Assembly (NCBI GenBank): GCA_030756895.1
Contig: JAVBIX010000052.1
Coordinates: forward strand, 1 to 64,000
DNA: 64,000 nt
Direction: 5' to 3'
DNA from: Synechococcus sp. SP2 MAG
GTDB lineage: Bacteria; Cyanobacteriota; Cyanobacteriia; PCC-6307; Cyanobiaceae
The notes beneath the pieces were generated by a model, which saw only the letters and a program-made list of their open reading frames with translations, was not told the origin of the DNA and did no database searches. Numbering within the stretch: position 1 is the stretch's first letter; each line of letters begins with the position of its first letter. Below are positions 1 to 64,000 of this stretch, in pieces. A program made the translations under genes and the position numbers.

Positions 1-156
1 TCAGCAACCTTTCTGAAGGCCATGCGTCAAAAGGGTCGTTTTGAAGAGTTTTTGGATGGTTTAAGGGTTACCGCCGTCATCGACCCTGAAGCAGGTCTGT
101 TCAGCGCAGCCTGTCGGGCAAGAATCTTGGCTGAGTCAAGTGGGACACTGGCCTAA
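1..156 (+). CDS. glk: Glucokinase, C-terminal fragment (cut by window edge)
   Basis: The window opens inside a reading frame that runs for 51 residues to a TAA stop. The fragment contains a KGRF motif followed by VIDPEAGLFSAA. This resembles the C-terminal end of bacterial hexokinase-type glucokinases, where a conserved DPEAGL-GA stretch closes the protein. The enzyme would phosphorylate glucose in the cytosol. It lies 14 bases upstream of thrB on the same strand. Only the tail is visible, so the family call rests on a short motif and on the familiar picocyanobacterial neighbourhood. Confidence 0.7.
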   Translation, partial: SATFLKAMRQKGRFEEFLDGLRVTAVIDPEAGLFSAACRARILAESSGTLA

Positions 157-170
157 GTGGAATCGCAGGG

Positions 171-1118
171 ATGGCGCAGCCGCGTATCGGCCAAACAGTG
201 GTGGTGGATGTTCCCGCTACCACCGCCAACATTGGACCAGGATTCGACTGTCTAGGCGCTGCTCTGGATCTCAATAACCGTTTCACCATGCGTCGAATCG
301 ATGGCGATGGAGAACGATTTGAATTGATCATCGAGGGGCAGGAGGGGTCTCACTTACGGGGAGGGCCAGACAACCTCGTGTATCGAGCCGCGCAGCGGGT
401 CTGGAAAGCAGCCGGCCAAGAGCCCGTAGCCATCGAGGCTCGAGTGCGTCTAGCCGTTCCACCAGCCAGGGGCCTAGGCAGCAGCGCCACAGCCATCGTG
501 GCCGGGCTCGTCGGTGCCAATGCCTTGGTGGGAGAACCGCTCAGTCGAGAAAAACTGCTGGAGCTCGCGATCGATATCGAAGGACACCCAGACAATGTTG
601 TGCCTTCGCTACTGGGGGGGCTTTGCATGACCGCAAAGGCTGCCTCGCAACGCTGGCGAGTGGTGCGTTGCGAATGGATGCCCAGCATCAAGGCAGTCGT
701 TGCGATCCCAGCCATTCGTCTCAGCACCAGCGAAGCGAGGCGGGCCATGCCCAAATCAGTTCCCGTCGGTGATGCAGTGGTCAACCTCGGCGCCCTCACC
801 CTCCTGCTGCAAGGCCTGAGGACCGGAAACGGCGATTTGATCTCAGACGGAATGCATGACCGTCTACACGAGCCCTATCGCTGGAGGCTGATCAAAGGTG
901 GCCAGGAAGTCAAAGAGGCTGCCATAGCGGCTGGGGCCTGGGGGTGTGCCATCAGTGGCGCGGGGCCAAGCATCCTGGCTCTTTGCGCAGAAGAACGAGG
1001 GCCAGCAGTTAGTCATGCCATGGTGAAGGCTTGGGAGGCGGCTGGCGTCGCTAGTCGCGCTCCACTGCTTAACCTTCAGACGACTGGGAGCCACTGGCAC
1101 CCCAAAGATACTGAGTAG
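171..1118 (+). CDS. thrB: Homoserine kinase
   Basis: ThrB phosphorylates L-homoserine with ATP in the threonine pathway. The 315-residue protein is a complete GHMP kinase. It has an N-terminal [16 protein letters not shown] segment (about residues 14-29), the ATP-binding PARGLGSSA loop near residue 100, and the C-terminal [10 protein letters not shown] motif near residue 260. Length matches the family (about 300-315). The ATG at 171 gives the family's usual N-terminus. It lies just after the glucokinase gene and 56 bases before ndhD, so it may be co-transcribed with either. Confidence 0.95.
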
Positions 1119-1174
1119 AATTACTCAACAAGGCCCCTAGGGCTGATAAGTTCAATCACAATCTTGCGAATGCC

Positions 1175-2746
1175 ATGGACGCCAATTTGCCGCTGACGGC
1201 TGCGTCTCAGGCAGCGTTCCCCTGGCTCTCGCTCATCGTTTTGCTACCCGCGGCGATGGCTTTGTTGATGCCATTGCTTCCAGGTGATGACTCGCAGCAG
1301 TCAACTTTGCCGCGAAATCTGGCCATCGGCGTCCTACTCGTCGACCTCCTGCTGATGCTGGTGGTCTTCAGCCAACATTTCGACCCGAGTGATAGCAGTC
1401 TCCAGCTCGTGGAAAGGGTGAGCTGGGTTCCATCAATCGGATTGGAATGGTCTCTCGGAGCCGATGGCCTGTCAGCACCACTTGTGGTTCTGAGTGGATT
1501 GGTCACTCTTTTATCCGTTGCGGCCAGCTGGAACGTTCAACACAAGACCAAGTTGTACTTCGGTCTCCTACTCGTTCAAGCCTCCGCTCAGGGGCTGGTT
1601 TTCCTCTCCCAGGATTTTCTGTTGTTCTTCCTCGCTTGGGAGCTGGAACTCGTACCTGTTTATCTCCTCATCGCGATCTGGGGCGGAAGCAACCGCCAAT
1701 ACGCAGCCACAAAATTCATTCTCTACACAGCTGTCGCATCCCTCCTGATTCTGATCAGCGGTCTTGCTCTAGCCCTATCCGGAGACACTTTCACACTCAA
1801 CCTGACTGAGCTCGCTGCACGTTCGCCTGGCGGAACCTTCGGGTTGCTCTGTTATCTCGGCTTCTTAATTGGCTTTGGGGTGAAGTTACCGATGTTTCCG
1901 CTTCACACCTGGCTCCCAGACGCCCACGGAGAAGCCAATGCGCCTGTATCGATGCTGCTAGCTGGTGTCCTTTTAAAAATGGGCGGTTATGCCCTGCTGC
2001 GTTTCAACGTTCAGATGCTTCCCGATGCGCATCTTGTTCTTGCACCAGCACTCATCGTTCTTGGCATCGTCAACATCATTTACGGAGCGCTGAACGCTTT
2101 TGCACAAGACAATGTCAAACGGCGTATCGCCTGCAGCTCAGTAAGTCATATGGGCTTTGTGTTGCTTGGAATCGGTGCTGTCGATGCCCTGAGCCTGAGT
2201 GGAGCCATGCTTCAAATGATCAGTCATGGACTGATCGCAGCAGCCATGTTCTTCGTAACAGGCTGTTTCTATGAACGCACCAAAACGCTGTCGATTCCGA
2301 ACATGGGAGGTCTTGCAAAGGTCCTGCCGATCACCTTTGCCTTCTTTCTTGCGAGCTCTCTGGCCTCCCTTGCCCTTCCGGGCATGAGCGGATTCATCAG
2401 TGAAATCACCATCTTCTTGGGCATCACAAGTCAGGAGAATTTCACCACCTTGTTCCGCGTTGCCACTGTTGCTATTGCAGCGATTGGACTCGTGCTCACC
2501 CCGATGTATCTCCTCTCTATGTGCAGGCGAGTGTTCTTCGGCCCACGAATCCCAGCGTTGGCCTTCATCGATGACATGCGCCCTCGAGAACTCGTGATCG
2601 GGCTCACCCTGATGGTTCCAACTTTGGTGATTGGAATTTGGCCTCGTATCGCCATGGATTTCTACGAAGCAGCCACCGATGCTCTCGCCAGTGATCTCGG
2701 CACTCATAGCCTGGTAGCTCTCACAACCCTGCTGCCGGCGGGCTGA
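1175..2746 (+). CDS. ndhD: NAD(P)H-quinone oxidoreductase subunit 4 (NdhD)
   Basis: NdhD is a proton-pumping membrane subunit of the cyanobacterial NDH-1 complex, which takes electrons from ferredoxin into plastoquinone for respiration and cyclic flow. The 523-residue protein is hydrophobic throughout. It carries the antiporter-like signatures of the family: a glutamate in [13 protein letters not shown] and the conserved [19 protein letters not shown] block with the following LLKMGGY. Several NdhD paralogues exist in cyanobacteria, including low-CO2 forms. Sequence alone does not tell me which one this is, although its solitary position without ndhF argues against a CO2-uptake operon. Confidence 0.93.
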
Positions 2747-2751
2747 CAGCG

Positions 2752-4869
2752 ATGACCAACCCAGAACTCTTGCGCGGACACGGCCTTCCGCGCTTTGAGG
2801 CCATCGATGCATCCCAGGTAGAAGCTCATATCCCAGCACTGATCAAGGAATTGGGAGAACAGCTCAGCTCCCTGGAATCCACGCTTCAACAACGCCTCTC
2901 TGACACAACAGCCCTGAGCTGGGATGAGGTGATGACTCCTCTGCACAACCTTGGGGAACGATTGCGCTGGAGCTGGGGGGTGGTGAGCCATCTCAATGGC
3001 GTCTGCAACAGCTCGGAGCTGCGCGAAGCCCATGCGGCCCAACAACCTGAGGTCGTGCGCTTTAGCAACCGCGCTGGTCAGAGCCAAGTGATTCACCAAG
3101 CCCTAGAAAGCCTTCAACGCAACCCCAGCCATCCGCTGGACTCCACTCAAATCCGCATCCTTGATGCCGAGCTGTTGTCGATGCGCCATCGGGGGGTGGG
3201 ATTGAGTGGAGCATCCAAAGAGTCCTTTAACGAAGCCAGCGAACAACTCGCTTCCCTTTCCACCCGATTCAGCAATCACGTTCTTGATGCCACCCAGGGC
3301 TGGACTCTGTTGGTGAATGATGCAGAACAACTCCAAGGCATACCGGAGCGGGCCCTGCAGGCTTTAGCTACTGCCGCCAAGGATGCTGGGGATAAGCATC
3401 GCGATGGACAAGATCCCACAGCCTTGGAAGGGCCGTGGCGTCTTGGTCTCGACATGCCCCGATACCTTCCAGTACTGACCCATGCCGACAAGCGCAACCT
3501 GAGAGAAACGGTCTACAGGGCACAAGTCAGTCGGGCGAGCTCAGGGGAGCTCGACAACACTTCTCTTATCGAGGAGATTCTGGACTTACGGAACCATCAG
3601 GCCGCACGCCTTGGCTATCAAAACTGGGCCGAACGAAGCCTGGCCTCAAAAATGGCCGACAACGTAGACGCCGTTGAACAGCTTCTTGAAGAACTTCGTG
3701 CTGCAGCCCTCCCCATCGCAAAACAAGAGATTGAGGAACTGAGGGACTGTGCCCGTCGTCATGGTGCAACAGAAGCGGATGCGTTCAGCCCCTGGGATGT
3801 GAGCTACTGGGCAGAAAAACTTCGTCAAGAGCGCTTCAACCTCAATCAAGAGGAGTTGCGTCCATGGTTTCCGCTTCCTCAAGTACTAGATGGCCTTTTC
3901 CATCTTTGCGAACGCTTGTTCTCCATCCAGATTGAAGCTGCTGATGGTGAAGCACCGATTTGGCATCAGGATGTGCGCTTTTTCAGAGTCAGCGATGAAA
4001 AAGGCCAACCACTAGCAGCGTTTTATCTGGATCCCTTCAGCCGACCCGCCAGCAAACGAGGTGGGGCCTGGATGGATGAATGCTTGAACCGGTCGCGCAA
4101 TTCTGAGGGTGAGCTCACCCACCCTGTGGCCTACCTGATTTGCAACCAGACCCCACCGGCTGGAGACGTCCCAAGCTTGATGAGTTTTGAAGAGGTGGAG
4201 ACACTCTTTCATGAGTTTGGCCATGGGCTTCAACACATGCTCACCACGGTGGAACATCCTCAAGCCGCAGGTATAAACAATGTGGAATGGGACGCGGTGG
4301 AGCTTCCCAGTCAGTTCATGGAGAACTGGTGCCTTGATCGCCAGACCCTGATGGGAATGGCCCGTCATTGGAAAACAGGAGAACCATTGCCTGAAGAGGA
4401 CTACCACAAACTGCGCAACAGCCGCACCTTTATGCAGGGATGCGGAACGCTCCGCCAGGTTCATTTCGCTTTGACCGATTTACGTCTTCACAGCGCTTGG
4501 AGCCCCGAGCTTGGTCAATCCCCTGATGCCTTTAGGCGCTCGATTGCGGACAACACAACCGTGTTGCGACCTATCCCGGAAGACCGTTTCCTCTGTGCCT
4601 TCGGCCATATTTTTGCTGGTGGTTACTCCGCTGGTTACTACTCCTACAAGTGGGCAGAGGTCTTAAGCGCCGATGCTTTTGCCGCTTTCGAGGAAGTTGG
4701 CCTCGATCGAGAAGCGGACATACAAGCCACCGGTCAACGCTTCCGCAACACTGTTCTCAGCCTCGGAGGAAGTCAAAGTCCCGCTGATGTCTACAAGTCT
4801 TTCAGGGGTCGAACAGCCAGCACGGATGCATTAATTCGCCATTCCGGACTGACAGCCGCCGCTCGTTGA
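2752..4869 (+). CDS. prlC: Oligopeptidase A, M3 family metallopeptidase
   Basis: This is a 705-residue cytosolic zinc peptidase of the thimet oligopeptidase family, which degrades short peptides including cleaved signal peptides. The zinc site is complete: HEFGH at residues 487-491 and a third ligand, Glu517, in DAVELPSQF. The length (about 680-705) fits PrlC/OpdA. The gene starts five bases after the ndhD stop, which suggests shared transcription, although the functions are unrelated. Confidence 0.93.
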   Translation: MTNPELLRGHGLPRFEAIDASQVEAHIPALIKELGEQLSSLESTLQQRLSDTTALSWDEVMTPLHNLGERLRWSWGVVSHLNGVCNSSELREAHAAQQPEVVRFSNRAGQSQVIHQALESLQRNPSHPLDSTQIRILDAELLSMRHRGVGLSGASKESFNEASEQLASLSTRFSNHVLDATQGWTLLVNDAEQLQGIPERALQALATAAKDAGDKHRDGQDPTALEGPWRLGLDMPRYLPVLTHADKRNLRETVYRAQVSRASSGELDNTSLIEEILDLRNHQAARLGYQNWAERSLASKMADNVDAVEQLLEELRAAALPIAKQEIEELRDCARRHGATEADAFSPWDVSYWAEKLRQERFNLNQEELRPWFPLPQVLDGLFHLCERLFSIQIEAADGEAPIWHQDVRFFRVSDEKGQPLAAFYLDPFSRPASKRGGAWMDECLNRSRNSEGELTHPVAYLICNQTPPAGDVPSLMSFEEVETLFHEFGHGLQHMLTTVEHPQAAGINNVEWDAVELPSQFMENWCLDRQTLMGMARHWKTGEPLPEEDYHKLRNSRTFMQGCGTLRQVHFALTDLRLHSAWSPELGQSPDAFRRSIADNTTVLRPIPEDRFLCAFGHIFAGGYSAGYYSYKWAEVLSADAFAAFEEVGLDREADIQATGQRFRNTVLSLGGSQSPADVYKSFRGRTASTDALIRHSGLTAAAR

Positions 4870-4885
4870 GCTGGGAGGCATGACC

Positions 4886-4963
4886 ATGACCTTCTTGCGC
4901 TGGCATCGCTGGAAGAAGCCCAAGAAGCAGCATATTGAAGAAATAAAGACCAGCTTGTCCTAA
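4886..4963 (+). CDS. Possible 25-residue basic small protein
   Basis: A short frame follows prlC and encodes a basic, tryptophan-containing peptide with a WHRWKKPKKQ core. A GGGAGG Shine-Dalgarno-like sequence at 4873-4878 sits seven bases before the ATG at 4886. An upstream ATG at 4880 is too close to that site. No family is recognised. The frame could be chance, and its support is the ribosome-binding site and its position directly after prlC. Confidence 0.25.
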   Translation: MTFLRWHRWKKPKKQHIEEIKTSLS

Positions 4964-4980
4964 GACTTCAGAGTTTTCAG

Positions 4981-5586
4981 TTAATCAATTAAAAGTGATT
5001 CGATCAACAGATCAAGCGATTTTGGATGGGACATCAATTGCTGATGCGTCCAGACAGGCACCGCTGTGCTCTTCCCGATTGGAAGCAGGGCTTGCCACCC
5101 AGGGCACACCATGAGATCCCAACGGCAAAAGAAGCTGAGGCATTTCACAGCCTGCAACTCGGCGTAATCGCCATTCAAGGAGCGCAGCAGGGGACTACCG
5201 CGCTTCATGTCTGCCAAACCAGCGAACAACCAGGAGGGAACGCACTGTGCCGTGAGCGTTCCCTGTTGGGGACTACCAACGCTAATGAATCGATGTGTTC
5301 GCTTGGCACCATCCAATTCTTGGAGCCAAGTCCGCGCAATGACCCCACCCATTGAAAAGCCAAGAAGGTCAATCGGCGTCTTCGGTCCCCAACGTTCTTG
5401 AATCAGGCCATCCAGCTGACGAGCGAGCTTGCGGAGCGGAATCGCACCGAATCGATGGGGCAAATGCGGAGACAAAATCGGACGGTTTTGTCCTTCAAGG
5501 CGATGCTGCAGGCGAGAAAACAACCGGGGCGTATCGAGAAGTCCATGCACCAAAACGAGGGGTCGGGTAGCAGCTTCAGATTCCAT
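4981..5586 (-). CDS. Lipase-like alpha/beta hydrolase
   Basis: The 201-residue protein has the fold's early VHGLLD oxyanion region and a nucleophile elbow, GFSMGG, with the serine near residue 78. It resembles short triacylglycerol-lipase or esterase proteins of cyanobacteria; the substrate is unknown. I chose the ATG at 5586 because it overlaps the folB stop in a TGATG junction. A start eight codons upstream, inside folB, is possible. No signal peptide is visible, so it is probably cytosolic. Confidence 0.82.
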   Translation of the reverse strand: MESEAATRPLVLVHGLLDTPRLFSRLQHRLEGQNRPILSPHLPHRFGAIPLRKLARQLDGLIQERWGPKTPIDLLGFSMGGVIARTWLQELDGAKRTHRFISVGSPQQGTLTAQCVPSWLFAGLADMKRGSPLLRSLNGDYAELQAVKCLSFFCRWDLMVCPGWQALLPIGKSTAVPVWTHQQLMSHPKSLDLLIESLLID

Positions 5587-5960
5587 CAAAAACTCTGCTG
5601 AGCAGACCAATGACGCCGCCGCTCAATGGAAACTGTGCCTGTGAAACCAGCAATAGGAGGGTGACACTTTTGCAAGAGCAGATGCATTGGCAAAGGGCCA
5701 TAGAGACCTTCCAGCACCTCAAAAACCTCCTCACTGAAACGTTCAATGGTGAGGCAACTCAGCTCCCTCACCAACGCCTGAAGCGCCAGCACTGCCCGGC
5801 TGTAATCGGCGGTCGCTCTGAGATCGTCGGACTTGGCCGATTCACTCAGATCTAAACCCAACGTGATGTCGAGTTGAAACCATTGGCCATCGCGTCGTTC
5901 ATGCTCCAGCACTCCAACATGAGCCCAGAGGTGCAGATCATGGATATGAATCAAATCCAC
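5586..5960 (-). CDS. folB: Dihydroneopterin aldolase
   Basis: FolB cleaves 7,8-dihydroneopterin to 6-hydroxymethyl-dihydropterin and glycolaldehyde in folate synthesis. The 124-residue protein begins with DLIHIHDLHLWAHVGVLEHER, the usual N-terminal strand and catalytic region (canonical GYHGVLPEER, with variation here). Length matches the family (about 120). It overlaps the following hydrolase by one base and starts five bases after the proA stop, so proA, folB and the hydrolase form a compact reverse-strand unit. Confidence 0.87.
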   Translation of the reverse strand: MDLIHIHDLHLWAHVGVLEHERRDGQWFQLDITLGLDLSESAKSDDLRATADYSRAVLALQALVRELSCLTIERFSEEVFEVLEGLYGPLPMHLLLQKCHPPIAGFTGTVSIERRRHWSAQQSF

Positions 5961-5965
5961 GGGTG

Positions 5966-7288
5966 TTACCTCGTACCGGTTGGTAAGTCGCGATGGCTGA
6001 ACTGTTCACGTCCCTCAGCAAAATCAGCAGCGATATGCCCCTCACCGCGTAACCGGTAGCGATAGGTCACCAATCCTTCCAGCCCCACAGGCCCACGCGG
6101 CGGCAAGGTCTGGGTGCTGATGCCAACCTCTGCACCAAAGCCATAGCGAAAACCGTCAGCAAAACGTGTTGAGCAGTTGTGATAAACACCGGCGCTATCC
6201 ACTGCCCGCAAGAACCGCTCTGCTGTGCCTTGATTCACCGTTGCAATGGCCTCGGTATGGCGTGAGCCATACCTTCTTATGTGTTCGAGAGCTTCGTCGA
6301 AATCTTTCACCACACGCACAGCAAGCACGAGATCTAGATATTCCTGGCTCCAATCATCACTGGTTGCGACCTGCTCCACGCCAAAGCCTCTACTCGCTTC
6401 ATCTCCGCGCAAGCACACCCCAGCATTTCTAAAAGCAGGAACAGCCTCTTTCAGAAAGGTGGGAGCAATCTGCTCATGAAGCAGGAGTGTCTCGATCGCA
6501 TTGCAAGCCGCCGGATATTGGGTCTTGCTATCGATCGCAATGCGCAAAGCCTGCGCACAATCGACCTCCTCATCCACATACAAATGGCAAACACCATCGG
6601 CATGGCCAAGGACCGGAATTCTGGTGTTGTCCTGAATAAAACGGACCAGCTCGTTACTACCCCGAGGAATAATTAAGTCCACAAGACCATCGAGCCGGAG
6701 CAGAGCCAAGCTCTCCGCGCGGGTCGTCAGCAAATCCAAGGCATCGGAAGACACCGATGTTCCAGCAAGGCCCTCTTTCAACGACTGCATCACAGCCTGA
6801 TTAGTGCACTTGGCCTCGCTGCCGCCCTTCAGGATTGCACCGTTGCCTGAACGAATCGCCAGTGACGCGATTTGGATCACAGCGTCAGGCCTCGCCTCAA
6901 AAATTACCCCTAAAACCCCGAGCGGGACCGTGACGCGCTCCAACACCAATCCATCGGCAAGCTCACGATGCAACTGTCTCTCACCCAAGGGGTCATGCAG
7001 TGCCGACAATTGACGGACGCCATCAATGGCTCCAGCCAGCTTGCCGACATCCAATTTGAGACGAGCAACCAAGGCAGGAGCTAAACCATTAGCGGAGGCC
7101 TGAACGAGATCTTCTGCATTCGCGGCAACAATGCGATCAGCATGGGCCTCGAGTGAGGAGGCCATGGACAACAGCGCCTGTTGGCGCTGTTGATTTGTGC
7201 TCTGTCCCAAGCCAACAGCAGCACGCCGAACCGCTGTAGCCAGGAGCAATAGATCTGCTGATGGTTCGGGCACACCCTGACTGTTCAT
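5966..7288 (-). CDS. proA: Gamma-glutamyl phosphate reductase
   Basis: ProA makes glutamate-5-semialdehyde from gamma-glutamyl phosphate with NADPH in proline synthesis. The 440-residue protein is full length. The catalytic cysteine is Cys262 in [15 protein letters not shown], and the [23 protein letters not shown] region matches the cofactor-binding part of the family. It is followed at once by folB and preceded, 39 bases upstream, by the ROK kinase gene on the same strand. Confidence 0.95.
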
Positions 7289-7327
7289 CTCGCGCGCTTG
7301 TTCTTTGGTTCATCATCTCGTTTCGCC

Positions 7328-8218
7328 TCACGTCAAGCGTTCGATAGCCAGTCGTGCAGCCCCTAGACGTCCGGCACCATTGCCTAGAGCACAGGCTTCA
7401 ATGCGCAGGCCTTCACGGCTCACGGCCTGGACCCGTTGCTGAATTTCCTTTCGCAGAGAAGGAAGAAAATGGGAGCAAGCTCCAGAAATGCCGCCACCAA
7501 GCAAGACCACTTCTGGCGTGAACATGTACACCAACGAGCTGATCCCCACACCGAGTGTGGTCCCGTAACGGGACCACACAGCTTGCGCGGCAGCATCGCC
7601 ATTAGCAGCCAAGGCTGCCAACTCAGCCGGATCTCCATCCCACAATCTCCTCAGCGCAGAAATGCTGGCAAATTGTTCAAGGCTGCCGTTATTGCCGCTA
7701 TTGCAGGGTGGTCCATTGGGATCGAGACCAATCAAACCCGGTTCAGCCGCGGCCCCGTTGTGACCCGTGAATAAGTGGCCAGAAAGCATCACGCCTCCGC
7801 CCACACCCGTGCCGAGAGTGAGCATCACAACATCGGAACAACCCTGCGCCGCCCCCTTCCACGCCTCTCCGACTAGTGCACAGTTGCCGTCATTGGCAAG
7901 CGTGACACGACGCTGAAGACGAGGCTCCAACCAATCGGCAAGAGGCACCTCCTCCCAACCGGGCAGGTTGATACAAATTCTTGCCACACGAGCCCCCACA
8001 TCCATCGGACCGGGCAAACCGATCCCAACAACCAAAGCGCGGCGATCAGGATCCAAGGATTCAATCGCTTCGACCAAGGCGATACAAACAGCACCTGGTG
8101 TTGCTGGCTGAGGGGTTTGTATTTGCTGCTCCTGAAGAAGATTGCCATCTACTGAGAATCGACCCAACTTGATCGCAGTTCCACCCAAATCAACTCCGAT
8201 TACTTCCGAGGAATGCAT
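7328..8218 (-). CDS. ROK family sugar kinase
   Basis: This 296-residue ASKHA-fold kinase has the N-terminal phosphate loop GVDLGGTAIKLG, the catalytic LANDGNCALVGE segment and the TLGTGVGGG phosphate-2 motif. ROK proteins phosphorylate glucose, fructose or N-acetyl sugars. The usual ROK zinc motif (C-x-C-G-x-x-G-C) reads C-N-S-G-N-N-G-S at residues 172-179, so two of its three cysteines are replaced by serine. It would be a second candidate glucokinase besides the hexokinase-type enzyme at the left edge. The substrate is not deducible. Confidence 0.85.
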   Translation of the reverse strand: MHSSEVIGVDLGGTAIKLGRFSVDGNLLQEQQIQTPQPATPGAVCIALVEAIESLDPDRRALVVGIGLPGPMDVGARVARICINLPGWEEVPLADWLEPRLQRRVTLANDGNCALVGEAWKGAAQGCSDVVMLTLGTGVGGGVMLSGHLFTGHNGAAAEPGLIGLDPNGPPCNSGNNGSLEQFASISALRRLWDGDPAELAALAANGDAAAQAVWSRYGTTLGVGISSLVYMFTPEVVLLGGGISGACSHFLPSLRKEIQQRVQAVSREGLRIEACALGNGAGRLGAARLAIERLT

Positions 8219-8221
8219 GAA

Positions 8222-11200
8222 CTAAAACCGGAAGAAAAGCTGTAATTGACTTTGCCAAGTACCTTGCGTATCAACAGAACCTGAAACGCTTAAGTTTTGA
8301 TCTATTTGATAAGTAAGACTTCCCTGAGGAGGAAGATCATTGCGATTGGGTGCAGCCAATACAGATAAATCAAAACGGTCCGCAATATTCACTCCAAAAT
8401 CAGTCACAATTGCCAATTGTGGCGGAACACGACCTGAAACTCGCTCGCCATTATTATCTACTATAGGCGTAACATAAGTGGGATAGAGAGCAAATTGAAG
8501 CCTCTGATTAAAAGCATCGGTGAACGTTCCCAATAATGGTGAGAGCAGAGATTGACCAAGCACCGCGGCTAGAGCCGTACCTGCACCTCCACCAGTGAGT
8601 CCAGCCAACGAGTTACCACCAATCAACCCAAGCAACTGGGGCTGTGGCATAGGAGGAGAGCTACGCAGCTGAATGCTGTCGGCAAGGCGATTAGCTGGAC
8701 CTTCGGCTTGAAGCATCACTTTGACCAAACGCAATTGACCTCCAGCGCCAAGAGTGCCTGTGCCATTCGTATCAAAAATAGTTGTATTCGAGGGGTTACT
8801 CCCAACCCCAAGATTTACACTATCTGAGACCCTAGTCTCCATTGCAATATCTACATAAGGGATCAGGCCCTGCGAAGGAGTGAAGACAGCCACATTCGGA
8901 GCCTTGCGATCCAAATTAAAGGTGCTCGTGAACATCGAAACACGGCCTGTAAGCAACTGCAGAACACCTCTTAGCTCAATATTGGAATCCAGAGGACCAT
9001 TCACTGTGATCAATCCTGCAGTCGTAAAATTTGCTATTGGTTGCACTTGAACCTTTAAGCCAGGACCAAATTGAACTCGAAAGTTGTCAAAACCAACAAA
9101 CGGCAAATTAGGCAGAGATGCCTTCAGTTTCCGACTGGGGTCTTCCTCAACATTGGGGCCGAGTAGAACAAGCGGTTGGTTAAAATCCCAATCCTCTTCA
9201 AGCAGAGCATTGGCTGAAACCAAAGGTCTGGCGACAACCTGATCGTTCTGATATCCACTCTTTCCATCACTCTTTTTTAATCTTGAAAACAGAGATTGTT
9301 CCGGAGTAATTGCCCCATCACTCAACTGAAGATTCCCTTGAAAATTTGGGCTCACAAGTGCTCCATTCACCCGAAGATCAGCCGCGAGCACCACATCAGC
9401 GGTAGGCACCTTGATCCGGGCCTTCTCAACGGTGATGGCTAAGGGAACGTCTTCCGGTCCAGTCTTAAATAATTTCAGAGCGCCACTGGCCTCAATGGTT
9501 CCTGAGCGACCAATTTGACCCTTAAGTTCCTGCACCTCAAGGCGATCGAAATCGAACAAAACGGAACTTTTAACCTTGCTAACAATTTGGTCCCGAACAA
9601 CAAATTCACCATCATTCATCACGATGAATCCATTGGCCTCAGGAGCTAGAAGGCTTCCGCCAATCAACAGCCTGAGATCGGTGTTTCCCTGATTCCAAAC
9701 GACCACGTCTTTCGAGAATCCAGCCAGGAAGTGAAGACCATCACCATGACTTTCAACCCTGACGTCCAAGGGGCGGTCGGGCGTCAGGGGGACCTGCCCA
9801 ATCAACGTGAGCGGCTCATCGGCCCCCTCTGCCCGCAAAGCCAAATCAAGCTGCAAGGTTTCATTAGCAAGCAAAACCTGACCACGATCGAGTTCAATCG
9901 ACTCCTGGCCAACACGTGCCTCCTCCAGCACCAGCTCTGTTGTTAGTAAGGGGCCTCCGTCGCCCAAGCGATAGCTTCCATTAATCCCAAGCGCCCCTTG
10001 CAGCGCTGGAGGCACCGGAGCCACCAGTGCTAACAGACTGAAAGGCAAATGGATCAAAGAAAAATTGCCCTCGCCTGAAGAAAGAGGCCCCTTGACCTCA
10101 GCGATGAACGGTTTCACCTGCAGAGCGATGTCTTCATCTTCTCCATCGATCCAAAGATGACCACGCGCAGTGAGATCAACATCGAGGCTCTTGAGATTGG
10201 GCCCCTGAAGATCAACAACAGCATCGACTTGCCCCCGGAGATCTTCAGGATGAAACGCTTCTTTCTCTCTTCGATAACGACGGGCATCCGCTAATTCCAA
10301 TTGCGATCCTCTAAGTGCCCTCAACTGACCATCCAGCGATCCACCAAAGGTGTTAACAAGCAGCGTGCCCAGGTCTGTGGCATCACCCTGATAAGCAGGA
10401 AGAGATTGGGACAACTGCGGAATGCTGAGAGCACTTGCCGTGAGCCAGCGTGCACTCAGACCACGGGCCTGAATCGTGGCGTTCAGTCCTGCGTTCCGAA
10501 ATCCATCTGCCTCGAACATGATCTGTCCGCTACCGCGAGGTAAGAGTTCGCCGCTGATGTCATACCGATCATTTTTGTACTTGGCAGTCAGCAAAGCTTG
10601 ACGCAACTGAATTCCCAGCAATCCCGGTTGCACGAGCTTCAGATCGGCCGACATGCTCCAAGGCTGCAAGCTCAAATCACCAGACCCACTCAAACGTCCA
10701 TACACCCCTTCCCAACGCTGTTTCGGAGGCAACACCAACTCCAAACCATCCACACTCAGGTTGCTCGCTGTCCAGCGATAAAGGGCAGGACTACCGCTGA
10801 TCTGCAGCTCACCGTTTCTGCGCCGTAAGCGAACGATTTCTGGCAACCAATCTCCCCCAAGTTGGGCATCCAAGGAGCCAGGAATCACAGCTCCAACCGA
10901 TGCCATCTGAAGCTGACCACCTCCACCAGGTTGTCCTTTAAAGCGGCCTTTCCAACGTTCAACAAGGCGGATAGCTCCTGCACGAGGGCTATGGACTTCG
11001 ATCTGAAGATCAGGCTGCAACAACTGAAGAGGACCACGGACCTCCCCATCGACCGCAATCGTGCCGTCCATCTCCGTCCCAAGCAGAGAACCGATCCTGC
11101 TGAGGGGATAGGTCCGTAAGCGCAAATTGGATTGCAACGCGCCAACCTTCAGCCCATCCTTCCCGATTTGAAAGGGCAACACAGCATCTGCATTGAGCTG

Positions 11201-12646
11201 AGGGCTACTGAAGCGATTCAGACTCAACAATCCCTGAACTGAGGACCAATCAGCCTGAAGAGACCAACGTTCAAGCAAAGGATTGCTGTCTTGGTTGAGT
11301 GCCAACTGAAGTCGAGGCGAAAGGCTGGGACCCGACACACTCAACTCTCCATTGAGAGGGGTTTTGGTCCCCAACAGCTCAGGAATCAACGGGAGTCCCT
11401 TCCAGGCTTTCCCGACAAGTTGAAGCTGCTTGGTTTTGATATCCAGCAGCGGATACAAAGCACCCTGAGCCTTGACCGATAAACCTGGAGCCTTCAAAGC
11501 CAATGTTTCGAGCCTGGCTTTCCATGCCTTCGGGCGACGCCCGTCTCCGCGCACCTGCAGATCAATCGCAATGGGTTGATCCAGGACGTTGGTCTCGGGA
11601 AATTGCCATCGCCCTGACAGTTTGAAACGAGGCTGAGACCAATCACCATCAAGGCTCATGGCCAACTGATTGTCCTGATTCAGCTCCTTCAGGGTGGCGC
11701 TTAAATCAAAGTGCTGATTCAGTCGAAATCGACCGCCCAAACTGGCTCTGTAAGGGCCATAACGCCATTGACTGCGAGGAATCGTGAGTTGATCACCATC
11801 ACAGTGGAGACGCAGCTGTCGCGACGCAAGCGCGTGCTGAAGCGGCTTACCGCTGACCTTCAAGCCAACGACGGAAAATCCTCCACCGCAGCTGGTTTGA
11901 CCTCGATTCCATTCGAAACTGAGATCACCACCCAATTGGCCCTTCAGTTGGATGGGCTGGGCCATCGGAAGCAACCCTTGCAATCGGTCCAAGCGAATCC
12001 GCTTCAGACGCGTTGTAAGCAAAAATTCAGGACGATCCCAGTGAGTACGCCCTTTCAACGTCACCGAACCTCGATCAGGGAGTCCGATCTGAAAGGCACC
12101 ATCAGCCCATTTCTCATTGAGACGGAGGCGGGCGGCTCCCGCCAAAGAAAGCTGAAGATCGGCTGGCTCAAACCGAATTTGAGCTGGCTCGGTGAGCCGA
12201 ACTCGAAGGTCGACGCGATGAAGGAAATCACCCTTGGGCGGAGGGCCTGGCACCCAAAACTGCCCCTGTTGATTTCGGCTTAAGTCGACGTTTGCCCCCT
12301 TCAGTCGGGCCACGACCACCAGCCGCAAATGGCGAATACTGGAAAGAGGATCAATCCCCAAGCTGAGTTTCTGCACACGAAGGGTTGAGGCATCCTTCGT
12401 TCCAGGAAGAATCTTGATCGGTCCGATCCCGATTCCATCAAGACCAAGGCCGCGATAAGGGCCGATCTCAATCGGATGCCCCAGTGGGATGGAAAGTTGC
12501 TGTTCAAGGGAGGGACGCAAACCATTGACGGCCCGTGCAATCAATCGGTCAGCAGTCAGCCAAACGGCAGCGGCAGCCACAACTGTGAGGCCAAGTCCAG
12601 AGATCACCACTCGTGGAGCCATCGCGCTTTTGCCTGTGCTCCCCAT
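8222..12646 (-). CDS. TamB/Tic236-type translocation and assembly module protein
   Basis: This very large protein (1474 residues) has a single N-terminal membrane anchor (GLGLTVVAAAAVWL, about residues 18-31). A long beta-rich body follows, with repeated short strands in the AsmA/TamB style. A C-terminal DUF490 (TamB) domain of about 400 residues ends in QLQLFFRF, with the terminal aromatic typical of envelope-spanning proteins. TamB homologues, Tic236 in plastids, bridge inner and outer membranes and help outer-membrane protein assembly or lipid transfer. The stop is three bases before the ROK kinase start, and the gene is divergent from the Ycf51 gene. Confidence 0.9.
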   Translation of the reverse strand: MGSTGKSAMAPRVVISGLGLTVVAAAAVWLTADRLIARAVNGLRPSLEQQLSIPLGHPIEIGPYRGLGLDGIGIGPIKILPGTKDASTLRVQKLSLGIDPLSSIRHLRLVVVARLKGANVDLSRNQQGQFWVPGPPPKGDFLHRVDLRVRLTEPAQIRFEPADLQLSLAGAARLRLNEKWADGAFQIGLPDRGSVTLKGRTHWDRPEFLLTTRLKRIRLDRLQGLLPMAQPIQLKGQLGGDLSFEWNRGQTSCGGGFSVVGLKVSGKPLQHALASRQLRLHCDGDQLTIPRSQWRYGPYRASLGGRFRLNQHFDLSATLKELNQDNQLAMSLDGDWSQPRFKLSGRWQFPETNVLDQPIAIDLQVRGDGRRPKAWKARLETLALKAPGLSVKAQGALYPLLDIKTKQLQLVGKAWKGLPLIPELLGTKTPLNGELSVSGPSLSPRLQLALNQDSNPLLERWSLQADWSSVQGLLSLNRFSSPQLNADAVLPFQIGKDGLKVGALQSNLRLRTYPLSRIGSLLGTEMDGTIAVDGEVRGPLQLLQPDLQIEVHSPRAGAIRLVERWKGRFKGQPGGGGQLQMASVGAVIPGSLDAQLGGDWLPEIVRLRRRNGELQISGSPALYRWTASNLSVDGLELVLPPKQRWEGVYGRLSGSGDLSLQPWSMSADLKLVQPGLLGIQLRQALLTAKYKNDRYDISGELLPRGSGQIMFEADGFRNAGLNATIQARGLSARWLTASALSIPQLSQSLPAYQGDATDLGTLLVNTFGGSLDGQLRALRGSQLELADARRYRREKEAFHPEDLRGQVDAVVDLQGPNLKSLDVDLTARGHLWIDGEDEDIALQVKPFIAEVKGPLSSGEGNFSLIHLPFSLLALVAPVPPALQGALGINGSYRLGDGGPLLTTELVLEEARVGQESIELDRGQVLLANETLQLDLALRAEGADEPLTLIGQVPLTPDRPLDVRVESHGDGLHFLAGFSKDVVVWNQGNTDLRLLIGGSLLAPEANGFIVMNDGEFVVRDQIVSKVKSSVLFDFDRLEVQELKGQIGRSGTIEASGALKLFKTGPEDVPLAITVEKARIKVPTADVVLAADLRVNGALVSPNFQGNLQLSDGAITPEQSLFSRLKKSDGKSGYQNDQVVARPLVSANALLEEDWDFNQPLVLLGPNVEEDPSRKLKASLPNLPFVGFDNFRVQFGPGLKVQVQPIANFTTAGLITVNGPLDSNIELRGVLQLLTGRVSMFTSTFNLDRKAPNVAVFTPSQGLIPYVDIAMETRVSDSVNLGVGSNPSNTTIFDTNGTGTLGAGGQLRLVKVMLQAEGPANRLADSIQLRSSPPMPQPQLLGLIGGNSLAGLTGGGAGTALAAVLGQSLLSPLLGTFTDAFNQRLQFALYPTYVTPIVDNNGERVSGRVPPQLAIVTDFGVNIADRFDLSVLAAPNRNDLPPQGSLTYQIDQNLSVSGSVDTQGTWQSQLQLFFRF

Positions 12647-12710
12647 CGACGACCGTCATCCCAGCCAAGGTCGACGCAATATAGAGAGGACATTTGTCCC
12701 TAACCAGCCC

Positions 12711-13151
12711 ATGCCGCTTCCGGAATTATTGGAGGTATCCAGCAAATGGCTGGCCTGGAGTGGCCTGGGCCTCTCTGTTCTGACGGTGGTTGCGTTCGTG
12801 ACCCGCTGGGGACTGCGTTTTCGCCTTGTTGGCGTCAGTAGTTTTACGTTCTTGTTAGCGGTGAGTTGCTGGGCTTTCTCAATCAGCTATTCGCCCCCGG
12901 TGCGCGTGGAAGGAGCTCTACAGGTGCCAATTGTGTTTGATAACGGCACCGACCTTGTCGTGGCACAAGCTTCCAATGATTTTGTAGAAAGTGCAATTAC
13001 ACCAACGCTGAACCAGATCGCTGCGAACCTCCGCCCGGGAGGTCGCAATCGTGAAGTGCGCGTTCGACTTCGGCAGCTACAGCCCGTGAGCGAGGGCACC
13101 TCAAGACCGGTAGTGCTGGGAGAAACCAAACGAGACTTCAGTCAGGGATGA
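12711..13151 (+). CDS. Ycf51 family membrane protein
   Basis: The 146-residue protein has two N-terminal hydrophobic segments (about residues 14-32 and 38-56) and then a soluble domain starting at SPPVRVEGALQVPIVFDN. It resembles the Ycf51/DUF2518 family of cyanobacteria and some plastids, whose function is unknown. The ATG at 12711 gives the expected N-terminus; the frame stays open further upstream but would run into the divergent TamB gene. Its stop overlaps the next gene's ATG by four bases, so the two are probably translated together. Confidence 0.75.
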   Translation: MPLPELLEVSSKWLAWSGLGLSVLTVVAFVTRWGLRFRLVGVSSFTFLLAVSCWAFSISYSPPVRVEGALQVPIVFDNGTDLVVAQASNDFVESAITPTLNQIAANLRPGGRNREVRVRLRQLQPVSEGTSRPVVLGETKRDFSQG

Positions 13152-13552
13152 ACGCCAATGCCCCTATACATGCGTTACCCCAAGGTTTTCGCGATGAGCA
13201 GCGTGATTTAAAACAGGCTGGAATTACTAACTGGGGGGAGCTGCGTGAGCTCACAGATCAAAAACTGAGCCGGCTTGTCGCAACGGGTCGATCCACAGCA
13301 CGCAATCTCAAACGACTCCGCGGCATCGCCGAACTGGTGTGCTGTTTGGAACTTGCCCCAGCCGATGCGGCTTTATTGATGCATGCAGGTTTTGCAACGG
13401 TCGCAGCCATCGCAACCTCTTCGCCGCAGGAGATTACCAACCGCACCGGGCGCCTGGAACGCCAGTTGGGGAGTGGCAGAGCTCCGGTTGTGGATCTTGC
13501 GATAGCCAAACAATGGATCATGCAAGCAAAAGCCAGGCAAACCACGAACTGA
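13148..13552 (+). CDS. DUF4332 (helix-hairpin-helix-like) protein
   Basis: This 134-residue helical protein contains two tandem helix-hairpin-helix-like repeats: one around ELRELTDQKLSRLVATG, the other around MHAGFATVAAIATSSPQEI. This fits DUF4332, a family related to the Pol X or RPA-alpha type HhH fold. Such repeats can bind DNA non-specifically, but no function is established. The start overlaps the Ycf51 stop (ATGA). Confidence 0.7.
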   Translation: MNANAPIHALPQGFRDEQRDLKQAGITNWGELRELTDQKLSRLVATGRSTARNLKRLRGIAELVCCLELAPADAALLMHAGFATVAAIATSSPQEITNRTGRLERQLGSGRAPVVDLAIAKQWIMQAKARQTTN

Positions 13553-13655
13553 CCGCTCCAAGCTGCAGCCCCGTACTTACTCCTTTGAAATAGTTTCAGT
13601 TATTCAAGGAGGAACATTGCGTCCCCTCCAACAAGGTTTCGTCAGAACTTGGTCT

Positions 13656-13928
13656 ATGCGCCACCTGACGATTCCATCCTTGTCACTTTCACTGTTGATA
13701 TCCGCTTCAGCAGGGTTAGCTCAATCCAGCCTTCTTGAGAGCGTCAAGAGAAACCCAGCCGAAGCCAAAGCGCTTTGTCAGTCGTTCAGAGCCATGAACA
13801 GCAATGGCCAATCCGCACTCTCATCTGGAGCTATCAATCAGCTGGCCAATCAACGTAATCTCAGTACAAATAATGCAGAAATCTTGGCCACTTATGTGAT
13901 TGGACTGCACTGCTCGGATGTTCGCTGA
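13656..13928 (+). CDS. Small secreted hypothetical protein
   Basis: The 90-residue product begins with a clear signal peptide, MRHLTIPSLSLSLLISASAGLAQS, with probable cleavage after LAQ. The mature part is short, helical and ends in a pair of cysteine-containing segments (ALCQSF and GLHCSDVR). I chose the ATG at 13656 because it gives a conventional signal peptide; a TTG at 13617 would add 13 residues. No domain is recognised. Likely periplasmic. Confidence 0.65.
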   Translation: MRHLTIPSLSLSLLISASAGLAQSSLLESVKRNPAEAKALCQSFRAMNSNGQSALSSGAINQLANQRNLSTNNAEILATYVIGLHCSDVR

Positions 13929-13933
13929 TTCAG

Positions 13934-15544
13934 ATGGTCCTTGATCAAACATTCACCCAAGAGAGGTTCACCGACGCAACATTGATCACCACTGATGGCG
14001 TGGCATTGGTGTCGCGCATCTGGACTCCACAAGGGTCTGGTCCATGGCCCACCCTTCTGATGAGACAGCCCTATGGAAGAGCCATTGCCTCCACTGTCAC
14101 TCTCCCCCACCCGCTGTGGTGGACTGACCAAGGGTTCGCAGTCGTCGTCCAAGACGTGCGCGGACAGGGCAGTTCTGACGGAACGTTTCAAGGGTTCGGC
14201 CAAGAAGCTGCTGACACCGCCGCGACCATCACTTGGCTCCGCAAGCGGCCTGAGTGCAACGGCCGCATTGGCATGTATGGATTGTCCTATCAAGGGCTGA
14301 CCCAGCTGCTCGCACCATCGGATTGCCCAGCTCCTGATTGCATCGCCCCAGCCATGTGCGGTTTGGATGAACAAGCGCATTGGAGTTGCGAAGGCGGTGC
14401 TCACTGGTGGCACCTCGGCCTTGGTTGGGGCTTGCAGCTTGCAGCCCTGCAAGCCAAGCGTCGCAACGATCAAGTCGGCTGGGACGAGATCCACAACGCT
14501 TTGGTGGATGGCCGCTATCTCCGCGAAGGAGTCGGGCTTTTGGAGCGACACGACCCCAAAGGAATGGCCTTGCGCTGGTTGCAACAACCTACAGATCAAG
14601 CCAACGGCTGGACTCTCCATCGCCCAACGGAAGCCTGGCTCCGCAAACCCATGCTGCTGATCGGCGGTTGGTGGGATCCCCATCTGCGAGGTCTCCTCGA
14701 CCTTCTTAGAACGGCCCGATCTAAGGGCGGCAATCCGGAACTTCATATCGGCCCCGCCACCCATCTGCAGTGGTGGTCAGAAACCAACCAGCTTCTGCTC
14801 GATTTTTTCAATCAACATCTCAAAAGCCCTCCAACACAAAGCCAAGAGAAGACAACAGAAATCAGGCTTTGGGATCAAGGCGATGCCACCTGGTCTTGTC
14901 AGAGTGGAAACGAGAGCTCTAGCGCCTGTTGGCATTTGGCAAGCCAAGGCCTGGCTTGCCTTGATCTCAGCGATGGGACATTGCTCGATGCAGCGATACC
15001 TGGATCTGGAACCTGCGTCATTGTTCATGATCCATGGCGGCCCGCACCGGCAGTTGGCGGACATTTGAGCCCTACGGCTGGGCCTTGCGACAGGAGGGTG
15101 GTTGATCAACGCTCAGACGTGGCCGTTTTTAACTCCGCACCGCTTCAAACAGCTCTCCAGCTATGCGGTCGCCCGCTCTTGAAATTAAGGGTGTCAGCCG
15201 ATCAGCCATCCTTTGATGTCTGCGCTGCGTTATCAAGACTCCCCGCTGATCGCGATGAGGTGCAGCAACTTTCAACCGGTGTATTGCGAGTGGGACGGGC
15301 CATTGACTCGGAATGCCGCCAAATCACGCTGGAATTGCAGCCGCTGTTCGTCAGCTTCCAACCGGGAGATCGACTAAGGCTCTCGCTTGCCGGTGCTTCA
15401 TGGCCCGCCATTGGTGTCAATCCAGGAGATGGCGAGCAACGCTTTGGCCCACCCAACAGCGATTGCCGCGTCATCACCATCTGCTTACAACTGGACGGGG
15501 CGACACTGCAAATGGCGCCACTACTCGTTGCCCAAGCCGGGTGA
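13934..15544 (+). CDS. CocE/NonD family X-Pro dipeptidyl-peptidase-like hydrolase
   Basis: This 536-residue serine hydrolase of the CocE/S15 type has the N-terminal MRQPYGR region, the VVVQDVRGQGSSDG motif (about residues 73-86) and a nucleophile elbow MYGLSYQG near residue 113. A C-terminal jelly-roll domain (S15 C-terminal type) fills the last 220 residues or so. Family members hydrolyse esters, acyl-amino acids or beta-lactam esters; the substrate here is unknown. No signal peptide is visible. It starts five bases after the preceding small gene. Confidence 0.88.
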   Translation: MVLDQTFTQERFTDATLITTDGVALVSRIWTPQGSGPWPTLLMRQPYGRAIASTVTLPHPLWWTDQGFAVVVQDVRGQGSSDGTFQGFGQEAADTAATITWLRKRPECNGRIGMYGLSYQGLTQLLAPSDCPAPDCIAPAMCGLDEQAHWSCEGGAHWWHLGLGWGLQLAALQAKRRNDQVGWDEIHNALVDGRYLREGVGLLERHDPKGMALRWLQQPTDQANGWTLHRPTEAWLRKPMLLIGGWWDPHLRGLLDLLRTARSKGGNPELHIGPATHLQWWSETNQLLLDFFNQHLKSPPTQSQEKTTEIRLWDQGDATWSCQSGNESSSACWHLASQGLACLDLSDGTLLDAAIPGSGTCVIVHDPWRPAPAVGGHLSPTAGPCDRRVVDQRSDVAVFNSAPLQTALQLCGRPLLKLRVSADQPSFDVCAALSRLPADRDEVQQLSTGVLRVGRAIDSECRQITLELQPLFVSFQPGDRLRLSLAGASWPAIGVNPGDGEQRFGPPNSDCRVITICLQLDGATLQMAPLLVAQAG

Positions 15545-15580
15545 ACTCAGGCAAACTAACTCCATTGTTGCTCCACATTC

Positions 15581-16321
15581 ATGAAGCTCTCCTCCTGCCT
15601 TCTGGTCTGCGCTCTAGCGGCACCGATGCTGCAGGCTTTCCCTGTGCCAGCGGCACGAGGAGAACAACTTTTAGCCCAGGGAGCATTGGCCCCACGGACT
15701 CCCTTGAGTGCCAGTAAAGCCAGCAAAGCGGCGGATTCCTTACTGACAGCTCTACAAACCCGAAACGCCCAGGCTTTGTTTGATCGCCTATCCACCCCAC
15801 TGCAAAACGCAACCACCGTTGAAGCAGTGAAGGGGCGCTTGAATCAAGCGCATCGCATCCAATCCACACGTGTCGTGGCGATTTATCCAGGAATGGATGA
15901 CACCACCGTGGATGTGATTGCCCAAACCGAGAAGGGAAGCAAGGAGCTGCTGCTCGTTCTTGACGATGAAGGCAAGTTAGTGGCCTGGAAGTGGCTGGGT
16001 GAAACGCTGCCGATCGAGACAACAGCTCTCAAATTTGTTCGCGATCTCAACGCACAACGCTGGATTGCAGCTCGCTACTACCTAGCGCTTGATTTTCAAA
16101 AAGAAATTTCTCCAGAAGATCTGGAGCGGAAATGGAGCAAGTTGAGCCGCATCTTGGGAGGAGTGAAGCGGATCAAAAACGCCGTCATTTCAAGCAGAGG
16201 AGCTGAACAACAACTAGTTCTGGTCACCATTGAATTTGGAACCGTGACCGACAACCTGTTCGTCATTTTCGATGATCAAGGCCGGATCATCAACGTGGAC
16301 TTCTCAGAGGATCTGGTCTAA
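15581..16321 (+). CDS. Secreted DUF3887 domain protein
   Basis: The 246-residue protein has an N-terminal signal peptide (MKLSSCLLVCALAAPMLQAFPVPA) and then two related alpha+beta repeats. One lies at about residues 45-130 (DSLLTALQTRNAQALFDRLS), the other at about 148-246 (KFVRDLNAQRWIAARYYLAL). Each fits the DUF3887/NTF2-like fold, so the protein appears to be an internal duplication. The function is unknown and it is likely periplasmic. It sits between the CocE hydrolase and glgB. Confidence 0.72.
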   Translation: MKLSSCLLVCALAAPMLQAFPVPAARGEQLLAQGALAPRTPLSASKASKAADSLLTALQTRNAQALFDRLSTPLQNATTVEAVKGRLNQAHRIQSTRVVAIYPGMDDTTVDVIAQTEKGSKELLLVLDDEGKLVAWKWLGETLPIETTALKFVRDLNAQRWIAARYYLALDFQKEISPEDLERKWSKLSRILGGVKRIKNAVISSRGAEQQLVLVTIEFGTVTDNLFVIFDDQGRIINVDFSEDLV

Positions 16322-16402
16322 TCCAAACAACTCGGGAGAATCCGTGGAGCCTAGGCGGGTTTTCCGCTTAAGCTCCCGGGCTAACGAAGTCCATCCCCCT
16401 GC

Positions 16403-18700
16403 ATGACCGGCGCTGTTCTCGACTGGATGGTTCAGGACAGCCAGAGGCTGGCTGAATGCCGACACGATCATCCCTTCTCTCTTCTGGGACCCCAACAGCT
16501 GGAGTCGGGCGAATGGATTGTTAGAGCTTGGGTTCCTGAAGCTGAAACCGTTGAATTGATCCTCGATGGCAAACGCCTATCGATGCAGACTCCTCATCAC
16601 CCATGGGTGTTCGAAGCACAATGCTCAAGGGACCCAGGGCATAACTACAAATTGAAGGTCCGCCGAGGCGAGCTCGAGCATGACCAATTCGATCCTTGGG
16701 CCTTTCGGCATGAATGGATGGGCGAGATGGATCGCCATCTGTTTGCAGAAGGAAATCACCATCACATTTGGCGTCGGATGGGGGCCCACCAATGTCAACA
16801 AGGCGGCATCCAAGGTGTGATGTTCTGCCTTTGGGCACCGAACGCCCTCACCGTGAGCGTGATCGGAAATCTCAATTCGTGGGATGGCCGCTATCACCCC
16901 ATGCAGCAAAGACTGGGCGGCATCTGGGAATTATTCGTTCCCGAGCTTGAAGAAGGACACTTTTACAAATACGAAATCCGCACCCAAGACGGCCACTGCT
17001 ATCAGAAGGCTGACCCCTACGGCTTCCAACATGAAGTCAGGCCTGATACCAGCTCCATCGTTAGTCATCTCGACGGATTTCAGTGGAATGATGACGCCTG
17101 GATTAGCAGCCGAGATAAATGCAACCCTCTCGATCAACCGATCTCGGTTTACGAGATGCACCTTGGTAGCTGGATTCATGCAGCAGCCGACGATCCATTC
17201 ATCGAAGCCGATGGAACTCCACGCCCACCGGTGCCTGCTGCTGACTTAAAGCCAGGTGCACGCCTGCTCACCTATCCAGAGCTTGCCGATCGTCTGATTC
17301 CTTACGTCAAAGAGCAAGGGTTCAGCCACATCGAATTAATGCCCATCACAGAGCATCCTTTCGATGGGTCATGGGGATACCAAGTCACAGGTTGGTATGC
17401 ACCCACAAGCCGCTACGGCACTCCCGACGAATTTCGCGCCTTCGTAGATCGCTGCCACGCCGAGGGCATTGGGGTGATCATCGATTGGGTGCCTGGCCAC
17501 TTCCCCAAAGACAGTCATGGTCTTGCCTTCTTCGATGGCTGCCACCTGTACGAACACGCCGACCCACGGATTGGCGAACACAAAGAATGGGGGACACTGA
17601 TCTTCAACTACAGCCGGAATGAGGTAAGAAACTTCCTGGTTGCCAATCTCGTCTTCTGGTTTGACCAGTTCCACATCGATGGCATCCGGGTTGATGCGGT
17701 GGCATCGATGCTTTATCGAGATTATCTACGGCCCGATGGTGAGTGGTTAGCCAACGAACAAGGGGGCAGAGAAAACACCGAAGCCGTCCGCTTCCTTCAA
17801 CAAGCCAATCACGTTCTGTTCGAGCATTTCCCAGGCGCTCTTTCTATTGCCGAAGAATCCACAACCTGGCCCATGGTGACTCAGCCCACGGAGAACGGTG
17901 GACTTGGCTTCAATCTCAAATGGAACATGGGTTGGATGCACGACATGCTCGATTACTTCGAGCTGGATCCGTGGTTCCGCCAGTTCCACCAAAACAACAT
18001 CACGTTTTCGATCTGGTACACCTATACCGAAAACTTCATGCTTGCCCTTAGTCACGACGAAGTCGTGCATGGCAAGAGCCATCTCCTTCACAAGATGCCT
18101 GGGGATGACTGGCAGAAGTACGCCAACACGCGTGCCTTACTCGCCTACATGTGGACGCATCCGGGCAAGAAAACGATCTTCATGGGAATGGAGTTCGGCC
18201 AACGCGAGGAATGGAACGTGTGGGGCGATCTGCAATGGGATTTGCTGAACTACGAGCCGCATGCGGGTGTTCATCTCATGGTGAAAGAACTCAATGCGCT
18301 CTACAAGCAAGAGCCTGCTCTCTGGAAAGACGACTTTGATCAGTACGGATTCCAGTGGATCGATTGCAATGACAATCGCCATTCCGTGATTAGTTTTATG
18401 CGACGAGAAAGTACAACTGGCTCTTGGTTAGTCGTCGTAGCCAACTTCACACCCCAAAACCATTCCAATTACAAAGTAGGAGTTCCAATCTCTGGCTTCT
18501 ACGAAGAAATCTTCAATACCGATGCTGCTAAGTACGGCGGCAGCAACCTTGGAAATCTTGGTGGGAAGTTGAGCGATCAATGGGGAATCCATGGCTACGA
18601 AAACTCCTTGGATCTCTGCCTGCCACCTCTCAGCTTGATGGTGTTTAAGCACGATGCCAAGAAAAGTTTGTCTGAAGCAAGCAAGAAAGAGAGCACTTAG
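16403..18700 (+). CDS. glgB: 1,4-alpha-glucan branching enzyme
   Basis: GlgB introduces alpha-1,6 branches into glycogen, the cyanobacterial carbon store. The 765-residue protein has two N-terminal carbohydrate-binding CBM48-type modules and a GH13 barrel. The four conserved GH13 motifs are present: [19 protein letters not shown] with the nucleophile aspartate, AEEST with the acid/base glutamate, and [10 protein letters not shown]. Length and the N-terminal extension match the cyanobacterial long form. It precedes hemE, as is common in marine picocyanobacteria. Confidence 0.96.
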
Positions 18701-18796
18701 GTTCAGGTGATGTGACAAAACTGCCCGGATCGCCTTAAAACACAGCGTTTCGGTCAGTTTCCTCAGGTAGGTTGCCGCCTGGATCTTCACGCATTC

Positions 18797-19852
18797 ATGA
18801 GCGACACCCTGCCACTACTGCTCCGTGCCGCCCGCGGAGAATCAGTAGAGCGTCCTCCTGTCTGGATGATGCGCCAAGCAGGGCGCTACATGAAGGTCTA
18901 CCGCGACCTTCGCGATCGCCACCCCAGCTTCCGAGAACGATCTGAAAACCCCGATCTCTCTTACGAGATCTCCATGCAGCCGTTTAAGGCCTTCCAGCCT
19001 GATGGGGTGATCCTTTTCTCAGACATCCTGACCCCACTGCCCGGCATGGGGATCGAGTTCGACATTATTGAGAGCAAAGGCCCTCAAATTGGTGATCCGA
19101 TCCGGAGCCTCAGTCAAATTGAAGCGCTCAGGCCTTTGCAGCCAGAAGAGAGCATGCCCTTTGTGGGCGAAGTACTGGGCCGGCTGCGCAGCAGCGTTGG
19201 CAATCAGGCAGCAGTTCTTGGTTTCGTAGGTGCCCCCTGGACCCTGGCGGCGTATGTCGTGGAAGGAAAAAGCAGCAAGAACTATGCCGTCATTAAAAAG
19301 ATGGCCTTTCAGGAGCCAGAACTCCTGCACAAACTCCTCGATCACTTCGCGACTTCGATTGCCACCTACTTGCGTTATCAAATTGATTCCGGAGCACAGG
19401 TTGTACAGATGTTTGACTCCTGGGCAGGGCAACTCAGCCCCGCCGATTACGACACGTTTGCTGCGCCTTATCAGAAAAAAGTTGTCGATCTCGTCAAACA
19501 AACTCATCCCGACACCCCGTTCATCCTTTACATCTCTGGAAGCGCAGGGGTTTTAGAGCGAATGGGTCGCACAGGTGTCGATATCATTTCTTTGGATTGG
19601 ACCGTGGACATGGCTGAGGGCCTCGCCCGCCTACCCGACCACATTGGCGTGCAAGGCAATGTCGATCCAGGCTTGCTTTTTGGCACACCTGAGGCCATTC
19701 GCGATCGCATCGATGATTGCGTGCGCAAGGCCCGTGGTCGCCGCCACATCCTGAATCTTGGCCATGGAATTTTGCCTGGCACTCCTGAAGAGAACGGCCG
19801 GGCATTCTTTGAAGCCGGTAAGACTGTGATGGATCGAATCGGGGAGGGCTGA
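18797..19852 (+). CDS. hemE: Uroporphyrinogen decarboxylase
   Basis: HemE decarboxylates uroporphyrinogen III to coproporphyrinogen III, a shared step to heme and chlorophyll. The 351-residue protein has the two family signatures: [13 protein letters not shown] near residue 21 and [16 protein letters not shown] near residue 142. A catalytic aspartate lies in ILFSDIL. It is followed directly, with no gap, by the SDR-type gene, which suggests a shared transcript. Confidence 0.96.
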
Positions 19853-20854
19853 TTGATCCCGTCACCCGCTCGAATCCTGATCACCGGCGCAAGTGGTTGC
19901 GTCGGCCAATACACAGCGTCCTGGCTCCTGGAAAATTCCGATGCCGAGTTGCTGCTTTGGCTGCGTGATCCAGCCAAACTTTCTGCGATCTCAGCGGATC
20001 AACCACGTGTCCGTCTGTTAGTGGGAGATCTGCGTGAAACAGATCGATTTGCCAGCGAACTCTCCACCGTGACCCGGGTGATTCATACGGCTACCGCATG
20101 GGGAGATCCTGAGCGTGCCCATCAAGTGAATGTTGTGGCCGTCAAAAGGATGCTGGCCCTTCTTAATCCAGCTGTCGTTGAACAAATCATCTATTTCTCA
20201 ACCGCCAGCATTCTCGATCGTTCCTTACAACCGCTTCAAGAAGCCCTGGCCTACGGCACCGAATACATCCAAACCAAAGCTCAATGCCTTGGAGAGCTTG
20301 AACAACACCCATTAGCTGAACGCATTGTGGCGGTGTTTCCAACACTGGTATTCGGCGGAAGGGTTGATGGGACAAGTCCATTCCCAACGAGTTACCTAAC
20401 GGAAGGCCTAGCGGAAGCAAGCAAATGGTTATGGCTCGCTCGCTGGCTGAGAGCCGATGCCAGCTTCCATTTCATCCATGCGGCTGACATCGCGGCAATC
20501 TGCGGAATCCTGGCGACAACACCTCACCAACCCAATCCAGAACCTGGGCAGGGGCCGGTCCGCAGAATTGTGATGGGGCAACCATGGATCAGCGTGAACG
20601 ATGCAGTGGCCACGCTCTGTCGCTGGAGAGGTGTGTCGCGAACTCCTGGAATACCCCTTTGGAGCTGGCTGATTGAGGGCCTGATCAAAGTCCTTCCAAT
20701 CGAAATCAACGCATGGGATCGATTTTCAATTCAACAGCGACACTTCGTTCACGATCCCGTTACCCAACCTGAACGCTTCGGTGGTCGCAGCCATGGACCA
20801 GACCTTGAAACAGTTCTGATGGATTCAGGACTTCCACATCGTGGAAAGATCTGA
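19853..20854 (+). CDS. NAD-dependent epimerase/dehydratase family (atypical SDR) protein
   Basis: This 333-residue extended SDR protein has the Rossmann motif TGASGCVGQ near residue 11 and the active-site YGTEYIQTK region (tyrosine and lysine of YxxxK). The TTG at 19853 starts immediately after the hemE stop. The protein resembles sugar-nucleotide epimerases or 3-beta-hydroxysteroid-dehydrogenase-like SDRs of cyanobacteria, but the substrate cannot be inferred. Confidence 0.8.
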   Translation: MIPSPARILITGASGCVGQYTASWLLENSDAELLLWLRDPAKLSAISADQPRVRLLVGDLRETDRFASELSTVTRVIHTATAWGDPERAHQVNVVAVKRMLALLNPAVVEQIIYFSTASILDRSLQPLQEALAYGTEYIQTKAQCLGELEQHPLAERIVAVFPTLVFGGRVDGTSPFPTSYLTEGLAEASKWLWLARWLRADASFHFIHAADIAAICGILATTPHQPNPEPGQGPVRRIVMGQPWISVNDAVATLCRWRGVSRTPGIPLWSWLIEGLIKVLPIEINAWDRFSIQQRHFVHDPVTQPERFGGRSHGPDLETVLMDSGLPHRGKI

Positions 20855-20888
20855 ACAGCGTTAAACTCATGGAAGTGTTTATGAGCTC

Positions 20889-21248
20889 ATGATCAGTCGT
20901 TTGCGTTCTCTCCTCTCAGCCGCGATTGCTTTGGCACTCGTCCTGGGAATCGGTGTTGGTACAGCCAATGCTGCCACTGTTGAAGTGAAGCTCGGTACAG
21001 ATTCCGGCATGCTTGCATTCGAACCCAGCACCCTCAACATCAAAGCTGGCGACACCGTCAAATTCGTCAATAACAAGCTGGCGCCTCACAACGCCGTTTT
21101 TGATGGCCACGACGAGCTCAGCCACAGCGATCTAGCATTTGCTCCCGGCGAATCATGGGAAGAAACTTTCACTGAAGCTGGAACCTTTGATTTCTACTGC
21201 GAGCCCCACCGTGGTGCTGGCATGGTCGGCAAAGTTATCGTTGAGTGA
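20889..21248 (+). CDS. petE: Plastocyanin
   Basis: Plastocyanin is the thylakoid-lumen copper protein that carries electrons from cytochrome b6f to photosystem I or oxidase. The 119-residue precursor has a signal peptide ending near VGTANAAT. The type-1 copper ligands are complete: a histidine in KLAPHNAVF, then the cysteine, histidine and methionine in [15 protein letters not shown] hairpin terminator follows at 21274-21317, and the alternative carrier cytochrome c6 lies just downstream. Confidence 0.97.
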
Positions 21249-21273
21249 TCGCTTTGATCAGCAGTTGAACACA

Positions 21274-21317
21274 AGCCCGGCGAGCGTTTTAACAGATGCT
21301 CACCGGGCTCTTTTTTG
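21274..21317 (+). terminator. Rho-independent terminator after petE
   Basis: A 12-base stem (AGCCCGGCGAGC pairing with GCTCACCGGGCT, one G-T pair) encloses a 12-base loop and is followed by CTTTTTTG. It lies 25 bases after the petE stop and 38 bases before the cytochrome c6 start. It should separate transcription of the two copper/iron alternative carriers, or attenuate it between them. Confidence 0.85.
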
Positions 21318-21354
21318 TCTACCGAAATGGATAGGGTTGAAGAAATTGAAGTTG

Positions 21355-21729
21355 ATGGCGATGCCCCATCCCAATTCCCTGTTCGCATTGCTGCTCTTCA
21401 TCAGCCTCAACCTGTTAGGGGTCTCACCTGGATTTGCGGCCAGCACACCTGCCGTTGACCTCGAACACGGTGGCCAACTCTTTTCTGCGAATTGCGCCGC
21501 ATGTCATATGGGTGGTGGCAACGTAATCAGTGCATCCAGAACGTTGAGTCAACGGGATCTGCAAGCTCATCTCAATGAGTACAGCGACGATCACATTGAG
21601 GCCATCGAGCACCAAATTGAAAATGGAAAAAATGCAATGCCCTCGTTTGTTGGAAAGTTGAGCGAACAAGACATCATTGATGTAGCTGCCTACGTAGAAC
21701 TGAAGGCTGAAAAAGGCTGGCAGCGATGA
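21355..21729 (+). CDS. petJ: Cytochrome c6
   Basis: The 124-residue precursor has a signal peptide ending in SPGFAAS and a class I cytochrome c domain. The heme-binding motif is CAACH (in FSANCAACHMGG), and the distal methionine is in NAMPSF. Cytochrome c6 replaces or complements plastocyanin as lumenal electron donor to PSI and cytochrome oxidase. An alternative ATG lies two codons later at 21361. The stop codon overlaps the start of the Nif11 gene (ATGA). Confidence 0.93.
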   Translation: MAMPHPNSLFALLLFISLNLLGVSPGFAASTPAVDLEHGGQLFSANCAACHMGGGNVISASRTLSQRDLQAHLNEYSDDHIEAIEHQIENGKNAMPSFVGKLSEQDIIDVAAYVELKAEKGWQR

Positions 21730-21929
21730 GCCGAGAGGGCTGGAAAGACTTCTTACGCGCTGCAGAACGAAGTCCTGCTCTTCAGCGCGAACTCAGCGTC
21801 TGTAGCGAAACAATAGACATCGTTGAGCTTGGCAAACGCCTTGGTTTTGCATTGTGCCTAGAGGACCTGAACAAAGATCCTGAAGCCGAAGCCATCAGTA
21901 AGTGGTTCGATCAAAACACGATCCAATAA
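21726..21929 (+). CDS. Nif11-domain small protein
   Basis: The 67-residue protein matches the Nif11 (nitrogen-fixation-associated leader-like) domain: an N-terminal WKDFLRAAERSPALQREL helix, a spacer, and then VELGKRLGFALCLEDL. In this family the domain is best known as the leader of ribosomal natural-product precursors. Here there is no double-glycine cleavage site and no cysteine-rich core peptide, so it is a stand-alone domain. It is translationally coupled to petJ through an ATGA overlap. The function is unknown. Confidence 0.72.
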   Translation: MSREGWKDFLRAAERSPALQRELSVCSETIDIVELGKRLGFALCLEDLNKDPEAEAISKWFDQNTIQ

Positions 21930-22018
21930 CCAGACAGACCTCCACATCACAACCTACAAATCTCTCCTTTAAAATAAGAAATCTCTAGATACATCAAGCG
22001 TTGATCAAAGCGAATGCA

Positions 22019-22249
22019 ATGACCAGCGAACAGTTGGATCGGGTCATTGAGATGGCATGGGAAGACCGCACACCCTTTGAAGCCATTGAATATCAGTTCG
22101 GGCTCATGGAAAAAGATGTGATCAGCTTGATGCGCCAGACATTAAAACCAGGATCCTTCCGTAGCTGGCGTAAACGTGTCTCTGGTCGAAAAACCAAGCA
22201 TGCGGCCACGAGCAATGCCGAACGATTCAGAGCAGCTTGCCATCACTAG
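22019..22249 (+). CDS. TIGR03643-type small conserved protein
   Basis: The 76-residue protein starts MTSEQLDRVIEMAWEDRTPFEAI and contains FGLMEKDVISLMRQTLKPGSFRSWRKRV. This pattern is shared by the TIGR03643 family of small proteins in marine bacteria and cyanobacteria, whose function is unknown. Its central part looks helix-turn-helix-like. I chose the ATG at 22019; a TTG at 22001 would add six residues. Confidence 0.7.
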   Translation: MTSEQLDRVIEMAWEDRTPFEAIEYQFGLMEKDVISLMRQTLKPGSFRSWRKRVSGRKTKHAATSNAERFRAACHH

Positions 22250-22263
22250 GCAACATCGAAAGA

Positions 22264-22470
22264 TCAATCATCAGATTGGTTGGTTGAGCGACTCGCAATC
22301 TTGGCGTCAGCCCAACGTGAGAAAAAATAAACAGCAATAAACATCGGCAAGTATGCAATCCACATGTTGTCAAGCACCAGTCCACTGTTGTTGACGAGAA
22401 CCAAGCCTCCATAACCAACGACAAAGTAAATACCAGCCCGGCGAAGAGCTCCAACCTGTTTGGGATTCAT
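22264..22470 (-). CDS. Small two-helix membrane protein, hypothetical
   Basis: A 68-residue product with two predicted membrane helices (about AGIYFVVGYGGLVLV and MWIAYLPMFIAVYFF) and a charged C-terminal tail. It converges on the TIGR03643 gene. No family is recognised. Coding is supported by the clean alternation of hydrophobic segments with charged ends and by an ATG start at 22470. Confidence 0.6.
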   Translation of the reverse strand: MNPKQVGALRRAGIYFVVGYGGLVLVNNSGLVLDNMWIAYLPMFIAVYFFSRWADAKIASRSTNQSDD

Positions 22471-22685
22471 CGAGGTCAATACAATTTTCCTTACGCTAAG
22501 AGATCACTCAGCCGACGGCATCCTTTCTGCTCCTACCGAAATGCAGCAGCTGCAATCTGGACAATTATCACGGATGACACTATCTCCGTAGCAAACACTG
22601 GCATTGAGGAGTGGGCTCCCATAACCGAGGGAAACAAGCTCGTCTGAACAAGATTTCCAGGGTGCAGCTGCGTCCATTACCAGAG

Positions 22686-23098
22686 TTACATTTTTTTGAG
22701 AATGCGAGGAACAGTGAAGGCAGTCTCAACACTATTGATCCGGTATTGAATCCAAGAGGGAGTGACCTCATGTCCAAGAATCTCAATGATCTGGCTGGCA
22801 GATTGGCTTGTAAGAAAAGTCGCCTTGGCAGGATGCTTGAGCTCAAGATTCACAGATTTCCAGAGAGTTCTAACTGCTGGCTGATGAAGTTCATTAAAAA
22901 CCTCACCCGATCGATCGGAATACATTTGGACAGAGCTAATCTCCTCTCTAGGAATTTGCAATTGCAGTTGGCCGCCATCCCTAGCCAGGACACGGCTATA
23001 GGCCTTAGGAGAGTTGAGTACACACAAAAAAAGAGGGCCTTACCATCAGACTTCAGGGAAGATGATAAGGATGCCGGAGCGAAAGCCATCAGGCACAA
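22686..23098 (-). pseudogene. Frameshifted hypothetical protein gene
   Basis: Two reverse-strand frames join into one sensible protein. The first (from ATG 23089 or TTG 23098) gives a short hydrophobic leader and then SLKSDGKALFF. The second gives CVLNSPKAYSRVLARDGGQ and continues to IQYRINSVETAFTVPRILKKM. They are separated by one missing base at a run of seven A on the plus strand (23026-23032); eight would restore a product of about 135 residues. The protein is probably secreted, with no recognised family. The shift may be a real mutation, a sequencing error or programmed slippage. The overlapping plus-strand frame has a less protein-like composition. Confidence 0.55.
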
Positions 23099-23379
23099 CA
23101 GAGATCCAAACTACTAATAAATACGATTCATACTCAGAATTCCTCAAAATCCCAACCAAATCACTATCAATTGCAAATATATGAATAACGCCCCACTAGA
23201 AATAGGAATACCAATTTTGAAAGCTTGACGCATTGATATCAGAATACAACTCCTTGACTAACAAATGATCCGCATAAAAGCAAAACATGAAATACATTCA
23301 AGAACGAATACTAAACAATAGAAGCGCTGGCCAAGCAATGAATGACTAAGGTTGAGTTCGTGGAGTCAAGAACAAACAG

Positions 23380-23679
23380 ATGACTAACATCAACAACCGA
23401 CCCAACCCCAGCGATATGACCTATGCCCAGGCATGGGAGGAGTATCAAAACAATGGGGAAACCTGGAGAACCGAGCATGACGAAGCCCTGCAGCAAGTGC
23501 GCTTAGAAATGCCCGAAGCAGGCTCTGGCGCACTTGTAGAAGCAGGTCTGATCATGGCAACCCGCCCAATCGGTCAACGCCAAGAAGCACTTAGCCGATG
23601 GCACGAATTTTTCGAAAGCGACAAACAGGCAAACGCATTGAATGGCTATCCATCCGGACATCCAAAATCGAGCACATGA
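23380..23679 (+). CDS. Conserved hypothetical protein
   Basis: The 99-residue acidic, soluble, helical protein has a MTYAQAWEEYQNNGETWRTEHD core and later MATRPIGQRQEALSRWHEFF. No domain is recognised. Its composition is typical of coding sequence and G/C-richer than the surrounding intergenic DNA. The ATG at 23380 is preferred; an internal ATG at 23416 would start at the tyrosine-rich core. Confidence 0.6.
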   Translation: MTNINNRPNPSDMTYAQAWEEYQNNGETWRTEHDEALQQVRLEMPEAGSGALVEAGLIMATRPIGQRQEALSRWHEFFESDKQANALNGYPSGHPKSST

Positions 23680-23969
23680 AAACAAAAATTCCATTTGACC
23701 AACACATCAGAGATCAGCACTTTTCAGTTTTCAAGGTATCCGCAGCAACAAATCAATTCTCTACGTTCGAGCCATTAATAGCTCTATTCCCCCGGACAAT
23801 AAATTCATTATTTAGTTCACAAAGGATGGCAAACCTTCTTAGATCTGATACGAATAACTCAATGGAACAATCGATTAAACCTCAGCTATGGAAAGTGTGA
23901 TTATTGCCTGATATTGGCGAAGTGTCATTTGTTGAGACAACTCCCCTCAGTTCCTAAAGAGCCTTCAAA

Positions 23970-24167
23970 TCAACTACGAACTACTTCAAGCACCGCAAGA
24001 TAAAGATCTTCGTCGATCTCTCGAATATCGTATTCGGTAGGCATAGCGCCATGGTGATGTTCATGCACCACTGTCCAACACTTGCGCTCCACATCACTGA
24101 ATTGGGCTCCGTAAACGGCATGGACACGCTCCACTAGAGCTGTCACAAGGGCGGGATCAGTTGCCAT
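23970..24167 (-). CDS. Conserved hypothetical protein
   Basis: The 65-residue soluble protein reads like a folded small domain: LVTALVERVHAVYGAQFSDVERKCW, then a HEHHHG cluster and a C-terminal DIREIDEDLYLAVLEVVRS helix. The histidine cluster could bind metal, but that is speculation. It is divergent from clpB. The 290 bases before it (23680-23969) show no convincing gene. Confidence 0.6.
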   Translation of the reverse strand: MATDPALVTALVERVHAVYGAQFSDVERKCWTVVHEHHHGAMPTEYDIREIDEDLYLAVLEVVRS

Positions 24168-24325
24168 TCTTATGTTCCATTGATCGATAAAGTTCGGCTG
24201 ACCCTACAAGTGCAGGTCGGTAAGCCGCAAACTGGCGAAAAGACCGGCAATTCTTGATCGGTTCTCCGCTCAACAAAGTCAAAAGATCCACATACGGTTC
24301 CAATCAATTAAACGTAGCCAAAATC

Positions 24326-26917
24326 ATGCAACCCACAGCTGAACAATTCACCGAAAAAGCCTGGGCCGCGATCATGTCAGCCCAGCAGCTGGCCCAAAAC
24401 CGGCGGCATCAACAACTTGAAAGCGAACACCTGTTGAGGGCTTTGTTGGACCAACAAGGTCTGGCGGGCCGAATCCTCGATAAGGCAGGAGTTTCACCAC
24501 CAGCGCTCCAAACGGCTGTAGAGACCTATCTCAGTCAACAGCCCTCACTCACTAACGCCCCCGACTCGGTGTTTCTGGGTAAGGGCCTCAATGCCTTGCT
24601 CGATCAGGCTGAAACGCTGAAACAAAGTTATGGCGATAGCTTTATTTCGATTGAGCATCTGCTGTTGGCCCTCGCCGACGATGGCCGCTGTGGCCGACAG
24701 CTTCTGAGCCAAGCAGGCACAGATACCTCACGTTTAAAAACCGCCATTAATGCCGTGCGTGGCAGTCAGAAAGTGACCGACCAAAACCCTGAGGGGACCT
24801 ACGAATCTCTCGAGAAATACGGTAGGGACCTCACAAGCGCCGCCCGCGACGGCAAGCTCGATCCCGTGATCGGTCGCGATGAAGAAATCAGGCGAACGAT
24901 TCAAATTCTCAGCCGACGCACCAAAAACAACCCTGTCCTGATCGGTGAACCAGGGGTTGGCAAGACAGCCATTGTGGAAGGGCTAGCCCAACGCATCGTG
25001 AATGGGGATGTGCCTCAGGCACTGCAAAATCGTCAGCTGATTTCCCTCGATATGGGAGCGCTGATCGCTGGAGCCAAATATCGCGGTGAATTCGAGGAGC
25101 GACTCAAAGCGGTTCTGAAGGAGGTCACCGACTCCGAGGGTCAGATCGTTTTGTTCATCGACGAGATCCATACAGTGGTGGGTGCAGGTGCCACCGGGGG
25201 CGCCATGGACGCCAGCAACCTGTTGAAGCCCATGCTTGCTCGAGGCGAACTGCGCTGCATCGGTGCCACCACCCTGGACGAGCACAGGCAACACATCGAG
25301 AAAGACCCAGCTCTTGAACGTCGCTTTCAGCAAGTGCTGGTCGATCAACCCACCGTTGAAGACACCATTTCAATTTTGCGTGGACTAAAAGAGCGCTACG
25401 AGGTGCACCACGGCGTCCGCATTGCTGATAGTGCGCTTGTTGCGGCAGCTGTTTTGAGTAGTCGGTATATCGCCGATCGCTTCCTTCCAGACAAAGCAAT
25501 CGACCTTGTTGATGAATCAGCAGCCAGGCTCAAGATGGAGATCACCTCCAAACCAGAGGAGATCGATGAAATTGATCGCAAAATCCTGCAGTTGGAAATG
25601 GAGAAGCTCTCTTTAGGACGGGAGTCTGATGCGGCCAGTCAAGAAAGACTGCAACGCCTGGAACGCGAACTTGCTGAATTATCCGAACAGCAAAGCACCA
25701 TGAATGCTCAATGGCAGCAAGAAAAAGCTGCCATTGATGAGCTCTCTGCTCTGAAAGAAGATATTGAACGCGTACAGCTCCAAGTTGAACAAGCCAAGAG
25801 GAGTTATGACCTCAACAAGGCTGCAGAGTTGGAGTACGGAACACTCGCTGGACTTCAGAAGCAATTGCTTGCGAAAGAACAAGCATTAGTCGATACCGAT
25901 GACACTGCTGAAAAATCACTACTCAGAGAAGAGGTCAGCGAAGACGACATCGCTGAGGTGATTGCGAAGTGGACAGGAATTCCTGTCGCCAAGCTTGTGC
26001 AATCCGAGATGGAAAAATTACTCAAACTCGAAGACCAACTGCACGAACGCGTCGTCGGACAACACCAAGCAGTGACTGCAGTAGCCGACGCCATCCAACG
26101 ATCGAGAGCTGGACTAAGCGACCCCAATCAACCCATCGCCAGTTTTTTATTTTTAGGCCCAACCGGAGTGGGCAAAACAGAGCTTTCGAAAGCTTTGGCG
26201 GCCCAATTGTTTGACAGCGAAGACGCCTTGGTTCGCATCGACATGTCGGAGTACATGGAGAAACACACAGTGAGTCGCTTGATCGGAGCACCTCCCGGAT
26301 ATGTGGGATATGAAGCTGGAGGACAGCTCACGGAAGCCGTGCGGCGCAGGCCTTACGCCGTGATTTTGTTTGATGAAGTGGAAAAAGCTCACCCTGATGT
26401 GTTCAACGTGATGCTTCAAATCCTCGATGATGGTCGCGTCACCGACGGCCAAGGCCGCACTGTTGATTTCACCAATGCAGTGCTAATTCTCACGAGCAAC
26501 ATCGGCAGTCAATCCATCCTCGACTTAGGAGGTGATGACAACCAACATCAAGAGATGGAGAGTCGGGTGAATGAAGCTCTACGCAGCCATTTCCGCCCAG
26601 AATTCCTAAATAGAATTGATGATACTATCATTTTTCACAGTCTTCGTCGCGATGAATTGCGCCAAATCATCGGCCTGCAAGTAGAACGATTAAGACAACG
26701 CCTTAGCGAGCGAAAGCTGGATCTCAACATCAGCGAAGAGGCCACCGACTGGTTAGCCAATGCAGGCTATGACCCCGTTTATGGAGCGAGGCCCCTCAAG
26801 CGAGCCATTCAGCGCGAGCTGGAAACACCGATTGCAAAAGCAATCCTCGCAGGGACCTACGAAGAGGGCAGCAGCGTTCAAATTCAAGTTAAAGAAGAAC
26901 GGCTTAGCCTGCTCTAA
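24326..26917 (+). CDS. clpB: ATP-dependent chaperone ClpB
   Basis: ClpB is a hexameric AAA+ disaggregase that rescues aggregated proteins with DnaK. The 863-residue protein has an N-terminal Clp repeat domain and a first AAA+ module with GEPGVGKTA at about residue 207. A coiled-coil middle domain follows (about 400-530, rich in ELAELSEQQ-type heptads), and a second AAA+ module has GPTGVGKTE at about residue 611. The ATG at 24326 gives [13 protein letters not shown], the standard N-terminus. Confidence 0.96.
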
Positions 26918-26970
26918 AAACACGCTTAATATTCTTAAATTTGCGAGCGAAGTCAGCTCAAAGCAGAAAG

Positions 26971-27456
26971 TTAGTTCTGAAAGTTCTTAGGTTCAAACCA
27001 TTCAGGTACTGAGGAATATGTTGCTTCATTACTAACATTTTCTCTTGCTTCTACTTTCCAACAGCAGGTTCGACCTAGATCACGTTCGATCAGGAGATCA
27101 TTTGCCCAGGTCCACAATAATTGTGCTGTATTTTCCATTCCCACATTTTTCATCACCCGAAGATTTAGGGCTCCCTGCGCATGAAGCGATCGCCACTCCT
27201 CCAGTAAAGGATCATCGTGGTTGACCAAAAAAGTGTGATCAAACTGATCTCGCAACTGTTTCTCTAGCGGACGCAAGCTTGAGAAATCCACCACAAAGCC
27301 ACAGCCATCCAGCTCCGTGGCAGCGAACCAAAACGTGAAGCTGCGGCTGTAGCCATGAACAAAATGACAATGTCCGGAGTGTTGCCACTGCCTATGACAG
27401 CAGGGATACCCCTCGAAATGCTTGCTGCAGGTGAAGCCGGCGGGAGGCAGAAACAT
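26971..27456 (-). CDS. queD: 6-pyruvoyl-tetrahydropterin/6-carboxytetrahydropterin synthase family protein
   Basis: The 161-residue protein belongs to the PTPS/QueD family, which converts dihydroneopterin triphosphate on the way to queuosine or other pterins. Zinc-ligand histidines are visible in the SGHCHFVHGYS segment, and the catalytic region VVDFSSLRPLEKQLRDQFDHTFL follows the family pattern. An unusual CCHRQWQHSGHC insert near the N-terminus is cysteine/histidine rich. Specific activity (QueD or another pterin synthase) is not certain. It diverges from hisIE. Confidence 0.72.
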   Translation of the reverse strand: MFLPPAGFTCSKHFEGYPCCHRQWQHSGHCHFVHGYSRSFTFWFAATELDGCGFVVDFSSLRPLEKQLRDQFDHTFLVNHDDPLLEEWRSLHAQGALNLRVMKNVGMENTAQLLWTWANDLLIERDLGRTCCWKVEARENVSNEATYSSVPEWFEPKNFQN

Positions 27457-27523
27457 CAGCTCGAAAGAGGGGACACACTGCGGGAGAATTGACCTTGTCT
27501 ACATCTACATGCACCGAGGCCCG

Positions 27524-28192
27524 ATGCCAGCCGCTGATGTCGCCTTCATTGACGAACTCCGCTTCAATGACAAGGGGCTAATTCCTGCGATCGCTCAAGA
27601 CTGGCTAGATGGGGCCATTCTCATGCAGGCCTGGATGAATCGTGCAGCTCTGGAGCTCACGCTGAGCACTGGTGAAGTGCACTACTGGAGTCGATCTCGA
27701 CAAGAGATGTGGCACAAGGGAGCGACAAGTGGTCACATCCAATATCTCAAGGGCTTTCGCTACGACTGCGACGCTGATGTGTTGCTTCTCACGATCGAAC
27801 AAACCGGCGATGTGGCGTGTCACACAGGAGCACGCAGCTGTTTTTATGACGATGGTCCAGTTCCTAGCCATGGAGGACACGAGGCAGCACCCCCACCGGC
27901 CGATGCTTGCACCGAATTGATGCGAGTGATTGAAGATCGCCGCAATTTCCCAGAAGAAGGGAGTTACACCAACCGATTGCTTGAAGGGGGTGACAATCGA
28001 ATTCTCAAAAAAATCGGCGAAGAAAGCGCAGAATTTGTGATGGCATGCAAAGACAACAATGCCAACGAAATTGCTGGTGAAGCCGCTGATTTAATTTTTC
28101 ACCTTCAGGTGGCTCTAGCCCATCACAACGTCAGCTGGCGGGACGTCCAAGCCGTACTCGCCAGCCGCCGTGGAGCGCCCAGGCGTTCCTAA
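27524..28192 (+). CDS. hisI: Bifunctional phosphoribosyl-AMP cyclohydrolase/phosphoribosyl-ATP pyrophosphatase
   Basis: This is a HisIE fusion catalysing steps 2 and 3 of histidine synthesis. The N-terminal HisI domain has MNRAALELTLSTGEVHYWSRS and the metal-site cysteines in YDCDADVLLL and HTGARSCFY. The C-terminal HisE domain has KKIGEESAEFVMACKD and GEAADLIFHLQVAL. Starts at 27509 and 27524 are both possible; neither has a strong ribosome-binding site. The stop overlaps the end of the convergent protease gene by four bases. Confidence 0.93.
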   Translation: MPAADVAFIDELRFNDKGLIPAIAQDWLDGAILMQAWMNRAALELTLSTGEVHYWSRSRQEMWHKGATSGHIQYLKGFRYDCDADVLLLTIEQTGDVACHTGARSCFYDDGPVPSHGGHEAAPPPADACTELMRVIEDRRNFPEEGSYTNRLLEGGDNRILKKIGEESAEFVMACKDNNANEIAGEAADLIFHLQVALAHHNVSWRDVQAVLASRRGAPRRS

Positions 28193-28827
28193 GGCCTCGG
28201 AGGCAAAGGCAATCCAAATCGAGTCGGCTGGAGTCGCATCCACTCCAAAGTGAGCTGATCACGTGGCGACAGCTTCAACACAGGGGAGGCTCCTTGGACA
28301 GGTGCCATTGCATCACTCGGCACCAAGCTATGGGCCCAGAGTCCGAAGGCATGCCCCAACTCATGAAGGGCTGTGGCCTGTTGAGATTCAGATCTCAACT
28401 CAGGTGACACGATCACAGTGACTTGGGGCTCAAGACGCCACACCTCCTGCCGTTGCACCTCCAAAATCTGAAGGAGGCTTCTGCCATTGCTAGCTCGCCA
28501 GCCATCAGCAAGACGTCGACGAGGCGGCCTGCGACGTTCCACTCGGACATGAGCCCGCTCAGGATCATTCACCCGGATGATCGGCAACACAGCAGACCAC
28601 TCATCAAGAGCACGATCAACAGCGCCGAACCATCGACTTTCCCAGCGATTGGGCTCAGCACTTTCAGCTGGCTGAACCCAGACGCACCAGCGCTGCAAAA
28701 CGGGGAATCCAGATGAGCTAATCGCCAATCTGGAGCCATACCCTGGCGCATTGGTCAGTGCGCTACGTCGCAACGCATCGGGCCTGATCTGCTGAGCCTG
28801 GGCTGGAGGACAGGGGTCCACTTGCAT
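28189..28827 (-). CDS. Metzincin-like zinc metalloprotease
   Basis: The 212-residue protein has a zinc-protease motif HELGHAFGLWAHS starting at His155. The third histidine falls one residue later than in classical matrixins (HExxHxxGxxxH), a variant I recall from bacterial matrixin-like proteins. SDAMAP, eleven residues on, could provide the Met-turn. No signal peptide is visible from the ATG at 28827, which is odd for this type; the true start may lie upstream. It starts eight bases after the DUF2214 stop, so the two are probably co-transcribed. Confidence 0.75.
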   Translation of the reverse strand: MQVDPCPPAQAQQIRPDALRRSALTNAPGYGSRLAISSSGFPVLQRWCVWVQPAESAEPNRWESRWFGAVDRALDEWSAVLPIIRVNDPERAHVRVERRRPPRRRLADGWRASNGRSLLQILEVQRQEVWRLEPQVTVIVSPELRSESQQATALHELGHAFGLWAHSLVPSDAMAPVQGASPVLKLSPRDQLTLEWMRLQPTRFGLPLPPRP

Positions 28828-28835
28828 GCTTCACA

Positions 28836-29327
28836 TCACGACGCCGGTAGTCCGACACCTCGAGCCATCAGTGTTGCCAACAGGGGCACGAGGGCAAAAC
28901 CCGCCAACTCAATGTTGACAATCCAGCCCAGACGAGTGGCTAGCGCCTCAGACACCTTGGGGAGCTCTCCCTTACGCAAAGGAATCGCCCAAAGGATGTA
29001 AGTGACTGTGGGATACAACGACAAAGCACCCACCGATAGGTAGAGACCAACCTTCCACCAAAACAAGGGATTCGTCGTGTAGAACTCGCTGCCTTGGCCG
29101 AAATACAGGACACGAAAAATGCCACTAACCAGAAGTGCCAAAGCGGCGATCCCGTAAATGATGTCGGTGATCACCATGGCCGTGGCTGCCCGACGATCGG
29201 GATCTGGACGCAATAAGCGTCGCTCCACCACGAGAGCGGCAAAACAAAGCATGAAACTTAGGTAGTGCACATAGGCCACACCAGCGCTTTTGGCGATTTC
29301 TGGTGTGAGCAAAGTGGCCAGCGGCAT
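28836..29327 (-). CDS. DUF2214 family membrane protein
   Basis: The 163-residue protein has about four transmembrane helices with conserved VAYVHYLSFMLCFAALVVERRLL at the N-terminus and the RVLYFGQGSEFYTTNPLFWWKVGLYL segment. This fits DUF2214, a bacterial membrane family of unknown role in which paired histidines suggest heme or quinone binding. It is co-directional with the protease downstream and divergent from the sigma factor gene. Confidence 0.8.
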   Translation of the reverse strand: MPLATLLTPEIAKSAGVAYVHYLSFMLCFAALVVERRLLRPDPDRRAATAMVITDIIYGIAALALLVSGIFRVLYFGQGSEFYTTNPLFWWKVGLYLSVGALSLYPTVTYILWAIPLRKGELPKVSEALATRLGWIVNIELAGFALVPLLATLMARGVGLPAS

Positions 29328-29552
29328 AACAAATGATTCAGTGTGGCGACCGTAGCTGCTGGCTTGCCACTCGCGCTGGGGTCAGGCGCACCTGCAGAGC
29401 TCTAGCCAACGCGCAACAAAAAGAAATCATGGAGCAATAATGAATAACGATAAAAACATGAATTAAGGTATAAATATAAATTCCGCAGTCTTTATTACGC
29501 AATCTGGATAGAAAGACTTTCGCCCTAAGTTCAAGAAAACCAGGAGTCACAG

Positions 29553-30479
29553 ATGGTGAGTTCTCTGAGTGCTTTTCTCGGCGAAATCGGTCGGCATCAA
29601 CTGTTGACGCCTGAACAGGAATTAACCCTGGGCCGCAAGGTGCAGGCTATGGCGGCTCTCACTGAGCGCTGCACGATGGCAGGTGGCGAAGGAGATGCGT
29701 GCGTTTATAACGACGAAGAGAAGCGCACAATTAAGCGCGGAGAAAAGGCGAAAAATCAAATGATTACGGCCAATTTAAGGTTGGTTGTCAATCTTGCGAA
29801 GCGCTACCAAGGCAAGGGCCTAGATCTTTTAGACCTCATCCAAGAGGGCACACTCGGACTGACCAGGGCTGTTGAAAAATACGATCCCACTAGAGGCCAT
29901 CGTTTTTCTACTTATGCCTATTGGTGGATTCGTCAAGGCTTGAACCGAGCCCTTTCTACGCAAAGTAGAACGATTCGCATTCCTGTAAATGTCAATGAAA
30001 AACTGACGAAACTACGCGCTGCCAAAGCGCGCCTTATGCAAAGCAATGGGCTTGCTCCATCAGCGGAACAATTGGCCGAAACCATGAAGTTGCCGATCAG
30101 CGAAGTCGAGGACTTGTTGGGCTGTGAACTTCGCAGTGTCACGGTGAGCCTTCAGGGTGTGGTGAAGTCGAAATCCGATCCATCCGAACTGGTGGATGTG
30201 CTGCCAAGCGACGAAATCCCACCGATGGAGCGGGCTGAAATCGCTGAGCGCACAGACTCCGCCTGGAAACTGCTCGACAATTCGAACCTGACTCCAAAAG
30301 AGAGAACCATCGTCATGCTGAGATTTGGGCTTGATGGAAGCCACGAGTGGCGCACCCTTGCCGAAGTTGCCCGACAGATGAATTGCAGCAGAGAATATTG
30401 CCGCCAGGTGGTGCAAAGGGCATTACGAAAACTGCGTAAAACCAGCATCCAACAGGGCTTAGTGGAAACCGCCTACTAA
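29553..30479 (+). CDS. Sigma-70 family RNA polymerase sigma factor (group 2 type)
   Basis: The 308-residue protein contains region 1.2/2 (ITANLRLVVNLAKRYQGKGL, DLIQEGTLGLTRAVEKYDP, FSTYAYWWIRQGLNRAL), region 3 and region 4 with the DNA-binding LAEVARQMNCSREYCRQVVQRALRKLR helix-turn-helix. It is shorter than RpoD and lacks region 1.1, as in cyanobacterial non-essential group 2 factors used for stress or circadian responses. The 225-base upstream region is A/T-rich and probably holds its promoter. Confidence 0.92.
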   Translation: MVSSLSAFLGEIGRHQLLTPEQELTLGRKVQAMAALTERCTMAGGEGDACVYNDEEKRTIKRGEKAKNQMITANLRLVVNLAKRYQGKGLDLLDLIQEGTLGLTRAVEKYDPTRGHRFSTYAYWWIRQGLNRALSTQSRTIRIPVNVNEKLTKLRAAKARLMQSNGLAPSAEQLAETMKLPISEVEDLLGCELRSVTVSLQGVVKSKSDPSELVDVLPSDEIPPMERAEIAERTDSAWKLLDNSNLTPKERTIVMLRFGLDGSHEWRTLAEVARQMNCSREYCRQVVQRALRKLRKTSIQQGLVETAY

Positions 30480-30537
30480 GAATCCAGCGAATTAGGTAAT
30501 AGTGGATTTACCTTGACGGCCCAATGCTGCATCGTTC

Positions 30538-30912
30538 ATGTCTGATGCCTCTTCTTGCACCGATTCCGTTTTTGAAGCTGATGTAATCGATAGCTCCGTC
30601 ATTGATGAGGGAGTGTTTCAACGATTACTCAGGCGTGCTGGAAGAACGATTGCAGCTCCAGCCCTTGAAGCCCTTGAAGTGGTACTGGATCGGGGCACTC
30701 CGCCTCAGGCCAGACTCACCATGCTGGCAGCGCTCACTTACCTGCTCATACCCACCGATCTCATTCCCGACTTTCTTCCCATCGCGGGATTTAGCGATGA
30801 CCTTGTTGCATTGACAGCTGTGATCGGTTTATGCAGCCAACACATCACACCAGAAATCCGTCTGAGGGCACAACGCAGACTGAATCGATGGTTCCCGCTC
30901 GGATGCTCATGA
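30538..30912 (+). CDS. DUF1232 (YkvA-like) membrane protein
   Basis: The 124-residue protein has the DUF1232 signature LTMLAALTYLLIPTDLIPDFLPIAGFSDDL, a conserved membrane-associated motif of unknown function found in YkvA-type proteins. Its stop overlaps the next gene's ATG (ATGA), which indicates translational coupling. It lies 58 bases after the sigma factor gene. Confidence 0.85.
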   Translation: MSDASSCTDSVFEADVIDSSVIDEGVFQRLLRRAGRTIAAPALEALEVVLDRGTPPQARLTMLAALTYLLIPTDLIPDFLPIAGFSDDLVALTAVIGLCSQHITPEIRLRAQRRLNRWFPLGCS

Positions 30913-31238
30913 ATCCCTGGTCTCCCGACGTTGAAGAAGAACTGGCCCTTGTTCTGAAGGATTGGCTGAAACAGCAAGGTCGAACCCAAGCCGATCTTCG
31001 CCGTAGCCTCCGAGCGACATCAACTCGCATGCCCGCTCTGATGGAAGTTCTTGAACGAGAGCATCGCCTCGGAGGACTACCCCGTCTCGCTGCGAAGCTC
31101 TGCAGCATCGAAGCAGATTGGATCAACAATGCCCCAGCCCATGCCAGCGCCTCAGCAGGAGACTTAACGACAGACACGGATCCGTTTGGCCAACTCGATC
31201 TCCTTCTGCGCGAAATCCGGGACGATCGCGGCAACTGA
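30909..31238 (+). CDS. Conserved hypothetical, helix-turn-helix-like protein
   Basis: The 109-residue protein starts MNPWSPDVEEELALVLKDWL. Next comes KQQGRTQADLRRSLRATSTRMPALMEVLE, which looks like a helix-turn-helix of the XRE type. I chose the ATG at 30909 because it overlaps the DUF1232 stop; the frame is open further upstream. The function is unknown, though a regulatory or membrane-partner role with DUF1232 is possible. Confidence 0.65.
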   Translation: MNPWSPDVEEELALVLKDWLKQQGRTQADLRRSLRATSTRMPALMEVLEREHRLGGLPRLAAKLCSIEADWINNAPAHASASAGDLTTDTDPFGQLDLLLREIRDDRGN

Positions 31239-31278
31239 ACGCAATCACAGGCAAAGTGGCTTTAGATGCTTTGCTGCC

Positions 31279-31536
31279 TTGCGTTTATCCGCTTCCCTCG
31301 TCTTCAGCGTCGGACTCATGGCTGGTGCTGGTCTCTGTCTTGTTGCGCCCCAGATCGCGCAGGCTCAAACAGAAACATGGTTACTTGGACCCAATAGCCG
31401 TTCAGGGCCTGGCAGCACTGTGGTGCCAACTGATTGCGTGACGGGTGACGACGGTTCGATCACCTGCAATACCAAGATCGAAAACCCAGCAGGTACAACT
31501 CCTGCCAAGCCTTACTACAACCCATTCACCAACTGA
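31279..31536 (+). CDS. Small secreted hypothetical protein
   Basis: The 85-residue product has a signal peptide with cleavage after IAQAQ. The mature part is short and glycine/proline-rich (SGPGSTVVPTDCVTG) with two cysteines that could form a disulfide. The start is uncertain. No ATG precedes the hydrophobic core; a TTG at 31279 gives a conventional arginine-containing leader, while the first ATG (31318) would truncate it. Likely periplasmic; no family recognised. Confidence 0.55.
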   Translation: MRLSASLVFSVGLMAGAGLCLVAPQIAQAQTETWLLGPNSRSGPGSTVVPTDCVTGDDGSITCNTKIENPAGTTPAKPYYNPFTN

Positions 31537-31542
31537 TCAGCT

Positions 31543-32115
31543 GTGCCTCAGGCCCGTCGCAAGCGTCGATCCTTCTTGCTGCTCGTTGACTCTGCAGAGC
31601 AACAAGTCGCCAAGCTGCTCACAGTCATCACAGCTGTGGTGATTGTGGCGGCCCTCATCCAACTCACCATTCGCGTCAGCCTTGCGCTGATTTACACCGA
31701 TCGCAATTCCTATTGGCTAGGCGATGGACTGATCAAAATTCTTGGAGATCTTCTAACCGTCCTGATTGCCCTAGAAGTCCTTCAGAACGTCACCAGTTAC
31801 CTCAGAAAACATGTCATCCAGATTGAACTCGTTCTGGTAACAGCTCTAACGGCTGTTGCCCGAAAAGTGATTGTTTTACCTGCAGGGTCTGAAAACAAAC
31901 CGCAACTTCTCATTGGGCTCGGTATCGCTTCGATTGCCCTTGCAGGCTCCTACTGGCTCGTTAAACATTCAAGCCCTCTTGATTCAGCTGCAAGACAGGA
32001 GGAATGGAGTTCACAGTCCAATACAGAGCGAGCCATAGCGTCCCAGGATGCGGATCTGTCCTCACCAGGCGGTGGCGACGATGGGCTGGAATCAAGAGCT
32101 GATCACCCACGCTGA
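31543..32115 (+). CDS. PsiE-like (phosphate-starvation-inducible E) membrane protein
   Basis: The 190-residue protein begins at a GTG, with a basic N-terminus (ARRKRRSF) and then four transmembrane helices matching the PsiE family (ITAVVIVAALIQL, ILGDLLTVLIALEVLQNVTSYLRKH, and onward). The last 45 residues or so are hydrophilic and low in complexity. They are encoded opposite the C-terminal codons of the convergent cupin gene, so this tail may be a late extension of the protein. PsiE's function is unknown. Confidence 0.8.
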   Translation: MPQARRKRRSFLLLVDSAEQQVAKLLTVITAVVIVAALIQLTIRVSLALIYTDRNSYWLGDGLIKILGDLLTVLIALEVLQNVTSYLRKHVIQIELVLVTALTAVARKVIVLPAGSENKPQLLIGLGIASIALAGSYWLVKHSSPLDSAARQEEWSSQSNTERAIASQDADLSSPGGGDDGLESRADHPR

Positions 32116-32533
32116 GATCGACCCATACATCGGGATCCTTAAATTGCAATGTGGCACTGCCACGCATCAGAGTCAGCCACTCGTTTTCAGCCTGGTCGTA
32201 CCAGGACCCTTCGGGACTGGAAGACGCGCATGACTCGATCCGCATCAACCGCCAATCAGGACCTTGGCAAAGCATCCGCTCTTGCTCCTCTCCAGGATCT
32301 AAATCCGGCCCATAGAACAAGTTGGTAGAAGGTCTATCAATGGCTGCCCCCTCTCCATCCCCCCATCGTCGAGCGATCTCAAACCCCCAGGAACGGGCAA
32401 GTTGCACAACTGAGTTGTGATCGTCACAAGCGGCGAGCTGCTCACGTCGCTCAGGGTGCTCGTGAAGAGACTGAATCAAGCCATTCAGATGATTCACCTT
32501 CTGCAGGAATCGCTGAAGATCCTTTTCGGCCAA
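31961..32533 (-). CDS. Nif11-cupin fusion protein
   Basis: This is a 190-residue two-domain protein. Residues 1-60 form a Nif11-like domain (DLQRFLQKVNHLNGLIQSL, then VVQLARSWGFEIARRWGD). Residues 80-185 form a cupin barrel (ENEWLTLMRGSATLQF, then VGDQLLIPAHRRHRLVRTD), as found in small metal-binding sensors or enzymes. The fusion of a natural-product-leader-like domain to a cupin is uncommon. It is divergent from a small c-type cytochrome gene 102 bases away, and its 3' end overlaps the PsiE-like gene by 155 bases. Confidence 0.78.
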   Translation of the reverse strand: MAEKDLQRFLQKVNHLNGLIQSLHEHPERREQLAACDDHNSVVQLARSWGFEIARRWGDGEGAAIDRPSTNLFYGPDLDPGEEQERMLCQGPDWRLMRIESCASSSPEGSWYDQAENEWLTLMRGSATLQFKDPDVWVDLSVGDQLLIPAHRRHRLVRTDPHPGTLWLALYWTVNSIPPVLQLNQEGLNV

Positions 32534-32635
32534 TGGGAACGTCCATCAATTCTCTAATCCTGCCAACAATCGAGACAGGCATCAGCACGCCGCCGAACAA
32601 GGAAGCAAACTATTGCTCTACCACCCTCAGTGAGC

Positions 32636-32962
32636 ATGAGTCGACTTCTCTCAGCCATCCTGCTTGCCGTAATGCTCTTCTGCCCATCAACTGCACTTGC
32701 CGTTGAGTCGGGAGCCTCGTTGTTTCAAAACAATTGCGCGAGCTGCCACCCCAATGGCGAAAACATTATTCGTCGAGGACGCACCCTCAAGATCAAAGCA
32801 TTAACAAAGCGTGGACTCGATAGCAGTGAGGCCATCGCTCAAGTCGCTCGAGCAGGAATCGGACAAATGAGTGGTTACGCCGATGCCCTCGGAGAGGGTG
32901 GGGATGTGATTGTGGGCGAATGGGTTTGGCAACAAGCTCAAAAGGCCTGGACCCAGGGATAA
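32636..32962 (+). CDS. Small c-type cytochrome (cytochrome c6-like)
   Basis: The 108-residue precursor has a signal peptide ending in TALAVESG and a heme-binding CASCH motif, with a likely methionine ligand in GIGQMSGY. It resembles cytochrome c6 variants (c6B/c6C-like), with IRRGRTLKIKALTKRG between the heme site and the axial region. It is a second lumenal carrier besides the petJ product in this window. A GTG six bases earlier (32630) is another possible start. It overlaps the YciI gene by 25 bases at the 3' end. Confidence 0.82.
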   Translation: MSRLLSAILLAVMLFCPSTALAVESGASLFQNNCASCHPNGENIIRRGRTLKIKALTKRGLDSSEAIAQVARAGIGQMSGYADALGEGGDVIVGEWVWQQAQKAWTQG

Positions 32963-33207
32963 ACATCCAGCTGAGTCCAGATCCCCTCACGCCAATACAC
33001 GTCTTGCTCAAGAAGGGCACAAACGCTTGATTTGCTGTCTGATTCAAAAATTGCAAACACATGCGTGCTTCCTTCTGTAGGGCCCAGAGTGATTAATGTT
33101 CCCTGTTCTTTGAGCGCTCGCAGTCCAGCAAGATGCTCATCTCGAAAAGGCTCACGTTTTTGAAGTGCGCCCTCGCAATATGTTCCCCAAAGAACAAAAC
33201 GTGCCAC
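32938..33207 (-). CDS. YciI family protein
   Basis: The 89-residue protein has the ferredoxin-like YCII fold pattern. It starts MARFVLWGTYCEGALQKREPFRDEHLAGL, with a conserved histidine, and ends with the ESDSKSSVCALLEQDVYWREGIW segment. The GTG start at 33207 is preceded by a strong AGGGGGG ribosome-binding stretch. YciI proteins can act as small hydrolases or dehalogenase-like enzymes; the role here is unknown. Confidence 0.82.
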   Translation of the reverse strand: MARFVLWGTYCEGALQKREPFRDEHLAGLRALKEQGTLITLGPTEGSTHVFAIFESDSKSSVCALLEQDVYWREGIWTQLDVYPWVQAF

Positions 33208-33362
33208 TGGTCCGTCCCCCCTTTTTAAGTATTTTGTTGACGATAGAATGGCATCTTATAGGTGCACAAACTACATATATTGATTGAATCGTTATTGACC
33301 ATTGGGTTAAGCCATAACCTACTTAACGCCATTGCAACAAAGGCATCGATCAGCGAGACAGA

Positions 33363-34169
33363 TCATCCAGCAGCATCCCTAAGTTGCCGGCAAAACTCCC
33401 CAGCTTCCAGTGCGGCATTCCCTGGCGATGCAGCGGCGATTCGTTTTACCAAAGCACTTCCAACAATGGCACCATCAGCGCCCCACTGTTTCACTTGCAA
33501 AACTTGGTCGGGGCCAGAAATCCCAAATCCAACAGCCACAGGACGGCTGTTACAAGCCTTTAAATCGCTCACCAAAGTAGCAACGCGATCCTGGAGCTTG
33601 ACGCGCTCTCCAGTCACACCGGTCACACTCACCAAATAAGTGAAACCACGACTTGATTCAGCAATCCGCTGCATCCGCTTTTGTGGTGTTGTTGGTGCAA
33701 CTAGTAAGACTAAATCCAATCCAAACGTCGCAGCCAAAGGAGACAATCTCTCTGCTTCCTCTAAAGGAAGATCAGGTACCACTAAACCTGCAGCACCAGC
33801 AGCAGCCGCTTCCGCAAAGAAGCGCTCCGGTCCTCGATTAAGCAGCGGGTTGGTGTAGGTAAACAGAATCACAGGCATGCTGAGCTGATCTTTCAAATCA
33901 GCCAACATCTCGATCACTTTCGCGGGCGTGGTCTTTTGCGCCAGGGCCCGAAAGGCAGCAGCCTGAATCACAGGACCATCAGCCAATGGATCCGTGTAGG
34001 GGATGCCAAGCTCCACAATGTCAGCACCATTGGCTTGAAGGCTCAGGAGCACTTCAGCGGTTGTGCTCAAATCTGGATCCCCTGCCATCAGAAATGGCAT
34101 CAATGCCATGCGTTGTTCCTGAGCCGTTCTGGAGAAAACCGCTTCAATCCTGGAAAGTTGATCCGTCAC
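33363..34169 (-). CDS. trpA: Tryptophan synthase alpha chain
   Basis: TrpA cleaves indole-3-glycerol phosphate to indole for the TrpB partner. The 268-residue protein has the catalytic glutamate and aspartate in [20 protein letters not shown], the LPLEEAERL loop and the C-terminal [10 protein letters not shown] phosphate-binding segment. Length matches the family. It is downstream of ndhL and the DUF3007 gene on the same strand with 28 bases between, and may be co-transcribed with them. Confidence 0.96.
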
Positions 34170-34197
34170 AGAAAGCAGAGGGTCTGATTAACGGAGC

Positions 34198-34545
34198 CTA
34201 CGGTTCTGTGGTCTGTTCCGATTCAGACTCATCCAAATTGAGAGATGCGAGCAGGGCTTGCTGCTCGTCTGGAGTTAAGGCATCAAAACGAGCCTGAAGC
34301 TGATCGGTTGTGAGTTGGTCGTACTCCTTTCGGTAGCGGCGTCGCTGCTGCATGTACGTCATCTGCCCCGTCACCACCCTGAAGAGGTAGGAGCCTGTCC
34401 AGCCCACAACAATCACAACCAACACGGCCTCAGCCGCGATTCCTGCTGAAAACCCCTCAAACCCAGCGGCCTTAAACAGCCAAAACCCAACACCCCCAGC
34501 AAGTAAGAGACCTAGACCAAGTTTGAGAACACCGGCACGCGTCAA
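34198..34545 (-). CDS. DUF3007 family membrane protein
   Basis: The 115-residue protein has two N-terminal transmembrane helices (LKLGLGLLLAGGVGFWLFKAAG and AEAVLVVIVVGWTGSYLF). A charged coiled segment then follows (QQRRRYRKEYDQLTTDQLQARFDALTP). This matches DUF3007, a cyanobacterial and chloroplast-related family. Its three-base spacing after ndhL suggests a shared transcript and a possible role close to NDH-1, which remains unproven. Confidence 0.82.
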   Translation of the reverse strand: MTRAGVLKLGLGLLLAGGVGFWLFKAAGFEGFSAGIAAEAVLVVIVVGWTGSYLFRVVTGQMTYMQQRRRYRKEYDQLTTDQLQARFDALTPDEQQALLASLNLDESESEQTTEP

Positions 34546-34548
34546 GGA

Positions 34549-34800
34549 CTAAACCTCCCCTTGACCGCTGAGGCGGAGATTAAGGAATGGTGCGAACACA
34601 ATCATTCCTGGGAAGAAGAAGAAAACAAGACCGTACACAGAAAAGCGCTCAAACTTCCCCATGACGTGCCAGCGCCGATTCATCCAAAAGAAGAGTGCAA
34701 GTGGCATCACGACTAGGTAGAGGCCACCCAAAGCCGCATAGCCACCGATCACAAGCAGCGTGTCTGAGGAGACCGAAGACAAGAGATTATCGATGGACAC
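34549..34800 (-). CDS. ndhL: NAD(P)H-quinone oxidoreductase subunit L
   Basis: NdhL is a small membrane subunit of the oxygenic-phototroph NDH-1 complex that helps form the ferredoxin-side interface. The 83-residue protein has two transmembrane helices ([27 protein letters not shown] and [24 protein letters not shown]). It has the typical gene order ndhL, DUF3007, trpA seen in picocyanobacteria. The [13 protein letters not shown] ending is a recognisable NdhL feature. Confidence 0.92.
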
Positions 34801-34857
34801 AGAAGACGACCTGTTTGGGGTGAATCTAAGATGTCGAAGCGAGCCTCTATGGCACGC

Positions 34858-34943
34858 GGGGGCGTGGCGGAATCGGTAGACGCACGCGACTTAAAATCGT
34901 TTGGGCAGAAATGTCTGTGGGGGTTCAAGTCCCCCCGCCCCCA
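34858..34943 (+). tRNA. tRNA-Leu(TAA)
   Basis: The 86-base gene folds into a class II tRNA. The acceptor stem GGGGGCG pairs with CGCCCCC before the discriminator A. The D-arm is followed by the anticodon loop ACTTAAAAT with anticodon TAA, then a long variable arm and a GTTCAAGTC T-loop. CCA is not encoded. The 233 bases after it hold no recognisable gene. Confidence 0.95.
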
Positions 34944-35176
34944 TCAGTGAAGACGTGGACTAAACAGCTCACACATTCCAGTTTTAAAAGCAGAAGACAG
35001 ACGAGGCTCTTACCCATTACTTCAAAGCAATCTCAACCATTTTCTGAGTGTGATGAAGACCCGACGGATACATCCAATCGCGGAAGCAGCAAGCAACTTG
35101 AAGGTCTTCAACCCCCATACTCAGTCAAAGAGACAGGTCGAGGGGCTTCAGGGAAGTCAAACCTGATGCAGATCCC

Positions 35177-36256
35177 TTAACGCCGACCCATCAAGTCGAC
35201 AGACCAAGCCAGAGACTCACCGGCATGAAAGAAAACAGGCGCCTCGCCAGAGTCCAATTCTTCTAAACCACCTTGAGGAAGAGTGAGCTGCTGGGGCACA
35301 ATCTGCGGCTGACGCACCAACGCAATGGTGTCGGTGTTTAAGGGCAAGCCGTAAAAGCGCGGACCAAATTCACTCGCAAAAGCCTCTAAGCGATCCAGTG
35401 CACCCTCCTTTTCAAAAACAGCGGCATAGCTCTCCATGGCATGCATGGCGTTGAAAATCCCGGCACAACCGCAGGCTGACTCCTTACCCGATCGGGGATG
35501 GGGGGCTGAATCTGTGCCGAGGAAGAAACAAGAAAGGCCGCTCGTCGCCGCCTTCACCAAGGCACGACGGTGACATTCCCTTTTGACTACGGGAAGACAG
35601 TAAAAATCGCTTTTCAAGCCACCCACAAACATCGCATTGCGATTGAGATGCAGATGATGGGGCGTGATTGTGGCAGCCAAACGTTGGTCTCCCTTGGCCA
35701 CGTAATCCACGGCTTGCTCTGTAGTGATGTGCTCTAAAACAATCCGCAATCCAGGGTGACGCTGACGCAAAGGGATGAGATGCCGTTCAATAAAAACCGC
35801 CTCCCGATCAAACACATCCACATCTGGATCGGTGACCTCTCCATGAATGAGCAAGGGCATATCGATCGCCTCCATCCTTTCCAGCAAAGGCGCAATCAAC
35901 ACCAGATCGCTTACCCCAGCTGCTGAATTGGTGGTGGCATTGGCTGGGTAGAGCTTCGCTGCTGCAAACACCCCCTCAACAAAACCTCGCTCCAACTCGT
36001 TGGGGTCAAGATCATCAGTCAGATACGCCGTCATCAACGGTGTGAACATCACGCCGTCCGTCAGCGCATCCTCGATCCTGTGGCGATAGCCACGCGCAGC
36101 CTCCACAGTTGTGATGGGTGGTCGCAAGTTCGGCATCACAACCGCCCTTCCAAAAACCCTGGCCGTTGCAAACAGCACCGCTTCCAACATGGGCCCATCT
36201 CGGAGATGGACATGCCAGTCATCCGGACGACGCATGACCAGACGATCTGAGGTCAT
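35177..36256 (-). CDS. pyrC: Dihydroorotase
   Basis: PyrC closes carbamoyl-aspartate to dihydroorotate in pyrimidine synthesis. The 359-residue protein is the class II form. It starts with the metal-binding [10 protein letters not shown] motif and has histidines in [10 protein letters not shown] and [11 protein letters not shown], and the aspartate in [14 protein letters not shown]. Its ATG follows the bicA stop directly, so the two genes form an operon. Confidence 0.95.
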
Positions 36257-37933
36257 CTAAGAGGAGAGCTCCTGTAGCTGAGGCAATTGATTGACGGCAT
36301 GCAACAACACCTCATAGCGATTTGCACTGACGTGATGTTCTGGGAGGAGATCCAGAAGCTTGAGTTTCTCTAAGCGCTTGCGCGTAGCCCCAGGAAGAAC
36401 AACCACATACACCAACCGGCCCACTTCAATAGCTTCTTTAATTGCATTTTCAAGGGCCAGGGATGCGGTTACGCCGAGATGAGAAACCTCGCTTAGATCA
36501 AACAGCACAGCCTCACATTCCTCAATCGCGTTATGTTCTCGGTTAATGGTTTTGGCAACACCAAAGATCATCGGACCGGTGAGCTGGAAGAGCAATAATC
36601 GACCGGAAGCCCTATCAAGAATGTCCTGCTCTTCAGGCGGAAGAATTACATCGTCATCAGTAGTACTAATCGTTTTTACTCCCTTGGACTGAAGAGCCGT
36701 CATCCGCTCAATCGTTAGAACATTGGCTACAAACACACCAATAAAGACCGCCCAAATCAGATCAACAAGAACCGTGAGTCCAATCACGCCATAAGTAATA
36801 CAAGCCGCCTTCATCGACAAATGATGAGCCCGCCTCAAAAAACTCCAATCGATAATGTCAAAGCCAACCTTGAGAGCAATACCTGCAAGCACCGCTAAAG
36901 GAATGCGCGAAGCCAAAGGTGCTGCCACCAAAATGACCAGCATCAAGATCATGGCTCTCACAATTCCCGAAAGAGCAGAACGGCCACCCGCCTGAATATT
37001 GACAACCGTTCCCATTGTGGCGCCGGCACCTGGCAAGCCACCAAACAAACCAGACACCAAATTCCCTAAGCCCTGCCCAATTAGTTCTTTATTAGAATCG
37101 TGTTCTGTACGCGTCAGGCTGTCTGCAACGACAGAAGTAAGCAGAGCATCGATGCAGCCGAGCATTCCCAACACAGCTCCATTCACCACCATCAATCGAA
37201 GCAAATCTGGGGTGATTGCTGAAAAGGTAGGGGGCTGAAAACTAGGAAAATCAGCCGAGAACTCTGGAATTCGGCTCAATCCCACATTCGCAAATGCAGT
37301 GAGTGAAAGTATTGTTCCCACAACTAGAGCGAGAAGCTGAGGAGGACAAAAACGTTTCCAGTTTTCAGGTGTAAACCAAAGGATTAGCAGGGTAATCAGC
37401 GCTAATAAAAACTCCAGTGGTTGTGCACCAGAAATCAATTGAGGAAGGCTGGTCAGCGTCCCGATTACACCACCGGTTGGACTGCTCTGACCCAAAAATG
37501 GAGCCAACTGAAGAATGACCAGAATCACACCGATGCCAGACATAAAGCCTGAAATCACGGTGTAAGGCATCATCGTGATGTATCTGCCTAATCGACACAA
37601 CCCAAATAGAATCTGGAAAAGGCCTGCAAGCATCACCACCATGAACGCCAGAGCCAGGGCTGTTGCTCGGTCTGGGATTTGGCTGGTGAAATTGAGAATT
37701 ACCGCCGTAAACACCACAGTCATCGGACCAGTGGGCTCAGAGATCAGCGTGGATGTCCCGCCAAACAGTGCCGCCACCAGGCCAATAATCACCGCACCCC
37801 AGAGGCCTGCAGCCGCACCAGCACCAGAAGCCACTCCAAAAGCCAACGCCATCGGAAGGGCAACCACAGCTGCCGTCAACCCACCAAAGGCATCGCCTCG
37901 GAGGTTGCGGGTGCTGATGTAATTCAGGAGCAC
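36257..37933 (-). CDS. bicA: SulP family bicarbonate transporter BicA-like
   Basis: The 558-residue protein has the SulP membrane domain (RNLRGDAFGGLTAAVVALPMALAFGVASG at the N-terminus, then SEPTGPMTVVFTAVI). A C-terminal STAS domain follows (about residues 430-545, FDLSEVSHLGVTASLALENAI). In marine cyanobacteria, BicA is a high-flux Na+-dependent bicarbonate importer of the CO2-concentrating mechanism. I prefer the GTG at 37933 because AAGGAGAG lies eight bases upstream; the frame is open to 37984. SulP homologues can also carry sulfate. Confidence 0.85.
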   Translation of the reverse strand: MLLNYISTRNLRGDAFGGLTAAVVALPMALAFGVASGAGAAAGLWGAVIIGLVAALFGGTSTLISEPTGPMTVVFTAVILNFTSQIPDRATALALAFMVVMLAGLFQILFGLCRLGRYITMMPYTVISGFMSGIGVILVILQLAPFLGQSSPTGGVIGTLTSLPQLISGAQPLEFLLALITLLILWFTPENWKRFCPPQLLALVVGTILSLTAFANVGLSRIPEFSADFPSFQPPTFSAITPDLLRLMVVNGAVLGMLGCIDALLTSVVADSLTRTEHDSNKELIGQGLGNLVSGLFGGLPGAGATMGTVVNIQAGGRSALSGIVRAMILMLVILVAAPLASRIPLAVLAGIALKVGFDIIDWSFLRRAHHLSMKAACITYGVIGLTVLVDLIWAVFIGVFVANVLTIERMTALQSKGVKTISTTDDDVILPPEEQDILDRASGRLLLFQLTGPMIFGVAKTINREHNAIEECEAVLFDLSEVSHLGVTASLALENAIKEAIEVGRLVYVVVLPGATRKRLEKLKLLDLLPEHHVSANRYEVLLHAVNQLPQLQELSS

Positions 37934-38031
37934 CAGAGTCTCTCCTTGGAAGTTGGGTAATGCTAAGTCTCTTCCACTTTGCAACCGTCGAGGCCAGCAG
38001 GGAAGATGGTTTCCAATGAAGCAAGGAGTCG

Positions 38032-39129
38032 ATGTCTGACTTTCTGATCTCTACCCTCGAGCTCTTGGTGGGAATCGGACTGCTATTCGGAGGGGGCGAA
38101 TTATTTGTACAAGGTGCGGTGATTCTTGCCGTCATCCTCGGCGTCCCTCAGCTGGTCATTGGCCTAACAGTGGTTTCGCTTGGAACGAGCGCGCCAGAAT
38201 TTTTTGTCAGTATCAGTTCGGTAGTGCAAGGGGCTGATGCGCTCGCCGTCAGCAACGTGGTGGGGAGCAACATTTTCAATGTGTTGGTCGTGCTCGGCTG
38301 CAGCGCCCTGGTTCTTCCTCTAAGAGTGGAAAGCCGCTTGGTGAGAAGGGATGTCCCCCTTCTGCTCGCCGTGTCGGCTGCTGCTTGGGGGATGGCCTCT
38401 GCGGGACGGGTCACCTGGCAATCAGGCGTTGCTCTGTTGCTGGGTCTTGTCATTAACACCGTCTGGGAAATCCGAACCGCACGGGAGGAACCAGAGGAGA
38501 TGGAACCTGCCGAACCAGAGATTGACCTCGAGACAGCGAAGGAGGGTTGGGTCAAGGCCATGGTGCGCCTCGTGGTCGGCATTGTTGTTCTCGGATTTGG
38601 CGCCAATTTGCTTGTCAATGGAGCCAGCGGAGTTGCCGAGATCCTCAAGGTTCCTCAGCCCATCATTGGTCTCACCATTGTTTCGGCTGGCACTTCCATG
38701 CCTGAACTGATCACTTCAGTGGTCGCCGCATTGAAAGGAAGAACGGATCTCGCTATCGGAAACGTTGTTGGCAGCTGCCTTCTAAATCTTCTTCTTGTCC
38801 TTGCTGGAGGCGCATTGGCTGCTGGATCAGACGGCCTAACTGTGAGCCAGGATTTAATTCATGACGACATGCCTGTGATGATTCTGACCAGCCTGGCTTG
38901 CCTACCAATCTTCTGGACCAAAGGACGAATCAGCAGACTTGAGGGCGGCTTACTGGTTGGCCTTTACGTCCTTTACATCACTGACAACGTTCTTCCCCGC
39001 ACAGGTCTGTCGTCTTGGTCAGACGAATTTCGCCTCGTCATGCTTTGCGTTGTTCTGCCAGCCGTTGTCGTGCTCATCACGGTTCAGGCAGCTCGCTATT
39101 GGAGACAACTCAAACGAGAGGGCGCATAA
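38032..39129 (+). CDS. Calcium/sodium antiporter (CaCA family)
   Basis: The 365-residue protein is a bacterial YrbG-type Na+/Ca2+ exchanger with ten or so helices. The two alpha-repeats are clear: GLTVVSLGTSAPEFFVSI with NVVGSNIFNVL in the first half, and GLTIVSAGTSMPELITSV with GNVVGSCLLNLLLV in the second. It diverges from bicA and precedes the oxidase operon by about 90 bases. Confidence 0.9.
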   Translation: MSDFLISTLELLVGIGLLFGGGELFVQGAVILAVILGVPQLVIGLTVVSLGTSAPEFFVSISSVVQGADALAVSNVVGSNIFNVLVVLGCSALVLPLRVESRLVRRDVPLLLAVSAAAWGMASAGRVTWQSGVALLLGLVINTVWEIRTAREEPEEMEPAEPEIDLETAKEGWVKAMVRLVVGIVVLGFGANLLVNGASGVAEILKVPQPIIGLTIVSAGTSMPELITSVVAALKGRTDLAIGNVVGSCLLNLLLVLAGGALAAGSDGLTVSQDLIHDDMPVMILTSLACLPIFWTKGRISRLEGGLLVGLYVLYITDNVLPRTGLSSWSDEFRLVMLCVVLPAVVVLITVQAARYWRQLKREGA

Positions 39130-39215
39130 AGCGCAACAAGGACTTCTGCTTCTCTTCCGTTATCGAGGGATGACTGCGGAGCAAAAGGTATCCATGCTTA
39201 AAGAGCACGATCGGC

Positions 39216-39725
39216 ATGCCGATGATTGGGCTGCTGCTCCCCCCGCTCAACGACAAGAATCTCCCCTGGCTGGATGTCATCCATCCAATCGTGGTTCATT
39301 TCGTGATTGCGATGGCACTGATCACGGTGGTCTTTGACCTAATTGGAGTGCTTACGCGGCGGCGCAACCTGTTTGAGGTGAGCTTCTGGAACTTGTTGGT
39401 GGCGACCGTGGCCATCTTTGTGGCCATCATCTTTGGACAGATTGAAGCCGGCTTAGCCACTCCTTATGGAGCTTCAAGAGACATTTTGAATTACCACAGC
39501 ACTCTTGGCTGGTCGCTCGCCGCGATTCTCAGCCTCCTGACGGGTTGGCGATACGTCGCAAGGCAAAAAGACCCCACAGTGCTGCCACCAGGATTTCTGA
39601 TCTTTGATTCAATCCTGGCAGTACTAGTGCTCTGCCAGGTCTACCTAGGCGACAAACTCGTTTGGGTCTATGGCCTCCATACGGTCCCTGTGGTGGAAGC
39701 CGTCCGTAGTGGAGCACTGTCATGA
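39216..39725 (+). CDS. DUF2231 membrane protein (first of pair)
   Basis: The 169-residue protein has four transmembrane helices with the DUF2231 pattern: a first-helix HPIVVHFVIAMAL motif and another histidine in LNYHSTLGWSLAAI. These histidines are plausible heme or quinone ligands. Its stop overlaps the second DUF2231 gene's ATG (ATGA), and that gene in turn overlaps ctaC, so this is the first gene of the alternative oxidase operon. Confidence 0.85.
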   Translation: MPMIGLLLPPLNDKNLPWLDVIHPIVVHFVIAMALITVVFDLIGVLTRRRNLFEVSFWNLLVATVAIFVAIIFGQIEAGLATPYGASRDILNYHSTLGWSLAAILSLLTGWRYVARQKDPTVLPPGFLIFDSILAVLVLCQVYLGDKLVWVYGLHTVPVVEAVRSGALS

Positions 39726-40342
39726 ATATCGTCAGCACGATTCTCTCGCCGGTGAATGAAATCGCCGACAAACTTGGGGCGAATGACCTCCCCTACTCAA
39801 TCCCGATCCATCCCAATTTGGTGCACTTCACCATTGGCCTTTTTGCCATCGGAATTGCCTTTGATTTTGCCGGAGCCTTTTACCCCCTAGAGAAACGAAT
39901 TTTTCGTTTCCTGGCACTACCAGCAACACGAAGCGGTTTTCACGATGTTGGCTGGTACAACGTTCTCGCTTGCAGCGTGATCACCTTTTTCACCGTTGCA
40001 GCTGGCTTTTACGAAATGCTCCTGGCCGTTCCGCTACCAGGAATCCGCAGCATCATTGGACAAAATGCGATCGACACGATGTTGTGGCACGCGATCGGAG
40101 GGATCGCACTGCTGCTCATCATTGTGGTGATGACTATCTGGCGAGGATTTCAGCGATTTTTATGGCGTAAAGATTACGGTCGCCAGGTGAGCTGGCTCTA
40201 TCTGGGATGCGGAGCCGTAGTGCTCCTGGCAATGGGCGTGCATGGAAGCCTTGGGGCCTGGCTTGCGAGTGAATTTGGTGTTCACATCACAGCTGATCAG
40301 CTTCTTGCTTCAGGGACAGATCTAAGACAAGTCTTGCCATGA
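39722..40342 (+). CDS. DUF2231 membrane protein (second of pair)
   Basis: The 206-residue protein is related to the preceding gene. It has the HPNLVHFTIGLFAIGIAF motif in the first helix, a second histidine-bearing helix (LWHAIGGIALLLIIV) and a third (MGVHGSLGAWLA). It overlaps both neighbours by four bases (ATGA junctions). The tight coupling to ctaC suggests that the pair assists, anchors or supplies electrons to the terminal oxidase. Confidence 0.85.
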   Translation: MNIVSTILSPVNEIADKLGANDLPYSIPIHPNLVHFTIGLFAIGIAFDFAGAFYPLEKRIFRFLALPATRSGFHDVGWYNVLACSVITFFTVAAGFYEMLLAVPLPGIRSIIGQNAIDTMLWHAIGGIALLLIIVVMTIWRGFQRFLWRKDYGRQVSWLYLGCGAVVLLAMGVHGSLGAWLASEFGVHITADQLLASGTDLRQVLP

Positions 40343-41286
40343 CATCTACAACTCCTAAACCAAAGAAAGGTCTATCGCTCAGGTTGATACTTATCTTGCT
40401 CAGTCTTGTGGGCCTGAATCTGCTTGTCAGTCTTCAGATTGCACAGTGGTCATTTTCATGGCTCCCGGTGGCTGCCTCTACGGCAGCTCCCTATGTTGAT
40501 GGGCTCTTCTCCCTAGAGGTGGGGATGGGAGCATTTCTATTCAATGGTTGTGTCGGCTTCATCTTGTGGTCGGTCATCGCGAATCGTGCCGAGAAATATG
40601 ATGAAAGCGATGGACTTCCCATCGAAGGAAACACCAAGCTCGAAATCATCTGGACTGTCATTCCTTTCATCATCGTGATGGCTCTAGCCATCTACTCCAT
40701 TGATGTAAATGGAAAACTCGACACGCTGGGGCCTAAAAATAAATACGACGTCGCTGAAAATCAGTCACCAAAAACGGTTGCCAGTCTCGATGGACTAAGC
40801 GAGGTAGGTCCCATCGAGGTAATATCAAGGCAATGGAATTGGGAATTCGTTTATCCAAATGGTGTACGAAGTTCGGAATTACATTTACCAATTGATCAAC
40901 GCGCAAATTTCTTACTCACATCGAAAGATGTGATCCACAGTTTTTACATCCCAGCATTCCGTCTCAAGCAAGACATCATTCCGGGAAGCGTCATCTCTTA
41001 CAGCATCACCCCAACGAGAGAAGGCCGCTATCGCCTTCGCGATGCCCATTTCAGTGGAGCTTATTTCTCTGAAAATCAAACCCATGTCATCGTCCAATCC
41101 AAAGACGATTACGCAAGTTGGCTTCAATCCACAAATGAGAGGCCACTTGTTCCTGGCTTGAGTCCAGGAACAGTTCAATATCAAAAAAGGCTCTCCAAAG
41201 GAAACAAAGGTTGGGCAACAGTTCCACCTGCACCGCCACCGATGGTCAACGATCCCGGTAACCCTGACGATCCCCACGAAGCCTGA
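40339..41286 (+). CDS. ctaC: Cytochrome oxidase subunit II, CuA-less (alternative oxidase type)
   Basis: The 315-residue protein has the COX2 layout: an N-terminal region with two transmembrane helices and a periplasmic cupredoxin domain. DVIHSFYIPAFRLKQDIIPG keeps His200. The CuA ligand loop is replaced: where cytochrome c oxidases have C-x3-C-x3-H-x2-M, this protein has Asp235, Ser239, Phe243 and Asn246. The same loss is known in the cyanobacterial alternative respiratory terminal oxidase (ARTO), thought to oxidise quinol. Together with CtaD and CtaE it would reduce oxygen. Confidence 0.92.
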   Translation: MTSTTPKPKKGLSLRLILILLSLVGLNLLVSLQIAQWSFSWLPVAASTAAPYVDGLFSLEVGMGAFLFNGCVGFILWSVIANRAEKYDESDGLPIEGNTKLEIIWTVIPFIIVMALAIYSIDVNGKLDTLGPKNKYDVAENQSPKTVASLDGLSEVGPIEVISRQWNWEFVYPNGVRSSELHLPIDQRANFLLTSKDVIHSFYIPAFRLKQDIIPGSVISYSITPTREGRYRLRDAHFSGAYFSENQTHVIVQSKDDYASWLQSTNERPLVPGLSPGTVQYQKRLSKGNKGWATVPPAPPPMVNDPGNPDDPHEA

Positions 41287-41291
41287 CCCCA

Positions 41292-42980
41292 ATGACTAGT
41301 ACCAAATACGATCCACGCATACTTAAAACACAACATCCGGTTCCAGGAGCGCCGGACAACTGGAAGAGATTTTTCACATTCAACACCGATGCCAAAGTGA
41401 TCGGCATCCAGTACATGTGCCTAGCTCTGATCTTCCTTCTCATAGGTGGATTATTAGCCATGGTGATGCGCGGAGAATTGATTACACCTCCCGCCGATTT
41501 AGTAGACCCCTCTGTTTACAACGGGCTCTACACCATGCATGGAACAATCATGCTGTTTCTCTTTCTGTTTCCCGTCCTGAATGGATTCAACAATTTGTTG
41601 ATTCCAACCATGATCGGCGCACCCGACATGGCCTTCCCAAAACTGAATGCAGCAGCATTTTGGTTGGTGCCAGTGTTTGCCATCGTTCTTTTGGCCAGCT
41701 TTTTTGTACCCGGTGGCCCTGCGTCCTCAGGATGGTGGTCCTATCCGCCTGTGAGCATCCAGAACCCCTTAGGCCATTTCATTAACGGTCAATTTCTATG
41801 GATCCTCGCCGTCGCTTTATCCGGTGTTTCATCGATTATGGGAGCGGTTAATTTCGTTACCACAATCATTCGCATGCGGGCTCCTGGGATGGGCTATTTC
41901 CGCATGCCCGTTTTCATATGGACTGCATGGGCTGCTCAAACACTGCAACTGATTGGACTACCCGCCTTAACAGGTGGCGCCATCATGCTGCTATTTGATC
42001 TCAGCTTTGGAACGAGCTTCTTCCTTCCAGAAGGAGGCGGTGATCCCGTTCTCTATCAACACTTTTTCTGGTTCTATTCACATCCAGCGGTTTATGTGAT
42101 GGTGCTTCCCGTTTTCGGTATTTTTTCGGAAGTGATTACGGTGTATTCGCGCAAACCCCTCTTCGGCTACAAATTTGTTGCCCTTGCTTCATTTATCATT
42201 ACTTTCTTGGGGCTCATTGTTTGGGTTCACCATATGTTCTATTCCGGGACACCACAGTGGATGCGAAACCTTTTCATGGTGACCACCATGTTGATTGCTG
42301 TTCCCACTGGGGTGAAAGTCTTCGCTTGGTTGGGAACTCTATGGGGAGGAAAAATACGGCTAAGTACACCCATGTTATTCGTACTTGGTGGACTTATAAA
42401 TTTCATCTTTGGAGGGATTACTGGGGTCATGCTTGGCACAGCACCCATTGACATTCACGTAGGCAATACTTATTTCGTTGTCGCTCATTTCCACTACATA
42501 ATTTTCAATACCATTGGCTTTGGAATTTTTGCAGGAATTTACCACTGGTTCCCTAAATTCACGGGACGAATGTATTATGAAGGACTCGGCAAAGTTCACT
42601 TTGTATTGACATTTATTGGCGCCACACTGAACTGGTTGCCCTTGCATTGGGCAGGATTGCTGGGCATGCCGAGACGAGTGGCTTCCTATGACCCGGAATT
42701 CGCCATCTGGAATGTGATTGCAAGCATTGGGGCGTTCATGCTGGGCGTGGCCTCCATCCCCTTCATTCTCAACATTGTGAGCTCCTGGGTCCGAGGACCG
42801 AAAGCACCAGCTAATCCCTGGAATGCGATTGGCTTGGAGTGGTTGTTACCTTCCCCGCCTCCGGCCGAAAACTTCGAAGATGATGTTCCCACCGTTATCA
42901 GCGAGCCCTACGGCTATGGCTTGGGCAAACCCTTAGTCGAAGACCAAAACTTCTACGTCCGTCGCTCCATGGAGGCCTGA
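41292..42980 (+). CDS. ctaD: Cytochrome/quinol oxidase subunit I
   Basis: The 562-residue catalytic subunit has 12 membrane helices. The low-spin heme histidine is in LYTMHGTIMLFLF. The CuB site includes the HPAVYVMVLP histidine-tyrosine pair, the WVHHMFYSGTP double histidine and the last heme ligands in VVAHFHYIIF. It reduces oxygen to water and pumps protons. It starts five bases after ctaC, with which it forms the alternative oxidase. Confidence 0.95.
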   Translation: MTSTKYDPRILKTQHPVPGAPDNWKRFFTFNTDAKVIGIQYMCLALIFLLIGGLLAMVMRGELITPPADLVDPSVYNGLYTMHGTIMLFLFLFPVLNGFNNLLIPTMIGAPDMAFPKLNAAAFWLVPVFAIVLLASFFVPGGPASSGWWSYPPVSIQNPLGHFINGQFLWILAVALSGVSSIMGAVNFVTTIIRMRAPGMGYFRMPVFIWTAWAAQTLQLIGLPALTGGAIMLLFDLSFGTSFFLPEGGGDPVLYQHFFWFYSHPAVYVMVLPVFGIFSEVITVYSRKPLFGYKFVALASFIITFLGLIVWVHHMFYSGTPQWMRNLFMVTTMLIAVPTGVKVFAWLGTLWGGKIRLSTPMLFVLGGLINFIFGGITGVMLGTAPIDIHVGNTYFVVAHFHYIIFNTIGFGIFAGIYHWFPKFTGRMYYEGLGKVHFVLTFIGATLNWLPLHWAGLLGMPRRVASYDPEFAIWNVIASIGAFMLGVASIPFILNIVSSWVRGPKAPANPWNAIGLEWLLPSPPPAENFEDDVPTVISEPYGYGLGKPLVEDQNFYVRRSMEA

Positions 42981-42984
42981 AGCA

Positions 42985-43590
42985 ATGACCACAACTAATA
43001 CCGACTTACCCCTCAATCATCAACCCGGTCACATCAAACACGATGGGCACAACCTCACAGGTTTCATCATCTTCCTGTGTTCAGAAAGTATCATTTTTCT
43101 AGCCTTCTTTATTGGCTTTGCGCTTCTAAAAACCACCGCCCCAGAGTGGCTTCCTGAAGGCGTCGAGGGGCTAGAAACACGCATGCCTTTGATCAACACA
43201 ATCGTGCTGGTCAGTTCAAGTTTTGTAGCCTATTTTGCAGAGCGCTATTTACATCAGAAAAACCTTTGGGGCTTTCGAGCTTTATGGCTCCTCACGATGG
43301 CGATGGGAGCTTACTTCGTGTATGGACAATATATTGAATGGTCCGAACTTGAATTCGGCCTTAGCAGTGGAGTCTTTGGCGGTACATTCTTTCTACTAAC
43401 GGGATTCCACGGCCTGCATGTCATCACAGGAATTCTGTTAATGGCATTGATGTTGCTTCGATCCTTCAGGGCAAATAATTATGATAAAGGGGATATGGGT
43501 GTCACCTCAGTAAGTCTTTTTTGGCATTTTGTTGATGTTATTTGGATCATTCTTTACCTTTTGATCTACGTCTGGCAACGCACGACCTGA
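42985..43590 (+). CDS. ctaE: Cytochrome/quinol oxidase subunit III
   Basis: The 201-residue protein has five transmembrane helices with the COX3 pattern FLLTGFHGLHVITGILLM and SLFWHFVDVIWIILYLLIYVW. It lies four bases after ctaD and ends the ctaC-D-E set. The short form, lacking the first two helices, is typical of bacterial oxidases. Confidence 0.94.
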   Translation: MTTTNTDLPLNHQPGHIKHDGHNLTGFIIFLCSESIIFLAFFIGFALLKTTAPEWLPEGVEGLETRMPLINTIVLVSSSFVAYFAERYLHQKNLWGFRALWLLTMAMGAYFVYGQYIEWSELEFGLSSGVFGGTFFLLTGFHGLHVITGILLMALMLLRSFRANNYDKGDMGVTSVSLFWHFVDVIWIILYLLIYVWQRTT

Positions 43591-43634
43591 TCTATCCGAG
43601 TTTTCAGATCTGATCTGCCCTCAATCTTTCCATC

Positions 43635-45152
43635 ATGATCATCGACGACCGCCATTACGACGTCATCATCATCGGCAGTGGTGCCGGGGGTGGAACCCTT
43701 GCCGGTGCCCTGAGCCGAAAGGGTCACTCCGTGCTCATGCTCGAGCGAGGAGAGGCCATGGCTCTCGAAGATCAAAATGTTGCAGATGTGGATCTGTTTC
43801 GGAAAGATCGTTATCACCCAAGGAATGAGCGCTGGTTTGGCCCTGACGGTGATCCCTTCGCACCACAAACCACCTATTCCCTCGGCGGCAACACAAAAAT
43901 CTGGGGTGCAGTGCTGGAACGCATGCGCGAAAAAGATTTTGATGAAGTCCCACTGCAAGAGGGGATTTCACCGTCCTGGCCCATCAACTACAACCAGCTC
44001 TCTCCTTATTACTCAGCAGCTGAAAAGCTGTACCGCGTGCACGGTCGCTCAGGAGTCGACCCCACTGAACCCACTCGCTCTTCCCCTTTTGAGCATGAGC
44101 CAAAACCACTGGTTCCCTTTCTTGAGCCCCTGCGAGAAGCGCTCAAACGCCAGGGATGTCAGCCCTATGACTTACCGCTGAGCTGGTCCAACAGCCAGGA
44201 CGATCCAAGTGGAGATTCCCAGCTGTACGGCATCGACAATGCCGATCCTTCCAAACTTGAAATCCGAACGCAAGCCACGGTGAAGCGTTTGCACTTAAAT
44301 CCGCTCGGCAACTGCGTTAAGGGGGTGGAAGTTGATGTAGCCGGAGAAACATGGCTGTTCAAGGCGGATCTCATCGTGCTGGCCGCAGGAGCCATCAATT
44401 CCCCGGCAATTCTGCTGCGATCGAATTCAAGCCATCACCCCCGCGGCCTCAGTAACGGGTCAGATCAAGTCGGTCGCAACCTGATGAATCTGCAACTCAC
44501 CTCCATCCTGCAACTCGCGACCGAACGGAACGATGGACGCTATGCGCGATCGCTTGGAATCAATGACTACTACTGGGGAGACAAAAACGTCTCGTTCCCG
44601 CTGGGCCACATTCAAGCCGCAGGAGGCGTCTTGCAGGACGCCCTATTTGCAGAGTCACCGCCAGTGCTGTCCCTTGTTACCAAAATGATTCCTGATTTTG
44701 GACTGGAACGACTGGCGTCCCGATCGGTGGCTTGGTGGGCTATGTCTGAAGTCTTGCCCGACACCCACAACAAGGTGTGGCTAAATAACGATCAGATCCG
44801 CATCAACTACATCCATAACAATCGCGAAGCCCATGATCGACTGGTCTACCGCTGGCTTGACACTCTCAAGGCCATCGAAGCAGACCCACTAACTCGGGTC
44901 GTCAATCCAGCACCGACCCATCCCCGAGGCGAAGCACCCTTAAGCGTTGTGGGCTATGCATCCGGCACCTGTTGTATGGGCACAGATCCAGCTGCGTCTG
45001 TGGTCGACCCATCAGGTAAGTGCCATGAACTCGACAATCTTTATATCGCCGACTCAAGCGTGTTTCCTAGCTGTCCAAGTGTGGGGCCGGGTCTGACCAC
45101 CATCGCCTTAGCCCTGCGGTTAGCTGACACTCTCAGCCAGCGCATGACCTGA
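43635..45152 (+). CDS. GMC family FAD-dependent oxidoreductase
   Basis: The 505-residue flavoprotein has the ADP-binding motif IIIGSGAGGGTLAGALSRKG at residues 13-32, the GGNTKIWGAVLERM region, and a C-terminal GYASGTCCMG and PSVGPGLTTIALALRLA block. GMC enzymes oxidise alcohols, cholines or sugars. No signal peptide is seen. It lies 45 bases after ctaE on the same strand and may be the last gene of the oxidase operon, possibly feeding electrons to the quinone pool; that is inference. Confidence 0.87.
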   Translation: MIIDDRHYDVIIIGSGAGGGTLAGALSRKGHSVLMLERGEAMALEDQNVADVDLFRKDRYHPRNERWFGPDGDPFAPQTTYSLGGNTKIWGAVLERMREKDFDEVPLQEGISPSWPINYNQLSPYYSAAEKLYRVHGRSGVDPTEPTRSSPFEHEPKPLVPFLEPLREALKRQGCQPYDLPLSWSNSQDDPSGDSQLYGIDNADPSKLEIRTQATVKRLHLNPLGNCVKGVEVDVAGETWLFKADLIVLAAGAINSPAILLRSNSSHHPRGLSNGSDQVGRNLMNLQLTSILQLATERNDGRYARSLGINDYYWGDKNVSFPLGHIQAAGGVLQDALFAESPPVLSLVTKMIPDFGLERLASRSVAWWAMSEVLPDTHNKVWLNNDQIRINYIHNNREAHDRLVYRWLDTLKAIEADPLTRVVNPAPTHPRGEAPLSVVGYASGTCCMGTDPAASVVDPSGKCHELDNLYIADSSVFPSCPSVGPGLTTIALALRLADTLSQRMT

Positions 45153-45174
45153 CCCTAAAAAAGGGCTGAAAGGA

Positions 45175-46536
45175 TCAGGCCATCGTCACAAACTCTTCTG
45201 AAACAGTGGGATGCAAGGCCATCGTGCGATCAAAATCGGCCTTGGTTGCCCCCATCCCCACGGCGATAGCAGCCATTTGGATAATTTCTGCCGCATGCTC
45301 GCCAACCATGTGACATCCGAGCACCTTTCCGCTGCTCACCTCCAAGACCAGCTTCAACAAGCAACGGGGACCATGTTTAGGTAAGGCCTGAGCCATTGAG
45401 CGAAACCGCGCGCGATGAACCACAACCTGATCCGCACCCAGCTTGGCGATCGCCTCCTCCTCCGATAAGCCCACTGTGGCTAGCTCCGGCTGACTGAACA
45501 CAGCACTTGCCACCAAGTTGTGATTCACCTGACGAGGAGTGCTTCCAAACACACTGTCTGCAAAAGCACGTCCCTCATCCACAGCGACGGGGGTCAAGCA
45601 AATGCGATCAGTCGCATCTCCAACCGCAAAAACATGGGGAAGATTGGTGACTTGATCTGCATCAACTGGGATCCGATTCCCCTCTACCGCCACGCCAGCA
45701 GCTTCGAGACCAAGGCCGGAAAGAAATGGTTGACGTCCCGTCGCCAACAGGACCCCGCCGCAGGGCAGCCGATCCCCGCTCTTGGTCACAACAGTTAAAT
45801 CGTTTAATTGCCCCTCAATCGCAGCAAGGCCTTGTCCAAAGCGCAGGTCGATGCCCTTGTTCTGCATGCCCTCCTGCACAACCCCTGAAAGTTCGCTGTC
45901 AAAACCTCTCAAAAGCTGTTTGCCACGCACCAATTGGGTCACCGCAACACCAAGACCTCGCAGGATGCCAGCAAACTCACAAGCGATGAATCCAGCTCCC
46001 ACCACCACGACCTGGTTCGGGAAACGCTGTTGCAAAAACATGTCATCGCTGACCCAAGCAAGCTCAGCCCCTGGAACGTCCGGCCGAAAGGGGCGCCCAC
46101 CCACTGCAATCATGACCCGCTTGGCCTGCAGCACCTGATCGATTTGGCCCGCGCGCGCCTTAGAAACACCAATGCGATGCGGATCAAGAAAACGCCCCCA
46201 ACCTGTGATCAGTTCCACTCCCGCTTTGGCCAAAAACTCGATGTGAAGTGCATTGAGGCGATCCACCTCGTGACGAACATTGCGCAAAAGCACAGACGTA
46301 TCAAACGTTGCCCCCGCAACACTCACTCCGTAACTGGACGCACCCTCGAGTTGTTCGGAAAGAAGAGAGCCGTACACCAGCAGCTTTTTCGGCACGCAAC
46401 CACGAATGACACAGGTACCTCCAACGCGATCTCCCTCCACAATCGCCACCTTGGCTCCGTAACGGGCAGCACGTTTGGCAGCGGCTAGACCTCCAGACCC
46501 AGCCCCGAGAACCACAAGATCAAAGCTTTGCTCCAT
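45175..46536 (-). CDS. gor: Glutathione reductase
   Basis: The 453-residue flavoprotein starts SFDLVVLGAGSGGLAAAKRAARYG (FAD site). The redox-active disulfide is in GGTCVIRGCVPKKLLVY, the NADPH site in VVVGAGFIACEFAGILRGLG, and the dimer-interface histidine in ALHPTVSEEF. It keeps glutathione reduced against photo-oxidative stress. The ATG at 46536 gives the standard N-terminus; the frame extends 17 codons upstream. Confidence 0.94.
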   Translation of the reverse strand: MEQSFDLVVLGAGSGGLAAAKRAARYGAKVAIVEGDRVGGTCVIRGCVPKKLLVYGSLLSEQLEGASSYGVSVAGATFDTSVLLRNVRHEVDRLNALHIEFLAKAGVELITGWGRFLDPHRIGVSKARAGQIDQVLQAKRVMIAVGGRPFRPDVPGAELAWVSDDMFLQQRFPNQVVVVGAGFIACEFAGILRGLGVAVTQLVRGKQLLRGFDSELSGVVQEGMQNKGIDLRFGQGLAAIEGQLNDLTVVTKSGDRLPCGGVLLATGRQPFLSGLGLEAAGVAVEGNRIPVDADQVTNLPHVFAVGDATDRICLTPVAVDEGRAFADSVFGSTPRQVNHNLVASAVFSQPELATVGLSEEEAIAKLGADQVVVHRARFRSMAQALPKHGPRCLLKLVLEVSSGKVLGCHMVGEHAAEIIQMAAIAVGMGATKADFDRTMALHPTVSEEFVTMA

Positions 46537-46655
46537 GGAGTGCACTGTTTTCTCACATTTTGCCCGCAGGCTTCGGTACACGAACACACCAACAATCAGA
46601 GCTGAGTCAGTTCAGGAGTGATTAACGAGTCAATTCACAACCCAACCTCGGCATA

Positions 46656-47339
46656 GTGGATGGATGCAGCGTTGAGATCTGCCCTCTGCATCTTCCTGAA
46701 TACGCCCCAATACCCGATCACACCAAAGGTTTCAAGCTTTTTGAGGTGGCCGTTGCTGACCTTCAACCCACACAGATGTGTGTAGGGATGGCTGAGGTAT
46801 GGAACCGGCAACGCGATTTCCGTGAGGAAAGTTCCGAAGAACGTCGCCGGTATCTCAATCGCAAGCCAGTGCCCTTAGTACGCAATCAGCTTGGACACCT
46901 TTGGATGGTGGATCGACATCACCGCCTCCGAGCCTTGCTCGAAATGGTTCCAACGATCACGACTTACGGCTACGTGATCGATGACCTAACCACTGGCACC
47001 AGGGAAGAAGCACTCCAGTCCTTACACAACAAGGGGTGGCTCTATCTTCAAGACGGAAGAGGCAATGGCCCATGGCCAGCAAAAGATCTACCCGCCACAT
47101 TGCTTGGCCTCCAGGACGATCCTTACCGCAGCCTGGTTTGGAAACTGAAGCAGGAGGGAGTGATCAAGCCACAGCCCTTGATTCCTTATCACGAGTTCCG
47201 TTGGGGCCTCTGGTTGCGAACTAGGCCCATGCCTCCGTTTAGCTCAAAACATTTGGATCCAGCCCTACCTGCAGCACGCAGGCTGGCTCGCTCATCAGCG
47301 GCATCCCACCTAGCAGGTTGGAAAGGCAGTGATGCTTAG
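46656..47339 (+). CDS. ParB-like nuclease domain (ParBc_2) protein
   Basis: The 227-residue protein has an N-terminal domain like ParBc_2, with FKLFEVAVADLQPTQMCVGMAEV and the signature VDRHHRLRALLEM. The C-terminal part has no recognised domain. Such proteins are predicted ParB-type nucleotide hydrolases or nucleases, unlike the chromosome-partition ParB. The start is a GTG at 46656. It converges on dnaA with six bases between the stops. Confidence 0.7.
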   Translation: MDGCSVEICPLHLPEYAPIPDHTKGFKLFEVAVADLQPTQMCVGMAEVWNRQRDFREESSEERRRYLNRKPVPLVRNQLGHLWMVDRHHRLRALLEMVPTITTYGYVIDDLTTGTREEALQSLHNKGWLYLQDGRGNGPWPAKDLPATLLGLQDDPYRSLVWKLKQEGVIKPQPLIPYHEFRWGLWLRTRPMPPFSSKHLDPALPAARRLARSSAASHLAGWKGSDA

Positions 47340-47345
47340 TAACGC

Positions 47346-48743
47346 CTAGCGACGACGGCGAGAGTCGATTTGCAAGAGATCCTTCACCCGTTGCACCTGA
47401 CTCGCTAAGTGCGGATCAGTAGCCAACTTCTTTTCTATTTGTTCAACGGCATAAATCACGGTGGTGTGATCCTTACCTCCGAAGGTGTCGCCAATCCTTG
47501 GCAAGCTCAAGTCTGTGCCTTGCCGCATCAAGAACATACCCACCTGACGAGCCTGACTCACCGCCCGCCGCCGGCTGCTGCTGCGCATGTCATCCGCCGT
47601 GACATCGAACACCTCAGACACCTTTTCAATGACTTGCTGCGGTGTGACATCAACACCCTGGCCACTGGGATCAAGCATCGGGGCCACCGATTCAACGGTC
47701 ATCGGAATTCCTGTGATCGATGAAAATGCAACAGCCCGAGTGAGAGCTCCCTCAAGCTCGCGAATATTGGAGGTAAAGCGGCCAGAGATGTATTGAATTA
47801 GGTCGCGAGGTAAAGCAACGCGTTCTTGCTCAGCTTTTTTCTGAAGAATCGCCATTCGAGTTTCCAGATCAGGAGCCTGAATATCCGCGATTAATCCCAT
47901 CGAGAAGCGTGAGATTAATCGCTCCTGCAGCCGAGGAATTTGGCTAGGAGGCCTATCACTCGCAATCACAATCTGTCGCCCTGCATCGTGCAAAGCATTG
48001 AACGTATGAAAGAACTCTTCTTGGGTGTATTCCTTCCCTTCGATGAATTGAATGTCATCAACCAAGATGAGATCCGCGGCCCGATAACGGTCTCGGAAAG
48101 CCTGCATCCCGTCCTTGCGGATTGCAGTGATCAGATCATTGGTAAACGTTTCAGTCGACACATAAAATACGCGCGCTTCAGGATCAATTTCTAGGCGGTA
48201 GTGCCCGATCGCCTGCATCAGATGGGTCTTGCCTAGGCCCACACCTCCACAGATGAACAGCGGATTGAATTCACGACCTGGGGCCTCTGCTACTGCCAAA
48301 GCAGCCGCATGCGCCATCCGACTGTTAGGGCCAACGACAAAACGATTGAACACATAACGCATGTTCAAGCCAGGAAGCCGCCGGGGAGCCGTGCTCGGCG
48401 GGGCAGCGACTGCAGCAGCCGTTGGGGCCAAAGCCTGCCGGCCGGATGGCGACACCCGCGCCTCGGTAGCCGACCCAGACGCCGCATCTTCATCGTCTTG
48501 AGCAAGCACGATCACCTCGATCGGATGACCGGTGATCTCCTGCGCCACTTCAGCAATGGTGCTGACGTAGTTCTTACGCAGCCAATTGCTAGCAAAACGA
48601 TTGGGAGCCTGCAGGGTCAGCCTCCGATCCTGGAAGGAATTACAGCGTGCAGGACGAATCCACGTTTCAAAGGTGGGCTTGCTGAGGTTGCTCTGAAGAG
48701 CGTGCTGCACCTTGTTCCAGAGCTCACTGCCCGTCAGCACCAC
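47346..48743 (-). CDS. dnaA: Chromosomal replication initiator DnaA
   Basis: The 465-residue protein has an N-terminal domain ([22 protein letters not shown]) and an alanine/proline-rich linker. An AAA+ module carries [16 protein letters not shown] and [20 protein letters not shown], and the C-terminal DNA-binding domain has [16 protein letters not shown]. It starts at a GTG (48743). As is usual in cyanobacteria, there is no dnaN next to it, and no cluster of DnaA boxes or oriC-like region is visible around it. Confidence 0.96.
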
Positions 48744-48829
48744 ATCCCACCTTCTGCGAAAGCTGAATCTACGCGCCTTATGCCGGGTGGCCCGTCTTTA
48801 ATGAAACCAGTTTCAACACGTTTCTGTTC

Positions 48830-49987
48830 ATGGCAGCTGCCGTCTCCCGCACCCTGGCACGATCCCTGCCCTGGATCGGGATCGGAATACTCAGCTTGAC
48901 CATGGGAGGGTGCGGATCGTCGTTGCGTCAACGTCTTGGCTTAGAGCCAGAAGCGAAGGCGCCCGCAACCCAGCCCGAAGTGAGTGATGGGCCTCGTTCG
49001 GCCCCTCTACAACCCGGCCGCAACGTGATCGTGCAAGCCGTTGAAAGGGTTGGTCCGTCGGTCGTACGCATCGACACCGTGAAACGGGTATCCAATCCAC
49101 TGGGAAACCTGTTTGGAGGTGGACCAACCACCCAAAAACAAGCCGGTCAAGGTTCTGGATTCATCACACGCTCTGACGGGCTGATTTTCACGAATGCGCA
49201 TGTGGTGGAAGGCGCTGACAAAGTGGCCGTCACGTTGCCTGACGGTCGCAGCTTCAGTGGACGCGTTCTTGGCGGCGACCCCTTGACGGATGTGGCGGTG
49301 GTGCGAGTGGTGGCTGAAAAGTTACCCGTCGCACCCCTTGGAAACTCAAACGACCTGAAACCCGGTGAATGGGCCATCGCGATCGGCAATCCACTCGGGC
49401 TCAACAACACCGTCACCGCGGGCATCATCAGTGCTGTGGATCGGACCAATGCCGTAGGAGAAGGCCAGCGTGTCCCCTACATCCAAACCGATGCTGCTGT
49501 GAATCCGGGCAACAGCGGTGGTCCCCTCATTAACGCGGCCGGGCAAGTGATCGGCATCAACACAGCGATTCGCCAAGCACCTGGCGCAGGGCTGAGTTTT
49601 GCCATCCCGATCAACTTGGCCAAGCGCATTGCCCAACAAATCATCAGCACTGGGCAGGCCTCCCACCCCTTTATCGGTGTACGACTGCAGAGTCTGACCC
49701 CCCAGTTAGCCAAGGAAATCAACGCCACGAGCAACCTTTGCACCGTGCCCGAGCTCAACGGCGTGCTCGTGATTGAAGTAGTGGACGACAGCCCCGCAGC
49801 CAAGGGTGGCATTCAGCCTTGTGATTTGATCCGCAACGTGAATGGCTCCGCCGTCAACGACCCCTCGGAAGTACAGCTGGCCGTTGACCGTGGACAGGTG
49901 GGTCTGGTCATGCCGCTGATTGTGGAACGAGCTGGGGAACAGCAAACCCTGGACGTAACACCAGAGGAGCTACCACGCAAAAGATGA
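48830..49987 (+). CDS. HtrA/Deg family serine protease
   Basis: This 385-residue envelope protease has an N-terminal membrane/lipoprotein-like leader ending in LTMGGC. A trypsin-like domain follows with a complete triad: histidine in TNAHVVEGAD, aspartate in DPLTDVAVV, serine in NPGNSGGPLI. A C-terminal PDZ domain (about residues 280-380) completes it. It belongs to the HhoA/HhoB/HtrA group that protects cyanobacteria under light and heat stress. Its stop overlaps the next gene's ATG. Confidence 0.93.
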   Translation: MAAAVSRTLARSLPWIGIGILSLTMGGCGSSLRQRLGLEPEAKAPATQPEVSDGPRSAPLQPGRNVIVQAVERVGPSVVRIDTVKRVSNPLGNLFGGGPTTQKQAGQGSGFITRSDGLIFTNAHVVEGADKVAVTLPDGRSFSGRVLGGDPLTDVAVVRVVAEKLPVAPLGNSNDLKPGEWAIAIGNPLGLNNTVTAGIISAVDRTNAVGEGQRVPYIQTDAAVNPGNSGGPLINAAGQVIGINTAIRQAPGAGLSFAIPINLAKRIAQQIISTGQASHPFIGVRLQSLTPQLAKEINATSNLCTVPELNGVLVIEVVDDSPAAKGGIQPCDLIRNVNGSAVNDPSEVQLAVDRGQVGLVMPLIVERAGEQQTLDVTPEELPRKR

Positions 49988-50622
49988 GTCAATCCCCCAT
50001 CCCAACACTCGTTGTGATGGCTCGCTGGCCAGCTAGCGGTCGCTGCAAGCGTCGCCTGGCCGTCGACATCGGATGCGAGCAGGCGGCCATCGTTCAGCAA
50101 CGCCTTACCGCCCATACCTTTGCTGTTGCTGAAGAACTCAACAAGCAGGGGGACGTTGATGTTCAGGTAGCGATGAGCGGCGTGAGTCTGCGATCAGCCC
50201 AACGCTCTCTGCTCTCCTTACCGCCGTGCACCCTCGTGGATCAGGGGAGGGGATCGCTTGGGGCTCGCATGCTCCGACAGATTCATTGCGCGCGCTTCAG
50301 GCAGCACAACAAGCCTGTGATCGTGATCGGAACTGATCTTGCAGATCTTTGCCAAAGCGATCTGCGCCATGCGATCCAAAAGCTCCAAAACCAACCCTTG
50401 GTGCTTGGCCCCTCCGCAGACGGTGGGTATTGGTTGCTGGGGCTGGGAGCTGCTCTAACGCAGCAACAGCTCGATGCACTTTTTGCGGCCGTGCCATGGG
50501 GAAGCAACAAGGTGTTTGACATCACTTGCGCTCGCGCTCGGGGGATGGGTTTCACCCCTTATCAGCTCAGAATGAAAAACGACATTGATTGTCTTGCTGA
50601 TCTCAGTTCATGGCAGGGATGA
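49984..50622 (+). CDS. TIGR04282-type (DUF2064) glycosyltransferase-like protein
   Basis: The 212-residue protein has an N-terminal LVVMARWPASGRCKRRLA motif and VIGTDLADLCQSDLRHAI with GPSADGGYWLLGL. These are typical of DUF2064/TIGR04282, which resemble nucleotidyl- or glycosyltransferases and are often linked to arsenosugar biosynthesis. The ATG overlaps the HtrA stop and its own end overlaps the next gene, so the three genes are coupled. Confidence 0.83.
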   Translation: MSQSPIPTLVVMARWPASGRCKRRLAVDIGCEQAAIVQQRLTAHTFAVAEELNKQGDVDVQVAMSGVSLRSAQRSLLSLPPCTLVDQGRGSLGARMLRQIHCARFRQHNKPVIVIGTDLADLCQSDLRHAIQKLQNQPLVLGPSADGGYWLLGLGAALTQQQLDALFAAVPWGSNKVFDITCARARGMGFTPYQLRMKNDIDCLADLSSWQG

Positions 50623-51374
50623 GCGCTGACACCCTCATGCTCAGCGTGGTGATTCCCTGCCTCAATGAGGCGGAGCGTCTTCCGCTTCTGATCGCTGACC
50701 TACAGCGCTGGCCTCTTCCGATCGAGATCACGGTTGTTGATGGTGGGAGTAACGATCACAGCCATCGCATTAGCGCTCTCGCTGGTGGACGCTTCATCAC
50801 GGAGCATCCAGCTGGGCGGGGCAAGCAACTGGCTGCAGGTGCCCAGTACACCATCCAGCAAAACCAAGGCAAATGGCTCCTTTTTCTCCATGCCGATAGT
50901 CGTCTGCCAAGCCACTGGGGAAGCAGCGTGTTAAGTCAGATTCAGCATCCCGATGCGCAACGATTCGCATGGTTTTTTGACTTGCGCATTCACCCCAGCA
51001 CTCCAGCCCGACGCCTACTGGAAGGGGTGATCACTGTTCGGAGTCGCTGGTGCCAACAACCCTACGGAGATCAGGGACTCCTGCTCCATAGCTCTCTATA
51101 TGAGTGCAGTGGTGGCTACGCACCCTTGCCGTTAATGGAGGATCTTGAGTTCGTGCAGCGACTCAGCCAACTCACACGCTTGCGTCCCCTTGGTCTGGCG
51201 ATCACCACCGATGGCCGTCGCTGGGAGCGGGGGGGCGTGCTGCGCCGGAGCCTTGAAAATGCCTGGTTGCGGCATCGCTGGCGACGTGGGGAATCTCCAG
51301 CACGGTTGGCAGCGGATTACTACGGAAAGCCCTTTTCAACAATTCAATTGGAATACCAAAAGCCACAACGGTGA
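50610..51374 (+). CDS. TIGR04283-type family 2 glycosyltransferase
   Basis: The 254-residue GT-A enzyme starts LSVVIPCLNEAERLPLLIADL and has the ITVVDGGSNDHS nucleotide-binding segment and a FLHADSRLP metal-binding motif. It matches TIGR04283, the usual partner of TIGR04282 proteins. Together they are annotated as possible arsenosugar biosynthetic transferases. Its 5' end overlaps the previous gene; the ATG at 50619, which overlaps that gene's stop, is another possible start. The last 31 bases overlap the convergent acetyltransferase gene. Confidence 0.85.
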   Translation: MAGMSADTLMLSVVIPCLNEAERLPLLIADLQRWPLPIEITVVDGGSNDHSHRISALAGGRFITEHPAGRGKQLAAGAQYTIQQNQGKWLLFLHADSRLPSHWGSSVLSQIQHPDAQRFAWFFDLRIHPSTPARRLLEGVITVRSRWCQQPYGDQGLLLHSSLYECSGGYAPLPLMEDLEFVQRLSQLTRLRPLGLAITTDGRRWERGGVLRRSLENAWLRHRWRRGESPARLAADYYGKPFSTIQLEYQKPQR

Positions 51375-51811
51375 CCATTGGGCTCTAATTCCCAGCCCAG
51401 ACGGTCATAGAAGGGCAGCACCCCGGGATCGGCGAACAGCGTGGCGCGCTCCGTTCCCATCTCTTTCAGAGCATCGAGGATGTAATCCATCAACTGACGA
51501 CCAAGCCCAGAACCCTGATACAGGGGGTGAACGGCCACATCCCAAACCGTGGCTTCAAGAACACCATCTCCAGTGCAGCGTGCGAAACCCACAAGGCGTG
51601 GAATGCGTGGGTCATGGCGCCATAACCCCACCCTGAGCAAGCTGTTGTCGAGGGCCTTGCGAACGCGCCGAACTGGTCTGCGACTCCACCCGACCGCCTC
51701 TAGGAGCTGTTCCAGCTCGACTAAATCCATTGGACGAGACTGGCTGAATACCAGGCTTAGCTTGGTATTGGGCGTTTCACAGATCCGAGCCTCTTTCCCG
51801 TAGGAATGCAC
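51344..51811 (-). CDS. GNAT family N-acetyltransferase
   Basis: The 155-residue protein has the GNAT acetyl-CoA motif in VWDVAVHPLYQGSGLGRQLMDYIL and a C-terminal ATLFADPGVLPFYDRLGWELE. It resembles the plastid/cyanobacterial Ycf52-type (NSI-like) acetyltransferases. The start is uncertain: I placed it at the GTG of 51811; the frame is open to 51916 into the neighbouring divergent gene. The substrate is unknown. Confidence 0.83.
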   Translation of the reverse strand: MHSYGKEARICETPNTKLSLVFSQSRPMDLVELEQLLEAVGWSRRPVRRVRKALDNSLLRVGLWRHDPRIPRLVGFARCTGDGVLEATVWDVAVHPLYQGSGLGRQLMDYILDALKEMGTERATLFADPGVLPFYDRLGWELEPNGHRCGFWYSN

Positions 51812-51883
51812 CAAAATCTCTTTGGTAAGAAAGGGAGTACTAGTCACCCTGTCCTGCAACGATGCCTTAATCCTGACGCACCG

Positions 51884-52630
51884 ATGACCTCTGATCTGCT
51901 GCTGATCGCCATACATGGTTGGATGCTCAGCCGCAAGGTCTGGGCACCATTTGAAGAAAGCTGGACACGCTTAGGAAGCCCTATCCCTTTGTGGTGTCCT
52001 GATTTACCAGGATTTGGACTGGAGTCTCGCCCTCCCCACCTTCGACCAACCTTGGCGTCCTACGGCAAATGGCTCGCAGAGCACATTCAGGCTCAAGCCA
52101 AGGGTCGCCACGTGGTGCTGATGGGGCACTCGCTGGGAGGAAGCATTGCCTTGCATGCAGAAACCTATCTGCGTCGGCAGTGGGATCAGCCTCTCTCGGG
52201 CCTTGTGATGTTGGCGGCCGGAGGTGGGATCTACCAACCCAGACCGTTTCGACGTCTCAGGTTTGGAGGGCAGTTGATTCTGAAGCTCCGTCCCAGCGCA
52301 CTTCCAGGGCCCATCGGCAAGTTGGGGCCATTTCAAGCGGAGCAACGCGCGGCACTGGGTTTGCTGGTGAACAGCACGACTCGAGGAGCTGTTAAACAGA
52401 TTCCAAACCTGGTGGCAGATTTGGAGACCAAAAACCTATGGATTAGCGGTGAACAAGACCGCGTGATGGAACCCGGCTACGTGCAACACCTTGCCGAATA
52501 CAGCAGCAATCACTGCCTAAAAGAACTCAAACAGTGCGGACATCTGGCCATGCAGAGCCATCCCGACCTACTGGCACAAACCATCCATGACTGGCTCATC
52601 GATCAAAGCCTGGCGAGTCCTCGTTCCTGA
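51884..52630 (+). CDS. Alpha/beta hydrolase
   Basis: The 248-residue protein begins MTSDLLLIAIHGWMLSRKVW and has a nucleophile elbow LMGHSLGGSIALH, an acidic residue in SGEQDRVMEP and a catalytic histidine in LKQCGHLAMQSHP. This is a complete serine hydrolase triad, cytosolic, of unknown substrate. The ATG at 51884 avoids overlap with the divergent acetyltransferase gene. Its 3' end overlaps the ABC exporter gene by 28 bases. Confidence 0.85.
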   Translation: MTSDLLLIAIHGWMLSRKVWAPFEESWTRLGSPIPLWCPDLPGFGLESRPPHLRPTLASYGKWLAEHIQAQAKGRHVVLMGHSLGGSIALHAETYLRRQWDQPLSGLVMLAAGGGIYQPRPFRRLRFGGQLILKLRPSALPGPIGKLGPFQAEQRAALGLLVNSTTRGAVKQIPNLVADLETKNLWISGEQDRVMEPGYVQHLAEYSSNHCLKELKQCGHLAMQSHPDLLAQTIHDWLIDQSLASPRS

Positions 52631-54453
52631 AGATCGGCAAGTTCTGCGTACAAACCGCCACTGGCTCGCAACTGAAGATGAGTGCCCTGCTCGATCAGGC
52701 TCCCTCGCCGAAGCACCAAAATCCGATCAGCAGCCTCAACAGTGGCAAGCCGGTGGGCAATCACCACTGCCGTGCGGCGGTTGAGGAGACGATCTAAATC
52801 CCGCTGCAAGGTGGCTTCCGTAGACGGATCCATAAACGCAGTCGCTTCATCCATCACCAGGACCGTTGGGTTGCGAATCGCCACCCTGGCCACTGCTAGC
52901 AGCTGTCTTTCCCCAGAGCTGAGATTCCCACCCCGCTCTCTCAATTCGGTGTCCAAGCCTTCAGGCAATCGACCGAGCAGGGGATCAAGGCCGAGATCAC
53001 GGCAAACCCCCTGCAGTTTCTGATCATCGAGGGGCCGATCCAAACGCAAGTTGTCGGCGACCGTTCCACTAAACAGAAAAGTGTCTTGAAGAACCACACC
53101 CAGCTGACGACGCAGCTCTTGCAAAGGCAAGCTACGGATATCTTGGCCATCCAGAAGAATTCGTCCAGCCTGAGGCTCATACAAACGGCACAGGAGACGG
53201 ATCACCGTGGTCTTGCCAGATCCAGTGGGTCCAACAAGCGCAACGTGCTCACCAGGCGCAATCCGGAAACTGAGATCGCGCAGGATCGGCTCGTCTTTGC
53301 GATAGGCAAAGTCCACGTTTTCAAAGATCACTTCACCGCGAGCTTGTGAAGATGAAGCGTTCTGGAGGAGCGTGGAACCAACAGAAGTATCACTTGTAGA
53401 GCCGAATGTTGAACCCATGGCAGCGCCATGGTCAACAATCTCGAGAGGCTCCTCCAGGAGCTCTCCAATCCGTTCCACGGCGGTGAGCCCTCCCTGGATC
53501 TGTGTGAACCGCTCAGCCATTTGGCGCAGGGGGTCAAACAGGCGCTGTGAATAGAGGATGAACGTTGTGAGCGTGCCAAGGCCCATCGCTCCTGATGTCA
53601 CCATCCATCCACCGAGAGCAAGAACTAGGGCAACGGCGCCTAATGACACCCACTCCAAAAAAGCAGAGATGCTGCTGTCAAAAAAAATCGTGCCATTGAC
53701 TGCACTTCGATACGCCAAACCGGTTCTCTGAAACCGATCTCCATTGACGGCTTCACGGCGAAACATCTGGACAACCTCGAGGCCTTGGAGGTTCTCCTGA
53801 AAATCAGCATTGAGTTGAGAAAGCTCCTCTCTCACTCGATAGTTGGCCTTGCGATAGCGCCTCTGAAGCCAAACAATCACGAAGGAGACAGGCAATTGGG
53901 TCACCAGCAACAACAAACCCAAACGCCACTCGATCAGCAGCATCGAAACCGCAATGACCAACAAACTGACGAGATCACCGAGCACACCAACGGCACCGCT
54001 CCCGAACACCTCAGCCAATGCATCTACATCGCTAGTAAGGCGAGTGAGCAGCTTGCCCACAGGCATGCGGTCATGAAACCGCAGAGACAAACTCATCGCA
54101 TGGGCAAATAAATCCTTGCGGATTCGAGCGGTGAGCCGCTGGCCTACGGCTTGGATATTGAAAGACTGAACTCCCTGAAGAGCCAGGCGAACCAGAACCG
54201 AGCCCAACAACATCAGAATGATCAGTCGGATCGCAACCGTGCTGTCGAGACCCTGAAAAAGAGGAATCACCGATTCGTTGGCGGCCCCCCCGACTCGCCG
54301 CAGAACAGCAATCGCCTGCCCAACCAAAAGCGGCTGAATCGCGCCGGCAAGAGCCACCGGAATGAGCAGCACCAACGTGAGCGTGAGTCGTCGTCGGTCT
54401 CGGCCCAAATAACGACCAAGACGCTTGACTCGCTGAAAATCCGAACCAGCCAT
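52603..54453 (-). CDS. MsbA/MdlB-type ABC exporter (fused membrane and ATPase domains)
   Basis: The 616-residue half-transporter has six transmembrane helices (about residues 20-330), a coupling-helix region and a C-terminal ATPase. The ATPase has Walker A GPTGSGKTTVIRLL, signature LSSGERQLLAVARV and Walker B VLVMDEATAFMDP. It is a homo- or heterodimeric exporter of lipids, peptides or drugs. The stretch GSTFGSTSDTSVGSTLLQ is an unusual low-complexity linker before the ATPase. Its ATG overlaps the hisG stop by one base. Confidence 0.9.
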   Translation of the reverse strand: MAGSDFQRVKRLGRYLGRDRRRLTLTLVLLIPVALAGAIQPLLVGQAIAVLRRVGGAANESVIPLFQGLDSTVAIRLIILMLLGSVLVRLALQGVQSFNIQAVGQRLTARIRKDLFAHAMSLSLRFHDRMPVGKLLTRLTSDVDALAEVFGSGAVGVLGDLVSLLVIAVSMLLIEWRLGLLLLVTQLPVSFVIVWLQRRYRKANYRVREELSQLNADFQENLQGLEVVQMFRREAVNGDRFQRTGLAYRSAVNGTIFFDSSISAFLEWVSLGAVALVLALGGWMVTSGAMGLGTLTTFILYSQRLFDPLRQMAERFTQIQGGLTAVERIGELLEEPLEIVDHGAAMGSTFGSTSDTSVGSTLLQNASSSQARGEVIFENVDFAYRKDEPILRDLSFRIAPGEHVALVGPTGSGKTTVIRLLCRLYEPQAGRILLDGQDIRSLPLQELRRQLGVVLQDTFLFSGTVADNLRLDRPLDDQKLQGVCRDLGLDPLLGRLPEGLDTELRERGGNLSSGERQLLAVARVAIRNPTVLVMDEATAFMDPSTEATLQRDLDRLLNRRTAVVIAHRLATVEAADRILVLRRGSLIEQGTHLQLRASGGLYAELADLQERGLARL

Positions 54454-55106
54454 CAGCTGATCACCTTGGACTCTTGTGTTGTAGAGCGCATCGCTTCAAC
54501 GATCTGGCGCAGATCACCTTGATCAAGGCGCAATGACAGGGGGTGGCCCACCAAACGAGCCGTGGTGAGGAAAAGATCTTCGATTGCCACTAAACCGTTA
54601 TCGCGGAGCGTCCTGCCCGTAGCCACCAAATCAACAATCGCCTCAGCGATCCCGGTGATCGGACCAAGCTCCACCGAACCAGTGAGGTGGACAAGTTCCA
54701 CAGGCAAATCGATGGCATCGAAATGGTCGCGTGCACAGCGGGTAAATTTGCTTGCCACTCGGCAATGAGGAGGAAGATCCGTCGCCCGCTGATATCCACT
54801 GCTGGCCTTCACAGCCACTGCCATACGGCAACCTCCAAAGCCGAGGTCTACCAATTGCGCGACGGGCATTTGATGCTCCCGCAAAACGTCGTATCCCACC
54901 ACTCCAAGTTGCGCTTGCCCATAGGCCACGTAAACAGGAACATCTCCGTTCCTCACAAGCAAAGCTCTGGCTCGTCCACACGCTGATGGAACCATCAGTT
55001 GCCTGTTATCGGGGTCGAGAACTGCAGAAAAGTCGAGCCCGGCCGCCGCAAAGCGGGCCACTGAATCTTTCAGAAGCGCTCCCTTGGCTAGGGCAACAGT
55101 GATCAT
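54453..55106 (-). CDS. hisG: ATP phosphoribosyltransferase, short form
   Basis: HisG catalyses the first step of histidine synthesis. The 217-residue protein is the short form (needs a HisZ partner, not seen in this window). It has the N-terminal [14 protein letters not shown] and DPDNRQLM segments, and the phosphoribosyl-binding [19 protein letters not shown] motif. It is followed by the ABC exporter gene with a TGATG overlap and is divergent from gloB. Confidence 0.94.
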
Positions 55107-55135
55107 GGAATCAAGCGTTGAGCAGAACTTTAACG

Positions 55136-55900
55136 ATGGCGATGGCCTCCACGATTGATGGCATCCACCCAGTTGCTGTCCTCAACGACAACATCGTCTG
55201 GGTTTGGGTGAATGGCGATCAGGCCATCGTCATCGATCCTGCCGTCGCTGAACCCATCATCGACTGGCTAGACAAGCGTGGGCTGCAGCTGTTTGCAGTG
55301 CTTCAGACCCATCACCACTCCGACCATATCGGCGGCACCCCTGGACTTCTTCAACGCTGGCCATCAGCTGAAGTCGTGGCCGCTGCGGACGACCAAAAGC
55401 GCATCCCATTTCAAACGCTGTCCGTCCACGACGGTGACGCAATCGAGCTCCTAGGCAGGTCCGTCAGGGTTCTGGATGTGCGTGCCCATACTCGAGCTCA
55501 CATTGCTTATTGGTTGCCAGAGGGAGCCTCCTCAACCTCGCTCACCAGTGTGTTGTTCTGCGGCGACACCATGTTCAGCGGCGGATGTGGACGACTGTTC
55601 GAGGGAACACCTGCGGACATGCACCGCGCCATGCAAAGGCTGGGCTCGCTACCGCCAGACACCCTGGTTTGCTGCGCTCACGAATACACCGAAGGAAATC
55701 TTCGCTGGGCCGCGCAACAGGTCCCTGACGATGCCCTCATCACAAAGCGATTGCAGGAAGTTCAGGCGAAACGTCGGTCGGGTTTACTGACCCTCCCCAG
55801 CAGCATTGCCGAGGAGTGGCGCTCCAATTTGTTTTTACGGGCAACCAGCGCCGAACAATTGGGCCGTCTTCGTCAACACAAAGACAACTGGAAAGGCTGA
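55136..55900 (+). CDS. gloB: Hydroxyacylglutathione hydrolase (glyoxalase II)
   Basis: The 254-residue metallo-beta-lactamase-fold enzyme hydrolyses S-lactoylglutathione to detoxify methylglyoxal. The binuclear metal motif [10 protein letters not shown] is present near residue 60, with the next ligands in the [13 protein letters not shown] and CAHEYTEGN segments. The ATG at 55136 is preferred; a TTG at 55118 would extend it by six residues. Confidence 0.93.
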
Positions 55901-55904
55901 TCAA

Positions 55905-56981
55905 TCAATTCAAAACTTGAAGCGATAGGCACTGAGGATGGAGCAGAACCTCACTATTTTGTTGCAAAGAAAGCTTGCAACGCAGTCCCCTCTGATGGTC
56001 TTCAGCAAGAGGCCTGATTAAGCGCAACTGCTGATCTCCAATCTGTATGCGATAGAGCCAGGAGCGACCCAAAAACTCCCGCCCCATCACATAGGCATCT
56101 CCTGCAGGATCGGGGGCTAAATCAATCAACGCCGGATCAACTAACACGGTGGCGTCATTAGGAAACGCCATGGACCTCTGCCCTTCTGGAATCGCCAGAT
56201 CACCAAGTAAACAACGGCACAAAGACTCCGATCCGTCCCTCCAAACCGGGAGCACATTGCGTTGAAGCACAAACCGCCCCACAAAGGGCGTTGCCGGGAC
56301 TTCCACGAGCTCACGGGGAGTAGCGCATTGATGAAGTTGACCGTCACGAAGAATGGCAACCCGCCCACAGATGGCAAGGGCCTCCTCCGGGTCGTGAGTC
56401 ACAAGCAAACCACTGGCCCCGCAAGCACTGAGCACTCCGGGTAGCTCACTGCGCAAACGCAAACGCACTTCAACATCAAGGTTGGAGAAGGGTTCGTCGA
56501 GCAACAAAACAGAGGGGGCAGGCGCGAGAGCTCTTGCGAGAGCCAAACGCTGACGTTGCCCCCCCGACAATTCATGCGGGTAGCGCCTTATCAGATCGGT
56601 CAGCCCCAAAAGTTCAAGCAACCAAGAAGCGCGACTGGTGTCCTGTCCGCGACGAAGTCCAAAGCATGCGTTGTCCCAAGCGTTGAGATGGGGAAAGAGG
56701 GCGTAGTCCTGAAAGACCATGCCCACGCCGCGGCGCTCTGGAGCGAGACGCAAGCGGGATGACGCGACTTCATTCCCGTGCAGTCGAACCACGCCCTGGC
56801 TGGGATTTTCAAACCCAGCAATTAAGCGCAAAAGCGTGGTTTTCCCACAGCCGGATGGCCCGAGCAAACCCACAAGTTCACCCGTCTTCAATTGAAGATT
56901 GATGTCTTTCAAAGTCCAAGCTTCATCTGCGCCGCCGTAGCGATGCCAGAGACCCTCAAGCTCAACCGGCCACGACTCCAT
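55905..56981 (-). CDS. ABC transporter ATP-binding protein, Fe(III)-type (FutC/FbpC-like)
   Basis: The 358-residue ATPase has Walker A LLGPSGCGKTTLLRLIAGFE, signature ELSGGQRQRLALARAL, Walker B VLLLDEPFSNLD and the H-loop LLVTHDPEEAL. A C-terminal TOBE-type domain of about 120 residues places it in the iron/spermidine/molybdate importer class, closest to ferric-iron FbpC/FutC. No permease or binding-protein gene is adjacent, so its partners must be elsewhere. I chose the ATG at 56981; the frame continues upstream into ridA. Confidence 0.85.
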   Translation of the reverse strand: MESWPVELEGLWHRYGGADEAWTLKDINLQLKTGELVGLLGPSGCGKTTLLRLIAGFENPSQGVVRLHGNEVASSRLRLAPERRGVGMVFQDYALFPHLNAWDNACFGLRRGQDTSRASWLLELLGLTDLIRRYPHELSGGQRQRLALARALAPAPSVLLLDEPFSNLDVEVRLRLRSELPGVLSACGASGLLVTHDPEEALAICGRVAILRDGQLHQCATPRELVEVPATPFVGRFVLQRNVLPVWRDGSESLCRCLLGDLAIPEGQRSMAFPNDATVLVDPALIDLAPDPAGDAYVMGREFLGRSWLYRIQIGDQQLRLIRPLAEDHQRGLRCKLSLQQNSEVLLHPQCLSLQVLN

Positions 56982-57024
56982 CAACACAAAACGCGAAAAT
57001 GAGCTTTCATTCTGAGCCGTGACT

Positions 57025-57423
57025 ATGTCATCCACCGCACTAAAGGCTGTCATCACCCAAAAGGCACCAGCCCCAGTGGGGCCTTACAACCAGGCTGTGA
57101 TCGCCGGTGGTTGGCTGTATTGCTCCGGCCAAATTCCGCTTGATCCTGCAACTGGAACGATGGTGGGGGACGGAAATGTGGAGGCTGAGACCCGCCAAGT
57201 GCTGAGCAATTTAAAAGCTGTACTTCAAGAAGCCGGCACCGACCCCTCGAAAGTCGTGCGCACCACCGTATTCCTCGTAGATCTAGGTGATTTTCAAACC
57301 GTCAATGCCATTTATGCCGAGGTATTTGGTGATGGGGTTAGCCCTGCCAGAGCTTGCGTTCAGGTTGCAGCGTTGCCAAAAGGCTCAAAAGTAGAAATTG
57401 ATTGCATTGCCTGGCTGAACTAA
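57025..57423 (+). CDS. ridA: RidA family 2-iminoacid deaminase
   Basis: The 132-residue protein carries the RidA (YjgF/YER057c) pattern: PVGPYNQAVIAGGWLYCSGQIPLDP at the start and the signature RACVQVAALPKGSKVEIDCIAW at the end, with the catalytic arginine. It hydrolyses reactive enamine or imine intermediates. I chose the ATG at 57025; a GTG at 57019 is possible. Confidence 0.95.
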   Translation: MSSTALKAVITQKAPAPVGPYNQAVIAGGWLYCSGQIPLDPATGTMVGDGNVEAETRQVLSNLKAVLQEAGTDPSKVVRTTVFLVDLGDFQTVNAIYAEVFGDGVSPARACVQVAALPKGSKVEIDCIAWLN

Positions 57424-57478
57424 GCGTCGAATGGGTCCTCCTCCAGAGGGGGGGCCCGCGGTTTCTTAGGTTGAGACG

Positions 57479-57718
57479 ATGCTGAGAGACTCCATGGCCC
57501 AAGCCAAGCTGACCATTGGCGAACTCGAAGCGGGCTACCCCCTGTACTGCAAAGCTTTACGCAGACTTCTCAAGGAAGGTCGAAGCAACAAAGACATTGA
57601 ACGAACCGTGTGCTGGGGGCACTTGGAAACATTAAATCGCTGTCTTCCAGGTCGATACAAAGCACCGTCCTATTTGCTCGCATTGATTCGGCGGGATTTG
57701 GATCAACCCAAGCACTAA
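57479..57718 (+). CDS. DUF3136 family protein
   Basis: The 79-residue, basic, soluble protein starts with AKLTIGELEAGYPLYCKALRRLLKEGRS and continues KDIERTVCWGHLETLNRCLPGRYK. This fits DUF3136, a family largely limited to marine picocyanobacteria and of unknown function. A second ATG at 57494 could be used. It converges on cbbX with only four bases between the stops. Confidence 0.8.
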   Translation: MLRDSMAQAKLTIGELEAGYPLYCKALRRLLKEGRSNKDIERTVCWGHLETLNRCLPGRYKAPSYLLALIRRDLDQPKH

Positions 57719-57722
57719 TGGC

Positions 57723-58646
57723 TTAAGAAGAATCCGAAATGTTTGTCAAAGGCTGAGAAGGATCACGACCCTCGATCTCACCCTGAAACACGCGACTGGC
57801 AAAAACATCTTCTGCTTCGATGGTGGTCAGATCATCACGACTAAGAGATTGATCAAGTCGAGAAAATAATCGATTCGCTTGACGGAGTCTCAGACGATCA
57901 AGAGCATTGCGAATGGAACGAGCATTCGCAAAAAATGGCAACTGACATCGCCTCTTGATGTAAAGACTGAAGGCATTTTGAGCCGATTCGCTGAAGTGGT
58001 AATCCTGTTGAGTGAGAAGCAAAAGGGCAATCGCCATTAGCTCATCTTCGCTGTAATCAGGAAAATCGATGTGATGGGCCACTCGCGAGGAAAGACCAGG
58101 ATTGGATTGATAAAAATTAGCCATTCGATCCTTATAGCCAGCGAATATCACCACAAATTCTGATCGCTGATTCTCCATATCTTGCAAAAGTATTTCAATC
58201 GCTTCAGCACCATAGTCTCGTTCATTATCAGACTTATAAAGATAATAGGCTTCGTCAATAAACAGAACACCACCTAGAGAACGCTTGATCATCTCACGAG
58301 TCTTAGGAGCAGTATGCCCAACATATTGGCCAACAAGATCATCACGAGTCACGGTAACAACATGTCCCTTTCGCAAATAGCCAAGCCGATGAAGAATTTG
58401 CGAGATTCGTTTAGCAACAGTGGTCTTGCCCGTCCCTGGTCTGCCAGTAAACGACATATGCAAACCGGGAGCAGTGCTTTGCAAATCCAACTGTTGACGG
58501 GCACGATCTACCAGAAGCAAAGCCGCAATTTCACGAATACGGGTTTTAACTGGCAACAAGCCAATGAGCTCCTGGTCAAGCTGCTCAAGCACCTCCGCAA
58601 CGCCTGAATCGGCATAAGCAGCAGCCAGATCAACAGAAGAGGGCAT
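57723..58646 (-). CDS. cbbX: CbbX-type Rubisco activase (AAA+ ATPase)
   Basis: The 307-residue AAA+ protein matches CbbX, which removes inhibitory sugar phosphates from Rubisco. It has [26 protein letters not shown] before the Walker A motif [14 protein letters not shown], the pore-loop [13 protein letters not shown], the Walker B segment [20 protein letters not shown], and arginine fingers in [21 protein letters not shown]. The ATG at 58646 follows family precedent. It overlaps the end of the acRAF-like gene by 17 bases, so the two form an operon. Confidence 0.88.
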
Positions 58647-58881
58647 CAATCTCTGAAGCGAAGCAACGATCATCATCGCTGAGCTGACTATCATCGTCTT
58701 CAGCTTCTGGGCGAAGAGTGATATTCACATAGGTTCTGCCAAAACTAATGTCAGGAAATCTCTGTTTAGCTTCGCTGAAATCGCCGAGTCGATCAAGAAA
58801 ATCACGCGTGGCACTGTAGCTTTCAAATTCAAATCGGCGCTCAAGGCAAACTGGCCTTTTGCGCTCATGCCATTGGTCCAT
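58630..58881 (-). CDS. acRAF-like Rubisco assembly factor (pterin dehydratase-like)
   Basis: The 83-residue protein begins [22 protein letters not shown] and has [37 protein letters not shown]. This is the pterin-4a-carbinolamine-dehydratase-like fold of acRAF, the alpha-carboxysome Rubisco assembly factor that pairs with cbbX in many cso clusters. The usual dehydratase catalytic histidines are not evident, as expected for acRAF. It is translationally coupled to cbbX. Confidence 0.8.
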
Positions 58882-59273
58882 AAAACGATCCCTTCATCAC
58901 CTACAAACCTAGGAGAGAACGGGCCAACGACCTAAAAATAAATCTTAAAACTGAATCGACACTCATAGGGAGAACCTAAATCAAACAGCTCCGCATAGAG
59001 ACAAACCGGAAAAACAAAACAATGAGAATTAAATAAAGAAAACGAAATGATCAATCAATCCAAGCCCATGAACAGAAGCCAAGAAAAGACAAATACACAG
59101 CGTGACGGTCGTAGCAGGAAAAATCACACCCCACTGCAGAAAAGAAAGCAAAACAGCTCAACAGCTTACGAATACAAAATAGATACACAGCAACGACAAT
59201 TATGATACAGAATATAATTCACAAACAAACAGAATTGAAGTCGTCAAACCGTAAGATTTAAAAAAATTTGGAA
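58882..59273. other. A/T-rich intergenic region with possible small open frame
   Basis: This 392-base stretch between acRAF and the next gene is noticeably A/T-rich. One plus-strand frame (59047-59205) codes for 52 residues of lysine-, glutamine- and asparagine-rich sequence with no ribosome-binding site, so I do not call it a gene. Near its right end, AATTAT and ATAATT form an inverted repeat around 59198-59220 that includes a TATAAT box. This could be the promoter of the downstream gene at 59274. Confidence 0.35.
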
Positions 59274-59564
59274 ATGGAAAACTTAGAAGTATTTCGACAA
59301 GCACTTGAGGATAGTCATAGAAAAAATGATGCAAGCCAAACAATCAATGCGGTAGCCGTCAACCTCATAAGGGCAAAATCAGAGTTAAGCCATGCAACTA
59401 CATCTCTTGCTGAACTTATGGACATAGCAGATGAACAAAACTGTAAGTCATGCCTTGTATTTCTTGCAGAACTAAGAGCAACAGCAATTGCTGCCTACAA
59501 CACAATTAATTCAGCAGAAAAGGAACTGCAAGGTAGAGGCGGCTGTCAAAGCGGTGCAACCTGA
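59274..59564 (+). CDS. Hypothetical protein
   Basis: The 96-residue acidic, all-helical protein (MENLEVFRQALEDSHRKNDAS, then LAELMDIADEQNCKSCLVFLAELRATAIAAYNTI) resembles a small helical adaptor. No family is recognised. A TATAAT-like box lies about 60 bases upstream, in the region before the gene. It is followed 27 bases later by another small gene on the same strand and then by flavodoxin. Confidence 0.55.
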   Translation: MENLEVFRQALEDSHRKNDASQTINAVAVNLIRAKSELSHATTSLAELMDIADEQNCKSCLVFLAELRATAIAAYNTINSAEKELQGRGGCQSGAT

Positions 59565-59591
59565 ACAGAGCCGAGAAAAGGAAGAAAAACC

Positions 59592-59780
59592 ATGAAAGAA
59601 ATGAACATCAGCCTTCTTGAAGCATTCATTGAGACCATTGAGTCAAGCAGGGTCAATAGGGAACGCTGGCTAAAAAAAGTTGGACAGATCGGGCTGGAGC
59701 AAACACTCGGAGAGTACAACAAGTACATACAAATCAACCCAGCAAAAGTATCGAATGATCGAAAACAAAGAAGTCAATGA
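59592..59780 (+). CDS. Hypothetical small protein
   Basis: The 62-residue protein (MKEMNISLLEAFIETIESSRVNRERWLKKVG) is preceded by an AAGGAAG ribosome-binding stretch. The sequence is charged and helical, with no recognised family. Spacing and direction suggest it could share a transcript with the previous gene and flavodoxin. Confidence 0.5.
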   Translation: MKEMNISLLEAFIETIESSRVNRERWLKKVGQIGLEQTLGEYNKYIQINPAKVSNDRKQRSQ

Positions 59781-59875
59781 AACGATCAAATCGTAAGAAT
59801 AAACAGCAATAAATACTCAATTACACAAATCAGGAAGATGGAAGCATTGAAAATAGATTGGTCAACGACAAAGTC

Positions 59876-60385
59876 ATGGCCTACACAATTTTTTTTGCAA
59901 CCTCCACAGGAAAGACTGAAGATGTTGCCGACAAACTCAAAGAGCTATTACCAGGTACAGAATGTAAAGATGTAGACAGCATCGGATCTGCAGCGGAACT
60001 GGCTGAAGCAGAGGCACTCATTTGCTGTGTTCCTACATGGAATACAGGTGCAGACGAAGGTCGTTCTGGGACAGCCTGGGATACTTATGCTGAGGAAATA
60101 CCAAGCATGGATTTCAGCGGAAAATCAGTCGCAATCGTAGGCCTTGGAGATTCATCCTCCTATTCAGATTACTTCTGTGATGCCATGGAAGAGTTATATA
60201 CAGCCTTCCTGCAAGCCGGTGCAAAACTTATCGGAAAAGTAGCCACAGACGGTTATACATTCGAAGAATCAAAAAGTGTGATTGACGGAAAGTTTTGTGG
60301 GTTGGCAATTGATGAAGATAATGAGTCTGACTTAACAGATCAACGTTTAAGCGATTGGGTCAAACAAATAAACTCAGAGGCGTAA
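59876..60385 (+). CDS. isiB: Flavodoxin
   Basis: The 169-residue long-chain flavodoxin has the FMN phosphate loop FATSTGKTEDVADKL and the isoalloxazine-binding VPTWNTGADEGRSGTAWD and GLGDSSSYSDYFCDAM loops. It replaces ferredoxin as PSI electron acceptor under iron limitation. I chose the ATG at 59876; an upstream codon at 59858 is possible. A hairpin terminator follows at 60398-60425. It sits in the A/T-rich part of the window opposite a ferredoxin and a thioredoxin-reductase-like gene. Confidence 0.93.
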   Translation: MAYTIFFATSTGKTEDVADKLKELLPGTECKDVDSIGSAAELAEAEALICCVPTWNTGADEGRSGTAWDTYAEEIPSMDFSGKSVAIVGLGDSSSYSDYFCDAMEELYTAFLQAGAKLIGKVATDGYTFEESKSVIDGKFCGLAIDEDNESDLTDQRLSDWVKQINSEA

Positions 60386-60397
60386 GAGGAAAAACAA

Positions 60398-60425
60398 AAA
60401 AGCGCCCATAATGGGCGCTTTTTAT
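60398..60425. terminator. Hairpin terminator between flavodoxin and thioredoxin-reductase-like genes
   Basis: A stem AAAGCGCCCA/TGGGCGCTTT with a TA loop is flanked by A-rich sequence on the left and a T-run on the right. This gives U-tracts in both directions, so it can end transcription from either the flavodoxin gene (+) or the convergent reductase operon (-). Confidence 0.88.
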
Positions 60426-60428
60426 TTG

Positions 60429-61388
60429 TCATTTATGCACCCAATCAACTCGAAACTCAGTTCTAGAGTTGAGGTATTTGTCAATTGACATTGCAGCGAT
60501 ACAACCATCTGAGCAAGCAACAACAGCCTGCTTGAAAGGGGTATTACGAATGTCACCTATAGCCCAGACTCCCGGAACAGCAGTCATCATATTGTCATCC
60601 ACATCAACTCCACCATCGCCTCGAAGAGGAATAAGTCCATGAAGAAAATCAGTGATCGGGAGCGTACCTGTAGAGTATAAAAAAGCTCCGGTAACATCCA
60701 AAGAGAAAGTTACCTTGTCTTTCGTAGATTGAACCTGTGCAAAATTCAATCCAGCATCAGTTCCATGAATAGACAATAACTTAGTTCGCTCCCATTGCTT
60801 GACATTTGGAAGATCTGTTAGCAACTCAACCCGATTCGTAGATCGGCTTGGTTTTCCACTGGTAACCCAATGAACAGTTTTAGCAAATTTAGCTAGAACA
60901 AGTGCTTCATCAACAGCTTCTTGATTTGAGCCATAAACCAAGACATCCTCATTACGATAAAAAGCGGCATCACAGGTCGCACAGTAACTAACACCACGAC
61001 CTAAAAATTCTTTCTCCCCAGGAAGAGTTGATGTCCTACCCATCGCACCAGTCGCTAAAACTATTGTACGAGAACGAAAGACACCTTCCGGCGTATAAAC
61101 AAGTTTATACTCTCCAGATAAATCTAAACTAAAAACCTGAGCTCGCATATAGTTTGTTCCATAGGAAATGGCTTGGTCTCGCATCATATCAAGCAGCTCA
61201 GATCCAGAGATCTCATTAGAGACACCGGGATAATTAGCAATTTTATGAGTAATGGCCAAAGCCCCTACAGATTTATTTTTATCTAAAATATAGGTCTTCA
61301 ATGATGACCTAGAAGTGTAAAGAGCACAAGAGCAACCAGCAGGACCACCCCCTATGATCAGCACATCGGTATCAATATAATCTGTCAT
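60429..61388 (-). CDS. Thioredoxin-reductase-like flavoprotein with altered NADPH site
   Basis: The 319-residue protein has the FAD motif DVLIIGGGPAGCSCALYTSRSS, a redox CATC pair (SYCATCDAAFY), and a C-terminal GVWAIGDIRNTPFKQAVVACSDGC. The usual NADPH-binding GGGxSA and HRRxxxR motifs are replaced by VYGSNQEAVDEAL and SGKPSRSTNRVE, so NADPH may not be the donor. Ferredoxin or flavodoxin-linked thioredoxin reductases without NADPH binding are known, and both carriers are encoded next to it. Its start overlaps the hydrolase stop (ATGA). Confidence 0.85.
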   Translation of the reverse strand: MTDYIDTDVLIIGGGPAGCSCALYTSRSSLKTYILDKNKSVGALAITHKIANYPGVSNEISGSELLDMMRDQAISYGTNYMRAQVFSLDLSGEYKLVYTPEGVFRSRTIVLATGAMGRTSTLPGEKEFLGRGVSYCATCDAAFYRNEDVLVYGSNQEAVDEALVLAKFAKTVHWVTSGKPSRSTNRVELLTDLPNVKQWERTKLLSIHGTDAGLNFAQVQSTKDKVTFSLDVTGAFLYSTGTLPITDFLHGLIPLRGDGGVDVDDNMMTAVPGVWAIGDIRNTPFKQAVVACSDGCIAAMSIDKYLNSRTEFRVDWVHK

Positions 61389-62146
61389 AATGAAATCCTT
61401 CTCGAGAGCGAAGAATGGAATTGATCAGGAAAAGTAGATGAGAATGAATTTGGAATCATCTCGAGAAAAGAATTTATCAAGGTTCCATAGAGCTTGGCCT
61501 GAGAGAAATGAGAAAAATGATAGCCTCCAGGTAAAGAATAGAACCGATCACCGTTCTTTAAATGAGGCTTCCAACGCAGGGCAGAATTTTGATCTACTAC
61601 AAAATCATCAGAGCCATTAATGACCGACATTGGAATGTCAATCGAAGAAAGGTTAGGAAGAAGCGAATGAGAAGCAATTGAACCAGGTATAAAATCGTTA
61701 TCAAGACATTTTTCAAAGAAACCAGAAAGAGATAAATTGGTTTGATTGATTTTTTTATCAAAGAGAAGTGGCACAATATGAGACAAGATAGAAGATCTTG
61801 AGCAGGGTAATTTTCTTCTCATTTCCAAATAATGACTCGACCATTGATTCGTAGAAATTGGGTCAACAGAAATCAAAGTAAGTGATCCAAATAACGTAGG
61901 AAATTGACGCGCAAACAACGAAGCGACAGTGCCACTAAGACCATGTGCGACAACATGAGGTGGTGAATCTAATTGACCGACTGTTTCTCTGAGAAAATCA
62001 AAAATCGTTGATAAGGAGCAGATCTCATCAAGATCATGCTGAAAAGACCAACGGCGTACATGTCTTGACTGACTTAAAATGCAAGCAAGCTTCTTACTAA
62101 AGCAAAAAACAGAAGGCTGCAAATCAATCCAAAAAATTGATGACAT
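61385..62146 (-). CDS. Alpha/beta hydrolase
   Basis: The 253-residue protein has a nucleophile elbow AHGLSGTVASLF near residue 92, and an acid and histidine (NGSDDFVVD, GGYHFSHFSQ) towards the C-terminus. No signal peptide is evident. The protein is serine/isoleucine rich, matching the local A/T bias. It is translationally coupled with the downstream reductase gene. The substrate is unknown. Confidence 0.75.
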   Translation of the reverse strand: MSSIFWIDLQPSVFCFSKKLACILSQSRHVRRWSFQHDLDEICSLSTIFDFLRETVGQLDSPPHVVAHGLSGTVASLFARQFPTLFGSLTLISVDPISTNQWSSHYLEMRRKLPCSRSSILSHIVPLLFDKKINQTNLSLSGFFEKCLDNDFIPGSIASHSLLPNLSSIDIPMSVINGSDDFVVDQNSALRWKPHLKNGDRFYSLPGGYHFSHFSQAKLYGTLINSFLEMIPNSFSSTFPDQFHSSLSRRISL

Positions 62147-62217
62147 GCTGAAATAATGCTTTTACAATATTGCCGCATTAGCTGCCGCCTCAAGAACGAA
62201 GAGGCACAGCATTAAGA

Positions 62218-62436
62218 TCAATATGTTACAAATGAGCCGGACGGATGATCACCACTCATCCCGGGAATAACCTGAATAATTCCTTGCTGAATCTTTAATT
62301 CTAAAGCAGAGATTAATCGACGTTCAGCACTATCAGCAGTACTCTTCAAGAAAGAAAGCGCATTTAATGCCGAGAGGGGGATAGCCATAGATGTAACGGC
62401 TTCTAAATAAATAGCAACAATAGATGAGATTTTCAT
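62218..62436 (-). CDS. Hypothetical protein in ferredoxin-reductase operon
   Basis: The 72-residue protein starts MKISSIVAIYLEAVTSMAIPL and then has LNALSFLKSTADSAERRLISALELKIQQGIIQVIPGMSG. The helical N-terminal part is hydrophobic. No family is recognised. The ATG at 62436 is the likely start; there is no strong ribosome-binding site. It lies between ferredoxin and the alpha/beta hydrolase on the same strand and is probably co-transcribed with them. Confidence 0.5.
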   Translation of the reverse strand: MKISSIVAIYLEAVTSMAIPLSALNALSFLKSTADSAERRLISALELKIQQGIIQVIPGMSGDHPSGSFVTY

Positions 62437-62518
62437 GAAATAGAGCTGGCAGGGGGAGAGGTAATTAGCCACCAATAAAATAGTGAGTCAATTAGCGAAA
62501 GATCGTCCAAATAAGGGA

Positions 62519-62815
62519 TCACCAAAGCTCCTCTTCACAATCGGTCTTGACGATCAGATTGGAGGTGGCATATGCTACGCATAAAAGTGCATATTTATCT
62601 TTTATTTGTTCCTCATCAAGAAAACTTTGATCACTCTGATCTAATGTTCCTTGAATCAGCCGGCCTACACATGAACTACATGCGCCAGCACGACATGAGT
62701 ACGACATATCAATACCCGCTTGCTCTGCAGCATCCAGAATATACTCATCATCAGGACATTGAAATGACACCTCTCCTTGAGGAGTCATTAGCTGAACATT
62801 AAAAAATGTCATCAC
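62519..62815 (-). CDS. Plant-type 2Fe-2S ferredoxin
   Basis: The 98-residue protein has the four cluster ligands Cys41, Cys46, Cys49 and Cys79 ([14 protein letters not shown], then [10 protein letters not shown]). These mark a soluble photosynthetic-type ferredoxin that carries electrons from PSI. It is first in a reverse-strand run towards the reductase gene, and differs from the usual petF by its acidic end (KTDCEEELW). Its proximity to flavodoxin suggests a paralogue used under particular conditions. Confidence 0.93.
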
Positions 62816-63051
62816 AAGAATAGTCCAGTGATTATTTTATTGCATTAGTCAATCAATTCGTAACATCGATTTACCCATAACGTATCATATGGCACTTTTA
62901 GCTCAACAATAGTAACAATCAGGCCAACAATTGGATGTATACAACCTCCTAAAGATGCGCCCAAAGCGATTAATCTGATAGGGCAAAAAAGATCATCCTC
63001 CCAATCGGTATTGGATAGAATTGATAGTATTTAAGGGTGAAATAAATCACC

Positions 63052-63267
63052 ATGAAAGAAGAAAGATTCTCTCGGTTTCTCGGTTCAGCGAATGGATGGA
63101 GATCCAAGCGTCTAAGACTTGCAATTGCCTTAAGAAAGCAAGGATGGTCATATAAGCAAATAGGAGATCACCTAAGTACGACCCCACGATCGATAGGAAG
63201 GGATATCAAATGCTTTGTCATTAAATCAAAAGAGAAACTGGCCCTCCAAATCCAAGCCACGTCGTAG
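63052..63267 (+). CDS. Small helix-turn-helix-like protein
   Basis: The 71-residue basic protein (MKEERFSRFLGSANGWRSKRL) contains a probable helix-turn-helix, LRKQGWSYKQIGDHLSTTPRSIGRDIKCF, like the C-terminal part of sigma factor region 4 or a transposase-like HTH. An AAGGGTG ribosome-binding stretch precedes it. It is divergent from ferredoxin and may regulate the neighbouring redox genes, which is speculation. No family is recognised. Confidence 0.6.
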   Translation: MKEERFSRFLGSANGWRSKRLRLAIALRKQGWSYKQIGDHLSTTPRSIGRDIKCFVIKSKEKLALQIQATS

Positions 63268-63357
63268 CATCAAAGAAACCCTAAAACAGACGATTGAAAA
63301 GCCATGCTCAATAAATAAGAAGCAATAGCCTCATATTGGCTCACAAAAAACAGCTAT

Positions 63358-63531
63358 TTATCCATCAGAGACGGAATCAGATAATTTTTTTTGGACTTTT
63401 TTATTTATATCAGAATAAAGCTTGCTCAAGCTAATATGATCCTCTGATGTTGTGCGATTGATCCAATCTTCAAGAATCTGAGCAGACTCATCACATCTGG
63501 CCACGAATGCAGCGTCATCATGTTTTTTCAT
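63358..63531 (-). CDS. Hypothetical 57-residue protein
   Basis: A short reverse-strand frame encodes MKKHDDAAFVARCDESAQIL and on to DWINRTTSEDHISLSKLYSDI. It is charged and helical, with a composition unlike random A/T-rich DNA. The ATG at 63531 is followed by a lysine-rich start; a stop lies seven codons upstream in frame. No ribosome-binding site stands out and no family is recognised. Confidence 0.45.
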   Translation of the reverse strand: MKKHDDAAFVARCDESAQILEDWINRTTSEDHISLSKLYSDINKKVQKKLSDSVSDG

Positions 63532-63707
63532 TAAAAGGAAATCAGCTACTTAGCAATTATCAGTTGATTAAAGATCAACATAGACGCGAATGCTTCGCAT
63601 TTGCTGCATCTTTTGATACAAAGAATGCAAAGAAATATGAGGCTTGCAAACGAGTCCCCCCTGCTTCAAAATATTTAAACCAGTCTTTTTTCTTGGAATA
63701 GTATTGA

Positions 63708-63965
63708 TCAAAGAAGAGCTCCTCGCTGGCATCCCATCAACCTCTCAGACCATGATTCGGCATAAGCATGATTGGCTTGTTGCTGATCAGCATCTTGCGT
63801 ATCCAGAGGATGGGGCATTGTGCCTGAGATTGCACCATTCGTGACACAAAACATCGATTTTTGAAAACTGATGCAGATCTGCACATGGACATCACGCATT
63901 CCCCTGCCATGCGACAAGTACCAATCACTGAGCTCCTTTGGAAGATTTCGGTACATATCTTGCAT
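63708..63965 (-). CDS. Hypothetical protein near window edge
   Basis: The 85-residue frame contains MYRNLPKELSDWYLSHGRGMRD and then a mixed alpha/beta-like stretch ending GTMPHPLDTQDADQQQANHAYAESW. The composition looks protein-like, but the start is uncertain: ATGs occur at 63956, 63965 and 63995. No family is recognised. The 176 bases to its left hold a plus-strand frame too weak to call. Confidence 0.4.
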   Translation of the reverse strand: MQDMYRNLPKELSDWYLSHGRGMRDVHVQICISFQKSMFCVTNGAISGTMPHPLDTQDADQQQANHAYAESWSERLMGCQRGALL

Positions 63966-64000
63966 GCACAAACTCGGAGGAATACCCGCTCCCATACTGG

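Follow-up and report, generated by a model that had tools for sequence, protein, structure and literature searches.

A gene in the middle of an apparently iron-related locus raises two questions: which donor reduces a thioredoxin reductase in which the NADPH-binding motifs have been lost, and why is such an enzyme kept in a genome that encodes both subunits of FTR? The window, that is, the whole stretch of 64,000 nucleotides that was analyzed, contains this gene at 60429-61388 on the minus strand, and its product is an intact TrxB-like flavoprotein with the FAD motif GGGPAG and a match to Pfam PF07992. The host is a marine cyanobacterium whose genome (2.22 Mb, 99.77% complete) encodes this one FFTR and one NTRC-like protein, which is 29% identical and carries a C-terminal CGPC stretch. 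The nearest named FFTR loci are those of Synechococcus sp. AG-679-C18 (91%) and AG-686-F08 (90%). The sites that define the enzyme are as follows.

60972..60983, minus strand: CATC redox disulfide, residues 136-139 (from the sequence and alignment).
60909..60944, minus strand: residues 149-160, VLVYGSNQEAVD in place of the NADPH motif GxGxxA (opposite GGGDSA of 2a87 in the alignment).
60828..60875, minus strand: residues 172-187, VHWVTSGKPSRSTNRV in place of the HRRxxxR stretch (from the alignment).
60441..60443, minus strand: W316 in DWVHK, the C-terminal Trp that corresponds to W315 of Gloeobacter (from the alignment).

The sequence-only reading had described intact FAD and CATC sites together with the absence of GGGxSA and HRRxxxR, and both observations were borne out: YGSNQEA and WVTSGKP stand at positions where the NADPH-type enzyme 2a87 has GGGDSA and HRRDEFR, respectively. 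GGGDSA is also present in the NTRC-like protein of the host. An alignment of 52 rows was prepared from 41 FFTRs of the host's family (29 from cassettes, the window included, and 12 stand-alone), two from further cyanobacteria (L006 and L007), six from other phyla, 5j60, 2a87, and the NTRC-like protein. In all 41 family FFTRs, both NADPH motifs are absent while the FAD motif and SYCATCD are kept, and because this pattern is shared by all of these rows, the motif loss is not a sequencing error or decay. The best PDB matches were 5j60 and 6xtf (E 4e-127, residues 4-318, 426.9 bits to 5j60), the Gloeobacter violaceus enzyme, whose structure has been determined both by itself and in complex with its electron donor, and the next best was an NADPH-type TrxB (E 5e-53). 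The thioredoxin-binding motifs, written as GR/KG and FF (PMC9025218), appear in the window FFTR as GRG and, at the FF position, as AF, likewise AF in 5j60. W315 of the Gloeobacter enzyme stacks on FAD (PMC12796991), and W316 is present in the DWVHK tail of the window FFTR, where the AlphaFold model has a pLDDT below 50. In a tree from which the NTRC-like row was left out, all 29 cassette FFTRs formed one clade (100/100) beside other cyanobacterial FFTRs, and the window FFTR fell with the characterized Gloeobacter FFTR. Judged from its sequence, the window ORF is a cyanobacterial FFTR; the PDB match, motifs, C-terminal Trp, and tree agree with the NADPH-independent, ferredoxin-type class proposed earlier, and by homology the enzyme would depend on ferredoxin.

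The FFTR gene lies in a cassette with the following features.

58992..63705, edges approximate, no strand: whole cassette, missing at the same site in the sister genomes G022 and G177.
59268..59564, plus strand: small ORF with a CxxC motif, in the window's own clade.
59592..59780, plus strand: small ORF upstream of the flavodoxin gene; related small ORFs stand at the same place in other cassettes.
59876..60385, plus strand (start at 59858 according to the ORF caller): long-chain flavodoxin of the IsiB/FldA type, convergent with FFTR.
60397..60423, no strand: two-sided hairpin resembling an intrinsic terminator, in the gap between flavodoxin and FFTR.
60429..61388, minus strand: FFTR (ferredoxin flavin-thioredoxin reductase, formerly DTR), 319 aa (assigned by PDB match, motifs, tree, and model).
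61385..62146, minus strand: alpha/beta hydrolase, overlapping the FFTR gene by 4 bp.
62218..62475, minus strand: small ORF, with family members in 23 of 29 cassette regions.
62519..62815, minus strand: plant-type [2Fe-2S] ferredoxin.
63052..63267, plus strand: small HTH_23-like protein, divergent from ferredoxin.

The hairpin comprises 12 pairs and has T-rich tails on both strands. As had been noted from the letters, flavodoxin is the convergent neighbor of FFTR and ferredoxin lies upstream on the same strand. Two ORFs stand between ferredoxin and FFTR, namely the hydrolase and the small ORF at 62218-62475, for which relatives suggest an internal start and a length of 72 aa; from strand and spacing, it is plausible that ferredoxin and FFTR share an operon. 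The host genome has five other ferredoxin-type matches, none more than 60% identical to the one in the cassette. The presumed triad of the hydrolase, Ser71/Asp181/His210, is invariant in 34/34 aligned relatives, and no PDB sequence relative was found for this protein at E 0.01. Its Cys43 is also invariant in 34/34 aligned relatives. The linked hydrolase could be the IsiC protein of isi operons and may correspond to isiC of the isiAB operon; it could also be a redox target. The HTH_23-like protein, a candidate regulator, scored 22.1 bits, below the Pfam cut-off of 24.6, and a relative in L081 scored 26.3 bits. ORF clustering revealed no antenna gene in the window's own cassette. Fur boxes of the E. 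coli type were not enriched in the 220 bp ahead of six cassette genes: the best match was within 0.15 matches of that in shuffled sequences for five genes and was 11.6 versus 11.1 for the hydrolase gene. A 19-mer of the E. coli type served as the query.

To see how far this arrangement extends, the same 300 family genomes, all at least 85% complete, were searched for FFTR (called by matches under 1e-80), FTR beta (PF02943), and window-type flavodoxin; absence in this survey means that a gene was not found by that search. FFTR was present in 153/300 genomes, 29 with the cassette and 124 with a stand-alone gene, so that the earlier description of a type known from only a few bacteria does not hold; the enzyme is common in picocyanobacteria. 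Flavodoxin of the window type (72-100% identity) was found in 29 genomes, further flavodoxins reaching at most 67%, and in 29/29 it is convergent with an adjoining FFTR, with 43-108 bp separating the matched stretches. Within the genus of the window, both genes occur in the same 13 of 25 genomes and neither occurs in the other 12. The 29 cassette regions consist of the window and L058-L085, two of which (L068 and L076) are short. The hydrolase is present in 28 of these regions, the small ORF family of 62218-62475 in 23, the HTH protein family in 20 (by ORF clustering), ferredoxin in 16, and an IsiA/Pcb-type antenna gene in nine (by clustering). Scans of three of these nine put 3/3 above the cut-off of TIGR03041, which was taken to cover IsiA and Pcb alike. 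A 484-aa protein of L084 that clustered with the antennas proved to be PsbC (910.7 bits) and was not counted. Around several cassettes of genus g5, scanned representatives of the neighbors were an iron-uptake porin, a Crp-type regulator, a ferritin, an Fe2+ dioxygenase, and a solute-binding protein that looks iron-related. Several cassette genomes carry a second, divergent flavodoxin elsewhere (L098-L102 and L104-L106; row L103, one residue long, was dropped), and these eight rows form one clade on the cassette-flavodoxin side of the tree.

Similar neighborhoods occur at some loci beyond the family. A survey of the class found FFTR in 75/388 genomes, 24 of them outside the family, and at these 24 loci an antenna gene was nearby in seven, the hydrolase in six, flavodoxin in four, and ferredoxin in two. 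One antenna protein from each of the seven loci was scanned, and 7/7 were above the TIGR03041 cut-off. On one strand, L224 has flavodoxin-hydrolase-FFTR, and L216 and L226 have antenna-flavodoxin-ORF-antenna-ferredoxin-FFTR, with one extra antenna-like gene in L226; the antenna-like protein at L216:4422-5498 was under the cut-off. None of flavodoxin, ferredoxin, antenna, or hydrolase was seen in the stretch covered at 16/24 of these loci; several stretches end at contig ends. The linked cases are spread over two families and four genera and so do not count as independent trials.

Which of the linked proteins feeds the enzyme? In Gloeobacter FFTR, potentials of -448 mV for FAD, -424 mV for Fdx1, and -320 mV for NADPH have been reported (PMC12796991). 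The FAD of this enzyme is beyond easy reach of NADPH and near Fdx1. Flavodoxin hydroquinone has a similarly low potential, and flavodoxin could therefore serve as a donor. We lean, if only slightly, toward flavodoxin as the native donor of FFTR and toward the cassette as an iron-free link between photosystem I and thioredoxin in cyanobacteria that hold FTR. Flavodoxin is the most constant neighbor of FFTR (29/29), whereas ferredoxin occurs in only 16/29 regions, which argues against the possible but less favored explanation that FFTR is fed by ferredoxin only and that flavodoxin is its neighbor through a shared iron-stress regulon, not as a donor; that explanation draws on the use of ferredoxin in published FFTR work (PMC12796991), the ferredoxin gene within the same gene run in the window, and the lack of flavodoxin linkage at the 12 stand-alone FFTR loci examined. 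Flavodoxin has also been cited as a donor to plant-type FTR and other enzymes, weaker than ferredoxin (PMC5322553), so that FFTR is not the sole conceivable route for its electrons.

NADPH itself is a very improbable donor. An NADPH-type thioredoxin reductase with a drifted but still working site would account for the shared overall fold and for the match to the TrxB equivalog TIGR01292, although the latter (281.8 bits) is below the cut-off of 343.45; both motifs are gone in the 41 family FFTR rows, however, the C-terminal Trp is present, and the tree that was to place the enzyme relative to complete-site NADPH TrxB puts 2a87 far outside the FFTRs and groups the window protein with the characterized one. 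NADPH TrxB/NTR was thus rejected on sequence and tree. Structure prediction had been suggested in the sequence-only reading. Foldseek with the AlphaFold model (pLDDT 87.6, tail unsure) ranked 5j60 and 6xtf first by E-value, yet with a TM of 0.58 and an rmsd of about 15 A, and many NADPH-type TrxB structures overlaid the model better, with a TM of about 0.85. The poor overlay on 5j60/6xtf probably reflects a different domain rotation in the model, and the model therefore adds little beyond the fold. Least probable of all is a DDOR-type diflavin disulfide oxidoreductase working in the opposite direction, which likewise lacks the NADPH motif (PMC9025218) but whose solved chains match far more weakly (5n0j, E 1.7e-18; 5jri, E 7e-16; versus 4e-127 for 5j60) and in which the GRG thioredoxin-binding motif of the window FFTR is reported missing (PMC9025218); it was rejected on sequence and tree.

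Returning to FFTR and the neighboring flavodoxin, we asked how the two genes are gained and lost. A quick marker tree of the window protein at 8222-12646 was built for 51 genomes, with some long branches flagged, and the FFTR state needs 14 changes on this tree. FFTR differs within 13 independent pairs on supported branches, and flavodoxin agrees in 13/13 (sign p 0.00024). Because one deletion can remove adjacent genes, this co-loss marks a unit and not by itself a working pair; as the two genes are convergent, they have no common promoter. In the FFTR-less sisters G022 and G177, and likewise in G130, G156, and G100, CbbX-PCD is directly followed by ChpX, an empty site. Alignment to the sisters stops near 58991 and picks up again near 63668-63706, giving an insert of about 4.7 kb, and since FFTR-less sister genomes have the empty site, the cassette behaves as a unit. 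The site lies in a carbon-concentrating region, between CbbX/pterin-4a-carbinolamine dehydratase-like genes (57723-58881) and a gene run at 63708-63998 that we take to be ChpX-NDH. In G100, G206, G211, G216, and G221, the cassette stands beside a SulP-type transporter gene instead. These SulP genes belong to the same cluster as those near stand-alone FFTRs, where a gene of this cluster and an SbtA-type gene are nearby in 10/12 loci examined.

Comparisons with phages, viral contigs, and plasmids gave no support for an origin of the cassette from a phage or plasmid. Phage DNA in 66 records has 60-80% identity to the query, and the 20 phage matches listed cover 3-5% of it, at ferredoxin genes. 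No FFTR turned up when viral contigs were scanned for close relatives. The best plasmid match was a cyanobacterial FFTR of Stanieria (58%), which lacks a flavodoxin within 9 kb. This locus (L189) is on Stanieria cyanosphaera plasmid pSTA7437.01, typed as conjugative, and has psbA, dps, and universal stress protein genes near FFTR.

The distribution of FTR separates the two kinds of FFTR genomes. FTR beta was found in 26/29 cassette genomes versus 0/124 genomes with stand-alone FFTR. FTR beta only was found in 138/300 genomes, and neither enzyme in nine, eight of which have a completeness figure, at most 94%. In three cassette genomes, G206 and G216 of the window's genus and G016, the search found neither FTR subunit, a possible case of natural replacement of FTR in marine Synechococcus. 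The cited parts of a survey of 95 FFTR genomes state that all studied Synechococcus contain FTR, to which G206 and G216 would be exceptions, and that both enzymes occur in Synechococcus such as KORDI-100 or CC9902 (PMC9025218). These parts note the coexistence in some Synechococcus and give no reason for it, and the word "flavodoxin" occurs in them 0 times (PMC9025218).

Taking these results together, we consider it probable that this FFTR belongs to an iron-stress cassette and gives photosystem I an iron-sparing path to thioredoxin, one that takes electrons from both ferredoxin and flavodoxin and backs up FTR. Reduced ferredoxin or flavodoxin hydroquinone would pass electrons to FAD one at a time, FAD would reduce the CATC disulfide, and the resulting dithiol would reduce thioredoxin. 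The cassette, gained and lost as a unit, comprises flavodoxin, FFTR, the alpha/beta hydrolase, the small ORF, often a special ferredoxin, and sometimes an IsiA/Pcb-type antenna, and its route would act when iron is short, backing up or, in a few genomes, replacing the [4Fe-4S] enzyme FTR. The position of the enzyme beside iron-stress genes suggests that light-driven redox control continues through it when iron runs short. The cassette thus offers a testable reason for the coexistence of FTR and FFTR, with FFTR as an iron-sparing arm that is passed on together with a flavodoxin of its own. If flavodoxin is the native donor, the cassette would be an iron-stress bypass for the light control of carbon metabolism, with parallels in other families. 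In low-iron oceans, CO2 fixation could then stay under light control without relying on an iron-sulfur reductase, and the linked ferredoxin would join FFTR and flavodoxin in one iron-stress marker set for marine picocyanobacteria.

FFTR as an enzyme type is known: the Gloeobacter enzyme has been characterized, and the type has been reported from Prochlorococcus and from some Synechococcus. Its tie to iron-stress genes, however, is hardly explored. A 2021 Plant Physiology paper on cyanobacterial FFTR reportedly proposes, in its abstract, a low-iron adaptation in Prochlorococcus. Among the papers listed in our search of openly licensed literature, none was seen to join FFTR as such with isiB or isiA. 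Gloeobacter violaceus FFTR (5J60, 6XTF) resembles the window enzyme in its sequence (about 60% identity), missing NADPH motifs, CATC, and C-terminal DW tail. Unlike it, the window FFTR is in an iron-stress cassette with flavodoxin, in a genome with both FTR subunits, and Gloeobacter has been reported to be without FTR (PMC9025218). Stand-alone picocyanobacterial FFTRs belong to this family too (59-63% identity among the listed rows) and come from genomes of mostly 1.4-2 Mb, presumably Prochlorococcus; unlike the cassette, the 12 loci examined gave no match to flavodoxin or the hydrolase, and FTR beta was not found in 124/124 genomes. DDOR is also TrxB-like and without the NADPH motif but matches far more weakly, and its thioredoxin-binding motifs are reported missing (PMC9025218).

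Closer parallels come from iron-stress systems. A cluster of flavodoxin and thioredoxin reductase, Syn-eCAG_011, was enriched in low-iron Synechococcus of Tara Oceans (PMC10119275). Compared by gene names in the text, it is probably the same gene pair as flavodoxin and FFTR; the cited passage does not specify the reductase as an NADPH-independent FFTR and leaves hydrolase, ferredoxin, and antenna unnamed (PMC10119275). In Southern Ocean Synechococcus, transcripts of trxB, isiB, pcbA, and ferredoxin rise with an iron chelator, the ferredoxin rise being called paradoxical (PMC9723758). The proposed role of the cassette would explain this rise of a "thioredoxin reductase" together with ferredoxin under iron limitation, though this trxB may be a different TrxB-like gene, for instance NTRC. 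The trxB of Synechococcus PCC 7002, tied to peroxiredoxin and PerR, belongs to a different setting (PMC4628125). Four marine Synechococcus have isiA, isiB, and a specific ferredoxin (PMC2441476), and the isiAB iron-stress operon includes isiC and isiD in some strains (PMC8635728). The cassette resembles the classical isiAB operon in its isiB-type flavodoxin (29/29) and in the antenna gene of 9/29 regions; unlike isiAB, it contains FFTR, which the flavodoxin faces convergently in Synechococcus.
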